Positions 1-64,000 of a DNA stretch of 64,000 nucleotides are shown piece by piece. The notes under the pieces are model-generated. The model was not told the DNA's origin and made no database searches. It was given only the letters and a program-made list of their open reading frames with translations. The translations under genes were made by a program, and so were the position numbers. The DNA is from Calliopum simillimum (Eukaryota > Arthropoda > Insecta > Diptera > Lauxaniidae): contig OX638371.1 in assembly GCA_951812925.1 (NCBI GenBank), positions 43,064,101 to 43,128,100 of the forward strand, given 5' to 3'. Each line of letters starts with the position of its first letter. The first letter of the stretch is position 1.

Positions 1-1538
1 ATTAATGATATTAGCTCTAAAATCAATATTGATAGTGATATTAGTAAAAATGCTTCAAAGACTGCTTTAAATAATATATAGTGATTCTTTTTTTTATTAA
101 ATTTTATTAATCTTTCTCTAGTCTGTAAGAATTTTTATTCATAGACTTAATTACATAAATAAATAAATAAATAATGTACAATGAATTAAAATTTTTCAAT
201 AGAATGCCTCAAAATATTGTAACAGAAAACAATTTAAAGAAATTCAAGGCTTTAAAAGTGCCATATATAAGTTCAATTAAGTTAGTTTAGTATTTTGCAA
301 ATACATACTGTGAAACAAATGGTTATTTTAACTAAATAATTGAAATTATAATAATTTTTTTTCCTTTGCATATTTTTCAAAATAGATTATCGGAAAACGA
401 TTAATTTTCATGATGCAGCTATCACATGCAATTCAAACGCATTTGAAGAGTGAAATTTAAGCTACAGGTGGAAAGCATGGCTTGTACGCCGTCGACATGT
501 TATAACTTGCCTGCGCAAGCTTGGTTTGCGCAAAAAAATCTTTGGAAATTTAAGGAAAGCACAAGCCACACTCTGACTGAACAAACTTGACTTTTGCCGT
601 CTACACTTACAGCCCCATGACTTTTCCACCAGAGTCAGCTAACTGTTGCACAACTAGTTTTTAGCGCAAATGTAAACAGTCTTGATCGGTTGCGTATCGC
701 GTAGTATGTTCTGAACATGACCACAATGCATTAAATTCATTCGAATTATCGATAAACCATGGTTTTATCGTACATATCGTGTAAAAGTGTTTATATCTTG
801 AATTGTTGTGGCTATTTGTATTTGCTTGCATCACTTTATTAAAGATTGATACATAATTGTTAACCTATTTTCAGGTAAACTCCGTTATGACTTTTAAACA
901 AAATTAATGCAATTAATTAATTTCATAATAAAATAGTTTTAAATCTGTACATATTTGGGTTGAATAAATACTACTGTGACTCATAATGGCCGTTTTCTGA
1001 ATTCAATGAGCGTAGAAAGAAAACTGAAAGTACATACATTTTTTTTCGATCGAAACGCAAAAAAGATTTAACACCATTTAACACACACTTTCATATATGG
1101 CTCGAAATCACCGAAGTGGCAAATCTTAAGAGATTTTATAAGTTAATAAATCACAAGTAATTATCATGGCAAGAAGCTTATGTTGTCGCTAAATCTGTGT
1201 TTTATCAACCCTTTAATGGAGCAAGCACGAATTCATTACTTGCTGTGTCATATTTACGGTGACCATCCGTCCTGTATTGCCGGGGACAGTTCTGTATATC
1301 GGGTGCTTCCCTGGAATTTATTTAAGAAATACAGGACATACAAATGTACTGTATTTTATTGAGTCCTGTATTTGCACAATGCATTCTATTAAAATATGCC
1401 GTTTGAAGGAAAAACCAATAAAATTTGATATGCCAAACATTTAAAAAATCTTTAAATGCGCTTTACAATAAAAACTCAACAATTTTAATTATAGGTTTTT
1501 TTGGCTTAATGTTACTTTATCGACTTGTTGTTTTTTTT
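1..1538. other. AT-rich non-coding stretch, no gene seen
   Basis: No convincing coding sequence or transposon end is visible. Roughly 440-800 is less AT-rich than its surroundings and contains TATCGATA at 747-754, the core of the Drosophila DRE promoter element. That could mark an upstream promoter, for example of Klc, but the same octamer occurs again near 7022, so the evidence is weak. The rest is low-complexity AT sequence. Confidence 0.4.
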
Positions 1539-1755
1539 TATACCCTACACCCAGGGTATATTCACTTTGTCCTTCCGTTTGTAACGCAGAGAAGGAGGCG
1601 TGGCAGGTATAGAAAATTATATATATTCTTGATCAGCGTCACCTCCTGAGTCGAAATAGATATGTCCGTCTGTATGGCTGGATGGCTGGCAGTGTGTGGA
1701 AATACATTTTTTGGGAAAACTATGCAAGATAATTCAATGAAATTTAGTACACCGC

Positions 1756-1794
1756 ACAGTGATGCGATTAGTAAAAGCTAGACGGAAAAAACTC
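1756..1794 (+). repeat. Left terminal inverted repeat of Transib element (23-RSS-like)
   Basis: Heptamer CACAGTG, a 23-bp spacer, then GAAAAAACT. The match to the right end (4446-4484) stops right after this block, so the repeat is exactly 7+23+9 bp. The heptamer equals the V(D)J recombination-signal consensus. The last block matches the nonamer ACAAAAACC at 6 of 9 positions, which in A-rich DNA is only moderately telling. Confidence 0.8.
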
Positions 1795-2160
1795 GAAATC
1801 GAATTTTTACATTCCGAATATGAAATAATATCAGAAAATATATAATTAACACATATGTAATTTTTTACTTACCTCCGCTTTCTACATAAAATACCAGAAA
1901 TCGTCAAAGTCGGCCTAAAAAATGATGTTTTACAATTTTGTGTCCATGAAATTAGTTGCTATTTTCACAAGTTTTTTTTAATACTTCCCAATATCGAAAA
2001 GAGTTGAAAATCGGCACACATTACGGCCAAGATAAGTTTTATGGAAACATTATAAATTCAAAACCAAATCTTTTAAAATGTTGGTGCTATAGAATAGAAT
2101 TTAGGGAGATAAATGTGTAAAAACGCCAAATTCTGCAAAACATTTTGGAAAAAAAAAATA

Positions 2161-2616
2161 GGTCACTCCATATTTCTGCCAAACTTTTTTTATTTAATCA
2201 CTGTTATGTCTACTTTAAGCCCTTGGAATGCCTAAGTGCGCAAATTTACCTTTGACTTGTTTTCTTAATCTATATGATGGTACTAAATGTTACTGTATTA
2301 ATTAGGCTCTGACCGTATTGTCTGAAATATATATAATTTTAAGTCGATGAGACTTTTTGTGGGATTTAAATATTTGTAATATAACACACACTATTTTTTT
2401 ACACTGAGAAAAAAAAAAAAAAAATACACGAAATAAAAAAAAACCGATTTTAGTGAAGTGTAAATTACTCTCAAAAACGAAAAATTTGGTTAAATGTTTT
2501 GGTAAATAAAAAAAATGGTCACTTGATATTTTCACCAAACTTTTTTTTTCAACTGAGTATTATGTCTACTCTAAGCACTAGGAGTTCCTAAGTGCGCAAA
2601 TTTGACATTGTATTTT
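2161..2616. repeat. Direct duplication inside the Transib element
   Basis: About 100 bp at 2161-2265 recur at 2517-2616. Both contain ATGTCTACT followed by TAAGC and CTAAGTGCGCAAATTT, with a period of about 356 bp. No coding meaning is seen; the short ORFs on the minus strand here are incidental. Confidence 0.6.
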
Positions 2617-2870
2617 TTTTTTAAATTTTTTTGATTGTCCTAAAAATGCTATTAATTTAAATTTCAAATCCAAGTTCCGAATATTTTTTCTAAATATAAT
2701 GAATGGTTTTTGGGTAATTTCATTACTTTGAGCTGTAATCCGGGTATCATATTTAAAAACACAACACATTATGTTAATACACAGTAAAAAAATTCAATTA
2801 TAGAAATAAAAATTAGAAAAAATAAACGTAGATAGCCCGAGAAAAGCAATAATTATTATTCTTTTGCACA

Positions 2871-3748
2871 ATGGTAGACGGTAAGATAGCAAATCACCTT
2901 TTGTCTCATAAGTCAACACAGTCGTGTTATATATGTGGTGCCAAGCCAATTGAGATGAATGCTATACAAAATGTTAAAGAACCTCGACCAGAATTTTATT
3001 GTTATGGTTTATCATCCCTTCATGACTGGATCAAAACGCTTGATTGTATATTGCATATTGGGTACAGGATGGATGTTAAAAAATGGTCAATTCGTGATAG
3101 CAAAGATAAATTATCCGTGGAAACTAGAAAAAACAAATTCAACTTCGATTTAAAAAAGAAATGGGTCTAGTTATAGATAAACCCAAGCCAGGTTATGGCT
3201 CCTCAAACGATGGAAACACTGCCCGACAATTTTTTAAAAAATATGAACAAAGCTCTGCGATAACTGGAGTAGACGTGAAGCTTATAAAAAGATTTTATAT
3301 ATTTCTAAGCTGTATCTCTTCTGGTTATAATATAGATATTTCTGCCTTCGAAATTTATATAAATGAAACTAAGGCATTATATATACAACTTTATAGCTGG
3401 TATTTTATGCCGGTAACAGTTCATAAAATTCTCTGCCATGCTAAAGACATAATACAACAATGCATCGTTGGAATAGGGCAATTATCTGAAGAGGCACAAG
3501 AGGCTCGTAACACAGACTGTAGGCGTTTTCGTTTGACAAACACACGTAAAAGCTCAAGGGTAAATACAAATACGGATTTAATGAATATGCTTCTTATCAG
3601 TTCGGATCCTTTGGTTGATTCCTACCGACAGCAGCCCCTTACAAATGTCCGCAAATTGCATCCGGACATATTAGTTTTTCTTGTTGTTGCTGATCCATCG
3701 GATATAAGAGGAGTGCGCTCAAATAATGCTTCAAATAGCGAAGAGTGA
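2871..3748 (+). pseudogene. RAG1-core/Transib-like transposase, C-terminal fragment with frameshift
   Basis: Two overlapping frames (2871-3170 and 3161-3748) form one protein broken by a 1-nt shift at the A run near 3152-3160. The first part has MVDGKIANHL and the zinc-ligand motif CYICGA. The second has DGNTARQFF, ITGVD, the histidine motif HKILCH, and IGQLSEEAQEARN followed by RRFR. This mirrors the second half of the RAG1 catalytic core as I recall it: a CxxC pair, an HxxxxH pair completing the zinc site, and the SEx(2)E..NK..RRFR block holding the last catalytic glutamate. Transib transposases share this layout. The part carrying the first two catalytic aspartates is absent (an in-frame stop lies at 2850), so the protein cannot be active. 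It lies inside the CACAGTG-bounded element, supporting the family call. Sequence error at the homopolymer is possible for the frameshift. Confidence 0.75.
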
Positions 3749-3899
3749 TCCGATCCCGATAGCAATTCTTTATCATCGTATTCAAGCTAAATGTCGTCCA
3801 GCTTATGTTGTAAAAAATATGAAAAAATAAACTATTAGTGCCTTAGAAATCAAATATTACACGTCTACTTTAAATTTCGTTATTGCAAATTTTTTCGTT

Positions 3900-4395
3900 A
3901 GTTATGATGCAAGATTTATTTCAGTTGTATGGGAGGTACCACGCCGACTTGTCCAATAGTACTCAAATTTTTTATAGATTTCAAAAACTACATAAGACCC
4001 ATACACTGCAAATTTTGTAACCGTAACTTATTCCGTTCTTAAGATGCAGCCCAAAATATATTGTAGTTGTATGGGAGGTACCACGCCCACTTGTCCAATA
4101 GTACTCAAATGTTTTATAGATTTCAGAAACTACATAAGAGCCGTACACTGCAAATTTTGTAACCGTAACTTATTCTGTTCTTAAGATATAGCCCAAAATA
4201 TATTGTAGTTGTATTGGAGGTACCACGCCCACTTGTCCAACCGTGCTCTAATTTTTTATAAATTTAAGAAACTACGTAAAACCTATACACTTAAAATTTT
4301 GTAACCATAGCACGTTTCGTTTTTAAGATATAGCGCAAAATGTAAATAAGTTGTATGGGAGGTGCCACACCCACTTGTCCAAAATTTTTGAAATA
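3900..4395 (+). repeat. 142-bp tandem repeat, about 3.5 units
   Basis: The block GGGAGGTACCACGCC recurs at 3931, 4073, 4215 and (diverged) 4357, an exact 142-bp period. Each unit continues with ACTTGTCC and ends in AAGATATAGCCCAAAATATA. The GGTACCACGCC core resembles, in reverse, the GGGCGTGGCACCTCCC core of the surrounding Helentron-like repeat, although the two belong to different transposons. Confidence 0.85.
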
Positions 4396-4783
4396 TTTTT
4401 TTTTATACTTTCCCATACCTAAAACATAAAAAACTGCAAAAAAATAGTTTTTTCCGTCTAGCATGTACCAATCGCATCACTGTGCACCGCCTCCGTTATC
4501 AAAGTTAGCTCGGGGGATTGAAAATGAGGGAAATCGGTCGCCTACCGCCCATACAAAAAATATCTGTAAAGTGCAAGTTTTGGAGTATTTTTCACAACAA
4601 TTCAATCAAAATCCACATAAATACTACGAATTGTAAGCGCAAGCTCTGAGCAAAAACTGATAGAATTCGGACAAGAGAGCGTGGCTCCTCATATAAGCAA
4701 AAGCTTCAAAACGCTGTACTATAGCGTTTTTTGAGATAATCGAACTAAATTTGAATCAGACACTAAAAACTATAAATGCAAGC

Positions 4784-5120
4784 ATGATAATTTTATATTG
4801 AACTAATTAAACAGTAATTTTTGCAATTTCGGCTACTTCCACATACATATTTATATATTTTTCATATATAAACATGTATATAGCCTCATCAGATCAGTTT
4901 TAGTTAAATCTTTCCAGAAACCGTACTCGAACCCGTGACTCCGGTTTCTAATGAAAGAAACGCGGTGCTTAAGCGATTGCGCTATAGGTCACGAGTATAC
5001 TCTTTGAACAGGATCGCCATTATGAATAAATCATAAGGCTCACTAGCGCCGTCTGTTGTGAAAAATTGCCAAATTGTTAGTAACACACTCTGGTTTTGAG
5101 ACATGCTACGCTAGCTACAA
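4784..5120 (-). other. Insertion in Helentron copy A with a tRNA-like stretch (possible SINE)
   Basis: The Helentron-like repeat is continuous to about 4783 and resumes near 5120 (GCAAAAACTGGATAAAAT). The inserted piece has on the minus strand, 4990-4912, an A-box-like TAGCGCAATCGCTTAAGC, a hairpin GTTTCT/AGAAAC and a B-box-like GGGTTCGAGTAC. The T stem pairs at only three of five positions and there is no acceptor stem, so a working tRNA gene is unlikely. A tRNA-derived SINE or a decayed tRNA is the best guess. No poly-A tail was identified. Confidence 0.35.
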
Positions 5121-5383
5121 GCAAAAACTGGATAAAATCTAACAAGAGGGCGTGGCTCCTCCCATGTAAGCAAAAGCTTCAAAACGCTATTCTGAAAACA
5201 TTTTTCCAGATAATCCAACCAAATTTCACTCAAATACTAAGAGCTATAACTGCAAACTCTGAGAAAAAAATGGGTTAATTCGGAGGGCGTGGCACCTCCC
5301 ATATAAGCAAAATTTTATAAATTCTGCTGTGTAGGGTATTTAATGTTTGGCCAGGCCAAAGGTAACACCCTTACTAGTTTTTT

Positions 5384-6175
5384 TTTTTGCCCAAATAGGG
5401 CTCTGGGGATTAATTACAACAAGAAGCCGGTTTTGGATGTCTGACAGTTTTAAATCTTGAGCAGCAGGCCGCCCAGTTACCCCTACTCTTATGTAAAATT
5501 ACTGTTGTAGTAGTAGTAAAGTTGTTGTTGTCTGTCCTGGCATTGTTGTTAAAAGTTCCTAATTTCCAAAAAATTGATTTTGTCTATTTGTGTTTTTTTC
5601 TATAGAAATTTATTAATGATGCAATTTCATATACGTGATGCATATCAAATGTGTTGCATATCAAATGAAAGGAAATAAATTGGGCTGCCCAGTTACCCCT
5701 ACTCTTATGTAAAATTACTGTTGTAGTAGTAGTAAAGTTGTTGTCTGTACTGGCATTGTTGTTGTTAAAAGTTCCTAATTTCCAAAAAATTGATTTTGTC
5801 TATTTTTGTTTTTTTCTATAGAAATTTATTAATGATGCGATTTCAGATACATGTTGCATATCAAATGAATGGAAATAAATTGGGCTTCCTAATTTAGTTA
5901 TTAAAATTATGGTTTAATAACACATTTTTTGGGAAAAAATAACGGTTTTTTGGGGAAAAAATGGGGTGCATTTTTGAAAAATTGTCATATCTCGAAAACT
6001 ATCACTCAAGGTAAAATACCTTTCATATGACATCAATATTTTTAAAATCCATCCTGCGATTCTCAACTTATACCGATTTTTTTAAAAGATATATCCCGAT
6101 CTTCCGATGTCTATATCTCCGAAAGTAGGTTCGACCAGAGGTTGATGTTGTCCTATTTGGGCATAAAAAATAAAA
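5384..6175. repeat. Repeat bounded by TTGCCCAAATAGGG / CCTATTTGGGCA
   Basis: The edges are a short inverted pair, GCCCAAATAGG at about 5389 and CCTATTTGGGC at about 6151. The inside holds a two-copy tandem duplication with a 216-bp period: GCCCAGTTACCCCTACTC at 5471 and 5687. Its right half (about 5850-6170) recurs inverted at 11650-12005. No protein is encoded; the type is unknown. Confidence 0.5.
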
Positions 6176-7305
6176 AAAAAAACAACAGTCGATAAAGTAA
6201 AATTGTTCCGTTTTTTTTTATTATCTTCGTTTTTTGAGTAGGTTTGGGTTTTTTAATTTAAAATTTTTTTTTTTTTAAAAAGTGAGCAGGGCTTTTTACA
6301 ATAAATTAAAAATTATGGATAAAATTTACGTCATTCAATATAAAATGGAGAATAGATACAGTTTAGCTCACGATCGCAAATTTTTTTTTTAGGACAAATA
6401 GTGATATTTAAATAAATAAAAATTGTGTAAAAAAAAGTGTCCCTCGGATCTGGGGTCGAATCGACGCATCCTTGAACGTACAACTCGTGACGTAAAATCA
6501 TGTGTTTCCAATGTATTTCGCATTACTAAATGCATGATTTTACGTCACGAATTGTACGTTCACTGATGCGGCGATTCAGCTCCTGGTTTCGGAAATATAG
6601 CCATCGGAAGTTGCGGATATAGCTTTTCTAATAATCTATATAAGTTGAAAACGGCTGAATTGATTTCTGAAATATGGGTTTCATATGAAAGGTAATTTAA
6701 TAAGATAAAATAGGCGTGCTTCTTTTGACGCGTATTTATAATTAATTATGTATGACAAAAAAAAAAAAAAAATACGCATCCATAATTAAATTTAGCAATC
6801 GAAAGTTTGGCAGCACTGAAAACAATTTGGCAGCATTGAGAAATCAAAGTTTCTTCCTTGCTCCACTTGCGCTTGGTACAAATAAAAATTAGGATTTTAT
6901 TCTTTATTTTCGTTAAATAAATTTAAAATTGCTATTTATCCTTTATCTTGTTCTACCATTTTTAGAATCAATACTTTTGACGTTTCGTTTGATTTTTTTT
7001 TTGAATTTTTATTTGAAATTTATCGATAAATACTCATTTTTGATGGGCAGCACTGGCTTCTATCGTTAATTATGATATAAGCGACGTTTGCTATCACCAA
7101 CTATTGCTTCATACAAATATTTTGCTAGGCCTAATATTGATCCCGAAATTTTTGAAATCTGGCTCGTAGTTTTCGAGATATTACGACTGTTCTGAAATTT
7201 GGACTTTTTTTTTCACAGTAACGTTACATAAGAGTAGGGGTAAGTGGGCATCCTGCGGCCGTAGCTTATGATTTAAAACTCCCAAAAATCCAACACTGGT
7301 TTCGC
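5432..7305. repeat. Inverted pair around CAGTTACCCCTACTCTTATG
   Basis: About 80 bp at 5432-5510 recur inverted at 7210-7305, sharing TTACCCCTACTCTTATGTAA, AGTTTTAAATC and GTTTTGGAT/GTTGGAT blocks. They may be the ends of an element of about 1.9 kb or two independent copies. A GC-rich tract GCGGCGGCGGCC lies just outside at about 7308. Confidence 0.4.
6455..6579. repeat. Compact hairpin MITE-like repeat
   Basis: Two 47-bp arms (6455-6501 and 6532-6579) are near-perfect reverse complements around a loop of about 30 bp. Shared blocks are GTACAA(C/T)TCGTGACGTAAAATCATG and its complement. It is probably a short foldback element; if transcribed it would form a strong hairpin. Confidence 0.65.
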
Positions 7306-7479
7306 GGCGGCGGCCTTCGGCCGCGGATCAGTCTATAATATATTCAACACCTAGTTTGATGGCCCAATTCCAAATTTCAGAAAAGTAATATCTCAAAAAA
7401 TACGAGCCGAATTTAAAAAAATTCTGAATCGATATTGTAGCTTATTAAATTACCTTTCAAACGATAAAGATGTTTAGCA

Positions 7480-8020
7480 ATCAAGAAAAAAAGCGCGAAC
7501 TCAAACTGCAAAAACCAGAATTAAAATCTTCAGCCATAGCTAAAAAAACATGTGCATCAAAAATCACTGTCCAAAGGGTAATTTCGAATTATAGAATTTT
7601 ATACCTGTTCGAAGAAGGGGCAGGTACAGAGCAAATTTAAAGAGAAGAAAATTACAAAATTTCCCAAGCAGTATATGGTTTGGCAGGCCATATGCACCTT
7701 CGGTCTGAGAAGCAGTTTTTTTTTTTTGTATACAGGGCACAATTAAATCGAAAATTTATATGGATGAATGCCTTGAAAAACGTTTTTCGCCATTTATTCG
7801 TGAGCACGGGGGTACTGTAATGTTCTGGCCTGATTTAGCAACCTCTCACTACTGTAGAGCCACCATGGAATGGTACAATAACAATAATGTAAATTTTGTT
7901 CCCAAAAATGTGAATCCACCTAACTGCACAGAGCTTCGACCTATTGAGAGATATTGGGCTCTAATGAAATCAGATCTTCAGAAGAGTAAAAGTACTGCAA
8001 AAAATTTAACTTTAATTTAA
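7480..8020 (+). pseudogene. Tc1/mariner-superfamily transposase remnant, DD37E type
   Basis: The readable C-terminal part (7760-8020) has MFWPDLATSHY, then PPNCTELRPIERYWALMK. From the Asp of WPDLA to the Glu of PIERYW there are 37 residues, the spacing that defines the DD37E family known from mosquitoes and other insects. Further upstream, helix-turn-helix-like text (SAIAKKTCASKITVQRVI) and VWQAICTFGLRS can be read in broken frames from about 7480, so this is a decayed, internally deleted copy. No clear terminal repeats were found; the TA-flanked element at 8048 lies just downstream. Confidence 0.65.
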
Positions 8021-8047
8021 ATTTAAAATAAGAAAATATTTGGCTTA

Positions 8048-8917
8048 GGGGAGATGTGTGTACCTTGGTCCGAGTGTACCTCGCTCCGAGTGCCGGTTGC
8101 CACTCAACATTTGCACGCGTACGATAATATTCTTCTATGAAATTTTCCACTCATACCGGTGACTCAGACCGTCAAGCTGGATGCGTGTATAAAAAGCAAA
8201 GGAAAAAGTGTTTTTTGAGTGTAAAAATTTGTTTTTGGAGTAAACTACGAAACCTTTTTGTGAGAAACTTACTTGAAATATTTCGGTTTTACAACATCAG
8301 GAAGGAAGTTTAGTTATTGTTTTAAGCTTTTAGTGGGTTTTAGATGTATTTTCATTAATATATGTTATGGGTGTTGACAGTTTTTAAAACATGCTGTCTG
8401 TGTGTACCTTGGACCTATGCTAATTGACCAGCGAGCCTTTTTCGACGGGCAACGAGGATGCCATAATCGCCTCTCAATATAATATTATTCTTATTATTTA
8501 CGTGATTAATGTATTTATTTGCAACCATTTTTGTATAATTAATTGTTTTTTACTAAATTCACTTTTTTGTGTTATAATTTTAGTTTATGATTATTTTTTT
8601 TTTTTTATTGAAGAAAAAGTTACTTTTGATTACATAATAAATGATTCTTTCATAATTTATTACCTATATACAATGTATTCTTTTTAATTTTTTATAGTCC
8701 AAGGTACACTTGCATGGTGTACCTTGGACCGTTTGAGATTGCAACGGAAAAAGTAATATTTCTACTCAATGGTAAGACATAGAAATGTCATTGTCACGTC
8801 ATTTGATGCTGCAAGCATTGTAGAAATATTACTTAATCAAAAAACTAAGGAAACTTTTTTGGAAAATCCAGCGCATTAAAAGAACTGAAAAGCGGACCAA
8901 GGTACACACATCTCCCC
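8048..8917. mobile_element. Non-autonomous TIR element, TA duplication
   Basis: Perfect inverted termini of about 25 bp, GGGGAGATGTGTGTACCTTG and so on, are flanked by TA at 8046-8047 and 8918-8919. The motif GTACCTTGGACC recurs several times in the inside. No transposase is visible; the 87-codon ORF at 8424 is AT-rich low-complexity. The TA target suggests the Tc1/mariner group. Confidence 0.75.
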
Positions 8918-8960
8918 TATAATCAATTTCGATTGTGAGCTAAACTGTTTTTAAGCCTTA

Positions 8961-10813
8961 TAGTACAATCATTTGGGAGAATAAAATGATGTTACCTGGA
9001 AAGTTTAGCGAGATTTTTGCAAATGAGTTATTTTATAGATTTCGATGTGCTCTTTCAAAATTTCAACTTTGCTACCTCGAATCGTGTTCGCTCGCGCCGC
9101 CATATTAGAAAAATGGCTTCCAAAATCAGTTTTTTACAAATATCTCTTTAACGCTTACATTTATAGAAAAATATTGTGGCGCAATATTTTAGCTTATAAA
9201 ATTTTCTATTAAAATTACCTTTCAATTGTATTCGTACGAGATATCCTAGTTCAAAATTTGAAAAAAATTGGTAAATTGTGCATGCCGCTTATGAATAGGA
9301 ACATTGATGTGTTTAGCTTAAAATTATGATAACTCATGAATGGTGAGTCACACGTTTAAAGTAAAAATAGCTAATTATAGGGAATTACTTGCACTACAAT
9401 TTTTTCAGGTGACCTATGATTTGGGAGTTATTTTGTAAACAAACCTAAAATTTAGAAAAAACCGTTTTTTCAAAATAGCTCCAAAACGATTCGTCCTAGA
9501 AAAAAAATTGTTCATGTATTCTGTAGAACGTTCGATTTCCTATAAGAATCTCTTAGAAGTGTTTTTTCGTCAGACTTACTCTTCATGAGATATCGCGACT
9601 TGAAAATCATTCAAAACTGAACATAGTACTGCGCATAGTACAATGCACGTCCGCGCGAAATGCGTTTTCTATAGGATTTTGATGGGAGGTATCTCATTTT
9701 CTTCAGGAACTTACGCTGATGTCAAATTTGAAAGAATTTTTGAAATCCCAACGACAGTTTTTTTTTTAAGTCGGGTAAAGTGATTTTTCAGTACAAAATT
9801 TTTGACCATATTTTTTTAAAGACCAAAATTTTGAAAACAGAAGCCTAAGAAAAAAATGTAAACCGCAAACTTTATTCTACAGATTTTTCCCTATCATTTG
9901 ATATTAAGAACATAAAAATGTAACTGCCGTAGAAAAAGTTATATAACCTTTTGAAAATGAGAGTGTGCTTTTGGTAGTTTGCACACTAAAATCTATATAT
10001 GCCAGGTAGGAAAAAAATTAAATCGAACTGTTGTGAATTAAAAAAAAGGTGTCAAATTACTCCTGAGCACTTACTAAATAAGACAAAAAAGTTTTGAAAG
10101 AAGTTCATCGATTACTGTTTGAAAAAGGTCGAAAAACGGTACGGTAACTATACGTGATAAAGCAGTTCTGGGACCAGATTCAAATTCGCTACTAATAAAA
10201 TCATCGAAAATGTCTATTTTTGTTTTGTTTTGTTGTGCTTTTTAACAAATGTACCGTTTTTCGACCTTTTTCAAACAGTAGTCGATGAACTTTTTTTCAA
10301 AACTTTTGTGTCTTATTTAGTAAGTGCTCAGGAGTAATTTGACACCTTTTTTTTAGTTCACAACAGTTCGATTTAATTTTTTTCCTACCTGGCATATATA
10401 GATTTTAGTGTGCAAACTACCAAAAAAACACTCTCATTTTCAAAAGGTTATAACTTTTTCTACGGCAGTTACATTTTTATGTTCTTAATATCAAATGATA
10501 GGGAAAAATCTGTAGAATAAAGTTTGCGGTTTACATTTTTTTCTTAGGCTTCTGTTTTCAAAATTTTGGTCTTTAAAAAAATATGGTCAAAAATTTTGTA
10601 CTGAAAAATCACTTTACCCGACTTAAAAAAAAAACTGTCGTTGGGATTTCAAAAATTCTTTCAAATTTGACATCAGCGTAAGTTCCTGAAGAAAATGAGA
10701 TACCTCCCATCAAAATCCTATAGAAAAAAGTTTTTTGCCTTAAATCGCGCGGATGTGCAATGTTCAATTTTAAATGATTTTCAAGACGCGATATCTCATG
10801 AAGATTTTTTAGG
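8961..10813. repeat. Long palindromic (foldback) repeat
   Basis: The left arm runs to 10142, an unpaired loop is 10143-10250, and the right arm is 10251 to about 10813. At least 560 bp pair. The outer left part, 8961-9600, is a second copy of the repeat at 61780-62460 (AGTACAATCATTTGGGAG onward). On the right the palindrome is cut at about 10813 by another repeat. No ORF is supported. Confidence 0.8.
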
Positions 10814-11290
10814 TTAGTTTTTTTTAAGAAGCTAGCTAGTACTTTAATTGCATTTATCCAATTCTCAATTTTATGGTGTCAAATGATTTGTCTTGAAACA
10901 GGCTTTAAAATAAAAACTAGCAACATTTTTTTTTTATGTAGTTTGCACTTAGAAAAGTTTTTAAATTGAGTTTCTTAAAATACGTCATATTCGATTTTTT
11001 TATTTTTCATGTAAAAAAAGCTACAAGTGTAACTTACAAGTTGACCAAATATTGGAGTGGGCCTACCAGTGGTTCTCCAGAAAAACAATAAAATGTAGCA
11101 TCTACCGCATTTTTTCAGTAAAATTTTTTAAAAGTTTCAAATTCCTATATCTCCACCATTTTTTTAAATTTGAGAAAATATTTGGTAGGTTTTCTCTCCA
11201 CTATGCCATTATTGTTTATGCCAATTTAAAGCCAAATCGGGTGCCATGAAAAAGATCTTGAACGTTTTGACATGGTTTACACCTTCTACT
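10813..11290. repeat. Dispersed repeat shared with 29830-30300
   Basis: 10813-10930 (ending GAAACAGGCTTTAAAATAAA) is the reverse complement of about 30020-30135. By contrast 11130-11290 (CCAAATCGGGTGCCAT) is a direct match to 30140-30300. The unit therefore has an inverted arrangement in the two places. Origin unknown. Confidence 0.55.
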
Positions 11291-11649
11291 AAATATACAT
11301 ATGAATGGGTTTTTTTGAAAGTGGAATAAGTCCACTTCTTCATAAACTGTGACATTGAAGGGTTTGCGTACGACTCAATTTAAAAATATTGGCAAGCGTT
11401 AATAAGCTGGTGTTAAGTGTTAACTACTGTAAATTTATCAAATTTTGTTAATCTGTAAAAAATTTTTGCTAGTGTAATAGAAAATAGTTGAGTTTTTTGG
11501 TCTGAATGTACTTATTCCACATAAATTAAAAAATTTGTTATACTTTTGTATGACTTATTCCATTTTCAGTCACAAAATATTTTGTAAATAAAAGCAAAGG
11601 AAAATTAAAAAAAAAAAATGTTATTTTAAAAACTGTTGTTGTTTTCTTT

Positions 11650-12005
11650 TCTTTTTGCCCAAGTAGGGCCTTGGAAATTAATTACAACAACAATGACAAC
11701 AAAAAGTTCTTGTCGGACCTACTTTCGGAGATATAGATAAAAATTATCACAAGTTGGGAACCCCTGGAAAGATTTTGATAATATTAGTGTCATACGAAAG
11801 ATATATTAACTTGCTACAAAATCTAATTACAAAAATTTTTAATCCGAGTCGTGGTTTTAGAGACATTGCAAATTTTCAGAAATTTTGACCATTTTTTTTT
11901 TTTTTAAGCACTATTTTTCCAAAAACTGTATCATTAATGCATAGTTTTAGTAACATATTATAAAAGCCCAATTTATTTTCTTTCATTTGACATGTAATTT
12001 GCGCC
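11650..12005 (-). repeat. Inverted copy of the 5850-6170 repeat
   Basis: GCCCAAGTAGGGCCTTGG and CCTACTTTCGGAGATATAGA match the complement of 6100-6170, and AAGCCCAATTTATTTTC matches the complement of about 5870-5890. It is a decayed copy with no coding content. Confidence 0.55.
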
Positions 12006-13190
12006 TGATTTTTTTATAGGAAAACAAAAAAGTGCTTTCCATGAAGTCATTTGAGGGGTAAAATTGCTGTAAAATGTTACCACAAAACTTTTTATTTACT
12101 CATTACTTCTTGAAATACTACTAATTTTCTGAGCTGTATGTATGTTTGACTTAATTTTTTGTAGTGATTTAAGTTTCAATAATTTTATTTGCAAATGGAA
12201 ATAATTTTTCGGATTTTGTTGTCTAAAATGTGAAAGAAAAATGCAATTATTTTTTCAGCCTTATAAAGCGAAATAGTTTTTCATGTAAAACTGAGTGATG
12301 TATGTAAACATTTTTTATGCAGTGTATTATTGCATAATGTAAAAGGTTTTGTCCTCAGAACATCAGTTTTGACAATTTTTAAGTTTTGATATTTTTTATA
12401 ATATAAATAAATATTCGAATTTGAAATTTTAACCAAAAATTGGAAGAAATTGTTTAAAGTCAATTCAATGTCATAAACTGAGTTGCAAACAAAAACTCCC
12501 TTAAGTTAGAAGCAGTGTTGGAATGGAAGTATGAAGCATAATCATATTTTTTTTTTTAAGTTTAACCCATGAGATGTAAATAACGTCATCATGGCACTGC
12601 GCATGCACCTGAAATATAAAGTTTTGTATTGATTTTTCTGTTCAGTCAAAATTTGCATTATACAAAAGTCATTCTACACATTAGATTTCTGTTTTTCTAA
12701 ATTTTAATATTAATAAATAAACCTCAAATTAAAATACTTTTAAAAATGATCGCTTCCAAAGCAATAAAAAATTATAGAATGTAAGTAAAAAGCTTAATTA
12801 TTGAAGTTAATAAGTATGAAAAATTGTGGCATGGTTTATAGTTCAAAGTACTTTATTTAAAAAAAAAAAAACTACTTCTAATGTCAAATTAAAGTACATT
12901 CTGAAATCAAGTATAATTTACAGATATTAATAATAATTTTTTTTTTTTTTTTGACGACGAATCATAATTAATATACTTTGTGTGTATGTATGTATTTACT
13001 TTTTTGAAGTCGAATTAACATTTTTACTTGGCAGCTTTTTTTTGCGCCTCACGCAAGTCAACAAAATTAATACAATATATTCAAATCGTTTATTGTTCAT
13101 ATATATACGGAATATATATCACGGCGGTGGAATGGATCGTTCGACCTAAACATGCGTGTTCAATTGAAATTCTTATAGATAGGTTTCCTT
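12006..13190. other. AT-rich stretch without recognisable features
   Basis: Homopolymer runs and short incidental ORFs only. I see no exon, no paired termini and no transposase text here. Confidence 0.5.
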
Positions 13191-13647
13191 TGGGGTTTTC
13201 ATAACACTGTGGATAAAAAATTAAAAAAATCCGTCGTACCGTTTTTAAAAAATCTCATTTTGAAAATTGTACTAAAATTTCCATTTAAAATGAAAAAATC
13301 GTAAAAAATAAAACCAACAAATAAAAACCGAAATAGTAATTTAAGGACAAAAACTAGTACTTTCAAATACCATATCAAGATTTATGGCGAAAAGCTATCA
13401 TAACTTGTTATAAAACTACAGAAATAGCTAAAAACGGCGTTCTTTTTGCACTTTTAGGTTAGGATATCTCAAAATCCTGAAAAGTTAGCGCAATTTTATG
13501 TCGTTTTCTTTTCTCAAAAAAATTTTACACTTTTGTTGCCCATTGCGAATGCTGTCAAAATTTTATGTTCTTTTCTAAAATTTTCTAAATATTGTTGCCC
13601 TCTGAGCAGGCAAAAGTGTAACATTTTTACACTTTTTTCAATCGACG

Positions 13648-14681
13648 CACAGTGCGAAATTTGGGAGGTTTAGCGGAACTTAATTGAATTTTTGAAATAC
13701 ATAAAACGCATAAAATTATTCATTATTTCGGTAGCTTAATATCCCACCTCAAAAACCTTATACTCAGTTTGGTGAATAACCTTGCGAAACAACTGCAAAA
13801 TGCAATTAAAACTTGCATTACTTGTTCGTTCATACTTTTTGACTATAGAAAGCTTTTCGATTTGTTTTAGTTTATAGATTGGTACATAAAAACGGTAAGT
13901 CGGTAGGACGCGAAAATTTTTTCTTTTATTTTTTAATAAAATTGTCACTTATTGGCATTCAAATAATTGCAGAATCTTTTCTTACTCGTGTGTGATTTGT
14001 TTGTGAAAATTGTGCTTTTTAAGAAGTTCATAAGATTTACATTTTCAACTTCATTGGTGTTACCACAAATTGCCATTTTGAAACGTATAAAATTTGAAAG
14101 GTAGGTTTATCCTCTACTGGAAACATAAAAGATCTTCTGCGATATTTTGCGATCCTCTTTTAAACTAAACCTTTTCCAGAATGTCTTTGGAAATTTCATA
14201 TAACACCGAAATTTCATCGACATCGGACACCATTGTTGGTTTTGTTTTAGAAAAAATAGGCTCACCAACACTAACATCCGACACTCTCCATAGTTTAAAG
14301 GTAACTATTCGTACGCTAGTTTATAATATACAAAAAAAAGTAGGAGGAATCCTCTCGAAATTTAGAAGCATTTTTGAATAAAAATGCAAAAAAAAGTAAA
14401 TACCCTGTGTCTTACCCCCTTTATTTTTAATGGTGTTTTTATAAGAAAATGGTTATATCTATCAAGTTTCATAGCGATATCTGGTATGGGAGCAGAAATA
14501 CAATGTTTTAAGCATTTTCATACATGGGGGATATGATAACCCCTTGTCTGATCCCCCTTAATTTTTGCATAGTGTTTTGCCAATTAAATATATATCCAAG
14601 TATTAAGTTTCATAACTATAACTGCTATATGTGCTGAGATATGAATTAAGTTCCACTAGACTCTGAAAATTTCGCACTGTG
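13648..14681. mobile_element. Non-autonomous Transib-type element, CGACG target duplication
   Basis: Both ends start CACAGTGCGAAATTT, inverted, and a second matching block GGAACTTAATT lies at positions 28-38 of each end. A perfect 5-bp duplication CGACG flanks it (13643-13647 and 14682-14686). Transib targets are 5 bp and GC-rich, so the fit is good. The 1034-bp inside has no transposase. The termini differ from those of 1756-4484 after the heptamer, so this is a separate family. It carries an exon-like segment at 14180-14300. Confidence 0.8.
14180..14300 (+). other. Exon-like segment inside the Transib-type element
   Basis: A pyrimidine-rich tract ending CCTTTTCCAG precedes 14180 and a GTAACT donor follows 14300. 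The 121-bp segment is open (ATG at 14181, reading MSLEISYNTEISSTSD...), less AT-rich than its surroundings, and bounded exactly by splice-like sites. It may be an exon carried along by the transposon or a chance arrangement. I do not recognise the peptide. Confidence 0.3.
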
Positions 14682-15105
14682 CGACGGGGTGAGAATTTTG
14701 AATGTTGATTTTTCATAAACAGATAATATTGAAAGTTTTTATTTGGTTTTTTATTTACAAACATATGATTGAATTAAAAATTATTAAATTAAATAAAAAC
14801 AAATGTCACAATTGTGAGAAAAAATTCATTTTGTGATTTGTATGGAATTTTTTGTTCTATTCTTATTTAAAAAAAGGTAACATTTTATCAGGGTAGAATA
14901 CAAAACTAAAAAAATGTTACACTTCAAATAGGTCAAATTTTTTTACAAAAGAAAATGCTATTCGTGACGGATTAGGTTTCAACATCAAAAAAATTCATCT
15001 TAAATAACTATTTCAGTTTTTATTTTGTTGGTTTTATTTTTTACGATTTTTTCGTTTGATACGGAAAATTTAGTACAATTTTCAATTTCCACAGTGTTCA
15101 GAAAA

Positions 15106-15382
15106 CCCAAAAAAAAAAAAACTATCTACAGTGGGTAAACCGCATAGTCGGACTAGACTTTGTTGGATATGAAAATATGCTAAAGGTATGGTTTCTGCAA
15201 ATTTACACTAAAACGCAAAAATAGTTAAATTTCCTGCCCTCAACGAATAAAAATGCCGTTCTTTTGCAAAAAAGCATTTCAGAACTGCGTTTTTTTTTTG
15301 TCATATTCGGTCGTTCATTGCGTTTAGTGGCAAACAATGCAAGCACTAATTTAAAATATATGTAAAAAGGCTTCAAATGGCT
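15106..15382. other. Unassigned AT-rich stretch
   Basis: It contains TACAGTGGGTAAACCGCATAG at about 15129, which could be a worn Tc1-type end belonging to the transposase fragment just downstream, but no partner end was found. Confidence 0.3.
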
Positions 15383-15625
15383 CCAAATGGCAAGCAATTT
15401 ATTATCGAAATCAGGCGATTAATGATTAAGTAGTATTATGAAGATAAAACCGTGAGAGAAATTACTAAATCGTCTAGAAAAAGTAAATCTACTGTCCACG
15501 ACATACTCATGAGTGCAGGTTGACCAAAAAATGCAGAAAAAGTCAAGATATCAAATGAGCGAGAAGAGCGGTCAATATTAAAAGAAATCAAAGAAGATCC
15601 TTTCAAAAAGACAAAAATCCCTTAA
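15383..15625 (+). pseudogene. Tc1-like transposase N-terminal (helix-turn-helix) remnant
   Basis: Conceptual translation gives GKQFIIEIRRLMIK, stop, YYEDKTVREITKSSRKSKST then VHDILMSAG, followed by ISNEREERSILKEIKEDPF. This is the paired-like helix-turn-helix layout of Tc1-family transposases. At least two in-frame stops interrupt it, and the catalytic domain was not found up to 16025. Confidence 0.5.
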
Positions 15626-16204
15626 ATATCCTCAAAAAATCGAACTGAAAAAAATGTTTTCCTAAATACTGATTTCAATTACATAAGTAGAATTATTATA
15701 AGAGAGTAGCTAGAAAAAATCCAGCCCTAAACATGAAAAGATGACATGAAAATATGCCGAGGAGAATTTACTAAAAACAAAAGATTTTAGAAACAAGGTG
15801 ATTTGATGGTAGTAGAAGAGTGGCGTCATGTAACATTTTGACTTTCTTCCGATTCTTTTCCTTGAAGCATAGCTTTGGGGGTCTTGTGAAATATTTTGTT
15901 GTATTCCAATGGTGATGTAATATTGCAGTTATTTCGCCCATTCCCATGCCAAATTTCCTTAAAGCATTAATTGTTCCTCAATATCCTTTTGATAAGGCGC
16001 ATCCACGTGGAATTTCGGTCTAAAAGTACCATATAAAAACCAAAATCTATTTATTTATTTTCTTATATTACATTGCTATTACCTATGCTTTTATTTTTTC
16101 TTTACAAACCACAAAAAGCTTAAGCTCTTCATGTAAAATAACGGTATTCAAAATCGCAAGTAATAATAAAAAAATATATTATTTATAGACTGACCATATA
16201 GCAG

Positions 16205-17946
16205 AATACTTTTACATTGCACAAACACTTTTGGGGTTTTATTAATTCTAAAAAAAATCGGACGGGTTTCCGTCTGAATTCAAGGCATCGGAAGGGTATA
16301 CATACAAATAACCCTAAAATTATTGCCGAGCTGTTTGCCGACTTGTTCAAAAAATCATTTTCAACGGATCAATTTTCTCCCGATGCAAATTATTTCGAAT
16401 TCATGGATAATAGTTTCAATGACTGAGTTTTCATTTTCACCTGAGCTTATAGTGAAATATATTTTATCAATTGAAGATAGTTCTTGCCCAGGACCTGATG
16501 GCATACCTGCCATAGTACTTGTTAATTGTAGCTCAATTTTGAGCCAGTCGCTCAGTTTTTTATTTAATAAATCTTTAAATGATAGCTATTTTCCTAAACA
16601 ATGCAAAAATCGTTTATAAGTCCTATATTTAAAAAGGGATGTAAAAGTGATGTGTCTAACTATCGACCAATAGCTAAGTTATCTGTAATTCCTAAACTTT
16701 TTGAAAAGATTATCTATGATCAAGTCAAAGTCCACTGCAGTGAAATCATTTCAACACGTCAGCATATAGATTTGTTAATGGCAGATCTACAGCCTCGAAC
16801 CTTCTTGATTTTTCTTCTTTTGCTTTAAGTTCACTAGACTCTGGCTGTCAAGTTGACTGCGTCTACAAGGACTTTAGTAAAGCATTTGATAAGCGACCAC
16901 ATAGTTTAATTATGTTTAAATTAGAAAAACTTGGATTTCCTTCCATCTTCATCGGCTGGATTGAATCTTATTTATTAGATCGATAATATCAAGTAAGATT
17001 TCGTAAAGTGTTATCTTCTTCCTTTATGGTGTCCCACAAGGTAGTCATCTAGGACCGTTACTATTTATCTTGGCTATAAATGATGTAACCCATATCATTA
17101 GACTCTAATTTGCTAATTTACGCGGATGATATGAAAACTTTCAAGTCCGTGAGGGAAAATAACGATACTGTTATGCTTCAGTTTGATTTGAAATCATTTT
17201 AAACGTGGTGCTTTAAAAATAACTTGCATCTAAATCCTGATAAATGCCGAACAATAACGTTTTCTAGGAAGAAAAACAATATAAAATATGATTATGTATT
17301 GAAAGACAAAAACATTTGGCGTGTGTATTTTGTAAAAGATCTAGGTGTCTATTTTGATGACAAAATAACATTTAATAAACATATAAATCAAATATGTAAG
17401 AAAGCAGCTTCTCTGCTTGGCTTTATAAAAAGGTGGGCCAAAGAATTTAATAACTCATTAGTAACGATAACTTTATATAATACGATTGTGCGTCCTCACT
17501 TGGAGTACGCTAGTCAAGTTTGGTCACCATTTTATAATGTTCATATTGATAGAATCGAAAGAGTCCAAAAAAATTTTATTCGATTTGCTTTGAATGGCCT
17601 AAATTGGGTTGATTCTTCAAATCTTCCTCCTTATGAGGATCGTTTGAAGCTACTTAAAATGCAGTCTCTACGGGAACGCAGAGATAATGGAGATATTCTT
17701 TATTTGCACCAACTTATCACTGGGTCCCTTGCTGCTCCAGAGCTTTTTAACTATATTTTTTTCAATTTGAACCGGAGAAGCGATCGTAATTCTCCGCAAT
17801 TATTTTATCAGCCGGTTAGCAGAAGTAATTATATGTTTTCAACTCCTTTTAATCGAATGACAACCCTTGTCAATAATTGTGAATTTTATAATGTTAACTT
17901 GTCAAAAGGTCAACTCAAACTTAGATTGAAAAATAACTGTAGTTAA
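16205..17946 (+). pseudogene. LINE reverse transcriptase, Jockey/CR1 type, 5'-truncated and broken
   Basis: RT blocks appear in order in several frames. CPGPDGIPAIVL is near 16490; FISPIFKKGCKSDVSNYRPI is near 16610. VYKDFSKAFDK is near 16870, GVPQGSHLGPLLF near 17030, and the catalytic IYADD is at about 17116-17130. A 240-residue open C-terminal part (17224-17946) with VKDLGVYFD and PHLEYASQVWSPF follows. Stops and shifts at about 16425, 16620, 16825 and 16985 kill the protein. There is no endonuclease domain and no RNase H, the usual 5' truncation of LINEs and the Jockey/CR1 layout. The upstream border is about 16205. Confidence 0.8.
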
Positions 17947-18351
17947 CTGTCTTTGTCATCATTTAGAACGATTTTTTTTGTCATATTTTGCGTATTTGCA
18001 TGTTTTTTATTAGTGTATTGTCCGAGCCAAACAGCACGCAGGGTTAAATTTTTTCAGTATTTTTATGAGTGTTTATATGCAGGTGTATGAAAATACTCTT
18101 ACATATAGAGCGGTATATTGTGAAAGTGTGATATAGCTACGGGATACGAAACAAAATATAACTTGCATTGTTTTTTATCCCTTATTTCAGAAATTTTTAT
18201 AAAAAGCTAAAAATTTAATTTATAGCCTTTTTTTGCTAATTGGCTAAGAAGGCTATTAGCTGTAGTAGCTAAACTCGATTATTATTATTGAGATCGATTG
18301 GATTAAGGAATGGTATCCTTTTTTCAACACAAATATTAACTTTAGGTTTAA
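17947..18351. other. LINE 3' flank and unassigned AT-rich DNA
   Basis: Probably begins with the LINE 3' untranslated part. No clear poly-A tail or target duplication was recognised, and nothing else can be assigned. Confidence 0.3.
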
Positions 18352-19001
18352 AGACCCTTTCCATCTCAAAACGAATGTTTTTCATCAAGTTTTTCAAAAG
18401 ATTTCCGTAAAAAAAAATTTTTTTTTTGGGAAAATTAATTTTTAGGATTTTTCGAAACATGGCCGTCAATATTCAATAACTCAATATTCTTATGATTTAT
18501 ATGGGAAATATTGGTTTTTTGTATACCTTGAATTTTCTAAGCATTGGAAGTTATATTCTTCTACTTTAAAATTTTGTGTAAATTGGGTGAAAATCAAAGC
18601 ACAAAATAAAAATTGTCACAAGCAATGTTTGTTTTTCATCCACCTTTCTGTAAAAAAATTATTATTATTTTAAGATTTTTCAAAAAATGGCCATTATTTT
18701 GTAAGTTTTCATAATTTAAAAATGGAAATCAAAATAACATTAAACATGCTACAAGAATCCGAAAACAAAAATTTAAAAATTTATTTTTGACAAAATGGCG
18801 GAATTCAGAAAAAAAATGGCATCGATTTTTCGCAAAAACACTATTTTGACTCTGTTTAGTTCCATGCCCATAAAAAAATCTTTTGCGCAAAACTAATAAT
18901 GAGGGGTCTCTATACTGAGCACTTAGAACAACTCTGTAAATTTTTATAAAAATCTGAGAACCCAACTGCAAATTTCGAAAAATTTGAGATGGAAAGGGTC
19001 T
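18352..19001. repeat. Element with AGACCCTTTCCATCTCAAA inverted termini
   Basis: The 19-bp sequence AGACCCTTTCCATCTCAAA at 18352 is mirrored exactly at the right end (about 18983-19001). The inside is AT-rich without a transposase. Target duplication unclear. Probably a MITE of 650 bp. Confidence 0.5.
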
Positions 19002-19633
19002 ATGCTAAAATTTTTTATAATCTTGAAGTTGGTACCTTGAGTATGTGTCTGTTTCTGTTTGTTTTTAATCATTCGGCGCATTTTATTAAAATTCCATAAA
19101 GATATTAAATGTCAGGATATTTTGTGATCGAAATATTTACGCAATAATAACTAAACAATATAGTGGTATAGGTTATGTTAAAGTGGCGGTTTAGCGATGC
19201 TAGCTAAACCCTAAGTAGCACTAAAAGTGCCATGTTAATACCACAAAAGTGATCCGACAGACTGGTATAAGTGGATGTGAACATTTTTAAAATTACCTAA
19301 CTAACGATATCTATATCCAGTTAGTCCTATTAAGGTAATTGAGCAGCGAGCCAATTTCGATGTTGGCGAATTCGCTGAGTGTATTGAAGAAAGGCTTTCA
19401 TAGTGATTTAAGTCTAGCTCTAGCCAGAGTTGGGCAGTCACAGAGAAAGTGTTCAAGAAGAATCTCTTCTCGTTTACATCTAAGCAACTCCGACAAAAAG
19501 AGTTGAAAGGGATGCCTAGTTTTTCAGCATGCTTGCCGATGGCCCAGTGTCCAGTGCAAACTGCGGTAAATCTTGCTATATTAATACGGTTATTAGCTAG
19601 TAAATAAGTAGTTCTTGAACTGTTATATGAAGG

Positions 19634-21690
19634 CTAGATTGACCTGGATATCCTACATGTAGTCAATGCTTTCCAATTAGTGTTCGCCTCGGTCAAGTAG
19701 TATGAGAAGATCCGCTTCTTTACTAGACCTAGCGGGGTATGAACTCGCACCGCGCTTGTGACATTCAGAGAGGAGCCATTCCTTGCCAGTTCGTCAGCTT
19801 TTTCGTTGCCTTCGATGTCCCTATGGCCTGGAACCCAAACGAGCGCAAGATCAAACCGACGCCCCAGTCTGACTAATTTTTCCTTGCAATCCACTACTAA
19901 TTTAGATTTTATTATTGTTGAGTTGAGTGCTTTGATGGCAGCCTGACTATCCGAGAGGATTGCCACCTTTCCGGAAAAGGTATTGATATTCTCTAAAAAT
20001 ATGCAGGCTTCGAGGATGACAAAAACTTCTGCCTGAAAAACGCTGGCTGAATCAGGCAAGCGAAACGAGTGGGATAATTTCAGCTCTTTTGAAAACACTC
20101 CCCCTTCATGAAGAGCTGTTTCAGTAGATCTTCCCTTGAGGTATGCATGCTAGCTAGCGATTCCCTAATATACCCATCTAGTATTCTTTCAAGTGTTTTA
20201 AGGACAAAAGAGGACAGACTTATTGGCCTAAAATCTTTTACTGATTCATGACCACTTCTGCCAACCTTTGGAATAAAGATAACCCGAACTTTCCTCCAAC
20301 TAGAGCGGATGTGGTTAAGAGTTATACAAGCAGTATAAATTTTAGCGAGCACTGGGCTCACTGCATCTTGCACTTTTTGCAACATAATAGGTAGAATGCC
20401 GTCTGGCCCAGGTGATTTATAAGGTGAAAAGCTGTTTAAAGACCAAAGAATTCTGTCTTTGGCAATTATTGAGCTGAGACTAGCTGGCAGAGGATTATGA
20501 AGGTAATTACCATCAGGTAAATTTCGTATGTCCTCACAGCCAGGAAAGTGAGTTTGAACTAAAAGCTCTAACGCTTCTTGCATAGATTCTGTCCACGATC
20601 CGTCAGATTTCTTGACAAAAGATGGACAAGAGTGCTCTTTGGATAGGATTCTGCCCAGCTTGGCTAAGTCCTTGATGTTGTCAATGGATTGACAAAAAGT
20701 TTCCCAAGACTGCTTTCTAGCTTCCCTGATAGCTTTTTTTGTACTTTTAGAGGCAGTCTTTATAGGGCTGCCACTCTTTTAGCTGGTGGCATTGGTTAAA
20801 GATCTTTCTTGAGGCCTTTCTTAGGTCACTCAGGTCTTTATTCCACCAAGGCGGAAGTTTTTTCCTGCTGCGAGTTATAGGGCAAGAGGCTCTATAAGTT
20901 ACCTGCATGGCGTTTTCTAAGGAACTAGCATTACTCTCTAGTTCGTCAACAGTATTGATAATGGTGTGTGGTAGTTTTTTAAACTTGGATTTGATTATTC
21001 TGTCAAAAGCGATCCAATTTGTATTTTTTATATTTCGCAAAGGTGGAGGATCTTCCACCTTAAATTTTATGTTGAAAAGAATCCACCTGTGATCCGAAAA
21101 AGAATTTTTGGTAAGGACTTTCCAATTCTCAACCCTGATACCAGAGTGTGTCAATAGAACAGTAACATCCAGGACTTCCTCCCAACCCGTGAAATTATCC
21201 GAACTTGGAAACACAAAGGTTGGAGTATTGCCAGTGTTGCAGATAGAAAAATTTGAATTAATGATAAAGTCGAAAAAAGACTCACCATGGTCATTTGTTT
21301 CGGTGCTGCCCCATAGCGTATGTCTGGCGTTGGCATCGCAGCCCAAAAGTATGTTTATATTGGAGGACGAACGCACAGCTAGCCTCTGAACTTCCTCTGG
21401 CGGTGAAGCTCGATCGTGGGCACAGTATGCTGAGGCGATGTAGAGGTCTTCCCCCTCCGCATTCTCGATCTTGACAACTGTCAGATCCTGAGTGCTAAGG
21501 TTAGGACAAAGAAAAGCTCTAAAATGTTTTTTTAAAATAATACACGATCTAGGCTTACCATTTACTCGTTTGTAAAAAAGATTGTAATTTTTATCGCCAA
21601 GTCCTTTAATGGCCAAACCAAAGACCCAGGGCTCTTGGACGATACCAATGTCAACATTTTACTCCCTGAGAAAAATGGCAAAAATAATCC
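19634..21690 (-). pseudogene. LINE ORF2: endonuclease, truncated RT, RNase H
   Basis: From the right: an endonuclease start (NVDIGIVQEPWVFG, after an in-frame TAA near 21664), then LLGCDANARHTLWGS and NSFSDHRWILF, typical of AP-type LINE endonucleases (to about 20747). Next is the RT N-terminal part with KSPGPDGILPIML and VIFIPKVGR, then KDFRPISLSSFVLKTLERIL. Near 20150-20130 the frame shifts so that AYLKGRSTETALHE reads in the downstream frame and then runs straight into GGVFSKELKLSHSF of RNase H. The RT palm with its YADD motif is therefore deleted at about 20105. RNase H keeps LSDSQAAIKAL and WVPGHRDIEGNEKADELAR. The protein cannot reverse transcribe. Confidence 0.85.
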
Positions 21691-21714
21691 GAGGCGCACT
21701 TCGAGTGCCTCAGG

Positions 21715-22881
21715 TTAATTTGGACGATCTTTAACATCAGTCTGAGAAGCCATATCGTCCCCACCAATGCTTATGACGTCCATCAGTCTGTTGGCGTCTT
21801 CGACCACATCTGTGTCAGCATCCATGCTCGTAGGGCGAAAGATTTTTACTTTAGCAAATCTTACGCCGAACCGTAACTTGTTGTCTGCTTTTTCGAGCGC
21901 CTCTAGACACTCTTCATTTAAGGCCAACAAAACGGAGGTACTGCTACCTTGCGGTGCCTCAGTTTTGATAACTGACCAGTCGTGCATTGGAATACCTGGA
22001 TTTTGGATGCGTAGACATTGCAAAAGCTTTGCATTGTCTAACTTCATCTGGGGCAACCAAATGCGAGCCCGAGGTCGCCTCGGAATATCCTTTGCTGGAA
22101 TTAATTTGAGGCTCAAACCATCCCATGCGACGCACTCGCTCAGGAACTTCCGAGAGAAATCGTCCTTGCATTTTATCACCCTGCATACATGGACAATCGC
22201 AGAGCTGTCGAAACATGGTAGTGGGCCTCCTACTCCGCTCAGAAGGTGGTCCATAACCATTTCCGACAGCTTGGCTTCGATCTCGACCCACTTGTCAAGC
22301 GCTTTTTTTCCACTGCGGGATACTTCGTCAATGAGCGCCATATAAAGGTCATCCTTAGCAACATCGCTAAACGATCTCGTCACAGCAGATGTTTTAGATG
22401 CCATCATATCATCGCTCACGAATTTTTTAGTTCTCTTTGCTTCGTTTAGGGATTCATCGTTCGACCTATTTCTCTTCGAAGCATCGCGTACATTTGAGGT
22501 TGCTTGGTGTGTGGCCTGGTATGTCTTATACTCATCGACCAACGCCTCGTATCTTTTCTTATCCTCACAGTCACGTTCATGAGGGGTACCAGCCGCTGCA
22601 TTCTTCGCAATCTTGCTCAGCATGAACAGCGCTTTTTGGTACCTTGACCTCATGACCGCGTCCTGGGATTTCGTTCTTTTGGTTTTTTTGCTTGGATCGC
22701 CATGTCCTGCGAACAAGCCTTTGGATGTTGAGGGTGTATTGAAGGGAGTACTACGTCTGGTACTCTCCGACTTATCTATAATTGTCTCCTGACACGTTCC
22801 CGGCATCGAACCCTCGGGGTTCACTCCCCGGGGCTTGAGCCCCTTGTCCGCCATCCCTGCAACCGCGAAACTGCTATGCAA
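21715..22881 (-). CDS. LINE ORF1 protein, DUF4780-like, 388 aa
   Basis: This uninterrupted ORF lies upstream of the LINE ORF2, stopping about 25 bp before the ORF2 frame begins. The N-terminal half is charged and low-complexity, with KKTKRTKS, suggesting nucleic-acid binding or nuclear entry. Residues about 190-350 (SFSDVAKDDLYMALID, CVAWDGLSLKLIP, PRRPRARIWLP) match the DUF4780 domain as I recall it, common in LOA-group LINEs of flies. By analogy with other ORF1 proteins it would coat element RNA; that role is inferred. It is the only full-length transposon ORF in the window, although its partner ORF2 is dead. Confidence 0.7.
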   Translation of the reverse strand: MHSSFAVAGMADKGLKPRGVNPEGSMPGTCQETIIDKSESTRRSTPFNTPSTSKGLFAGHGDPSKKTKRTKSQDAVMRSRYQKALFMLSKIAKNAAAGTPHERDCEDKKRYEALVDEYKTYQATHQATSNVRDASKRNRSNDESLNEAKRTKKFVSDDMMASKTSAVTRSFSDVAKDDLYMALIDEVSRSGKKALDKWVEIEAKLSEMVMDHLLSGVGGPLPCFDSSAIVHVCRVIKCKDDFSRKFLSECVAWDGLSLKLIPAKDIPRRPRARIWLPQMKLDNAKLLQCLRIQNPGIPMHDWSVIKTEAPQGSSTSVLLALNEECLEALEKADNKLRFGVRFAKVKIFRPTSMDADTDVVEDANRLMDVISIGGDDMASQTDVKDRPN

Positions 22882-22990
22882 AAAAGATTCACCAAGTAGA
22901 TGAACGAAATGATGGTGGTTTAAAACACTTTTTAAAGCACTATTTATAATAAATTAAGTAAAAACTTTCACTTAGAAATCACAAAAAAAA

Positions 22991-24049
22991 AAAAGTTTGT
23001 AAGCGCGCACAAAAAACTTAACTGTCAAGTTTCAGTGTTGCCGATCACCTCATATAGTGGTATACTTTAGAAGTTTTTAAACTGGACTTCACCAGGGTTG
23101 CTTCATAAACTTAGTCAAGAAACATTAAACATTAAAATTAAACAATTGCTTTGATTAAAAAATTTTGTGAAACAAAATAACAGGTTAACATCCTCATCAA
23201 TGTCTTTTTTTTAACTTTTTGGCTGAAGAATTCTCTTTAGTTTTTAAAGTGTTTATTTTGAGGTTCAAGAGATTGTTCGCTAAAAAGCCCTATAGTACGA
23301 AATATTTATTGATATTGGCATCATGTCGATTCCTGTTATTTCAGCTGAAATTTTGCTGACTTGAAAAAAACATTGCTACATATCTCACATAAGACGGATT
23401 TTTACGACTATTGAGCCAGAGTAACGTTTTATGCGGTGCCTTGTCCCCGAATTTCAGTATTTGATCTAAAATTACAAAATAAACCGATTAAGAAGAAAGG
23501 AAGGATCTGATTCTATAGATCCAGTCTGATTTCATTGGACTATATCTTCAAAGCTATAAGTCGTACGAAAACAACTCCAAGGCTTCTCTATTGCAAATTT
23601 CTTGAGCTTCAAAATTGTGGACCAACATTTTTCTATGAAAGTATCGGTTAGCGTGATATTAGCAAAAACCTGATTTTCGTGACCTTTGGACCTGAATAAC
23701 TATGTATACGGCATTGATCTCTTATATTAAAATAAAGCAATTCCAATTGAAAAAGTGAAGGATCAAATTTGCTTAAACAGAAAGTCTTGTATCACTGGAC
23801 TATACCCCAATAAACCCTAAAATAAAATAAGTTAATAAAAAAAAGTTTTTTTTTCGGAGCTATTTCTCTTGAATACTTCGACATGCCCTCATCTAATGTC
23901 TCCATCACAACACATTTTTAAATATTGGTAATAACAAAATACTGACACACTACCTTCTGCGCAAAAAAATTTGAATTGTGAAAAATACTGACTTTGAACA
24001 CTCACAATTAGGGCTCTCAAATCTAAGCATTTGCTTGAAAAAGCTTATA
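22991..24049. other. AT-rich intervening DNA without a gene
   Basis: Contains loosely repeated phrases such as GATATCT, CAAAACTG and GTCGTACGAAAACAA that also occur in the MITE at 24050-24596 and the palindromes at 61780-64000. It is probably decayed repeat; no ends could be drawn. Confidence 0.35.
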
Positions 24050-24596
24050 GACGGAGAGCCAGCGCTTGGCTGAACCTCCTTATAGTATCAATGCTGAAAA
24101 TCAACATACAAAAAACTGTTTTTCTCGACCTTTCGCACCTGATATCTCACGAAGACACCACCTCTTACGGTTTGGCTAAGACAAAAGTTAGTAGTCCCTA
24201 TTAAAAGAATACCCACAAAAAAATTCAGCCATGATACTATGACGTTGGCGTAGGTATAGTAATTTGAAAATGAACATTCATATTACTGTGAACACTTGTA
24301 TGCGGAAAATACCTTATGATAGGATATCTTCTAAACTGTGGGTCGCACAAAAACAATTTGCACGACATTTCGATATGAAATTTGCTGAGCTACAAAACTG
24401 TTTTTTTGTAGATATAACCGTTGGAGAGATATGTGCAAAAAACTGTTTTTTTCGACCTTTTGAACCCGATATCTCACGAAGGCGCCACTCAGGATTTCAC
24501 TAGAAGAAAAGTTTATACCTACCATTGGAAGAACACTCACAAAAAAATTCAGCTCTGATACTATAAGGAGGGTCAGCTAAGCGCTGGCTCTTAGTC
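24050..24596. mobile_element. MITE with about 45-bp inverted termini and TA duplication
   Basis: The ends share GAGCCAGCGCTT, GCTGA and CCTCCTTATAGTATCA in inverted order and are flanked by TA (24048-24049, 24597-24598). Inside, about 135 bp are duplicated (about 24115-24250 and 24430-24565), each ending CACAAAAAAATTCAGC. No protein. The TA target suggests Tc1/mariner mobilisation. Confidence 0.7.
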
Positions 24597-24782
24597 TATT
24601 ATTTTGCATATAATGGAAATTTTTCCGGTATTCTGCATATTTAAAAACCGCAGTTTTTTATGTGCTAGCACTTCAAATTATTTTTGTTGGCACTACACAT
24701 AAAGCATATTCATTCACTCTCAGCAAGATGTAACAGACTTTTTTATATTCTCTCTAAATTATGATCTTAAATTACCACCACA

Positions 24783-25070
24783 GCCATGCTCAACAAAATG
24801 GGTACCGTGGCTGAAGACTCAGAGGCTATTTGCCGAGCATAGGAGTTATTCAAAGACACAGATCTAAAAGCAAATTTAGCTTATATTAAAAACAATTTTA
24901 TGTGGATAAGTTCTTCCATAACGAAGCTGGAAAGCGGGGGTCATTCTATTGCAGAAAGTGTGGGTATTATGGAGCCTATCCATGGTGCTTTGGGTGCACT
25001 TGTGGACAAATTGCACTGTTATACAAATTCGAAAAAATTTAAAAATTCTGTGTTTTCACATAGCACATCG
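24783..25070 (+). pseudogene. hAT/CGGBP1-like protein fragment
   Basis: One frame reads AEDSEAICRA, a stop, then ELFKDTDLKANLAYIKNNF, MWISSSITKLESGGHSIAES and IMEPIHGAL. This resembles the C-terminal helical segment of CGGBP1-like, hAT-derived proteins abundant in insect genomes (family recalled from memory). Only about 95 residues remain with one in-frame stop; no zinc finger or transposon ends are nearby. Confidence 0.45.
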
Positions 25071-25269
25071 TGTTTGGCACTCGAAAAAATTATTTTTGGT
25101 GTACTCGGTTTTTCTTCATCACCCCAGGATTTTTCTTTTGGACCAACCGGAAGGTCGTTTTATGCCTAGAAGCGAAGAAAAATTCGTAGCTCAGACATTT
25201 TTTAACGAATTTTTATGCGTTTATATGTCGGAAGTTAAAAATATTTGTATTGTAGTAGCATGAGGAATT

Positions 25270-26149
25270 TTGAAAAATTTTTCTCTTTTTAAGAGCATGT
25301 TTACGTGCATATTTTGCCAATTTTCCGAGCTTATTTAAGCGCTTCAAATGAGTTTTTTCGTGCATATTTTCGAGAGCCCTACTAATAATATAAAAACTGG
25401 TAGAGATATACAAAAAATTAATATACCACTCGATGCGGGATTTCGTTAAGTATATGGGTACTTCTTATCATATTTTATATGACTTGACCCTAGTGTGCAT
25501 GAAGTACGTTCCCTACCATGGATCCACCTCAAACTTAGCCAAACAGTGTAAGGCACAAACAACCTTCAAAGTTGTCTAACATCGCAGCATCGTCATTTGA
25601 TTTTACTCACTCATTGTCACAAAAAAAAAAAAAATTATAAAAAAATTTTTCAGAACACTTTTTGACAGACGCAAACATATTTAAGCCAGCCCTTCATTCG
25701 AATTAAAAAGAAAAATATATTTTTAATTTAAGGCTACTCGATATTCCTGTCATCAATCTTACAGCTTCGATCGCCAAGCTCTTGTACCAAATGCTTACGA
25801 ATAAATGTACTTAAAGATGCAATACCTACATAAAAATAGTCCATGTCTCGAGGCACAGCTGGTATTAATCTGATGTTGCTACAGAAACAGAGCCTCTTTA
25901 TTGTACGAAGTCAGCATAAACGACCCGTCTGTAGATTCGTTGCGTTCAGAAACCATTAGCGGTAGTTGAGAAGAAACCGTTTGGAGATCAGATTTAAGAA
26001 AAAATGCACCCACTTAAAGTCATAATGGGCCTCAAAGAGCCTAGTTGTACATCGTAGGTTAGGTTAGGTTATCAGGGTATCGTGACTTTCACTCATACCA
26101 TTCTGTTGGTTCATTGTGATACCTCTTTTAGTGGCAGCACATGAATTAA
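25270..26149. other. Unassigned AT-rich stretch
   Basis: No gene. Includes a poly-A run near 25620 and a short AGGTTAGGTTAGGTT tract at about 26053, too short to be meaningful. Confidence 0.4.
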
Positions 26150-26375
26150 AACTCGAAAGTTGTGAAAAATGATCGCACGAAAATGTTCACGAGTTAATTC
26201 CATTTTTTTGCTAAATTGATATTTTCAAGTCACTGTTAACAACACAAATGATGGTCGTACGTCAAAACGTTCTGAGTACGTTTATGCTAAAAAATGTCAA
26301 ATTTTTCAATGGAAATGTCAGATTGCACCTGGCAGCACTTAGTGTTGTCTAGGCCAGAAATATATATAGCAGCCC
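26150..26375 (-). mobile_element. Mariner terminal relic (5' end, minus strand)
   Basis: Matches the right end of the mariner relic at 36132-36826 over about 220 bp, including TTAATTCCATTTTTTTGC, the complement of a mariner start, and GTACGTCAAAACGTTCTGAG. It ends at the terminal TAGGCCAGAAATATATATAG. Only the promoter-side terminus and the first codons survive. Confidence 0.65.
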
Positions 26376-26409
26376 ACGGATACGTATTATTTCTTATTTA
26401 TAACTAATT

Positions 26410-29150
26410 CTTTAGTTGCTGGCTGCTATTTTAATCGGGTCTATGTCCATAATGTCCCGCATATCCAGAAAAAAGAAGAACCAAATAGTTTAAATTTTGT
26501 TTTTGCAAGTGCAGGGCACTGGCAAAGATAATGCTGACTATCCTCCTCTACGTCGCCGTCTCCACACCATCTACAACGATCATTAGTCTCAAACCCCATT
26601 TGATTTAAGTGCCTGCATAAACTGTTATGTCCTGTTACTACTCCTATAAATGATCTAATATCTCTCTTGCACTTAAGGAGAAATTTACTGAACTTTCTTA
26701 AGGTTGTTGTAAATAGTTTTGGCTATTTGATAATGAGTCGAACTACCCCATCTACTCATCATCTCCAATACCATTTGCCAAACAATGACATGGGGGGGGG
26801 CTTTACGCAATTGTTTATATTTTCTGTAGGCATTAATGAGCCTTTTCTAGCTAACTCATCTGCCTTTTCATTGCCAGGAATATTTTTATGACCCGGTACC
26901 CAGCACAGTTCTAAATTGAGGGGGTTAGAAGCAAAGGGGTACAAGTAACAAAAAGTAAATTTTGAGTACAATATAGTTAAAGTTAAGGTTGCTTCATAAA
27001 TTGCAGAGTGAGTTAAAAAATAAAATACTGCGCGTCAAATGACATTTAAAGTATGCTCCATCTAATGTTCTTTTCAAATTTTTTCTAGAGTCCCCCTTTA
27101 AAAGTTATTAGTATTTCAGTGAAAGCCTACACCATTTTACTCAAATTTTTTTTTTTTGTAGTAAAAATGGAGTAAAGTTAGCACCGTGTAGCAACTATCG
27201 TAGCAGAAAAAAAAACTAAGTACCATAACTCTAAGAATCCTTAGAAAGTTCTCTGTTAAAGGTATTTTTTAAAACTTTTATAGAGATCCGCTACTAGAAA
27301 AAATTTTTTTTGAATTTTGTTTTAAAGCAAAACTATAAATTTGTGAACTGGCTTACCTTAACGTTGTTCTATAGACGTGTAGGAACTCAAAAGTTAAGGT
27401 AATGTTTGTTTCATAAATATAGCAAAGCTCCCACTACCAATTCTCATACTTAACTCAATTTATCACTTGTACCCCTTTGCTTCTAACCCCCTCAATTGCG
27501 TTGTTCATTAAGAACCTTAAGCTCTCTAAGACAACGGCTGACTACTTCAGATCTTATACTCCTATGGCATGTTGACTCAATGTATATGGTTATGTCAGTA
27601 GGTGATATATCCCTCATCGCTATCAACCTTGCCGCCTCAGCTATAGGAAATATTTCAACTTGAAATACCGGTGCACTTATCTTATAGTCTTACTGATTCT
27701 GAGAGATTGGTGGCGTTGCAGAGAATTCCACAACCGATTCCGATATCCATTTTTAAACCATCCGTATACACTTCGTTGTTTTCTCATTGTTCAAGCGTGG
27801 GAATTTGCGCCTTGATGCTGTTTCTAAAGGTATGGTCACCATACTAATCTACCATATGACGAATTGGTCTAATAATTGCCGTACATATTCAATGAATTAG
27901 CACCGGTTTTAGGCCCCACTCTAATTCAATTATTTTCTGACATGAGTAGAAGGCTTTATAAACCTTCCTAAGTCTTCTTTAGACATTTAGTTTCCAATTT
28001 AAGTTTCTGTCTAGTATTATTCCTTAAAATTTTGCGCCATCGTGGAGCTCAAGTTCTTTCCCATTTATTTGTGTAACGTGAAGTTGGAATCTTCCTTCTG
28101 TTGGTAAAAAGTACTAATTCAGTTTTTATTGGGTTGATGTTCAACCCATAATTGGTATCACATTCTGTTAATGTGCGAAGCGCTCTATGTAATACTTAAG
28201 TTCGAAATTGTATCTAAGCAGATACAAATCGATAAAATAACTAAATCGTCAGCATATGCTGTTACGCAAACACCCTTATATTCTGTTTGTATCAAAGCCT
28301 TGTGGGGTGCCTCTGTTTGCCTTAACTGAGATGGTGGACGTGCCATCATATGTAGTGATCTTCCTGTCTTTTAACATTTGTATTATGAAATCTATGAGAT
28401 CCGCTTGGCATTCAATAATGCTCGGTAGATCGCATTCGAGTGAATGTTATTGAAAGTTCTTTCTATATCAAGAAAACCGCCAAGAGTGTATTCTTTGAAA
28501 TGAATTGGTTTTACGATTACCTGCGTCACATCATGAAGAGCAGTTTCTAAAATTTTCCTTTGAGGTATACGTGCTGGTTCTTGGAAAATCTAAAACTCAA
28601 GTTTTGATTTAATGAGTATGTCTATTAACCTCTCGAATATTTTTAATAGGACTGACTAAGCTAATTGGCCTGTAGTCCTTTGGTGATGAGTTTTGATTTT
28701 TGCCTGCTTTTGGAATAAAGACCACTTTTGTTTCCCTCCAGTTGCTCGGATAGAATTTCAAATCTAGACAAGTGGTCGATAAGTGGTCCAATATGACTGA
28801 TACATTTCTGAATCATGATTGGGTATACCCCATCTACCTCCCTGATTTATATTCACTAAAGGTTCCTACTATATCTCTTACGTTTGACACTCTATGAGGA
28901 TTGTTCTCAGAAGGGAAACTATTAACTACGCTGAGATTCTCTACAATTTTCTCACACCCTGGGAAATGCGTCTAGGGTTTTCTCATCACTATTTGTCCAA
29001 GTCTCTTCTTTAGTTTTGAGGTTGCATGTGGCTGCCGTGGGTATGTCACGTCAAGCCTATCTTTTGGATTTTCTAAGCTCCTTCTTGAAGCCTTTTAAAA
29101 GGTAAATTTTTTGGCATTGGACCTCCTATCCTGATCTCTTGGCTTCGTTA
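26410..29150 (-). pseudogene. LINE with RT and RNase H, heavily decayed
   Basis: On the minus strand, RT blocks appear in order from the right. WRETKVVFIPKAGK and KDYRPISLVS are near 28650-28740, LGGFLDIERTFNN near 28460, RGTPQG near 28300, and the catalytic AYADDLVIL at about 28240-28260. RNase H follows with ELCWVPGHKNIPGNEKADEL at about 26840-26915. Many stops and shifts separate them. RT followed by RNase H matches the I-superfamily layout seen in the LINE at 19320-22990, but this copy is older and keeps the RT active-site text. A MITE (26918-27493) splits the RNase H region. Confidence 0.75.
26918..27493. mobile_element. TIR element inserted in LINE RNase H, AATT duplication
   Basis: Perfect 29-bp inverted termini beginning GAGGGGGTTAGAAGCAAAGG are flanked by AATT (26914-26917, 27494-27497). 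Removing the 576 bp and one AATT restores the LINE frame RNLELCWVPGH, so the borders are well supported. No transposase is inside. A 4-bp AATT duplication does not immediately name a superfamily. Confidence 0.8.
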
Positions 29151-29324
29151 AAAGCTTTCCTTACATCTTTTCGCATGTCTTAGATTTTCATTTCTCTCAA
29201 AAATGTCCAAAAAAAAATGTCTAAAACATTAATTTTCCATCAAAATAATTTAACACAATTTAATACAATCAATGATTTTTTGTTTGGATTTTTATTTTTG
29301 GATATTTTTTTTATTGGATATTTT

Positions 29325-29726
29325 TTTATTGGCTGGCTGGGTATGCGTGGAAATACATTTTTTGAAAAAACTGAGCAACATAATTCAACGCAATTTGGTA
29401 TTCTGCTTTCATCGTCAAAGTTAGCTCGGGGATTGAAAATGAGCGGTATCGGTTAACGGGCACGCCTACCGCCCATACAAAAAATATGTTCAAAATGCAA
29501 CTTTAGGAGTATTACTTGCAATAACAGAAGCAAAATACACATAAATACTAGGGATAGTAAGTGCAAGCTTTGAGCAAAACCTAGGAAAATTCGGAGGGCG
29601 TGGCACCTACCATATAAACAAAAGTTTCAAAATGTTATGCTGAAAGCGTTTGTTAAGATAACCCAACCAAATTGCACTCAAATACTCAAATCAATAAATG
29701 CAAGCCCTGGGAAATTAAATTCTCAA
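29325..29726 (+). mobile_element. Helentron/DINE-1-like repeat, copy B, truncated
   Basis: Aligns with copy 58079-58866 from GGCTGGCTGGG through GGAAATACATTTTTTG, TTAGCTCGGGGATTGAAAAT and GAGGGCGTGGCACCTACCAT. It lacks both the 5' start and the 3' hairpin. Confidence 0.6.
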
Positions 29727-29829
29727 ATGCTGAAGTTAGTTTATTGACTGTTTTTTTGCTTGTACAGTACAAATTCATATTATCGTTTAGTTAAAAATTT
29801 TAAATTCAAAAAAATTATATTGAAAAATT

Positions 29830-30300
29830 GCGGTAGAAGCCACATTTTATTGTTTTTCTAGAGAACCACTGGCAGGCCCACACCAATTTTTGGAGGACTG
29901 GTAAGTTACACCTGTAGCTTTTTTTGCAAGAAAAATCAAAAATATCAAAAATGACGTATTTTGGGAAACTCTAATAAATTTTTTTTTTTTCAGTGTAAAC
30001 AATATAAAAAAAAAATAATTTTTCCTAATTTTTTATTTTAAAGCCTGTTTCAAGACAAATCATTTGACACCATAAAATTGGGAATGGAAAAATGCAACTA
30101 AAGTTATAGCTTCTCAAAAAAACTAACCTAAAAATTTCGAAGCCCCATATCTCCGCCATTTTTTTAAAAATTTGAAAAAATATTTAGTAGTAATTTTTCT
30201 CACAATGCTTCTATTGCTTATGCCAATTTATAGCCAAATCGGGTGCCATCAAAAAAATCTTGATCGTTTTGAAATGGTTTACGCTACACCTAGGTAAAAA
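29830..30300. repeat. Dispersed repeat shared with 10813-11290
   Basis: Contains AAGCCTGTTTCAAGACAAAT (inverse of about 10890) and CCAAATCGGGTGCCAT (direct match to about 11232). No coding content. Confidence 0.5.
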
Positions 30301-31725
30301 TGTAAAACTATGCATATTTTCAAAAAAGGAGCAGCTAAGATTTCAAATAAAGTTGATTTTTACTCAGTGAACGATTACGAATAAAGGGGCATTGCTCGTT
30401 TTTTGTGGCATTTTTATGCAACCTATCGTTTGTTCAGGAGCAGTGTGTTGAGAACTGCTGGAGTTTTATTGTGCAAGTATAGAAATAAGGTTTTTGAATG
30501 TGACTACGGTATTTTTTAGGAAGATGTCTAAAGTTGTATGGGTTAAACCTTATTCAAGTAACGTTCCCGGAAATGATCAATTCATGAAATATAACATATT
30601 TGATGTAGAAAGATGAAATAATTTAATTGCTTTGTTTTATTATACGATGTATTTTAATCTTGAAGAGTATTTGAGGAAAGTAGTACAGAGTTAGTTATTG
30701 AAAAACTGTAAACCATCATTCCGGGAACGTCATCGTCATTTCGACAACGTTTCATCATATGTTTAAACGTTCCCGAAGTAGAGGAGTTAATAAAGCCAAA
30801 AAACATGCAAAATTAGGGAGTCTTCAAGAACAGCTCCGATTTTGACGTTATTTTTTTTTAAAAATGTTGTTTTTTTATGTATAAAATCAGAAACATTTTG
30901 GAGCGCGGTCGGAATTATTTAATTTTTTAAACAATATTTAAAAAACTTATGTTTTCATAAAAAAAAAATTGGAAAAAATACAACAAAAAAAAATCAAAAT
31001 AGTCATTTTATATGTATTTGGCAATTTTAAATCCGAATTGCTGTATCTTATATAGTTTCTGAGATATCTTCTCTTTTTATAGGGTCTAAAATTGTGTACA
31101 TATATGAAAACTGCTGTCATGTTTTTCTCAAAAACGGCTAAAGTGATTTTATGAAACTTTGGAAAATGATGCGCATTAGCATATACTAAAGAATGAGATA
31201 GACTTCGACTTCGTATATACTTATGAAGAGGCGTGGCACCGTCCCAAACTTAATTCGATTTGATCATATCTTTTGAACCGTATAAAATTTTTTGATGAAA
31301 ATTAGTACACAGCTACTGACTATCAACGCCTTATAGTGAGTTTTTAATGGTTAAAAAGCGGGCGTGGCACTTTTCCGATTTCGCCCAATTATAAAGCATT
31401 GGTAGTCAGTAGCTGTGTACTAATTTTCATCAAAAAATTTTATACGGTTCAAAAAATATGTATGACCAAATCAAATTAAAAGTTTGGGGCGGTGCCACGC
31501 CTCTTCATTAAGTATATACTAAGTCAAGGTCTATTTCGTTCTTTAGTATATGCTAAAGCGCATCATTTTCCAAAGTTTTACTAAAATCGCTTAAGCCGTT
31601 CTTGAGAAAAACATGACAACAGTTTTGGTATACACAATTTTAGACCCTATAAAAAGAGAAGATATCTAAGAAACCATATAAGATACAGTAATTCTAATGC
31701 CAGATTCGGATTTAGAATTGCCAAA

Positions 31726-32599
31726 TCTATATATAAATAGGCAAACGAAATCGGTTAGGTCCCTGTTTCTATACCTAAATCTCAACCGATTTGCTTGATT
31801 TTTTTTTTGTTGGAAAGGTTGTGAGGAGGAGCAGTGCATAGGACTATATATTTTTTTAAAGTAGGCGGTGCCATGCCCCTAAATGAAAAAAACGCTCTTA
31901 CAGCTAAACCGCTGCATAGATTTTTGGTACGGAGGTAGAGTTAGCATTAAGGAACGATAATACGACCATTATGTTTTTCAGTGGGCGGTGCCACGCCCTT
32001 AAATGGAAAAAACGCTCTCACAGCTAAACCGCTGCATCGATTTTAACGAAATTTGGTATGGAGATAGGGTTAACAATAAGGAACGATAATATTACCATTA
32101 TGTTTTTCAGTGGGCGGTGCTACGCCCCTAAATGGAAAAAACGTTCTCACAGCTAAACCGCAGCATCGGTTTCAACGAAATTTGGTATGGAGGTAGGATT
32201 GGCTAAGGAACGATAACATGACCATTATATTTTCAGTGGACAGTGCCACGCCCCTAAATGGAAAAAACGCTCTCACGGCGAAAATTGACTACGATTTTTA
32301 TGAAATTTGGTATAGATATAGAGTTAGAACTGTATAGTACTATAGCTTGATTGATTTTTATGAATTTTGGTATAGAAAGATATCAAAAACTGTTTGCTCT
32401 TTAGTAGGAGTTACACGCCTCTAAATGGAAAGTACAATATTGCAACTTAGCTGCTGCACTGATGCAGATAACCTGAACCCTAAGGAAGAATATTAAAAGC
32501 TTTTTGTGTTTTATCGACCAAGGAAGGGTATAACAACTTTTTTCTTTGTTTTGTGGTCAAATCGAAATGGTCGAATTTCGGCCACAAGGCGAACTCTAG
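31726..32599 (+). mobile_element. Small non-autonomous Helitron with tandem repeats
   Basis: Starts TCTATATATAAATAGG. It ends with the hairpin GGTCGAA/TTCGGCC, then 12 nt to the terminal CTAG, and is inserted between A (31725) and T (32600). The empty site reads GCCAAATACATATAAAAT and is seen intact at about 35310, 57350 and, inverted, in the left arm near 31010. A 5' TC, a 3' hairpin plus CTRR, and insertion between A and T define Helitrons. No Rep/helicase is encoded. Confidence 0.85.
31864..32410 (+). repeat. 120-129 bp tandem repeat within Helitron
   Basis: GGCGGTGCCACGCCC-type blocks recur at 31864, 31984, 32113 and (as GACAGTGCCACGCCC) 32239, with a worn fifth unit near 32402. Each unit continues AAATGGAAAAAACGCTCTC, CAGCTAAACCGC and AAGGAACGATAAT. 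Confidence 0.85.
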
Positions 32600-33559
32600 T
32601 ACATATAAAATGACTATTTTGATTTTTATTTGTTGTATTTTTTTTGGAATTTTTTTTTTTATGAAAACATAAGTTTTTTAAATATTGTTTAAGAAATTAT
32701 ATTATTCCGACCGCGCTTCAAAATGTTTCTTATTTTAAATAAAAAAGAAAAAGAAAATTTAAAAAAAAAATCACCAAAATCGGAGCTGTTCTTGAGGACT
32801 TCCATCTAAAAGGCTTTATTGACTCCACTAAAATGACCGTTCGCGAAATGACGATTTCAAATAAAAGCCCGCTTTATTCTTACAATTATAATATGAGTTG
32901 TAGTTTCATAAATATAAAATATTTTATGTGAGTACATAAACTTTGTACCCTAAAAGTATTTTTCCATCATTTCAAAAAAAATATACGCGTTCGAGGAATG
33001 TTGTACGGCAGATTTTTTTGTATGCCCGCTTAATTGAGAAAATGTACTGAAAAAACCAAACACCAACTATCTTTAATTACATAAATCTTGCCTAAAACAA
33101 TACAAAATTAAAAAAAAACTCTTCGCGAGCTTATGCGTCATTGTTTTAACTTTATTTTGATACCAAAAACTTGAGGATTAGACCATGAATAACCAACTTA
33201 TTTCCTTTTGTACAAAAAATGTACATACAGAAATATATACAAAAGCTATTGAATTTTTGTATCATAACAACTTGGAAATAAAAGTACTTGTTCATACATC
33301 ACTCCAGCGTTTAATGCGATTAACATTTTTAAACAGAAAAAATTGATTTTTTCAAAATTCAAGAGATTTCGACCAGTGCCACTATTTTGTGGATCAGATG
33401 CTTTAAAAAGCGGGCATCTTTTCAGATAGGTGAATGTATGACCTTTAATTTCGAGTTTGATTTTTTTTAAAGAAAATGTGTCCTTGTAGTGAATTGTTTT
33501 TGTGTACACTTTTTTGTCTTTGAAAATTTGAACCTAAATATACCTAGGGGTTTGGTTTC

Positions 33560-33700
33560 AACAGTGAGTAAATTTTGAAGTTAGCGAAAAAATTTAATTT
33601 TTTAGAAAAATTTTTCATATTATCTAAAGGTTAAAGGAAAATGATTTTTTCTTTCACTAAAAGCATAAATGGTCTTATCTTATAAAACTGAGTGACAAAA
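33560..33700. repeat. Dispersed repeat beside the Klc splice acceptor
   Basis: AAATTTTGAAGTTAGCGAAAAA, the GGTTAAAGGAAA block and GGTCTTATCTTATAAAACTGA recur at about 39985-40130. The repeat ends within about 40 bp of the acceptor of the first Klc coding exon, so repeat sequence supplies or abuts the branch-point region. Confidence 0.55.
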
Positions 33701-33736
33701 AAAAAATCTTCACTTATAATTTTTTTTTTTTTTTAG

Positions 33737-34363
33737 ACGCAAGATCGAAAATATTGGTAAAATGACGCAAATGACACAGGATGAAATAATTAGTAATACG
33801 AAAACCGTATTGCAAGGCCTTGAAGCATTACGTGTAGAACATGTTTCGCTCATGGGTGGAATGGCTGAATCTCATAGGGATAATGAGAAATGTGACATCG
33901 TTGGAAAAAATATAGAGCACATCGAATTGGGTTTAAGCGAGGCACAAGTAATGATGGCTCTTGCTTCTCATCTTCAAAATATAGAGGCTGAAAAACAAAA
34001 ACTTAAAACTCAAGTGCGTAGATTGCACCAAGAAAATGCTTGGCTTCGAGATGAACTTGCAAACACGCAACAAAAATTCCAAGCATCTGAACAACTGGTA
34101 GCACAATTAGAAGAAGAAAAAAAGCATTTGGAATTTATGGCATCTGTTAAAAAATATGATGATAATCAAGACCAGGAAGAGTCTTGTGAAAAATCTCGTA
34201 CTGATCCTGTAGTGGAATTGTTTCCAGATGAAGATCATGATGACAGGAACAATATGTCTCCAACACCTCCCAGCCAATTTGCTAATCAAACTTCGGGATA
34301 TGAAATCCCAGCTCGCTTACGTACGTTGCATAATCTTGTTATTCAGTATGCTTCTCAAGGAAG
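33737..34363 (+). CDS. Klc: Kinesin light chain, first coding exon (residues 1-200)
   Basis: The acceptor is a long T run ending TTTTAG at 33736; 25 bp of 5' untranslated sequence precede ATG 33762. The donor is GTAAGT at 34364, leaving a codon split after two bases. Residues about 60-135 form a heptad coiled coil (IELGLSEAQVMMALASHLQ, VRRLHQENAWLRDELAN, LVAQLEEEKKHLEF) that binds the kinesin heavy chain. Then DPVVELFPDED is the LFP-acidic motif that in animal KLCs folds onto the TPR groove and holds the motor inactive. SPTPPSQFANQTSGYEIPAR leads into the TPR region. The text matches Drosophila KLC almost throughout, with differences mainly at residues 28-50. This is the cargo-adaptor subunit of kinesin-1, cytoplasmic, working on microtubules. 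Confidence 0.97.
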
Positions 34364-35229
34364 GTAAGTTCTTATAAGGTAGAATATACATATGTGGGTG
34401 CATGATAAGTTAACAACCAAACCGTGATTTATAACAAAAACTAATTGCCCCGGGAGCGATTTCGTTCGCCCGTTTCCGATGTCTTTTACTAGTGTATGTA
34501 TGTATCTAATCTCATCCATCTCTGTCTCTGTTTTTTTATATAATACAGATTTTGGCAATTTTGCCAGCGGAAATTATTTGCCCCAGTACCATTTGCATCC
34601 ATATGTTTCAAATCTCATTCTTCTGTGTTAAACAGTTTCAAAGATATGATGAATTTTGTGATTGGAAATGTTATATTTCCAAGTGCCTTCACAATATACA
34701 TTCCCAACAAACAATTTCATAACCTTTACAATTAAAGCCCAAACAACATTATCTTGCATCCAATAAAGTAGCAATTAAAAGAAATAAATTAAAATACTTA
34801 ATTTTTTTCCAACTTTGAGACCGTCTCCATACCATAAAACTTAATATTTTGAAATATTTTTTTCACACACTTCATTCCCTACAACATAAAATTTCCATAT
34901 CAAAAATTTCTGCCTTCATAGTTTACAAAAAACCAATTTCTAGAAAAAAAAAGTCATTAACATTTTCCGAAACAGCAACAATTTAATTTTTGGACCAAAA
35001 CATTCGCCTAAGAAGATAATGTTAGTCTATTCTTTCTCTACAAAAGTTTACCTAAGAATATTACGAAAAAATCAATAGTTTTGAAGTAACGGGCAGTCAA
35101 AGCGATTTGCCTTTTTTTTTTGTCCTTTTTTCAACCTTTGATCGAAAACCGACCTCTACTTTCAGGAAACGGACGGGGAGCAAATAAATTCACAACTTTG
35201 CACATTTCATACATCTCGTGGGCGCTCTA
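34364..35229. other. Klc intron, proximal part
   Basis: Non-coding. Apart from a pyrimidine-rich stretch near 34500 I see no repeat ends or exons here. Confidence 0.5.
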
Positions 35230-35353
35230 GTTTTTATATATGTACATAATTTTAGACCCTATATAGAGAGAAGAGAAACCATATAAGATACAGTAAAGAT
35301 TCGGATTTAGAATTGCCAAATACATATAAAATGACTGTCTTGATTCTTGTTTG

Positions 35354-35386
<33 letters not shown>

Positions 35387-35405
35387 CAAAAAAAGTTTTT
35401 TAAAT
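35230..35405. repeat. Partial copy of the 30780-32838 foldback repeat
   Basis: Holds TTTTAGACCCTATA, GATTCGGATTTAGAATTGCC and AAATACATATAAAATGAC, i.e. the right arm without the Helitron, followed by a long T run. Confidence 0.65.
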
Positions 35406-35424
35406 ATCGTTCAAAAATGTTAAA

Positions 35425-35885
35425 AAAGAAGCTTTTTCTTATATGGGAGATACCACGCTCTACTGTCCGAGTTCACTTAGTTTTTGCTTAGAGCTTGCAT
35501 TTAAGTTTATGGGAGCTGCTATTCCCTCCTGTCTGAGTTTTTACTCAGAACTTGCTCAGGATTGAATTATCTCAAAAAACACTTTTAGTGAATCATTTTG
35601 AACCTTTCGCTTTTATGCTAGGTACCACGCTTTCTTGTCCGATTTCACCTAGTATTTGCTCTGAGCTTGAACCTACCGTCTCTAGTATTTATGTGTATTT
35701 TGGTTGCGTTGTAATTAATAATGCTCATAAAATTGAGTTTTAAACAGACAGGCGGACATGGCTATATTGACTCAGAAAGTAACGCTGATCAAGAATGTGT
35801 ATATACTTTTCCATACCTGCCACGCCTCCTTCTTTGGTTTACAACCGGAAGGATAAATTGAATATACCCTGGGTGCAGGGTATAT
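35425..35885 (-). mobile_element. Helentron/DINE-1-like repeat, copy C (minus strand)
   Basis: The reverse complement starts TATACCCTGCACCCAGGG and contains AAGGAGGCGTGGCAGGTATG and TTCTTGATCAGCGTTAC, then internal GCGTGGTACC units. The 3' hairpin end is missing. Confidence 0.65.
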
Positions 35886-36131
35886 AAAAACAACAAAAAT
35901 TTCCCCCCAAAAATTGGAATACATGTTGTTTGTATCAAACCGTAAGAAATCGTATAGGAATAGAGTTGTTTTGATGCGAATATAACGGAAAATGGCGATA
36001 GATGCTTTTTTTTTTTGGAATAACAAATGGAATACATTGTTTTTGAAAGTAAATCCAAAAGGAAACTACAAATTTGCAAGGAATTAATAGACACAGGAAA
36101 ACTTTGAAAATAGCCAACGGTTGCATGCGTG

Positions 36132-36826
36132 AGCTGCTATATATATTTCTGGCCTAGGCAACACCAATGTCTGGCAACACCATAATAAAGTTTGCCATTT
36201 TTTAGCATAAACGTACTCGCAACGTTTTGATGTACAAGTGCTTTTTGTTTTGTTTACAGTGAGTTAAGAAAATCAATTTTTCCATTGATAATTTAAGCGA
36301 TTGATAAATTATGGGGTTTTCAACGAGAACAAACGCTTTTTACAACTAAGTGTTCATGCAAAATGGAATGTAATGGAGTGGAACTAATGCCCAAGGATGC
36401 CTCTATCTCACGGTATGTCCCATGATGATCTTGCATTATCAGTTCACGCACGGCATCAATGTTCGGAATTCGTCTTTGAGCGAGCGTCGGCCACGATTGA
36501 ATTCATTAAACCAGTTTTTCACAGTGCTATAGGTGCTTCATCGCCATACAAAGATTTAAGTTCATCGATGCACTCTTGTCGTGATAATCCACGTCGAAAG
36601 TTGTGAAAAATGATCACACGAAAGTGTTCACGAGTTAATTCCATTTTTTTGCCAAATTGATTTTTTCAAGTCACTGTAAACAACACAAATGATGGTCGTA
36701 CGTCAAAACGTTCTGAGTACGTTTATGCTAAAAAATGTCAAACTTTATTATGGTGTTGCCAGATTTTAGCTATTGACATTAGTGTTGCCTAGGCCAGTAA
36801 ATATATATAGCAGCCTACGAACAACA
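36132..36826 (-). mobile_element. Mariner-derived element with long inverted termini
   Basis: About 150 bp at each end pair: the outer sequence GCTATATATATTTCTGGCCT with its mirror near 36810, then CGTACTC(G)CAACGTTTTGA and TTTGTTTACAGTGAGTTAAG. Ordinary mariner termini are about 30 bp, so the termini are unusually long. The centre carries the first part of a mariner transposase (36644-36325). Confidence 0.7.
36325..36644 (-). pseudogene. Mariner transposase N-terminal fragment
   Basis: Minus-strand translation from ATG 36644 reads MELTREHFRVIIFHNFRRG, then LSRQECIDELKSLYGDEAP, and after a stop and frame change EFNRG-type text. GTYREIEASLGISSTPLHSI and LHEHLVVKSVCSR follow. These are the two helix-turn-helix motifs that bind the element ends. 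The catalytic DD34D domain is absent. Closely related to the fragment at 48922-49320. Confidence 0.75.
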
Positions 36827-37004
36827 GTGGGATTCAGAATCGGTTTCTAACTAAATTTTTTTTTTAAAGTGGAAAACATCGTCTTTGAATCCACACGTCA
36901 GAAATAATTGTTGACTCAAATTGGTTCCACCCGCGATCATTCACTTTGAACTTAATTTTATTGCTGCCTAGTGTGGCAAGATTGCAGTTGATGGGATCGG
37001 AGTA

Positions 37005-37265
37005 AGGGGCTGTCCATAAGTTACGTCACACTTTTAGGGGAGGCTGAAGTTCACAAATTTGTGACAAAGTTTGACAGAGGGGGGCTGGGGGTCTTGAAAA
37101 CTGTAATGTCACACAATTCAAATCGAAAAAATTTTGAGATTTTCAAGCATATTTTGTTCACAAAAAACTTGACGATTGTAAAGCTGTCACGATTTTTTGA
37201 CCCGCCTTCCCCCTTGTCACACTCTGCCATATTTCCATAGATCCCCTATTTGTGACATCGCACTC
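37005..37265. repeat. Possible MITE starting GGGGCTGTCCATAAGTTACG
   Basis: The phrase GGGGCTGTCCATAAGTTACG followed by TCACAC resembles termini of a MITE class I remember from many insect genomes. A matching inverted end was not found, so the right border is a guess. Confidence 0.3.
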
Positions 37266-37282
37266 TGACCTTTTATACCATA

Positions 37283-37604
37283 AAATTAACGATTTTTTTT
37301 TTAATTTTAAATAAAGCGATTTAATATCGATACATCCAACGTATATGTTGGTAACTCATATTACAACTTTTATACGGGACAGCGGTTTATGAAGTTTGCG
37401 GAGTCTAATAGACTCCATCTTATGTCAAATTGTGGTACCTCTAGCTTGAAATTTTTAAGGGCTGGGAGCTATTTTTGAACTTAAAATCTAAGTATATTTA
37501 AGTGAAAAATACTGTCTTCTAAGAAAGTTGTAACTTGAGTTACCAACTTATACGTTGGATGTATAGATATTAAATCGCTTTATTTAAAATTAAAAAAAAA
37601 AATC
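37283..37604. repeat. Hairpin MITE-like repeat, about 80-bp arms
   Basis: Arms 37283-37362 and about 37525-37604 are near-perfect complements (AAATAAAGCGATTTAATATC, ATACATCCAACGTATA, GTTGGTAACTCA). The spacer is about 160 bp with no coding content. Confidence 0.7.
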
Positions 37605-40600
37605 GCGTCAAAAAGCCAAAAGAATACCCATTGATTTTTTCAGTCTTGTTTGTTGAGCTAATTCATGGTTTGCTAGTTCGTCTGTCTGTTGGAATTACGA
37701 TTACGGCCAAACAAAGTGATAAAGCTATATGACTGAAATTTGGTACACATAATACTTAGGGTCGTATTCTGATTGGCATTAAAAATGGTTGGTTAATGTT
37801 AAAATCCTTATAAGGAAAGTAAGTAGGTGTCAACGTTAACTGATCACGCTAATTTTTCATCCCAATAAGACTACGATTCTAAGCATTATCTGAACCAAAT
37901 TTCATTCATCTAGCTTTATCTATTTGGCCGTAATTTTGTTTTCATTATCAGTTTTTAAAATTTGGAGTTGATTTACTACCATCCACCATTAAAATTCCCC
38001 AAAAAAAAAAAACAAAAAAAAAAACATTTGCATGTGCATTTTCATATTTTTATCTTCTATAGTGATTATTATGACGTAAATAATCACAAAACCTAGAAGC
38101 GTTGCACCCGCAATGCTGGAAACGTGAATAACTTTTTAATTATTTTGATTTTCCAAAATTTTGCTTGCTTTTTTGGTTAATTTATTTCTATTCTTTTCAA
38201 CTGCAAAACCGTTATATAATAAATGTTTCATAATTAACAGCCTTTTGTGTTTTTATGTTATGTTACCTTGACGATAGTGAATTTGCTTTTAAGCAACTTT
38301 GGGCGCGAAAGGGTTAAAAATCTTTATAACTAACTTAAATTATATCAAAAACTTAAAATATAATAGAAAAGGGTAATAAAGGAAAAATTTACGAGAGGAA
38401 CGATAAATAGAAGAGAGAAAAAAAAACTGCATTAAAGTACTACAAGTTATTAGAGAAATAGGAAAAAATTGCACGTTTGAAGCTGCTTAGTGGTCAAATT
38501 CGTCTTAAATCAATTGGGATTGAATTCCAAAGCCTTATGGTACTTATGAAAAAGAAGCAGCTTGAAGGAAATTACATTTAGGGACGATGAGTTTGCAAGA
38601 TCTTGTAGAATTACAAAACTGAAGTCTAATCAACAAGTAAGGATGTGACTGTGTATGCATGAACTTGCACCAGAAGTTTTAGTTTCAATCGTTTTAAAAT
38701 AAAACGTGTTGGAAAGCAAATCGGAAGCACAAAAAAAAAAAAAAAAAAAAAAAATATGAAGCAGTCTAGCATAAGCTTATGCAAAAATATAACATTTCGA
38801 ATGTTGAAATATTCCATTAAACTACAGCCTAATATATCTCTAGCTCTAACCGATACATAATCAAATTTTCTTATTCAGTAGACATACCTAGCAGTATTGT
38901 TTAAAGCAACATTAAGATTATAATTTTATATTGAACATACTTCAATTAAAAAAAAGCGCGGTGGTACTTTCATTAGTACTATACAAACAAAAAAAAAAAA
39001 ACAGTCAATAAACTAACTTCATTAAGATTATGTTGTGAATGACAGTCCTTCCAGCCCGGTTTTTTTGGTCATACATAATTTTTTCGCATAGAGAACTCAA
39101 GCGACGCACACTGGCGACATTTCTCAAGAGTAGTTGCAAAAATCAATTTTGGTGTGGTGGAAATTCGTAAGTCAAATGATGCAGTTCCATAAACAAATGC
39201 TCAATACTCAAGAGTATACAATTTTAATTCTTTTGACAAAATGGTTCGCTTGGTAGGGCTGGTTAAAGACGATGGTTTTTTCAAGTTTTTCAATATTTTT
39301 TTTTTTTTCTTTATTCAAGATGAGGTTCTAATTTTACTGCAACTCATGAAAGAAAGGTTAATTTTTTTTATATATGCCATAAGCGGTCTTTATACTATCA
39401 ACAATAATACTATTGACCATGACTAGTTAGATAGGTATTTGTGTAAAATTTTGTGCTTTTATATGTTGATCATTATTATTGTGATTTAATGTAAAATGTA
39501 AACACTAATCTTAATTTGTTATCTTAATTTAATCTATTGCATTTTAAAGAACTTGTTTTCTTATATGCTAATAAAAAAAAAAAAAAAAAACTAACACTAA
39601 AAATTAATGCCTTTTTTAATGTCTGAGGTGACTGCACTTTTCTGAAACACTATTTTTAGACTTTTTTTCAATTTCGAACAGAGTTTCAAAAAAATGTCCG
39701 AAGAAGACATCTTACGGACTACTAAAACTAAATAGGCCCAACAATTCGGAATATAATGTAAAAATTCTAGCTGCGGGAATTTGTTGTTTTATGAGTTATA
39801 ACGATTTTCATCAGGAAACCCGTGACTCATGACGTCATTCTATGAAAAGGCGTTGCAAAAATCAATTTCGAGTGGTTTCCTTTTACAAATCTGATATTTT
39901 CATCAAATAGAAAAATGTTAGGAGCTGAAAATTTTAACGCATTCGGGCCAATGGTTTGGTTTTTACAACATCTCAAAGTTGAGCAAATTTTGAAGTTAGC
40001 GAAAAAAATTAATTTTTGAAAAAAATTCTTCATATTTAGGTTGAATACTTTGGCAAATGGTTAAAGGAAAGTGATTTTTTCTTTCACTTAAAGCATTAAT
40101 GGTCTTGTCTCATAAAACTGATTAGCAAAAAACCAAGTTTTTTTAATAGTTTTTATATTTTACAAATTTTTTTTGAAGACATTGCTTTTAGCGTAGTTTT
40201 TAAGCTTTGGGTTGAGTTTAAAAAAAAACTTCGCTTTTTGTAAAGCTCGGCAACTAATTGGTGTTTATGCTAAGCTTGTGCTCCAAAAACTGTATGCTTT
40301 TACTTACAACCCTTTGGCTAAGAGCAACTTTTATGGCGAAACCTATGGATAAAAGGCTAATTTCACGAAGTTTTAAGTACAAAACTTTATATTTTTAATT
40401 TTGTTTTTATCGATTACAGCGTCATCTAGGACGGATAAGCAAAAATTTTTCAGACAAAATTTTCGTATTTTTTGCGTAGAATCCGCAATAAATCTGCAAT
40501 AAAAATAGGGGTTTCCATTTAAAATTTTGAACTTTCCCCCACCCCACCCCCGTCGGAGGTCATATCGTTGAATAGATCTCTGAAAATTATTGGACACGTG

Positions 40601-41220
40601 TTTTTTTTTATTTTTTGTTTTAACGTCCAATTTCTGAAATATTTGACCGTTCCGGGATAACGACATGTATGTAATTTACAGAAAATCGAACTTCAACAAA
40701 AAATTGCTTTTCACCCTGCAATGCAATCTAGATGGAATTTCGGGTCGTAATAGCTATGGGAATTTTCTATCCATAACCGAAAACAGAATTAAAATATCTT
40801 CAATGCAACAAGAAATACCAGATGTCGCCACTGTGCGACGCTTTATTGACCAGATATACAAATTTTATTACTCATTGTTCCATTAATATAAATCTATTGG
40901 GCTTATTGCAAGTGATAAAATTGAACCTATTCATTAATTTTCCAAAAATTTTAATTGAAGTCCTAATGTTTTAAAAACAACTGCACCTGTTATTTTTTTA
41001 TAAAAGTGTATGAAGATTGTTGAAATGCAATCTCCATGTCGTGCTAAGCTGAGCCACTTATATGTAATTGACTCATTTAAACTGTAAATTCGGTTGGGTC
41101 GAGTCAAAGTTATTGTTAAAAGACTTTTTTTTTATAAATAAATAATTAAATATTATTAACTTGAAAAAACATAGTCCTTCGATCAACGAAAATGTATAAA
41201 AACATATTTTTAACAAGAAC
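37605..41220. other. Klc intron, unassigned AT-rich DNA
   Basis: No exon or transposon end can be supported except a repeat at about 39985-40130 shared with 33560-33700. Poly-A/T runs at about 38730, 38985 and 39570 may be tails of decayed retroposed pieces. A 73-codon ORF at 40665-40886 is unrecognised and probably incidental. Confidence 0.4.
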
Positions 41221-41223
41221 ATA

Positions 41224-41477
41224 TCGTCGGGTTGAAACTACAACTAGACATCTACATGTACTGACATTTTGAGTTAAGTATACAAAAACATGAAGAAAAA
41301 ACGGATCTATTTGATATGTAGGTTTTTTGATATGTAGGCCTAATCCAATTTTACATAAAGAATAAAAAGTAGAAAACAGCAAAATCCCATACAAAAAACG
41401 AAATTCAAAAAACTTAAAACGCTTTTTTCTCAAAATATGAAAAATGTAGATGTCTAGTTGTAGTTTTAACCCGACGA
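41224..41477. mobile_element. MITE with CGTCGGGTTGAAACTAC termini
   Basis: Inverted ends of about 37 bp (TCGTCGGGTTGAAACTACAA and on) sit in ATAT contexts, consistent with a TA duplication. A diverged single end of the same family is at about 61378-61460. It abuts the next MITE. Confidence 0.7.
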
Positions 41478-41479
41478 TA

Positions 41480-42151
<672 letters not shown>

Positions 42152-42223
42152 TAGTTTTTCGTTCAGTTCTTGGTTAAGTGGTTGTATGCATATACTATTT
42201 ATTATTTTTATTTCAAAATTTAG

Positions 42224-42748
<525 letters not shown>

Positions 42749-42794
42749 TAAGTCATGCATTTAAGGTATACTTCGCCGTTTGAGATAGTTCAAT

Positions 42795-42880
42795 TCAACC
42801 AAACCTTTAGTTTGCGCCTTAAGTACTTGTTGACGAATATTAGCAGCTTGTTCATTAATTGTCCGGTAGCAGGTCCGTTG
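42795..42880 (-). pseudogene. RTE LINE remnant in Klc intron
   Basis: About 85 bp (CCAAACCTTTAGTTTGCGCC, TTGTTGACGAATATTAGCAG) match 54155-54240 of the RTE element in the same orientation, i.e. the complement of its C-terminal coding part. An isolated fragment of the same family. Confidence 0.7.
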
Positions 42881-43916
42881 ACAAAGAATGTCTCATATGC
42901 ATATTTTTTTTATTATATCTTAGTACAGCATTGAAAGACTGCCAAAAATTTCTCTAATTTCTCACCCAAGAATTTAAACGTAAAAATGCTTTCAAAAATT
43001 ATTTTGTAGCATCTAGAAATGGTTTTTGAAAAAAATTTGTTTTTAAATATTTAGCATAGACCAGCGAATAACATTGGACCAAAATTTTCCATTTATTATT
43101 GAAAATCCCTATTTCAGAGAAAATTATAAAAAATATGTGCCCACTCTCCACATATCTATAAACCATATCCCAGAAAAATAATTGGGGTAATCGATATAAC
43201 AATATAGTGACGTCGTGAGTATTTTTTCAGCAGTAGAGAAAAGCAAGGCATCTTACGAAAAATTAAATAAAATGCTTAGAATCATCCAAAGGATACGTGT
43301 GAATTTTTGAAAATTATCTTTTATAGCGAGGATTGGTTTTCTTCCTTTATAACTTCTAGGATTTTTCAAAAAATTTGCAATAACGATGCGTCTACGACCA
43401 CTTTTCCCTGAAATTTGGCCAAAATCGTTCATCAACCTATAAATTCGAAAAAAAAAACAAATTTATCGTTTGAGAAAAGTTCAAATTAAGAAGAAGATGC
43501 AATGTTCTTTAGGTACAGTTTCCATAAAGCAAAAATGTGTACAGCCAACTAAAAGTAACGGCTCTTTTCCAATGCTGTGCCAAAGGTAAATAAAATATAT
43601 GTTTATATTTTTGAAGCTTATTCCTTATACATTTATTTACCATCTTTTGTTTTTGCAAAAACAGCACATTTTTGGCGAGGGTTGCAAGAAAGTTATAGAA
43701 GTGTCTTATAATTTTGATAAGCACCTTGTGTATTTTTTTGATAAAGACAGTGCAATTGATCCCTATTTCCCTTATTTTTCGCTTTCTAAAGTCTCTATTG
43801 CCCTTAAAATTTCGAAAAAACTGCTACGATGCTTGTTTTACGTAATCCAAACCCCATAACCTAGTCAATTTTTGAATTCCGATAGACGAGGTGTGATTTT
43901 ATTTAAGATAATGGGT
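42881..43916. other. Klc intron, unassigned
   Basis: AT-rich, with no paired ends or exons recognised. Confidence 0.4.
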
Positions 43917-44958
43917 GCTATTCTTGATTCCGTTACGCGTCGTCGGAAAGCATTATCCGCGCGGAAGCAAGTTTTTCTATTATTGATTCAGACAAATCGA
44001 TATATCTGTCAGATAAATTTGTTATTATTGTTTCCGCTTATAATTTGACAGATTTAATATCCCTGACATCGAAGTGACGTTAATTTTAATGGGTTCTTGA
44101 TTCCGCAGTACAGATATTTTTTAGTAGTTTCCTTTCGCGAAATTTTTGTGTCAGAACGACAACAAAAAGTTAAAAACTTATGCTTTTTTGTTATTTTTGC
44201 TGTTGTTAGAGTAAGCTAAATATGTTCCGCTAATCTTCCTTTATAAAATAAAACTCAAAATTCATTAAACAAACCACTTCATTTTGGGCGACTTCCTAAG
44301 CCTCGGTTGCTTTGTGTTGAAACAGCATTTTTGTAAAAAAAATGTCGCATAATTTTAGGAGCTTATTTTTTTACTGCATCATTCTTGCATTTCATAACGC
44401 CAAACTACAAATCGTTGACAATGCATAGCAATCAGCGCATCAGTAACAAAGTTGATGATTTTTGTAAACTTTGCTCTTAAGTCAAAAAATTCCTAAAATT
44501 ATGCGACATTTTTTTTACAAAAATGCGGTTTCAACACAAAGCAACGGACGTTTAGGAAGTCGCCCTTTATTTCATTCGAAAAGGAAATAATTCATCTTTA
44601 TTCTGATTAGAGATATAACTCATATAAGAGAAGTCATTTTCACATCCAACCCTCGCTACGGTGATCAAATGATGAAAAAAGATCAACAAACACTTTTTTT
44701 TTTTTACAAAAAAACAACTTTAGAGAAGCACGCGTCTTCACCGAACTCTAAAATCCATAGATAATCAATGCATAAATCGCACAGATAAAGCTATTTTATT
44801 CATTTGATATTTACAAAAATTATTAAAGTTTCACAATTTTCTCTGTTGACACTTCTAATTTATTTTTATCCTTAGTCATCTGTCAAAATGCTAGGGATGT
44901 TATTTCAGAGTTCCCCATATTGGTTTTCGATATTCCTATACCGCCGGAATCAAGAATA
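43917..44958. mobile_element. TIR element CTATTCTTGATTCCG with nested hairpin MITE
   Basis: CTATTCTTGATTCCG at 43917 is mirrored by CGGAATCAAGAATAG ending at 44958. A partial extra copy of the end (TTCTTGATTCCGCAG) occurs at about 44095. A 280-bp hairpin MITE sits inside (44286-44565). No transposase. Confidence 0.6.
44286..44565. mobile_element. Hairpin MITE, GGGCGACTTCCTAA termini
   Basis: About 85-bp arms pair almost completely (GGGCGACTTCCTAA, TTGCTTTGTGTTGAAAC, AAATGTCGCATAATTTTAG). T triplets flank both ends, compatible with a 3-bp duplication; with the GGGC end that would suit PIF/Harbinger, but the T-rich site makes it uncertain. Confidence 0.7.
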
Positions 44959-45927
44959 GTAATTTTCATATAGAACGATATTTTTTCCGCGAAAATTTCC
45001 TCATCGAACGGAATCATTTAGGTTTTGTGAAGATAAGGTGGTCCCTTTTCTTGTGGAGTTCAGAGTTAGAAAGAACAACGTGCTCGCATTGTTAAGCTAT
45101 ATTTAAAAAAAAAAAATTATCGAAATTAATTCTTGCGTGAATTTAACCACAAATCATAAAAAATAATTATCACATTATACAAAAACAAGGTGAAATAATT
45201 AGGTATTTTGAAAAATGTATATTTTATTGCGGATAATAATAGATATGGCCTTAGACAACATTTTTTGTTTTTTAAAAAAAAAAAATGTTTTACCTGTTAG
45301 AATTACATTTTGTATATGCCTTCTAACAAGAGACAAAAATCGAGTTTTTTACATATATTTTTAATTTAAATGGCGATAATTTTTTGTCGGTAACTCTGAT
45401 CTAGAAAACTAACATGACATGTATCTTAGTAAATATTTTTAGCTTTTAAAAACCATTAAGAATTTCAGAATTAAGTTATTACCGTTTAAGTGATGGGGTC
45501 TTTAGAGTAAATGGTCTACACATACTTTACGCCAGTGACTATGATTCTTTTGAGAAATTTATATGGACCAAAGTCAATCCTATGATAAACCAACAATATA
45601 CGTCGTTTTAAATTGAAATCATTATTAGCCTGTAAGATCTTGCTCCGAAAAAGCCAATTTTTTTTTTCTATGGAGGATTTCGTTTTTCGTTCATAAGTTC
45701 AGTTATTACCTTTTAAAAGAAGGGTGTTTAGGGTAAAAGGGTACATATACTTTCCAGTTTATTTGTTTTTTTTTTCCAAAGCCAAGCTGTTTTTTTATTA
45801 GCTGCCTTGAATCAACTTGGCTAAAGAGGTTACGAAACAGTTTTGAAAATTAAGGTTTTTAAATTTTTGCAGTTTCGAGCTATATAATCCCGATATCTGA
45901 ACGACACGTAAAAAGATTTATTACTTA
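44959..45927. other. Klc intron, unassigned
   Basis: AT-rich. Two similar phrases (TTATTACC...TTTAAGTGATGGGGTC near 45478 and TTATTACCTTTTAAAAGAAG near 45703) suggest an old duplication. No ends or coding sequence. Confidence 0.35.
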
Positions 45928-45935
45928 CGTCGAAT

Positions 45936-48286
45936 CAGGGCTGGCATATTTTGCCCAGCCTAAAAAAACCCGCAATTTTCGGGTTTTTCTGGGTTTTATT
46001 GGGTTTTTTTTTTAAAAATCCTTCAGTTGGTTTTTTTACAATATGAAATTACTTTATATCAGGAGTATTCAAAAACGAAACGAGTGGAAATAGTTTTCAG
46101 AAAAAAAAGAGGTTGGAAAAATAAAAGTCAGAAAACAACTTTAGTTACATTTCTCAGTAAAAAGGCATTACCTACTATTATTTATTGCTTAAAATCAACG
46201 AATGACTTTCTGTGTACAGTTAATGTCTCTTCTTTTGTTAAGTGCATCAATTACGTAAAACAAGAACATATTAAGCAGCCAGCAACTCCAACCTTGTTGC
46301 TTTAAATCACCATAGCTACTGAAAGCTTTTTCATTTTCGTGTCATCAAAAGCTTTATAATCAAATAAAAAATATAAAATTACGTAGTAAAAAGCTTTAAG
46401 CTTAAAGAGCTTAAAGAAGTTTCCACTTCAAAAATTTGAAATTTTGAGTAACAATGTTTTCAAATTTTCAACGAAGTAGGCCTTGCAATGAAATGCATTT
46501 CAAAATTGTCGGTAAGAGATCGTCACTCAAAAGGAAGCAGTCAGTTAAAGCAGAGACTTTTTATAAGCAATCAAGAAGATAAACAAACAATTAAACATAA
46601 AGAAATATCGCAATTGGTGTGTATTCTTATTTTTCAAAAATTTAATTCTAGCATTAAGTTTTTTATATTATTTTACAAAATAGAATCTAATATGCAATCA
46701 GGGAGCGGCAGAAAATCGGGCGTTGAGTGGTCGGAAATAGTCAGAATTGAAGATGGAACAACGGTTTGCCAACATTGTCGGCAAAAAGTATCATCCAAAA
46801 TTGAGAGGATTCGCGCACATCTTAATAAATGTAAGGAACGAAAGAAGCCAGATTTGGACACAGATTGTTCAGATGAAAGTGCAAGTTGCTCAAATTCTAC
46901 AGTAGCAGAAAGTGTATCAAAAAAACTGAGAATGCAATCAACAATGAAAGATTTTACTATTTCGACTCCAACTTCACAATACAACAAATTAAACAAAGAT
47001 ATTGCAAGATTTTTTTTCGCCAACAATATACCATTTTCTGTCGTCGAAAACAACATTACAAAACAAATGTTTGAAGCACTTCGACCAGGTTATAAGCCTC
47101 CGAATAGAAAGCAGCTCGCCGGACCAATTCTGGATGAAATATCAGATGAGGTCGATGAAAAAATGGTTCACGATTTAGAAAATGCGTGTGTTACATTGTT
47201 AGTAGACGGATGGTCAAGTGTTCGAAACGATCGCATAATTGCTCACAGTATGCATACAGGTTCAAACTCGTATCTTTTAAATGCAGTTGATTGTGGATCA
47301 GAAAAAAAAACTGCGGAAAAGTGTTTCGAATTAGCAACAGATGCCATTCTTGAAATAAAACATAAATATAAGCAAGAGGTTTTTGCGGTTTGAACTGACA
47401 ACGAAAACAAAATGAAGGCGTTCCGAAAATGCATAGAGCAAGAGTTTCCACACATATTGACGTATGGGTGCTCTGCGCATTATCTAAATCTTTTAGAATC
47501 TGTGGTAACTCCAAAAAATGTTTTAAAACATATTGTGGAAGTCCATAAATATTTTCGAAACCATCACCGGCCACATGGTTGGCTTATTGAAAAAAAAGGA
47601 TTGATGCCCCAAATACCAAATGATACAAGATGGAATTCACAAAAGGAGTGTGTACGTACGTTTATTGAAAATTACCAAAAGTACAATGAAATTAGAATTG
47701 AGCATTGTATTGATGTTTCAATAAATAATATTTTATTAAATGTTGGTCTCTATTCAGAAGCAAACAATTTATACAAACAGTTAACTATAGTTGGTAACTC
47801 TTTGGATTTGTTGCAGAGCGACACAACAACCATTTCAAAAGCGGTGGATATCTGGAGATGAAAACTGCAAAACAAAACAACATACCAGCTGGATTTTGTG
47901 AATTATTCAGAAAATTGCATTCGTGCCCTTCAAGCTCTGCAGGAATTGAACGAATTTTTTCTACATATGGATTAATTTGGTCACCCATTCGAAATAGTCT
48001 TGGAACTGAAATAGCTACCAAGCTTGTAAAAGTCTATAGATTTCTTCGTGAAAATAATCCCAAGTGGGAATAAAGAATATTTTTGTAATATTTTATTGTA
48101 TTATTTATTTATTATTATTAATTATATATTTAATAAGTTCATTGAAATTAATTAAAAAAATAATTAAAACTTCTTTTTGAAAAATTTAAAGCTTTTTTTT
48201 ATTGAATATTAAAAAAACCCAATAAAACCCAAAAAAGCCCAACCCATCGGGTTTTTTATAAAAAACCCGGGTTTTTTCCAGCCCTG
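45936..48286 (+). mobile_element. hAT transposon with perfect 8-bp duplication
   Basis: CAGGGCTGG at 45936 and CCAGCCCTG ending 48286 form the termini. Both are followed inward by GGGTTTTT/AAAACCC-rich subterminal tracts. CGTCGAAT is duplicated exactly at 45928-45935 and 48287-48294; an 8-bp duplication with CAGGG ends is the hAT signature. It lies in the same orientation as Klc, within its 13.8-kb intron. The transposase inside is broken. Confidence 0.92.
46692..48073 (+). pseudogene. hAT transposase with BED zinc finger
   Basis: From ATG 46692: a BED-type finger (VEWSEIVRIED, VCQHCRQKVSSKIERIRAHL, NKC), then FFANNIPFSVVEN, DLENACVTLLVDGWSSVRN holding an RNase H-fold aspartate, and TDNENKMKAFRKCI with CSAHYLNLL. 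An in-frame TGA interrupts at 47391-47393, most simply a Cys codon change. After AVDIW (about 47857) the frame is lost by a deletion. The C-terminal dimerisation block resumes in another frame (47858-48073) with SSSAGIERIFSTYGLIWSPI and RNSLG. One nonsense change and one internal deletion make it inactive, but the rest reads cleanly, so the death is fairly recent. Confidence 0.9.
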
Positions 48287-48294
48287 CGTCGAAT

Positions 48295-48756
48295 GCCATC
48301 AACAAAGTTCGTCTAAAAAAAGTCTTTGTTAGAAAAAAACGGCTGAATGAGAGTAAATTTCTCCAATATAGGTACATTTATATCACTTTATCCCCTAAAA
48401 TAATTAACAAAATATGCCCACACTATGAGTGGAAAATGGATCTTCCAAATAAGCATAGCTTAAAAATATTATGTGTCGTTCATTTTAACACTGCTGTAAG
48501 TCGGGACAAAAGCAATTACGCATTATATGTCGTAAAAATCGGTTTCTTGATCAATATCATTTCTTGAACTATATGCCATCAATTTTGCACATCAGGTAAA
48601 AAAAAGATCCCAATTTTATTTATTCGAAACAAAATGTGAGTCAATTCATGTTACATTACTTTTGCCTCGATATGGTCACACCACTATTCAAATGAACGAT
48701 ACATATTATAATCTTGAAAAATTAGAAAAATTACACCTTAGTAATTACGAGGCGTA
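48295..48756. other. Klc intron between hAT and mariner elements
   Basis: No gene and no transposon ends seen. Confidence 0.4.
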
Positions 48757-49449
48757 CTATTTATATTTCGGGAACTGGCAACACTAATGTCAATATTTTA
48801 AACCTGGTAACACCATAATAAAATTTGACATTTTTTAGCATAAACGTACTCACAACGTTTTGATGTACAAGTGCTATTTGTTTTGTTTACAGTGAGTTAA
48901 GAAAATCAATTTGGCTAAAAAATGGAAATTTCAAGAGAAAGTTTTCGTTGGATTATTTTTCACAACTTTCGACGTGGATTATCTCAACAAGAATTTGTTG
49001 ATAAACTCAGTTCTTTAAATGGCGATAAAGCACTATCAAAATCCACAGTATATCTCTGGTATAGTGAATTCAATCGTGGTCGTAGTTTGGTCGCCGACGA
49101 ATTCCGTGAAGGTTGTCCAAAATCGGTTGTTGTGCCACAAAACATCGATGCAGTGACATATTGCAAGATAGAGGCATCCTTGCACATTAGTTCCACTTCA
49201 ATACTTTCGATTTTGCATGAACACTTAGTTGTAAAAAAAATTTGTTCTCTTTGGATACCCCATAATTTATCAATCGCTCAAAAAAAGGCTCTCCAAATTG
49301 ATTTTCTTAACTCACTGTAAACAAAACACATAGCACTTGTACATCAAAACGTTGTGAGTACGTTTGCGCAAAAAATGTCAAACTAAATTATGGTGTTGCC
49401 AGATTTAAGCTTTTGACATTAGTGTTGCCTGTTCCCGAAATATAAATAG
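48757..49449 (+). mobile_element. Mariner-derived element with about 155-bp inverted termini
   Basis: Ends CTATTTATATTTCGGGAAC and its mirror are flanked by TA (48755-48756, 49450-49451). The right 155 bp are an inverted copy of the left terminus and leader, including TTTGTTTACAGTGAGTTAAG, so the transposase frame runs into the inverted leader. Same family as 36132-36826 and 26150-26375. Confidence 0.8.
48922..49320 (+). pseudogene. Mariner transposase, truncated, 132 codons
   Basis: Open from ATG 48922: MEISRESFRWIIFHNFRRGL, KSTVYLWYSEFNRGRS, DEFREGCPKSVV, then a small deletion before ITYCKIEAS-like text (AVTYCKIEASLHISSTS), ILHEHLVVKKICSLWIPHNL and SIAQKK. Those are the two DNA-binding helix-turn-helix motifs of the family. 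The last residues (IDFLNSL) come from the inverted terminal sequence. The catalytic domain is absent; a DNA-binding-only product is conceivable but untested. Confidence 0.75.
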
Positions 49450-49773
49450 TACCGTACCTATAAAAATATTTCCATGTCTGAGTGGCCGTATTTTGGTCAA
49501 TTTTTAACATAAGTAATTTTTCAATAATACATTATATAAAGTTAATTTTATTAACTTTTTTATACCCTACATCTAGGGTGTATTCACTTTGTCCTTCCGT
49601 TAGTAACTCAGAGAAGGAGGCGTGGCAGGTATAGAAAAGTATATATACGGAGAGCCTAACAAAAGTTCGCTTAGTAGGCATCATGTTATACATTTTTAAT
49701 AAATCAAAAAATTGCGTACTATTTGTAATAGTCTTACAATATATCATTTTAATTTTCAGAAAGATTGGTCAAA

Positions 49774-51256
49774 ATGGAGAGAAGAAAACGTAAAATTCGT
49801 GAAACAATCACCCTTATTCCCAATTGTCGTTTCTGTTTAGTTTCTGAGGCCTTTTAGTTTTTATCGTCGTCGCGTTTCTATATTTGGAGTCTGGAAATAT
49901 ATTGGATCGATAAGGAATGTTTAAAGACCCTTCGATAGCCACCCCTTGTCGTTCCAATACATTTCAATATTTTTCAATATATAGGAACGACGAGGAGATT
50001 TTATCGAGGGGTACGGAAAACAAAAAAATCAAACATATGCTTCGTGTTCCTAATCCCTCGATAAACGCTCCTGGTCATTTCAATATATTTACAAACTTCA
50101 AATTTAGAAACAAGACGACGATAAATACTAAAACGCCTCAAAAACGAAATTGAAACGACAATTGGGAATAGGGGTAAATGTCAGCAGATATTCTAGTGCC
50201 AACGCAGTAAGAGATTCGGTTTGCTATTCTTTTTGGATTTCGACGTAAGCTTAAGCCTGTAGAAATATTTAGTGAATGCTAAATAGCATTTGAAGTTAAT
50301 GCTCCATCCCTCGTGACTTTTTCAAAGTGGTTCCGAAGATTCCAGACAGGTCATTTTTCTGTGGAGGACGAACCTCGAGAAGGCCGCCCAAAATCTTTGA
50401 TTGATTATGCAAGTGTAGCGCTGGTGAAGTCTAAAATTGACGAAGATCCAAGATTGACCCAGGAAATAATTGCTGAGGAACTGGGCTTAAATGCCATGGC
50501 TGTATCGCAATATTAAAAAATGATCTTGGATACACGAAGAAATCTGCACGATGGGTCCCTAGAATTTTAAGTGATGCTCAAAAAGAGGCACGTGTGCGTT
50601 TTGCTAAGTATTTTCTTAAAAAATTCATGAACGGAGAGTCTAGCACTTTCAAAAAAATTGTAACAGGTGATAAAGCATGGTTTTACAAGTATGACCCTGA
50701 AACCAAACAACAATCCATGGTATGGAGCCCAGAAGGTGCGAATCCACCTGTTAAAGCAAAGCAACAAAAGTCAGCAATAAAAGTAATGATGTCAGTTTAC
50801 TTCACCAGAGAGATAGTTGTAGCTGCTATTTCTTTGGAAAAAGGTCAGAAGGTCACTGCTAAGTGGCATACTGAAACTTGCTAACCAAAAGTTTTCCAAA
50901 ATTTATTGGGAAAACGCCAAAAAAGGAGCTACGCCGCCACTTTCTACATCACGGCAATGCGCCAGCGCAAACTGCCACTGATTTTATTGCGCTTTCAGGC
51001 ATCGAAGAAATTTGTCCAGCACCTTAGTCCCCAGAACTAGCGCTTTTTGACTTCTGGTTGTTTCCAAAAATAAAAAAAATTGAGAAGGAGAGTCTTTAAC
51101 AGCAATGAGGAGATAATAAACGCGGTTAATGATGAAATTGTAAACTTGCAAAAAGCCGATTTTGAAGACTGTTTTTCAAGATGGACTTATCGACTTGAAA
51201 AATGTATCAAAATAAATGGCGATTACTTTGAAAAAATACGAACAGATGAAGAATAA
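49774..51256 (+). pseudogene. Mariner transposase (DD34D type), broken
   Basis: MERRKRKIRETI is split by a MITE. Then MSADILVPTQ, stop, EIRFAILFGFR; WFRRFQTGHFSVEDEPREGR (about 50320-50395); RLTQEIIAEELGLN; and VTGDKAWFYKYDPETKQQS with the first catalytic Asp (about 50660-50715). In the second motif HHGNAPAQTA (about 50945) the catalytic Asp has become Gly. The third motif SPELALFDFWLFPK is near 51030. Stops, shifts and small deletions are present, including about three residues missing between motifs two and three. Inactive. Confidence 0.8.
49810..50175. mobile_element. Hairpin MITE inside the mariner
   Basis: About 100 bp at each end pair: TATTCCCAATTGTCGTTTC, TTATCGTCGTC and AATATATTG, with inverse copies. 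It begins just after the first 12 mariner codons. Target duplication not clear. Confidence 0.75.
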
Positions 51257-51424
51257 ATTTATAAATTTAAAAAATTTGTTGTTCAGTTTTTTTTTTCAAT
51301 TCTACTAAGCGAACTTTTGTTAGGCCCCTCGTATTCTTGATCAGCGTCACCTGAGTCGATATAGCCATGTCCGTTTGCCTGGCAGGGTGGCTGTGTGTGC
51401 AAATATTTTTTACGGGAAACCTAA

Positions 51425-52982
51425 TCTATATATTAATACGTGAACAGTTTTTTTTGCGCCCCTTTTGCAAGCTAACCATTTAACCGATTTTCGATATTTT
51501 TATTTTATATGATAGGTACTGTGGTGTAGAATGCATTTAAAAACAGGATCAAAGTTTCCCATATAATTACAACAACAACAGCACCCACTGTGTTATGCTG
51601 TGTTGTTGAGAAAGTGAATGACACAGTGGAGTGGGAGAGATTTTGTTGTAGTTGTTTTTCTCTTGCTTGCAAAAACCTGTTTCGTTTCACTCTGTCGACG
51701 TTCTGCATCGATATTTTTTGGATGTTTTTCGATATTTTGGAGCTTTCCCGATATTTTAGATGTTTTTGTATACTGTTGGTTTCTTATCGAATTTTTTGAT
51801 GTTTCTCGATACTTTGGGACTTTTGCCGATATTTTGGATGTTTTTCGATACTTTTGGACTTTTACCGATATTTTGGATGTTTTTCGATACTTTTGTACTT
51901 TTACCGATATTTTGGATGTTTTTCGATACTTTTGGACTTTTACCGATATTTTAGATGTTTTTCGACACTTTTGAATTTATATCGATATTTTGCATGTTTC
52001 TCGATACTTTTGGACTTTTACCGATATTCTGGATGATTTTCGATACTTTTGGACTTTTACCGATATTTTGGATGTTTCCCGAAACTTTTGTACTTTTGCC
52101 GATATTTTGGATGTTTTCGATACTTTGGGACTTTTAGCGATATTTTGGATGTTTTTCGATACTTCTGGACTTTTACCGATATTTTGGATGTTTCTCGATA
52201 CTTTTGTACTTTTACCGATGTTTTGGATGTTTTTCGATACTTTGGGACTTTTACCGATATTTTGGATGTTTTTCGATACTTTTGGACTTTTACCGATATT
52301 TTGGATGATTTTTGATATTTTTGAACTTTAACCGATATTTTGGATGTTTCTCGATATTTTTGGACTTTTACCAATATTTTGGATGTTTTTCGATAATTTT
52401 GGACTTTCATCGTTTTCTTCAAATTGTTTAATATTTTCGATACTTATGGACTGCAGTTCTGCAATGACGTGGGTACACTCTCGCTTATGTAATGGTTTTT
52501 GGTTTTGTTTGGATAAGGGCTTAGTGCCATTTTTGCTGTAAGATGCTGTTTGATAATACTCTGTCACGGCTGAAATTCAACACAGGTTCTTATGCCTTAA
52601 TATGCTAAGCGTTGAGGAAGAAAGCTTAAGAAAAATTTATATGCGTGTGGTGTCATGCGCCTAAAGAGAAAATAGTTTATCTCGGCTTATTTGGAATGGA
52701 GATAAACAGATTTTTGAGAAAGAATATTTATCTTTTTTTTTAGTAGAAGGTGCCTCTCTCAAAAAATGAAATACGTTAGCTACCACGGCTAAGCCACTAC
52801 AACAATTTTTATGTTATTCGATTTTGAGATACACTAAGCCTTCTGCATCCAAAAAAGGTTACTACGAGTATTGAACTCTGTCAGTATTTAGTATTCTGGC
52901 TTTCTTTCATACAAAACAGTTCTCGAAAAAATTGTATCTATCTTTAGGAGAATGGCCAAAATTTGGCCACCGGCGATACTAG
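51425..52982 (+). mobile_element. Non-autonomous Helitron with 39-bp minisatellite
   Basis: Starts TCTATATATTAATACG, ends with the perfect hairpin GGCCAAAATTTGGCC followed by ACCGGCGATACTAG, and is inserted between A (51424) and T (52983) of the Helentron-like repeat. The empty site AAACTAAGCAAGATAATTC is visible in copy 58079-58866. The ends resemble those of 31726-32599 (TCTATATAT; GGCCAC...GGCGA...CTAG), so both belong to one group. No Rep/helicase gene. Confidence 0.88.
51715..52415 (+). repeat. 39-bp minisatellite, about 17-18 units
   Basis: Unit core CGATATTTTGGATGTTTTTC followed by GATACTTTTGGACTTTTAC, an exact 39-bp period over most of the array. As 39 is divisible by three and the unit has no stops in several frames, long repetitive ORFs arise on both strands (repeating DILDVFRYFWTFT, for example). 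They have no sign of being genes. Confidence 0.92.
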
Positions 52983-53427
52983 TCAAGATAATTCAATGAA
53001 ATTTGGTACGCTTGCTTCGTCGTAAAAGTTAGCTCGTGGGATTGATAATGACTGAAATCGGTCAACGGACACGCCTACCGCCCATACAAAAAATATACTC
53101 AAAACGCAATAATAAGAGCATTGTTTGCAATGACGCATGCAAAATACACATAAATACTGGAAGTAGTAAATACAAGCTCTGAGTAAAAGCTAGGTGAATT
53201 AAGACTAGAGGGCGTGGCACCTCCCATGTAAGCAAAAAATTTCAAAAACCTCTACTGAAAGCGTTTTTTAAGATAATGAATCGAAATTTTGTGCAGATAT
53301 TTGGAATAGTTAGTGCAAAAACTTCTTGACTGAAGGCGTGACACCTCCCGTACACGCAACATTTTAGAAATAGTGCAGTGTAGGGTATATTATTTTTTGG
53401 ACAGGCCAAAGATTACACCCTTATTAG

Positions 53428-53814
53428 TTTTATATTCGGGTATGGGCTTATCTATCTCTAATAAAAAAAAAAAAAAAAATTATGGGCTAAGAGTAAAAAA
53501 CACAAGAATTTTTTGATATCAACATTTTTAGCATAGGCTTGTTTTTTGGTTTTATTTCTTTAATAAGCTTTTTCGATGTCAAATTTAATTTTCTACAAAA
53601 AATTTCGTATCAAAAATATCGAAATTTTGCTTTGTTCGCTATACGTATTGGAAAAACTGTAAAGAGTGCATTTTGCCCCCCTATCTGATTTCCACCCTCT
53701 TATTTAATAGCACTCCACGGTTTTTTCTTCTTAAATGACCCATTTACCGATTTCTGTAATGAAAACCAGTAAACGTCTTAGTTCCTTTTTGGCATGGAAA
53801 ATAGTTCTTGTATG
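53428..53814. other. Klc intron, unassigned
   Basis: AT-rich with an A run at about 53463. Nothing recognised. Confidence 0.4.
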
Positions 53815-55635
53815 TATGTATGTATTCTCCTTTAACTCCTAGGAGGAGCATAGGGCCAATATGAAATCTCTCCATTTGTCACGATCCCTTGCGATGACTT
53901 TGATCTCTTGCCACGATTTTCCCGATTCTTGGATTTCCTTTTCCAACGACCTTTTCCAGTTGGTTTTGGGTCTACCACGTCCTCTACAGCCTTGTGGATT
54001 CCACTCAAGGGCCTGGCGACAAACTTCGCTGTGTGGTTTCCGGAGAGTGTGACCAATCCATCCCCATTTGCGCAGCTTGATCTCGTTTGCTATAGCCTTC
54101 TGTTTGCATTTTTGATGTAGCTCGGCATTTGATATAGTGCGAGGCCACGGCCACCAAACCTTTAGTATACGCCTTAAGCATTTGTTGACGAATACTTGCA
54201 GCTTGTTTGTTAGTTGTTCAGTAACAACCCATGTTTCGCACCCATATAACAAAACCGATTTCACATTCGAATCAAAAATGCGCACTCTCGTTTTGGTGGA
54301 TATAACGGATGAAGACCATATTTTGTTCAGTTGAGCAAACGCGCCTTTTGCTTTTGCTATTCTTGAGTTGATATCCTCTTTTGCTCCACCATCCATGGAG
54401 ATAATGCTGCCTAAATACGTGAAGCTATCGACGTTTCCGATGTCATCACTGCCAGCTTTAAACGTGATGTCATTGCTTGCTTTTAGTCTTGGATACGTTG
54501 ATTTTTAGGCCGGCCTTTTGTGATTCCAAGACAAGGTCTTCAATTTTGCTTTGCATATCTGAATGTTTGGACGATAAGAGGCAGATGTCGTCAGCGTAGT
54601 CAAGATCTTCCAGATGTGCGGTAAAGTTCCATTGAATACCCCTTTTGGCCTTATTAAGAGCTTTATCTAGGATATCATCAAGAACGATAAGGAAGAGTGA
54701 TGGTGATAGTAAACACCCCTGCCGTACGCCTGAATTAGTGGTGAATGTCGGTGACAACAACCCGTTGTGTAACACACTGCATTTAAAGCCTTCATATTGT
54801 GCACGTACTAAGTTTATGGCCTTTGCGGCAATACCTCTTCGTTGCAGTGACGCCCAGATGTTTTCTCGGGAGACACTGTCGAAGGCAGTGCTATAGTCAA
54901 CGAAGACAAGTTGAAGTGCAGCACGCCACTCGCATGATTGTTCGACAATTATTCTGAGCGTGTTGATTTGATCCACGCATGATCTGTTTCGCCGGAATCC
55001 TGCTTGCTGCTTTCGAATGGCCGAATCAAGTTTTTCGCTTAACCTGCTCAGAAGCACTTTCGTCAGTACTTTTGATGGTACTGAGAGCAAGGTGATGCCT
55101 CTATAGTTTCGGCACTCGCTTAGGTCACCTTTTTTCGGCAATTTGACTAACATGCCATGTAGCCAATCTTCTGGCAAACGCTCTTCACTCCAGATTTTGT
55201 TGAGCAGAGGATGGAGAATTTTAGCTGATGTTATGGGGCATGCCTTTAGCAGTTCAGCAGTTATTTGATCTATACCGGCGGCCTTGTTGTTTTTCATGCT
55301 TTGGATAGCTTTCACTATTTCATCAATTGTAGGCGGCGGTGTTTGTATTCGACTACTACTGCGAGTCATTGCGGCAGTTGTAGTTGGTGATTCTGGTTGC
55401 AGGGATGTGGTAGACATGGGATTTAGTATATCGCAAAAATACTCTTTCCATCTGTTTAGTTGGTCGTCTGCAGATGTTAAGAGATTTCCGTTTTTGTCTT
55501 TGATAGGGCGGCTCTGTTGGAGTTTTCTGCCTGATAATCTGCGGGTGATATCGTAAAGCTGCCTGAGATTTTGAGCATTTGCAGCGCTTTCGGCTTCGCT
55601 CGCGAGGTCGTTATACATTCTTAGACCAGTCAAAT
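53815..55635 (-). pseudogene. RTE-clade LINE, 5'-truncated, RT nearly intact
   Basis: Minus strand, two long open pieces. The first (55633-54470, 387 codons) has MKNNKAAGIDQITAELLKAC, LPEDWLHGMLVKLPKKGD, CRNYRGITLLSVPSKVLTKV, KQQAGFRRNRSCVDQI, VFVDYSTAFDSV, SGVRQGCLLSPSLF and the active-site DYADDICLL (about 54585-54605). The second (54396-53839) has KSVLLYGCETWVVTEQL, KWGWIGHTLRKP and GRGRPKTNWKRSLE, the C-terminal domain typical of RTE-clade elements. A frameshift or short deletion near 54470-54400 separates them. The endonuclease is missing. The 3' end is a GTATGTATGTAT tract (about 53812), as in many RTE tails. The region is less AT-rich than its surroundings, so the insertion is fairly young. 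Confidence 0.88.
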
Positions 55636-55652
55636 TGGATACTGGCTATATA

Positions 55653-56215
55653 CAGTCTGTTAAATAAGAGCGTGGTCATTGTTGTGAGAAAATGAAAATA
55701 CCCATTGCGAAAATTCTTTTTAATATTGATTTATTTGATCGAAAACTTCAATGCAAATACATTAATAGCAGGTCCAATCACCCCCAGCATCAATTATAGC
55801 TTGACATCTTCGCGACATACTTTGAACAAGATTTTGCGCATACTCTTCTGAAAACGACCTCCAAATTTTGTGAATGCGTCGAACCAGCTGTTTCAAGTTG
55901 CAGGGTCGGTTTTTCTGAAGCTTCATCTTCATTTGCGCCCAAACGTTTTCAATTGGATTGGCATCGGGCGACTGAGACGGCCAATCCAAAGTCACGACCT
56001 TTGGGGTGCAAACACAAAAAAACGGCTTCAAAGCGCGACGCGTACGCGGTACTCATTTTGGAAAAATGCTGAGAACGCATTGAAAAGAGTGGTCAGCTGA
56101 TTCACTTTCACGAAGCATGAAGGACAATACTGCCCTCTGTGTGAGAAAAAAAAATTACAGCATTATACTTTACCGATCGCGAGTAATCGTGACCACGCTC
56201 TTATTTAACAGACTG
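55653..56215 (-). mobile_element. Tc1-like element, internally deleted, TA duplication
   Basis: 26-bp perfect termini CAGTCTGTTAAATAAGAGCG and on, flanked by TA (55651-55652, 56216-56217). On the minus strand an open 89-codon piece (56031-55762) has VTLDWPSQSPDANPIENVWA, the last catalytic Glu block of Tc1 (DD34E) transposases, and ends in SRRCQAIIDAGGDWTCY. The N-terminal two thirds of the transposase are deleted. Confidence 0.88.
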
Positions 56216-56550
56216 TAGATGATCTTTGCACTAATTCCAAACTTCATAAAACCTATACCAATCGATAGAAAACTTTGCGCTGAACAACATATTAAAATGG
56301 GTCCTCCCAATTTTTCCTGGAAATTATGTAAATTGGGGTTTTTTGCGTGAAGTACCAGGTAAAAAATCTTCTTGAAAGTAATAGAAGGGCAAAGTGGTGT
56401 TGAAACTCCCATTTAAATAAAAGTCAACCTAGATTGAAAACGGTGTATCGTATTCAATATTTTCCAAGGACAAAGATAACATCACTTCCCAGCTGTACAA
56501 TAAAATATTTATCATTTCCTAACATATAGTCGATGAATTTTATTTTGTAG

Positions 56551-56913
<363 letters not shown>

Positions 56914-56999
56914 TAACTAATCAATTGGGCGATATCTGGAAAGTGCCACGACCACTTTTTAACCATTGAAAATTTTGATTTTTATCAACAGCTGTTTTC

Positions 57000-57590
57000 G
57001 AGTAATACTAAAATAAAATTTTCAATGGCTAAAAAGTGGGCGTGGTACATTCCCGATTTCATTATAAGGCATTGATAGTCAGTAGTTGTGTACCAAATTT
57101 CATCAAAATATCTTATACGGTTCAAAAGAGTTGACCAAATTAAATAAAAAATTTATAAGCATATACTAAGTCAAAGTCTATCTCATTCTTTAGTATATGC
57201 TAATGCGCATCATTCTCCAAAGTTTCATTAAAACCGCTATAACCGTTCTTGAGAAAAACAGTCTTTATATACACAATTTTAGATCCTATAAAAAGTGAAG
57301 ATACCATACAAAATACCGCGATCCTAATGCCAGATTCGGATTTAGAATCGCCAAATACATATAAAATTACTATTTTGAATTTTGTTTGTTGTATTTTTTT
57401 CGATTTTTTTTTTATGAAAACATAAGTTTTTTAAATAATGTTTAAAAAAATTGTATAACTCCGACCGCGCTTCAAAATGTTTCCGATTTTAAAAAGAAAA
57501 AATTTAAAAAAAAATCAAAATCGGAGCTGTTCTTGAAGACTTCCTCATTTTGCCCGTTTTTTGGCATTGACTCCACTGAAAACTGCACTG
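57000..57590. repeat. Copy of one arm of the 30780-32838 foldback repeat
   Basis: Shares GGGCGTGGTACATTCCCGAT, TTCTTTAGTATATGCTAA, TTCGGATTTAGAATCGCC and CGGAGCTGTTCTTGAAGACT with the foldback arms, without the Helitron. Confidence 0.7.
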
Positions 57591-57960
57591 CAAGCGTTAT
57601 TATAGGTAGTGCATTGAAAATTTGGTCTGACGGGAAATAGGTCATTCTTACCTAATTCGGGCATGGGAAATTCAGTGGTGTTAACCATTTTGCTGGATTG
57701 ATTCATCGCCCCCATACAAAAAATTCAAAGCAAAATTTTGTCTAGAAAGTGGTGTTTGTCATAAAGAATCTCTTATTAAATTGTGATGAATCAATGATTT
57801 TTCATCGAAATTATGTTTTTTTGTTCAGGATGTAGTAATTGGCAATGGAGTTGCTAATTTTTTTATCAATTTATCGGATACTTCTTAACATTAATTTTTA
57901 CCGAATTTTCTTATAGAGTCAGCTCTAGACGGACTTGAGTATGCAAAATATGGGAGTTAA

Positions 57961-58960
57961 AAAATTACGCCCAATGAAATAACGCCCAAAAAACAAAAAT
58001 AACGCCCAAACTATTTTCATATAAATTTGGGCAATAATCGTTTTGGAAATTTTTTGGGCGTTATATCGTTTTTTTTTTTATACCCTACACCCAGGGTATA
58101 TTCACTTTGTCCTTCCGTTTGTAACGCAGAGAAGGAGGCGTGGCAGATATAGAAAAGTATATATATTCTTGATCAGCGTCACCTCCTGAGTCGATATAGC
58201 CATGTCCGTCTGTCTGGCTGGCTGGGTGGCTGGCTGGCTGGCTGTGTGTGGAAATACATTTTTTGGGAAAACTAAGCAAGATAATTCAATGAAATTTGGT
58301 ACCAAGCCTTCGTCGTCAAAGATAGCTCGAAGGATTGAAAATGAGCGAAATCGGTCAATGGACACGCCTACCGCCCATACAAAAAATACCTTCAAAATGC
58401 ATCTTTTGAAGTATTTTTCACGGCAATACAACCAAAATACACATAAATACTAAGAATTGTAATTGCAGGCTCTGAGCAAAAACTGGGCGAATTTGGACAA
58501 AAGGGCGTGGCACCTCTGATATAAGCAAAAGCTTCAAAACGCTGTATTGAAAGCGTTTTTTGAGATAATTGAACTAAATTTTACTCAGACACTAAAAACT
58601 ATAAATACAAGCTTTAAGTAAAAATTGGATAAAATCGGACAAGAGGGCGTGGCACCTCCCATATAAGCAAAAGCTTCAAAACGCATTTTTTGAGATAATC
58701 CAACCAAATTTCACTCAAATATTATAACTATAAATGCAAATTCTGAGAAAAAACTGGGTGAATTCGGACAAGAGGGCGTGGCACCTCCTATATAAGCAAA
58801 ATTTTCAAAACACTGCTGTGTAGGGTATTTTATGTTTGGCCAGGCCAAAGGTAACACCCTTACTAGTTTTTTTTTGGGCTTTATTACGCCATTTTATTTT
58901 TTGTGCGTTACTTAGTTTTTTTTTTTTGTGGCGTTATTTCATTGGGTGTTATTTTCTAAC
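57961..58960. repeat. Middle inverted-repeat element, AATAACGCCCAATG ends
   Basis: ACGCCCAATGAAATAACGCC at 57963 is mirrored at about 58925-58945 (GGCGTTATTTCATTGGGTG). Several ATAACGCCCA repeats lie near the left end. The Helentron-like copy sits in its centre. Confidence 0.65.
58079..58866 (+). mobile_element. Helentron/DINE-1-like repeat, copy E, complete
   Basis: The reference copy in this window, 788 bp. TATACCCTACACCCAGGG start, CTGG/GGCT microsatellite, three internal units with GGGCGTGGCACCTC, GTGTAGGGTA subterminal inverse, hairpin TTTGGCC-A-GGCCAAA, terminal CTTACTAG, and T runs on both sides. Confidence 0.7.
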
Positions 58961-60095
58961 GAACAAAATGTGAGTACAGTAAACTGAGCTGGGATTCTCA
59001 TAAATCTGACTACAAGTCAGGAAATGCGGTGGTCCATGTTTTTAAGCCACTACCCTAGTCCAGCCTAAACACGATTTTCCATTTTCAGTTTTTATAGCAA
59101 TTTATGATAAGTCGGGACCTTCTTATTACGAACATGATCTTGGTTTTTTTCTATCACGGCAGGAACCTCAATTATCCTTGCACAAAAGTGAAAAAAATTA
59201 CTATTTTGGGTACTACTAAAAACTATATAACAAAAACAACAAATAGTAAAATTAATTTTCATTAATGACTACGGATAGCAAAAATTTTCCTTAACAAGCC
59301 GTACTTCAACTATTTTTCAATTGGATCACTACATGTCAAGTTATAAGCCTTTAAAAAAGGATATCTTGCAATAAAGTACAAAGGCTATTTCCGGACCGAA
59401 AAACTAAAAACATTAAATTTTATTTCTTACCAATAACAATATTTTGTTGTAAAAATTTCAAGCCTAGATTTAGTGAGTTTTTAAGAAAATTCGGAAGAAA
59501 TTAACGTTTAGGTAAAAAGTATCCAATAAATTGATTAAAAAGTTAGCAATTCGAATCCCCATTAATTCATCATGAACTAGAAAATATACTTTTGATGAAA
59601 AATCGTTGGTTTATCGGAAGTTACTAAGAGATTCCTTATGAAAAACACCTCTTTCCAGACGAAATTTTGAGTTGAACTTATTGTATGTGGTAATGAACCA
59701 ATCCAGCAAAACGGTTAAGACCACTGAACTCCCCGTACCCGAATTAGGTAAGAATGACCCATCTACCGTCAGACCAAAAACAAAAGGTCCCAAAAGCTAA
59801 CAATAACACTGTATTGTTTTATTAAATAAATCTTTATTTTAACATATTAATAATACAGCCATTCCATGCCTAGCGTAACAAGATCTGCCACACCCCTTCC
59901 GATTTCGCTGAAATTCTGTACATGGTTTCGTTTCATGCCTAATCTTTTAGAAATGGCAATGTGACTTGTGGAGTGGTGCAAAGAGTGGAAAAGTCGGTAA
60001 ATTGTGACAAACTCTATTCAAATAATTGCCAATAACTTGGACATTTCTTCACCGATTTTCATGCCCAGACCACTTTTGGAAAGTTATTGAATTAA

Positions 60096-60228
60096 CCCAG
60101 TGTGCCAGACGGTTCATAAAAGACGATTCCCAAAAAAAAAAGCGAATCTTTTTTTTTTTGGAATTTCTCCCGCAAACGGATCAGTAACGGATAAAAAAGC
60201 GGAGATATGAACCGTCTGGCACACTGGG
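60096..60228. mobile_element. 133-bp MITE, CCCAGTGTGCCAGACGGTTC ends
   Basis: Perfect 22-bp inverted ends (CCCAGTGTGCCAGACGGTTC plus AT). The flanks match the diverged repeat at about 60500-60560 without it. Duplication ambiguous (AA or similar). Confidence 0.7.
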
Positions 60229-60378
60229 AAGCTATAAGCTCAGTTATAAAATTTTTCATATTTGATAAAAAGTACTAAATTTTTTATTTTGGTACTAAAC
60301 TACAAAAAACGTACCCAGGTAGACCTTTTTACCTTCCAAAATATATTTTTTGTAAAGAAAAAAAAAAAAAAAATCTTT

Positions 60379-61376
60379 CATATGAAAAAAAAAGACAAAT
60401 TGGTATGTCTCGAGGCTTAGAAGTTATGATTTTTTTGAAAATTTGAAAAAAGGTCCGATCACAAAATGGCCCGTAACTGGAACATTTCTTAACCCATTTT
60501 CATGCTTGGACCGTTTTTAGAAAGGTATCAAATCACGCTATGCGCACAAATTAAATTTTTTGTATTTGGTTAAAAGCACTAAATTAACTACGATCTTAGT
60601 ACTAAACGACAATAAACTCTATATTACCGTTTTTCGAGGATAGAAGACAAAACCACCTTCCACATGAATCTAAAATTAAGATGGTATCTTTAAAGGTATA
60701 CGAGTAATTATTTTTTGAACATTTCAGTACATGCAATATTTCGTACCTTGTTAGTTTTTTGTAATTTACATAATAATGATTTTGAAAATTAAATACGCCA
60801 TGCTGCAATACGGTTACGGCTAAGGGAACAAAACTATGAAAATTCTGGGTCCCAGGTATGGCATTTACATTTTGAAAAGCGTTGGAGAGTTGCGATGCAG
60901 TTGCTTCATATTTATCAATCATACAATAACTATTGCAGCACGGCGTATTTCACTTTCAAAATCTTTCGAGGAATTTAAAATGATGTAAATTACAAAAAAA
61001 ACTTACAAAATGCGAAATATTGCATGTACTGGAATGTTCAAAAAATCATTACTCGTGGACCATTAAAGATTCATGTGTAAGGTGGTTTGTCTTCTATCCT
61101 AGAAAAATATTTTGGGAGGTCGAAGAAAGGTACTATAGCGTTCTTTGTCGTTTAGTTCTAAAATAGTAGTTAATTTCGTATTTTTCACCAAATACAAAAA
61201 AATTTACTTTGTGCGCATAGCGTGATTCAATACATTTCTAAAAATGGTATAATCATGAAAATGGGTTAAGAAATGTTCCAGTTATGGGCCAATTTTTGGT
61301 CTTACCTTTTTTCAAATTTTCAAAAAATCATAACTTCTAAGCCTCAAGACATACCAATTTTCCCTCTTTTTCATAT
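60379..61376. repeat. Palindrome with about 440-bp arms
   Basis: The left arm is 60379-60815 and the right 60928-61376, with a spacer of about 112 bp. Paired blocks include CTTCTAAGCCTC(A/G)AGACATACC, TTAAGAAATGTTCCAGTTA and GCATGTACTG(A/G)AATGTTC. Divergence of several percent makes it older than the palindrome at 61780. The ORFs here are incidental. Confidence 0.75.
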
Positions 61377-61377
61377 C

Positions 61378-61560
61378 GTCGGATTAAAACTACAACTAGA
61401 CATCTACATTTTTCATGATTTGAGAAAAAAGCGTTTAAAGATTTTTGAAATTAATTTTTTGTATGTTTCTTTCTGCATGTTTCTGTATACTTCACTCAAA
61501 ACATCAATATATGAGCCGTTAAAAATGACAATGGTGCAAGTCCACTTTTTGTTCTGCCGA
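61378..61560. repeat. Single end of the MITE family seen at 41224
   Basis: CGTCGGATTAAAACTACAAC and the following GAGAAAAAAGCGTTTAAAG match the complement of 41395-41476. The partner end is missing. Confidence 0.55.
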
Positions 61561-62857
61561 GATACTTAAAGGTTTGCGTTTTAATTAATTTAAAAATATT
61601 GGTAAGCATTAATGGACATTTTTTTTGGATTACGTGTTGCTAGATAATGTTAGTTTATTTTCCAATAGCGTTTAAAGTGCTGGCTAAAAAGAAGGGCAAG
61701 AAATAAAGGTTTAATTTCACCAAAATGGACTTGCCTGCCTCACTTTCAAAATTAACAAATTTTTGTAATCGTTTATAGTACAATCATTTGGGAGAAAAAA
61801 ATGATGTTACCTGTAAAGTTTTGCGGGATTTCTGCAAATGAGTTATTTTATAGATTTCGATGTGCTCTTTCAGAATTTCAACTTTGCTACCTCGTATCGT
61901 GTTCGCTCGAGCCGCCATATTGGAAAAATGGCGTCCAAAATCAGTTTTTTTACAAATATCTCTTTAACGGTTATATTTAGAGAAAAATTTTTTAGGACAA
62001 TGTTGTAGCTTATAAAATTTTCTATAAAAATGACCTTTAAATTGTTTTCGTACGACTTATAACTCAGGAGATATCTTTATTCAAAATTTTAGAAAAATTT
62101 GTAAATTGTGAATGCCACTTATGAGTAGGCACAGTGATGTGTCAAGCTTATAATTACGATAACTTATGAACGGTGAGTCGCACGTTTAAAATAAAAACAC
62201 CTATTTATAGGGAATAACATGCGCTACAAGCTACATATTATTTTTTTTTCATATCACCTATAGTTAAGGAGATATTTTTCCCACAAACCTAAAATTTTGA
62301 AAAAAAAAACGTTTTTTCAAAATGGCTCCTAAACGGTTCGTCCTAGAAAAAAAATTGTCAATGCATTTTGTAGAACGTTCAATTCCCTATAAGAGTCTAT
62401 TCGAGCTGTTTTTTCGTCAGACTTACCCTTCATGAGATATCGCGACTTGAAAATCATTCAAAATTGAACATAGTAGGGCGCATAGAACAATATTCAATTT
62501 TGAATGATTTTCAAGTCGCGATATCTCATGAAGGGTAAGTCTGACGAAAAAACAGCTCGAATAGACTCTTATTGGGAATTGAACGTTTCACAAAATGCAT
62601 TGACAATTTTTTTTCTAGGACGAACCGTTTAGGAGCCATTTTGAAAAAACGTTTTTTTTTTTTCAAATTTTAGGTTTGTGGGAAAAATATCTCCTTAACT
62701 ATAAGTGATATGAAAAAAAAATAATATGCAACTTGTAGCGCATGTTATTCCCTATAAATAAGTGTTTTTATTTTAAACGTGCGACTCACCGTTCATAAGT
62801 TATCGTAATTATAAGCTTGACACATCACTGTGCCTACTCATAAGTGGCATTCACAAT

Positions 62858-63699
62858 GGGCCTTATCGTAAATAAATATTCTCGAGAATTTATTCACTAA
62901 CTCCCTGGTTTGCAATCGCAAAAAAATTTCGTGGAAAGGGAAAATTATGTGATCGGCAATAAGTTGGGAGCGAGTTTTTTCACTTTTATTTGTTAAATTT
63001 GCTCCTCAACTTTTTGCTAGGGAGTACTAATGTATAAATGAATAATTATAAATAACGTTTGACGGATTAAAAACTTTAGTACAACAATTTTAAAGCTTAT
63101 TGAAATAGCTTTCATATGACACTTAAGTTTTTAATATCCATCCAAGCGTTTCCAACTTATACTGCTTCTGCTAAAACTACTTTTGGATTTTCAAATCCAC
63201 AAAAATGATTAAAAATACATTTTTTACTTTAAAAAGCAAAGCATTAATTTAAATTTCACTGCTGCAATTGCTTCTTTTTCTTCTTTTGCAATTGCTGTTT
63301 CTTGTTTATCTTTTTTTTTAAGTCAGCTGTCAAAATCCAGTGGAAAATGGAAAAAAATGTCAACGATTTATGGAAAAAAGCGTTGCCACGTGTTTTTTTT
63401 TTGTGCAAACTGTCTACGAAATTGGAAAAAAATCAGCGTTCAGACTGGTGTTTGCGCAAAATGTCAAAGATATGGGAAAGACACAGCGTTGCCCGATGTT
63501 GTTTTTGTGTAAAATGTCAACGCTCTTGGAAAAACGCAGCGTTGCAAACTGGTTATTTCTGAAAATGTCAACGATATTAAAATAAAAAAAAGTATCCCTG
63601 CAGGAAGGGGAGTTTCCATTAATGAAATATTCACTACTTCCACTGCTCCTTCCCCGGGAGGGAGAGAATGGAACTCCCTTCAGATTTACGATAAGGCCC
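62858..63699. mobile_element. PIF/Harbinger-like MITE, GGGCCTTATCGTAAAT ends
   Basis: 16-bp perfect inverted ends GGGCCTTATCGTAAAT, flanked by AAT (62855-62857, 63700-63702). The intact left arm of the palindrome shows the empty site CACAATTTAC. GGGCC ends and a 3-bp duplication suit PIF/Harbinger, though that superfamily usually targets TWA. Inside are a worn tandem array (63337-63580) and a subterminal hairpin at 63598-63683. Confidence 0.82.
63337..63580 (+). repeat. Degenerate tandem repeat of about 60 bp, four units
   Basis: Units contain AAAATGTCAACGAT, GGAAAAA and AGCGTTGC. The overlapping ORFs across it (about 80-95 codons on both strands) are by-products of the repeat. Confidence 0.6.
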
Positions 63700-64000
63700 A
63701 ATTTACTAATTTTTCTAAAACTTTGAATAAAGATATCTCCTGAGTTATAAGTCGTACGAAAACATTTGAAAGGTCATTTTTATAGAAAATTTTATAAGCT
63801 ACAACATTGTTCTAAAAAATGTTTCTCTAAATATAACCGTTAAAGAGATATTTGTAAAAAACTGATTTTGGACGCCATTTTTCCAATATGGCGGCTCGAG
63901 CGAACACGATACGAGGTAGCAAAGTTGAAATTCTGAAAGAGCACATCGAAATCTATAAAATAACTCATTTGCAGAAATCCCGCAAAACTTTCCAGGTAAA

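Follow-up and report, generated by a model that had tools for sequence, protein, structure and literature searches.

A truncated Transib-type transposon with intact ends, inserted in a dispersed repeat of a higher fly

We analyzed a window of 64 kb (the whole stretch of DNA under study) from the fly Calliopum simillimum. Near its left margin lies an element bounded by inverted ends and a 5-bp duplication, inside which part of a transposase gene can be recognized. Its features, in window coordinates, are as follows:

1750..1754, left target site duplication, CACCG
1755..4484, plus strand, 2730 bp, element assigned to the Transib type, non-autonomous copy (from its ends, duplication and transposase match)
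1755..1793, plus strand, left terminal inverted repeat, 39 nt, starting CACAGTG; 36/39 identical to the right end
1794..2852, stretch without a transposase match, expected site of the N-terminal coding part
2119..2287, internal direct repeat of about 170 bp, copy 1; 75% identical to copy 2
2473..2644, internal direct repeat, copy 2
2871..3170, plus strand, transposase piece A; HzTransib chain positions 206-295, E 1.9e-17
2877-2879, Asp codon in piece A
2925-2936, CxxC codons in piece A
3128..3748, plus strand, transposase piece B; HzTransib chain positions 294-462, E 6.5e-50
3422-3439, HxxxxH codons in piece B
3500-3502, Glu codon in piece B, in conserved alignment columns
3894..4399, tandem repeat in the 3' part of the element; 142-bp unit, about 3.2 copies
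4446..4484, minus strand, right terminal inverted repeat, 39 nt, starting CACAGTG on that strand
4485..4489, right target site duplication, CACCG

Several further features were recognized elsewhere in the window. An exon at 33762-34367 is kinesin light chain-like (974 of 1145 candidates, at least 120 of them listed); the top named entries among the matches listed are from Musca vetustissima (85%) and Teleopsis dalmanni (84%), with three rows above them at 87-89%. These matches support a fly as the host. It probably belongs to one gene with a TPR-repeat exon at 42224-42751. Mariner/Mos1-type transposase pieces (HTH_48, Transposase_1) occur at 48919-49320 and 50477-50884, and two retrotransposons are represented on the minus strand, one by an endonuclease domain at 20747-21658 and one by a reverse transcriptase domain at 54470-55645. 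An open reading frame at 46452-47393, presumably hAT-like, falls just below the Pfam cut-off for DUF659 (32.9 vs 34.7 bits).

The borders of the element are sharply defined. The two ends agree at 36 of 39 positions, whereas 300 dinucleotide shuffles reached at best 24 (mean 21.05), so that the 39-bp inverted ends with CACAGTG described in an earlier reading, made from the sequence alone, held up. CACCG abuts both ends on the outer side; that reading had recognized the duplication and had placed its start at 1751, one base late. On both sides the element is flanked by sequence of a dispersed repeat, whose further copies at 58.3, 53.0 and 29.4 kb each provide an empty site. The copy at 58.3 kb (88/100 identities) and that at 53.0 kb (71/86) align ungapped across the junction; the copy at 29.4 kb (79/99) is ungapped at the junction, with one gap about 24 bases away. 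In all three the length fits one 5-base unit, and in all three the five bases differ from CACCG; the copies have diverged. Four copies had been counted by the sequence-only reading, a number that drops to three because the copy near 35.7 kb does not contain the junction. Ends, duplication and empty sites thus establish the insertion. The interrupted repeat (1540-1749 and 4490-5339) itself has an apparent start, ATACCCTACAC, and an apparent end, GTGTAGGGTAT, which by eye form a short inverted pair.

Could these borders have arisen by chance around an unrelated, older protein remnant? The one point in favor is that no second copy of the family was found in the 64-kb window by the end-pattern search, in which a 19-nt end pattern allowing up to 3 mismatches gave no third site (0.04 chance matches expected). 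Since ends, duplication and empty sites all coincide on one border, we regard such a coincidence as the least likely of all the readings weighed here.

Pieces A and B occupy different frames and share positions 3128-3170. The series CxxC, HxxxxH and SEEAQEARN noticed earlier was recovered at 2925-2936, at 3422-3439 and from 3485 onward, respectively, and 24 aligned sequences show no variation at H99, H104, E121 or E125 of piece B. The codons for the second Asp and the Glu of the DDE triad are present, and we take these residues to hold the corresponding DDE roles in the remnant. When the fold of piece B was modelled (mean pLDDT 74.7) and compared with the PDB, HzTransib entries took ranks 1-5 (E 1.3e-11 to 4.5e-10), followed at rank 6 by an amphioxus RAG1-like protein (E 0.022); the superposition of the model on HzTransib is loose (TM 0.54-0.59, rmsd about 10-12 A).

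The name Transib given in the sequence-only reading is borne out by these comparisons, HzTransib being the best solved match of both pieces (E 6.5e-50 and 1.9e-17). For piece B, the amphioxus RAG1-like protein scored E 0.046 and the best RAG1 chain E 0.49, with two cyclin chains (E 0.26 and 0.34) ranking in between; because RAG1 chains score below cyclins, similarity to vertebrate RAG1 at the level of single sequences falls within the range of chance hits, although its position is right. The Pfam RAG1 model aligned to piece B with 15.1 bits (E 0.0066), below its curated cut-off of 25 bits, and this alignment covers the HxxxxH pair and E125, the last Glu of SEEAQE, whose RAG1 counterparts we take to be H937, H942 and E962. 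In the Pfam scan at E <= 10, RAG1 was the only model returned for piece B and nothing was returned for piece A; no other DDE family matched, in line with what had been proposed.

These data bear on the possibility that the element is a RAG-like transposon of the RAGL/ProtoRAG type, with a RAG1-like gene that has lost its RAG2-like partner. The CACAGTG at its ends is identical to the consensus heptamer of the RSS in a passage of PMC8289069, and piece B does match RAG1 and RAG1L proteins weakly. However, HzTransib scores E 6.5e-50 where amphioxus RAG1L reaches 0.046 and the best RAG1 chain 0.49, five HzTransib entries lead the fold search, and the end consensus of protostome RAGL elements, CACTWMCAAACKTYKBB in the part of PMC7204232 consulted, is unlike the element end CACAGTGATGCG. 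The encoded protein is thus not closest to RAG1 or RAG1L, and besides piece B the list of open reading frames holds none of at least 130 aa inside the element. We consider a RAGL origin highly improbable. Among the enzymes compared the closest transposase is that of HzTransib, the duplication is 5 bp long and GC-rich, and the ends start with CAC and resemble the RSS heptamer; by sequence, this combination supports assigning the element (1755-4484) to the Transib type. A reading of the ends as 12/23 RSSs was also tried and rejected: the heptamer is exact, while the nonamer agrees at 6 of 9 positions at best (spacers 8, 22, 23 and 24 at the left end, 22 and 23 at the right end), and both ends are alike.

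Relatives of the remnant are numerous and distant. Of 680 candidates in the protein database, 420 matched the read-through query at E <= 0.001; its top listed relative (best 120 of 420) aligns to 93% of the query with 55% identity, and the 16 named rows among the matches listed are all insects. The piece B query matched 223 of 300 candidates (at least 120 listed), with named relatives among the matches listed that include the blowfly Calliphora vicina and the spider Uloborus diversus. Across both queries, identity among the matches listed peaks at 62%, along 75% of piece B, and therefore no near copy is present among them. In a 121-sequence tree, P0009 comes closest, at 0.95 substitutions per site (grouping support 0.91). 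Of the pattern matches in viral contigs, none of 4 was confirmed with the piece B query and none of 11 with the alignment A1 query; the latter also gave 47 pattern matches in genome contigs, none confirmed. One of six relatives scanned, P0002, passes the Pfam RAG1 cut-off with 34.9 bits. The database assigns Pfam PF26100.1 to P0002, P0016, P0038 and other listed relatives; our Pfam scan of these three did not return PF26100 at E <= 1.

A probable second, far more decayed Transib remnant was noticed around 23433-23054, where short stretches follow one another in the right order along the minus strand. The top two profile matches outside the element both fall in the 23054-23433 region (E 0.02 and 0.09), and four relatives match that 500-bp bin at E <= 0.05, compared with one in each of two other bins. 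A third stretch, 23433-23377, was seen only in a region-confined search, and no convincing pair of ends was found for the trace. These similarities weakly suggest an older-looking Transib trace near 23 kb.

The N-terminal part of the transposase is missing from the element. Nothing corresponds to what precedes HzTransib chain position 206, roughly 205 residues, and we take this part to contain the region that binds the ends as well as the first catalytic Asp. With 120 relatives, and also in a profile search, no N-terminal transposase match was found at 1755-2852 at E < 1e-3. The N-terminal parts of 52 relatives (those of the 120 with at least 80 residues ahead of the motif) likewise gave no match below E 0.1 against 1755-2870, while among themselves such parts match with a median E near 1e-27. 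At E <= 10 they gave ten matches, the best at 0.11 on the minus strand; six of the ten share an end point at 2120 on the minus strand, which we attributed to chance, given the poor scores and the wrong strand. Separately, the 3' tandem repeat, which was also delimited as 3923-4382, has a 142-bp unit of which one part is similar (81% across 48 bp) to sequence next to the dispersed repeat near 58.6 kb. The element does not encode a full-length transposase in a single frame with the whole DDE triad. As its N-terminal part is absent and the remainder lies in two frames, it is non-autonomous as found, and judging from its coding sequence a working enzyme is not to be expected from the copy at 1755-4484.

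An alternative is that the C-terminal fragment is itself under selection, for example as an inhibitor of intact transposase. Piece B is free of stops over 206 codons, with CxxC, HxxxxH and Glu intact in the remnant, and among the 93 relatives with a locatable motif (of 120 scanned), 12 start exactly at Met-x-Asp-Gly-Lys, the site of the Met of piece A. Against this stand the frame break between pieces A and B, the distance of the nearest relative (0.95 substitutions per site), and the fact that 11 of these 12 relatives come from contigs shorter than 5 kb and may be cut open reading frames. We therefore consider selection on the fragment very unlikely, if slightly less so than a RAGL origin; the same small chance is given to its extension, a higher-fly non-autonomous Transib family that would keep a functional C-terminal half-transposase from the second catalytic Asp.

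The reading we prefer, with a probability of about 96%, is a cut-and-paste transposon of the Transib superfamily that entered an older dispersed repeat in the genome of a higher fly. A transposase would have bound the two 39-nt ends and excised the element, and joining to target DNA with a 5-bp stagger would have left CACCG on either side; we infer this cut-and-join chemistry from existing knowledge on Transib and RAG. Because no working enzyme is expected from this copy, either an enzyme from an intact copy elsewhere would have moved it, or the N-terminal part would have been lost after insertion.

The Transib copy at 1755-4484 is real but ordinary, with intact ends and a truncated, broken enzyme gene; it belongs to a well-known transposon family related to the enzyme that rearranges antibody genes in vertebrates. 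What is gained is one well-bounded Transib copy of a higher fly, with RSS-consensus heptamer ends and a clean empty site, which helps genome annotation. The earlier reading saw the element as tying this type of protein to its DNA signal; that is not new, as for Transib the link is already in print in the parts of the literature consulted. Passages of PMC4411706, PMC8355894 and PMC7204232 relate RAG1 and the RSS to the Transib transposase and its ends, and PMC7204232, in the part consulted, already bases that story on functional and structural Transib studies; complexes of HzTransib with its ends appear among the PDB titles from our fold search. The fly copy leaves the Transib-RAG story unchanged.

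Compared with RAG1 core/ProtoRAG, the element differs in its very weak sequence match and in that no RAG2-like gene was noticed inside it; it shares the order of CxxC, HxxxxH and a catalytic-type Glu, CAC-starting ends and a 5-bp duplication. Such duplications are described for Transib in passages of PMC8355894 and PMC7204232, and a passage of PMC8289069 covers both the GC bias of the duplications and the heptamer likeness of the ends. Drosophila hopper and transib2 were compared by their published target sites: in the part of PMC3276498 consulted, 5-bp duplications are given for 532 of 533 hopper sites and 7 of 7 transib2 sites, together with that paper's own 7-bp target motif for both, CCANTGG, and a motif from earlier work for transib2, CABHG. 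CACCG fits CABHG, to which 0.5% of the 5-mers in the window conform, but it agrees with CCANTGG in part only, the site ACACCGC matching 3 of 6 specified bases. HzTransib of Helicoverpa zea (PDB 6pqn, 6pqr, 6pqx and 6pqy), for which a passage of PMC1852546 gives a length of 3518 bp, a 489-aa deduced protein and GCTCG as the duplication, encodes a full transposase, whereas the fly copy is frame-broken and without about the first 205 residues; the two share the transposase core, inverted ends and a 5-bp duplication.
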